6,293 bases of DNA from assembly GCA_030618495.1 (NCBI GenBank), contig JAUXDE010000096.1, forward strand, positions 1 through 6,293. Direction: 5' to 3'. The notes under the pieces are model-generated. The model saw only the letters and a program-made list of their open reading frames with translations. It was not told the origin of the DNA and searched no databases. Of this stretch, positions 1-6,293 are shown piece after piece; position 1 is the first letter of the stretch, and the number at the start of each line of letters is the position of its first letter. The translations under genes were made by a program, and so were the position numbers. The DNA comes from Clostridia bacterium (lineage in GTDB: Bacteria > UBA6262 > WVXT01 > JAUXBS01).

Positions 1-132
1 AGCAAACAGGAAATCCTCCACCAGCTCACCGCTCAACTCAGAGAGCAACACGCTACGATGAAAGAGGCAGCCATCGCTGCCCATGAAGCCAAACCGGAAG
101 CCAAGCCGGAAGAGAATAAGCCTGAAGAATAG
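1..132 (+). CDS. C-terminal tail of an unidentified upstream gene (partial)
   Basis: The first reading frame is open from base 1 and ends at TAG (130-132), giving 43 residues of a protein that starts outside the window. The visible part is hydrophilic. Residues 1-28 are rich in Gln, Glu, Leu and Ala and could be helical or coiled-coil, beginning SKQEILHQLTAQLREQ. The last 15 residues are a low-complexity Pro/Lys/Glu tail with a repeated KPE/KPEA pattern. No family can be named from this fragment. The gap to the next start codon is only six bases, and the AGGA ahead of that start uses the last two bases of this stop codon. The gene is therefore probably the upstream member of the same operon. 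The frame is supported mainly by its consistent composition, its stop position and its spacing to the next gene. Confidence 0.6.
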   Translation, partial: SKQEILHQLTAQLREQHATMKEAAIAAHEAKPEAKPEENKPEE

Positions 133-138
133 GAATAT

Positions 139-2970
139 ATGAGAAGATTTGCGGTATTAAGTGTCATTTTTTTATTGCTTAGCGCCTCAAACAGTCATGC
201 GCTGACTTTCGGAAAGAACAGGATAAGAGTTGACAGGCATGAATGGTATGTTGCCGAAACCGAGCATTTTGAGATATACCATTACGAGGAATCAAAAGAA
301 TTGATGACGGATGTCGGGAGCCTTGCGGAAGAAGCTTATGACCGTGTCGCGGAAATATTAGATTACTATCCTTCAAAGAAAAGCCCCTTATTCCTTTACC
401 TGACACAAAATCATTTTGACCAGACCAATATTGCCAATGCTGAAGGAGCCGGGGGATTCGCGGAAGCGTTCAAGAACAGGTTCGTATTGCCCGTAACCGG
501 TTCAAAGAGGCGCCTGAAACATATAATAAACCACGAGTTTACCCATGTCGTGTGCTTCTATATCTGGTATGGCGATACTTTCTGGAAATCAATGAGCCTC
601 TTGAAATCCTTTTTTTACCCCATGTGGGTTATTGAGGGTGTTGCCGAGTATGTTTCCGGGCATTATGACGACCTGTCCTATGCCGATATGATACTGCGCG
701 ACGCCGCGACATCAGGTTTAATAATCCCACTGGTTAACCTGCAGAATTTCGGAGCGCTCAGGGGTTACCAGCGTTACCTTGCCTACAAGGAAAGCGAGAG
801 CGCAATCCGCTATATTTCCGAAAAGTACGGCAGGGATAAAGTAAGCCGGATAATCGCAATGTACAGGAAGAGCACTGATTCTAATTCTGTTCTTCAAAGG
901 GCTGTGAATAATAACCTCGTGGATTTTGACAGGGAATGGCAGGGGTACATACATGAAAAGTATGCGGGAGTTTCCGAAAAAAGGGAAGAGGCGGAGTCCT
1001 ACGGCGAGAAGATAACGGGGGAAAGCGAGTTTAACACCAGCCCTGTGTTTTCTCCCAACGGGGAAAAGCTTGCTTTTATTTCAAACCGGAAGGGTTACAA
1101 CGATATAGTTATATCCAACGATAACGGTTCGCGACAGCGTTCGTTGTTGAATACCCGCATAGGGAGCAGGCTTGAGCATGTATACGCGAGCGGTCACGCG
1201 CTATCATGGTCTCCCGACGGGGAAAAAATAGCTTTTGCCGGAAGGAAGAACTACAAGGATTATATCTGCATCGTTAATGCCAGGGGCAGGAGGTTGAATA
1301 AAATACCGATTCCCCTGGATTGCGTTTCTTCCCCGTGTTATTCCCACGGCGGAGATAAAATCGTGTTCGTGGGCATGAAAAACGGGGTGAATGACCTGTG
1401 GCTCCTTGATTTGAACCAAAGTTCGATAAGGCAATTGACGTTTGATGAGAATGATGATGATTACCCCGTGTTCTCTCCCGACGACAGCAGGATAGCCTGG
1501 GTTTCGGAACATAACATGCAGAAGGATTTATACGTCCTGGACCTGGAGAAAAATCAAATAAAACAACTTACGGATACTCCCTGTTATGAAATTCATCCCG
1601 AGTGGTCACGTGACGGCGGGCAGGTGTATTTCATATCCGACCCTGACGGGTTCTATAACATGTACAGAATGGATGTCGTGACACGCCAGACTCAAAGGCT
1701 TACGAATGTAATTACCGGGGTTTTCAAGCCCGCGATTTCACGGCAGGGCGATAAAATCGCATGTTCTGTGTACCGTCGCGGGGAAAAGAACATATACATC
1801 AGCGAGCTTGAGAAGCTGGAAGCAATCAATGTAACGGAAAAGGAACCGTTAATGGCCCGGCATGAGGAAAGGGAAGAAGAGAGCGGAACGGTTACTAGTC
1901 CGGAAGATATATCGCCTGTAACGAATGTCAGGAAATACAAGTTTAAACCGTCAACGGATTTGTTTTTTCCTATACCCTTGCCTGATTTCGAGGGAGGGGT
2001 GCTTGCCTCGGGTATCTGGCAGTTAAGCGATATGCTGGGAAATCATAACCTTGGGTTGGAAGGCGTGTTTACCAATACTTCTTTTATTACGAACCGGGAA
2101 GTAATGAATATAAAGGTATCGTATGTTTACAGGGGGCTGAAGCCGAATATCGGTATTTACTATTCGGGTATAAAGACGGAAGTTGGTAATAGCTATATCA
2201 ATGAGTACAGAAAAATGCTGCTGGTGGATTATCCTTTAAGCAGGTTCAACAGGATTTCAGCCGGGGCGGAATTGCGTGACAGGAGTGTTTTGGATGTGAA
2301 TAACATCCTTTCGGAAAACAATTATTTATTAGGCTCCGTTTCCCTTATAAGGGATACCACCCAGGGTAAAATGCTTGATATACTCAGCGGTTACAGGGCG
2401 AACCTTAGCCTTGAAAAATCACTTATATTTCTCGGGGGGGAATCCGATTATTCAAAAATTCAACTGGAGGCGCAGAAATATTTTACCATAAGGAACCTGC
2501 GGATGCATGATTATCACGTTCTTGCCCTGAGATTCTGGGGAGGGATGATACTGGGGGATGAGCAGTACAGGAACCTTTCCGACATACAGTTTAATACCGC
2601 GTCGAATCCGTTGATGTTCAGAATCAAAGACCTGATAAGCGAGGCCGGCTCAGGGAACAGTTTCTCATTGTTTAACGCCGAACTGAGGATGATGATCCTG
2701 CCCGCGATAGATTACCATATGTGGTATTTCTGGCCGAATATATATGTCAAAAATCTCCAGCTGGTGATTTTTGTTGATTCCGGCAGGACGTGGAAGGACG
2801 GGGATGCTTTCCAGGGTATGAGCGGTTTTATTACGTCGATTGGAGCCGGGGTGAGGCTGAACATGTTCCTACTTGAAAAGTTTCCCATTGTTCTGCGGTT
2901 TGACTATTCTGCCAGGCTTGATAATTTTGCCAAGACCGAATATAGATTTTTAATAGGGCCGACCTTCTGA
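139..2970 (+). CDS. Exported fusion: peptidase MA-type zinc metalloprotease, six-blade PD40 (TolB-like) propeller, Omp85-type outer-membrane barrel
   Basis: The 943-residue protein has a Sec-type signal peptide (about 1-21: MRR, hydrophobic FAVLSVIFLLL, likely cut after SHA). Residues 25-275 resemble peptidase MA / gluzincin zinc proteases. HEFTH (132-136) gives two His ligands and the catalytic Glu; the Glu of EGVAEY (E166) is the expected third ligand, as in the NEGFA motif of M1 peptidases. Six PD40 repeats begin near 300, 354, 397, 441, 485 and 529, with FSPNGEKLAF-like cores, enough for a complete TolB-like propeller. After an acidic linker (about 560-600), residues 602-943 alternate like beta strands, include the Omp85-like VIFVDSGRTW (876-885), and end in Phe, as outer-membrane proteins do. 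No POTRA domains are visible. Likely location: barrel in the outer membrane, propeller and protease in the periplasm or at the surface. Substrate is unknown. The start has AGGA (131-134) four bases upstream. The stop overlaps the next start (TGATG). Confidence 0.9.
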   Translation: MRRFAVLSVIFLLLSASNSHALTFGKNRIRVDRHEWYVAETEHFEIYHYEESKELMTDVGSLAEEAYDRVAEILDYYPSKKSPLFLYLTQNHFDQTNIANAEGAGGFAEAFKNRFVLPVTGSKRRLKHIINHEFTHVVCFYIWYGDTFWKSMSLLKSFFYPMWVIEGVAEYVSGHYDDLSYADMILRDAATSGLIIPLVNLQNFGALRGYQRYLAYKESESAIRYISEKYGRDKVSRIIAMYRKSTDSNSVLQRAVNNNLVDFDREWQGYIHEKYAGVSEKREEAESYGEKITGESEFNTSPVFSPNGEKLAFISNRKGYNDIVISNDNGSRQRSLLNTRIGSRLEHVYASGHALSWSPDGEKIAFAGRKNYKDYICIVNARGRRLNKIPIPLDCVSSPCYSHGGDKIVFVGMKNGVNDLWLLDLNQSSIRQLTFDENDDDYPVFSPDDSRIAWVSEHNMQKDLYVLDLEKNQIKQLTDTPCYEIHPEWSRDGGQVYFISDPDGFYNMYRMDVVTRQTQRLTNVITGVFKPAISRQGDKIACSVYRRGEKNIYISELEKLEAINVTEKEPLMARHEEREEESGTVTSPEDISPVTNVRKYKFKPSTDLFFPIPLPDFEGGVLASGIWQLSDMLGNHNLGLEGVFTNTSFITNREVMNIKVSYVYRGLKPNIGIYYSGIKTEVGNSYINEYRKMLLVDYPLSRFNRISAGAELRDRSVLDVNNILSENNYLLGSVSLIRDTTQGKMLDILSGYRANLSLEKSLIFLGGESDYSKIQLEAQKYFTIRNLRMHDYHVLALRFWGGMILGDEQYRNLSDIQFNTASNPLMFRIKDLISEAGSGNSFSLFNAELRMMILPAIDYHMWYFWPNIYVKNLQLVIFVDSGRTWKDGDAFQGMSGFITSIGAGVRLNMFLLEKFPIVLRFDYSARLDNFAKTEYRFLIGPTF

Positions 2971-4634
2971 TGAATTCCCTTTTTGTATGTATAATTGTAT
3001 TAGCGCTTTTCTACGCCGGTTACAGGTTATACGGCAGGTTCATGGAGAAACTGTGGGGTGTTGACCCTGCCAGGAAAACACCGGCTGAAGAATATAATGA
3101 CGGCGTTGATTATGTTCCCGCCAGGCACTGGACCATGCTGTTCGGCCATCATTTCGCAAGCATAGCGGGGGCAAGCCCCATAATAGGCCCTGTGCTTGCC
3201 GTGATGGTATGGGGGTGGCTGCCTTCAATACTGTGGATAGTCATCGGGTCTATATTCATGGGCGGTGTGCATGACTTTTCGGCGTTGATGGTTTCATTAA
3301 GGAATAAAGGCAAGTCAATAGCGAACGTTACCGAATTGGTAATGGGTTCCAGGGCAAAGATAATATTCGCTTCATTCCTGTGGCTGTCATTGACGCTGGT
3401 TATCGCGGTGTTTGCCGCGGTAACGGCAAAAACCCTCATCAATGAACCGCGAATCGTAATACCGACGTTTGGATTGGTTTTTATAGCAATACTTATCGGC
3501 CAGATGATTTACAGGTGGAAGACAGGCCAGGTTATTGCAACGGTAACGGGACTTGCCCTGCTGGCAATCCTGTTCGTGATAGGCCAGAAGGCGCCGGTAA
3601 CTATAGGCGTAAAGAATCCGCTGGCGGCCTGGATAGTGATTCTGCTTGCCTATGCCTTCATTGCTTCTATAATGCCGGTTAATATACTGCTTCAGCCGCG
3701 TGATTACCTTGCCACGTTTATATTGTTCTTCGGGTTGTTTTTTGGCTACCTCGGACTGATTATTTCGCGGCCGCAAATGCGCGCGCCTGCTTTTATAGCC
3801 TGGTCGGACGGGGCGGGAGGCGCTCTATGGCCGATGATGATGGTGACAATCGCCTGCGGGGCGGTATCGGGGTTTCACTCGCTTATAGCCAGCGGGACGA
3901 CCTCAAAACAGCTCTCAAACGAAAGGGATGCCAGGCCAGTGGGTTACGGGGCAATGATACTTGAAGGCGTGCTGGCATGCCTTGCCGTTTTTGCGGTGTC
4001 CGCGGGACTTTACTGGAACAAGGTGCCGGGTTCCGAGGGGTTGGTTTACCCTGAACTGATGAAAGGCGGGGACTACATAGGCACTTTTGCCAGGGGTTTC
4101 GGCCAGCTTGTCAAGCCGGTGTTCGGTTCGGCTTTAGGTTCCATGATAGCAATAGTGATTCTAAACGCTTTTGTCATGACAACGCTTGATTCCGCGACAA
4201 GGATTAACAGGTATATTACAGAAGAACTGTTCGGTGGAAGTTTTAACATAAAAATATTCAGGAACCGTTGGGTTTCAACGGCCTTCATGATGATTTTCGT
4301 TCTTTACCTTGCCCTGGGCAGGTGGGAGTTGATATGGCCTATTTTCGGAGCGTCCAACCAGCTCGTGGCGGCCCTGACCCTGATTGTAGTCACCGCGTAC
4401 CTTTACGGAATGAAAAAACCGGTAAAATACACGCTTTACCCGGGGATTCTCATACTTGTAACCACAGTGTTTGCGTTAATATACAAAGTATCAGGGTTTA
4501 TATCTCAAAGTAATTATGGATTGGCGTTTATAGGCGTTGTATTGCTCTTAATGGCCGCTTTTATGGTAGTTGAGGCCGTAAGTAACATTAAGAGATTAAA
4601 GAGCGTAAAAATGGCGGAAGGAGATAATATATGA
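2970..4634 (+). CDS. cstA: CstA-family carbon starvation protein / peptide or pyruvate transporter
   Basis: This 554-residue inner-membrane protein has about 15 hydrophobic segments, for example near 2-20, 129-153, 163-183, 216-236, 246-266, 286-306, 385-405, 453-477 and 514-536. Family hallmarks are HHFASIAGASPIIGPVLA (60-77), GGVHDFSALMVSLRNKGKS (98-116), QPRDYL (242-247), SGTTSKQL (308-315), LDSATRINRYI (406-416) and GASNQLVAALTL (460-471). Known E. coli members are CstA, linked to peptide and pyruvate uptake, and BtsT (YjiY), a pyruvate/proton symporter. This protein is much shorter than E. coli CstA (about 700 residues) and resembles the compact members seen in many other phyla. The substrate cannot be read from sequence. 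The start overlaps the preceding stop by one base, and there is no strong Shine-Dalgarno just upstream, so translation is probably coupled to the upstream gene. The stop overlaps the next gene by four bases. Confidence 0.95.
   Translation: MNSLFVCIIVLALFYAGYRLYGRFMEKLWGVDPARKTPAEEYNDGVDYVPARHWTMLFGHHFASIAGASPIIGPVLAVMVWGWLPSILWIVIGSIFMGGVHDFSALMVSLRNKGKSIANVTELVMGSRAKIIFASFLWLSLTLVIAVFAAVTAKTLINEPRIVIPTFGLVFIAILIGQMIYRWKTGQVIATVTGLALLAILFVIGQKAPVTIGVKNPLAAWIVILLAYAFIASIMPVNILLQPRDYLATFILFFGLFFGYLGLIISRPQMRAPAFIAWSDGAGGALWPMMMVTIACGAVSGFHSLIASGTTSKQLSNERDARPVGYGAMILEGVLACLAVFAVSAGLYWNKVPGSEGLVYPELMKGGDYIGTFARGFGQLVKPVFGSALGSMIAIVILNAFVMTTLDSATRINRYITEELFGGSFNIKIFRNRWVSTAFMMIFVLYLALGRWELIWPIFGASNQLVAALTLIVVTAYLYGMKKPVKYTLYPGILILVTTVFALIYKVSGFISQSNYGLAFIGVVLLLMAAFMVVEAVSNIKRLKSVKMAEGDNI
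4618..4623 (+). promoter_or_regulatory. Strong Shine-Dalgarno (AAGGAG) for the small cysteine-rich gene
   Basis: AAGGAG lies inside the last codons of cstA, seven bases before the ATG at 4631. It is a near-ideal ribosome binding site, much stronger than the one for cstA. It supports the 67-residue frame as a real gene and fixes its start. It also suggests that this product may be made at a higher level than the transporter. Confidence 0.8.
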
Positions 4635-4834
4635 GTGTGTGCGTGATATGCAATAAGGAAAAGGAAAAAACATTGGACTGCAAATTGCTCAAGAGCAAAG
4701 TATGCTTTTCATGCTGTTTCATTATTTCGGCGGGCCGGCCGGAAATCCTTAAGAAAATCAAGAATGATTATGGTTTTAGCAAGGAAACCATCATGAAGGC
4801 GTGCGCGGAGTGCCAGTCCCAGATGCTGAAGTAG
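4631..4834 (+). CDS. Small cysteine-rich protein (four Cys clusters), function unknown
   Basis: The 67-residue protein has no signal peptide or convincing membrane helix. It has eight cysteines: C4 and C7 (CVIC), C17, C25, C28 and C29 (CFSCC), C58 and C61 (CAEC). Three CxxC-type pairs point to structural zinc (zinc-ribbon-like), an Fe-S cluster or a redox role; the sequence cannot decide between these. The middle (about 36-57) is Lys/Glu-rich and probably helical. I do not recognise the family. Its ATG overlaps the cstA stop (ATGA), it has a strong Shine-Dalgarno, and it ends in tandem stops TAG TAA (4832-4837), so it is very likely a real, coupled gene. In E. coli, cstA and btsT are each followed by a similarly small gene (ybdD, yjiX; DUF466). 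This protein sits in the same place but does not look like that family. A role as an accessory or sensor of the transporter is inference from position only. Confidence 0.85.
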   Translation: MSVCVICNKEKEKTLDCKLLKSKVCFSCCFIISAGRPEILKKIKNDYGFSKETIMKACAECQSQMLK

Positions 4835-4869
4835 TAACGCTGCACCAGCCGTTCAAGCTTAAACACATC
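4835..4869. other. Short convergent intergenic gap without a clear terminator
   Basis: Thirty-five bases separate the stop codons of the two convergent operons. The gap contains a weak four-base stem, GCTG-CAC-CAGC (4839-4849), and an imperfect 14-base palindrome around AAGCTT (4851-4864). Neither is followed directly by a T-run on either strand. The only T-run nearby (4875-4880) is inside the end of speE. I therefore do not call an intrinsic terminator. The two transcripts may overlap at their 3' ends or rely on Rho. Confidence 0.5.
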
Positions 4870-5727
4870 TCAGGTTTTTTCCCCGATTGTTTTCTTCTCG
4901 TGGTTGGGAATCGCAAAGGAGGCAAGGTGTAGCTGGGGGTTGTAGTATTTTGTTTTGAGTTTTAATGCCCTGTACCGCTTGTTTATCGCGGACAGGGTTA
5001 TTTTTTTTGGATTTACTTTGTTTGAACCGAACATGAAACTGAAAAACCCGCCCACGTAGGTCGGCACGGGGGCGAGGTACAGCGCGTGGTGCCTGAAGAC
5101 TTTCCTGTACATATCATAGGAATAACGTATTTCGTCTTTCTGGAGGAAAGTGGACCCGGTCTGCCTCACCATTATCCCGCCGGGGGAAAGAATGTTCAGC
5201 GCGTCCCTGTAAAATTTCTTCTGGAAGAGTATCTTTGCGGGCCCTATCGGGTCGGATGAATCAACTATGATAACGTCGTATTTTTCCCCGGAATTCCTGA
5301 TAAACTTCGCCCCGTCGGCAAAAACAAGGTTCGCTCTCCTGTCCTTGAAGGCATTGCCTGATATGGAGGGGAGGTATTTAGCGCATAAGTCAACGACCCT
5401 GGCGTCAATCTCAACCATGGTTGCTTTCTTTACCGGGTGACTGAGGACTTCCCTCAGCACTCCGCCGTCGCCGCCCCCTATTATTAATACGTTCTTGGGC
5501 GCCGGGTGGGAGAACAGCGGGACGTGGGACATCATTTCGTGGTATATGAACTCGTCGGACTCGGTGGTCTGGACGACATCATCCAGTATAAGCGCCCTGC
5601 CGTAGGAATGGGTGTCTATGATTTTCATTTTCTGGAAGGCGCTGCTGCCGGAGTAAATCAGTTTTTTGAATTTGTAGCCTGCCCTGAGGTTTGGATGTAG
5701 GTGTTCGTAGAACCAGCTGTTCTTCAT
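4870..5727 (-). CDS. speE: Spermidine synthase-type aminopropyltransferase
   Basis: The 285-residue enzyme is full length for bacterial SpeE. It transfers the aminopropyl group of decarboxylated AdoMet to a diamine, usually putrescine to give spermidine, in the cytoplasm. Visible motifs in order: AFQ with the conserved Gln (Q32), LDDVVQTTESDEFIYHEMM (48-66), the nucleotide-binding GGGDGG (84-89), VEID (105-108), ADGAKF (137-142), YDVIIVDSSDPIGPA (150-164) and PTYVGGFFSF (222-231). By comparison with human spermidine synthase, Q32, D87, E106, D138, D156 and D159 match substrate-binding and catalytic positions, so the site looks intact. PTYVGG differs from the PTYPSG form and is closer to my recollection of E. 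coli SpeE (PTYYGG). The acceptor amine is not certain from sequence; agmatine is an alternative. The start overlaps the speD stop (ATGA), with only a weak GGA eight bases upstream, consistent with coupling to speD. Confidence 0.95.
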   Translation of the reverse strand: MKNSWFYEHLHPNLRAGYKFKKLIYSGSSAFQKMKIIDTHSYGRALILDDVVQTTESDEFIYHEMMSHVPLFSHPAPKNVLIIGGGDGGVLREVLSHPVKKATMVEIDARVVDLCAKYLPSISGNAFKDRRANLVFADGAKFIRNSGEKYDVIIVDSSDPIGPAKILFQKKFYRDALNILSPGGIMVRQTGSTFLQKDEIRYSYDMYRKVFRHHALYLAPVPTYVGGFFSFMFGSNKVNPKKITLSAINKRYRALKLKTKYYNPQLHLASFAIPNHEKKTIGEKT

Positions 5728-6104
5728 TCAAGTATTCCGCGTTTAACGTCCATTAACTGTGTCCTTAACGGTTTGAAATGTTTTTTAAGGACGGGAATGG
5801 CCTTGTGGGGTTTTACTGTTTTTCCGCAGGTAAATATATCCAGCGCGGCGTATTTGTATTCAGGCCAGGTATGCACGCTGATATGCGACTCGCTTAAAAC
5901 CGCAACTCCGGATACACCCCCGCCTTCGAATTTATGCAGTTTGATGCTCAGAATGGTCGCGCCCGCCGCTTTTGCGGAAGCAAGCAGGGCTTTCCTGATT
6001 TTATCCATTGATTCAAGGATAGAACAGTCCCAAAACTCTATTATTATATGTATGCCGGCGTATTTAATCCCTTCGGATCTAATACAAAATTCCTGCTTTT
6101 TCAT
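5724..6104 (-). CDS. speD: S-adenosylmethionine decarboxylase proenzyme, prokaryotic (pyruvoyl) type
   Basis: This 126-residue proenzyme makes decarboxylated AdoMet, the aminopropyl donor for SpeE. The diagnostic block is LSESHISVHTWPEYKYAALD (70-89). By analogy with the Thermotoga maritima enzyme, self-cleavage should occur between E72 and S73, turning S73 into the pyruvoyl cofactor; H78 and C93 (FTCG) match its processing and catalytic residues with identical spacing (+5 and +20). VSGVAVL (64-70) and the HKF segment (57-59) are also typical. The chain is about the family's usual length, with roughly ten residues (MKKQEFCIRSEG) ahead of where the homologous core begins. The start at 6104 is chosen because AAGGAG lies eight bases upstream and no other in-frame start is near. 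The first codons form one arm of an inverted repeat. It is the first gene of a speD-speE operon. Confidence 0.96.
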   Translation of the reverse strand: MKKQEFCIRSEGIKYAGIHIIIEFWDCSILESMDKIRKALLASAKAAGATILSIKLHKFEGGGVSGVAVLSESHISVHTWPEYKYAALDIFTCGKTVKPHKAIPVLKKHFKPLRTQLMDVKRGILE

Positions 6105-6138
6105 TTCATTTTCTCCTTATAAAATGAATTTTGTATTA
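6080..6138 (-). promoter_or_regulatory. Perfect 13-base inverted repeat enclosing the speD ribosome binding site (putative leader hairpin)
   Basis: In the speD mRNA sense, TAATACAAAATTC (6138-6126) is the exact reverse complement of GAATTTTGTATTA (6092-6080). The 33-base loop (6125-6093) contains the AAGGAG Shine-Dalgarno and the first four codons of speD. The 3' arm covers codons 5 to 8 and the first base of codon 9. Pairing stops cleanly at both ends. The stem would begin about a dozen bases from the predicted transcript start, so it makes up most of the 5' leader. Complementarity is seen directly. A role in translation control, mRNA stability or processing is inferred. Confidence 0.6.
6113..6118 (-). 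promoter_or_regulatory. Shine-Dalgarno (AAGGAG) of speD
   Basis: On the minus strand AAGGAG runs from 6118 to 6113, eight bases before the speD ATG (6104-6102). An out-of-frame ATG (6109-6107) is only three bases from it, too close for efficient initiation. This favours 6104 as the real start. The site lies in the loop of the predicted speD leader hairpin. Confidence 0.85.
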
Positions 6139-6156
6139 AAATTTATACAGCCACCA

Positions 6157-6185
6157 ATTAAACAAAATTATTTAAAATAAGTCAA
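6157..6185 (-). promoter_or_regulatory. Sigma-70-type promoter for speD-speE
   Basis: On the minus strand, TTGACT (6185-6180, five of six to the -35 consensus) and TTTAAT (6162-6157, five of six to the -10 consensus) are separated by 17 bases, the optimal spacing. Transcription would start near 6150, giving a leader of about 45 bases before the speD ATG. The surrounding DNA is very AT-rich, which raises the chance of random matches, but the combined -35, spacing and position fit well. Confidence 0.65.
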
Positions 6186-6214
6186 TAAAAAATTATAAAT
6201 AATTAATACGCGCG

Positions 6215-6228
6215 TTAGTAAATACTAA
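6215..6228. promoter_or_regulatory. Palindrome TTAGTA-AA-TACTAA upstream of the speD promoter (possible operator)
   Basis: Two perfect six-base half-sites are separated by AA. The centre lies about 70 bases upstream of the predicted speD start point. An outer pair, ACGCG (6208-6212) and CGCGT (6234-6238), is also complementary but asymmetrically placed. The size fits a dimeric regulator's site, but I recognise no specific regulator. No T-run directly follows that would make it a terminator. Confidence 0.35.
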
Positions 6229-6293
6229 ACATTCGCGTTTTTACCGTCGGGAGATAAAAAACAGGAAACCGTCATGGGCGAAGCGGTGAACCA

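Follow-up and report, generated by a model that had tools for sequence, protein, structure and literature searches.

S-adenosylmethionine decarboxylase, the product of speD, carries out the committed step to spermidine, and to our knowledge little has been described of its control in bacteria beyond a few model groups. Hairpins formed by the initiation region of an mRNA are well known as a kind, examples being the replicase operator of phage MS2/R17 and the RNA thermometers that sequester a Shine-Dalgarno (SD) sequence. The hairpin at the start of speD reported here, from an uncultured bacterium, is an undescribed example of this kind. Like those systems, it is a local hairpin spanning the ribosome-binding site and start codon of the affected gene, and its helix over the SD and AUG is predicted to be stable beyond chance, with z-scores of -4.3 in the window (the whole stretch of 6,293 nt of DNA that was analysed) and -3.4 in a same-genus relative. 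It differs from them in that the SD is exposed in a loop rather than paired, and in having no known bound protein; our search of the literature returned nothing usable on start hairpins with the SD in the loop. An RNA thermometer was considered and rejected, since the SD of the window sequence is predicted to be unpaired from 4 to 65 °C. Opening of the AUG is predicted only near 55-65 °C, outside the ordinary thermometer range, which may not be the range of this host.

Among polyamine synthesis genes, a SAM-I-derived spermidine riboswitch has been found in association with speD, speE, speB and ldcC; it occurs in Gram-positive bacteria and joins a SAM-I-like aptamer to a transcription terminator (PMC10853860). 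An initial annotation of this DNA knew of no described bacterial speD leader of the present form, which holds for that form but does not extend to speD leader control in general, given the published riboswitch. The likeness to our locus lies in the genes, speD and speE included (PMC10853860), and the riboswitch was rejected for this leader as both aptamer and terminator are missing: an Rfam search returned no SAM riboswitch in 5650-6293, even at an E-value of 5, and no terminator-like site was found on the minus strand in 5700-6293. The leader is predicted to be only ~46 nt long and therefore has no room for a SAM-I-type spermidine aptamer. No Rfam family reached its gathering score, the best being cow-rumen-4 at 25.2 against 48.5 bits. 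A second point of comparison is the polyamine modulon of E. coli, in which mRNAs such as oppA and rmf rely on an SD that is poor or distant and carry bulged initiation-region helices that are altered by spermidine; at normal levels, spermidine stimulates their translation, usually the opposite sign to feedback (PMC7177335, PMC4191411). The window resembles these mRNAs in its predicted bulged, U-rich initiation-region helix (10-nt bulge), an arrangement not predicted in the relative, and differs from them in its strong, well-spaced SD, AAGGAG at 8 nt from an ATG, in place of a distant or poor SD or a UUG or GUG start.

The hairpin at the speD start

The gene speD (5724-6104, minus strand) encodes an S-adenosylmethionine decarboxylase of 126 aa (Pfam PF02675, AdoMet_dc, E 2.9e-38, residues 19-123). 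Its stop codon is overlapped by the start of speE (4870-5727, minus strand), encoding a spermidine synthase of 285 aa (Pfam PF01564, E 9.9e-64), which places both genes in the same operon. On the same strand, TAATACAAAATTC (6126-6138) and GAATTTTGTATTA (6080-6092) are exact reverse complements, yielding a 13-bp outer helix, S1, with 33 nt between its arms. This perfect repeat had been annotated exactly, in its coordinates as in the assignment of its 3' arm to speD codons 5-9; the arm takes up codons 5-8 and the first base of codon 9, which indeed lie ahead of the conserved SpeD core covered by the AdoMet_dc match. The SD and ATG had been placed within a 33-nt loop, and both are inside, but the loop is itself structured. 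The fold of lowest energy contains a nested 10-bp helix, S2, that pairs TTCATTTTAT (6119-6128, minus strand) with ATGAAATGAA (6100-6109, minus strand), and since the latter includes the start codon (6102-6104), the AUG lies in a stem. S1 and S2 compete over the three bases TTC, common to their 5' arms. The 9-nt apical loop, AAGGAGAAA (6110-6118, minus strand), holds the SD (6113-6118), whose predicted probability of being unpaired is ~1, and the predicted structure of the window as a whole is a long hairpin with its bulge on the 3' side.

Downstream, fold prediction gives a small hairpin, S3 (6060-6085, minus strand), with the core GATCC-GAAG-GGATT (6066-6079), extendable by GTATT/AATAC; the extended form competes with S1, bases 6081-6085 being common to both. 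The predicted energies are -10.1 kcal/mol for S1 alone, -6.1 for S2 alone, -12.0 for the two together and -17.4 when S3 is added. We also considered, as a tentative idea, an attenuator-like chain of alternatives (an upstream TGTAT with the 5' arm, the 5' arm with the 3' arm, and the 3' arm with S3), of which the 3' half is conserved in the same-genus relative, while the sequence of the upstream partner differs between the two species. A two-codon ATG AAA TGA in the region of the S2 3' arm, ahead of the speD start, was rejected as a minimal upstream ORF, since it is not conserved and the relative has no such ATG.

A probable promoter could be read from the sequence at 6157-6185 (minus strand), with TTGACT (6180-6185) and TTTAAT (6157-6162) separated by a 17-nt spacer; it was missing from our consensus scan because the scan accepts a second hexamer only with A as its second base. 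TTTAAT is also found in the same-genus relative. From this predicted promoter we infer an mRNA 5' end near 6150 and a 5' UTR of ~46 nt, which would put the 5' arm of the outer helix ~12 nt downstream of the mRNA start, as a near-5'-terminal stem-loop. The predicted promoter is also overlapped by a second AT-rich inverted repeat, at 6166-6204, whose 13-nt arms match at 92%.

The comparison with dinucleotide shuffles that the initial annotation had proposed came out in favour of the structure: the 91-nt fold has a predicted energy of -17.6 kcal/mol against -8.05 ± 2.21 for the shuffles (z -4.3), and a value as low was reached in 0 of 200. When the same 120 nt were dinucleotide-shuffled 3000 times, a perfect start-straddling repeat of at least 13 bp arose twice, or at ~7e-4 per start, and the longest such repeat at 290 other SD-preceded starts of the genome was 9 bp, these starts being drawn from ~560 kb of the genome and called by a simple SD rule, some of them wrongly. 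Chance alone is a poor explanation for the helix on these figures. With ~1600 genes, one composition-only case per genome would be unsurprising at this rate, so the window genome alone is no proof of function; it is the conservation of the helix in a second species that raises the evidence above the level of a single genome.

Conservation within the genus

Our phylum-wide comparison of speD leaders covered six genomes, two of the genus and four of its sister family. In the same-genus relative (genome G001, locus L002), SpeD is 77% identical and the leader 80% identical; the S1 5' arm is retained as TAATACAAGGTTC and the 3' arm is unchanged. The counterpart arms there, TAATACAAGGTTCTT...AAGGAATTTTGTATTA, form an outer helix of 16 pairs. 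Three substitutions fall on the 5' side and all are pairing-compatible: two turn A-U into G-U, and the third, A to T just inside the old helix, takes it from 13 to 16 pairs. The core of S3 is retained as well, one G-U having become A-U, and the consensus structure of both species consists of S1 and S3; S1, not the AUG-pairing S2, is the better conserved.

The helix common to both species, in register and straddling the start, has 15 pairs at speD and at most 8 at the 14 other ortholog starts (a comparison of 15 ortholog pairs only), and of 1724 alignable window-strands a single one, most likely speD itself, attains 15, the next best being 12. Synonymous changes affect 39 of the 92 speD codons that are identical in amino acid but 0 of the first 11 (hypergeometric P 0.0014); the first such change falls at codon 16, leaving the synonymous sites of codons 2-15 unchanged. 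Other genes show no drop near the start on average (0.40 early versus 0.42 later).

Might the repeat nevertheless be a functionless product of an AT-rich leader and of the codons that specify E-F-C-I, surviving in the relative mainly through short divergence? The rate obtained by shuffling, which amounts to roughly one case per whole genome of such leaders, would allow for it, as would a comparison of two species at this leader identity, without double changes and without the helix outside the genus. Against this, when the same number of random substitutions was simulated, the share of trials in which the 13 outer pairs survived was 5-24%, varying with transition bias, so that neutral substitution breaks the helix in 76-95%; the silent sites of the first codons are unchanged, and nothing comparable exists at the 290 other starts. 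We therefore regard a chance origin as unlikely, if worth keeping in mind.

Selection on the RNA, which the initial annotation had suggested, thus gains moderate support from the retained helix, the pairing-compatible 5' changes and the unchanged silent sites of the 3' arm. The search for compensatory changes in relatives turned up single-sided G-U changes and the helix extension in two sequences; no pair changed on both sides, as covariation would show, so the evidence is moderate, not strong. Judged from the sequences, the start-site hairpin is probably under selection. Our preferred reading, to which we give a probability of roughly 0.5, is that a cis-acting RNA hairpin, conserved in one genus, is formed by the region in which translation of the speD-speE mRNA begins.

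Possible roles in speDE expression

The hairpin is probably a real local element of control or stability, and its role in the genus is most likely the tuning of speDE translation or of message stability. In the window, the AUG has a predicted unpaired probability of 0.07-0.18, an occlusion that is not extreme, as ~16% of other starts are equally or more occluded, and >99% of starts have a less open SD than this one (99.7th percentile). The AUG of the relative is about half unpaired, its inner helix is weaker, and its predicted fold does not show the bulged arrangement; once 60 nt of flanking sequence on each side is included, a different fold is favoured. Since the SD is highly open and the occlusion of the AUG ordinary, a strong brake is not demanded, nor is a strict off switch; the modelled structure would suit a moderate brake as well as a 5' stem-loop that displays the SD. 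On the preferred reading, the 30S subunit would dock at the exposed SD and would have to melt the AU-rich helix before placing the AUG, so that the stability of the helix would set a low, tunable rate of SpeD and SpeE synthesis; shifts in that stability, through salt, polyamine, a bound factor or competition from S3, would then alter output, though the hairpin may be a fixed brake and not a regulated one. Should it turn out to regulate speDE, it would offer a simple, portable case of control in which half of the element is coding sequence. As known now, it is small and genus-restricted, and its chief value is as a testable candidate.

A polyamine-responsive switch, a 5'-stabilising structure and an RNase III-type processing site had all been put forward for this hairpin, and sequence cannot separate the three. 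A 5'-terminal stem-loop could shield the speDE mRNA from decay, with ribosomes at the SD in the loop adding to the protection and no control of initiation. The predicted distance from the mRNA start to the 5' arm, the unusual exposure of the SD and the better conservation of the outer than of the AUG-pairing inner helix all fit such a shield. Classical stabilising stem-loops, however, lie entirely within the UTR, and this helix takes in coding sequence that ribosomes would melt at each initiation; we consider pure protection from decay unlikely.

Polyamine feedback, in which spermidine would stabilise the bulged AU-rich helix and lower speDE translation, or shift the balance between S1 and S3, suits the identity of the genes. 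Where translation of the window's speD begins, S1 and S2 together give a bulged U-rich stem, the type of RNA that spermidine reportedly stabilises in the E. coli modulon (PMC7177335, PMC4191411), and S1 has bases in common with extended S3. We judge it quite improbable, as Rfam holds no match, the predicted fold of the relative lacks the bulged arrangement, and spermidine at normal levels stimulates translation in the modulon, which is the wrong sign. A specific form, in which spermidine acting without a dedicated aptamer would set the balance between S1 and the S3 hairpin in the coding region, within a leader of <50 nt, as direct product feedback on speD-speE translation, is a long shot.

That the arms are instead two 13-bp half-sites of a DNA operator bound by a repressor is very improbable: they flank the start near the promoter and the 3' half-site is identical in both species, yet the 5' half-site of the relative changes AA to GG, breaking the symmetry of the DNA while keeping RNA pairing as G-U, and each genome has the paired pattern a single time, only at speD. 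Least probable of all is an RNase III-type site at which the speDE leader is cut, since the helix is long and nearly perfect but ~13-20 pairs with a bulge are a short substrate for RNase III, whose cleavage of the 3' arm would also ruin the start of the gene.

speD leaders outside the genus

The four genomes of the sister family (L024-L027; speD 54-56% identical) show no such complementarity, and neither do the Omnitrophota relatives L003 and L004 (58-60% identical). Further copies of the paired arms, besides those at speD of the two genus members, were not found in the six genomes examined. Related genomes with a speD start but no complementarity had been named in advance as evidence against the annotated hairpin, and such starts are what the sister family and Omnitrophota contain, whereas in the same-genus relative the complementarity is kept; the helix is consequently a genus-level element rather than a general speD leader.

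The sister family, of the same order, also has a hairpin at the speD start, of different sequence and position. It lies ~5-40 nt upstream of speD, pairs the SD (CUCCUU/AAGGGAG) and has an inner helix UAAGUU/AACUUA; it is thus wholly within the UTR with its SD paired, whereas the hairpin of the window reaches into coding sequence with its SD exposed. Nearly invariant in the four close genomes, it is unremarkable against shuffles (z -1.4) and ordinary against other starts. Farther from the gene, at about 60-130 nt upstream, the same four genomes carry an inverted repeat, CCCCGTTAGAAAT...ATTTCTAACGGGG, that is long and nearly perfect and may be a terminator or a dispersed repeat. In the two Omnitrophota loci, an ORF that begins with ATGGAT 31-43 nt upstream overlaps the start of speD (1464-1565 in L003, 1437-1586 in L004). 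There, speD is in the +1 frame relative to the ORF, runs of A7-A8 occur in the overlap and speD has no clear SD, an arrangement that could reflect an overlapping upstream ORF, a mis-assigned start or slippage.
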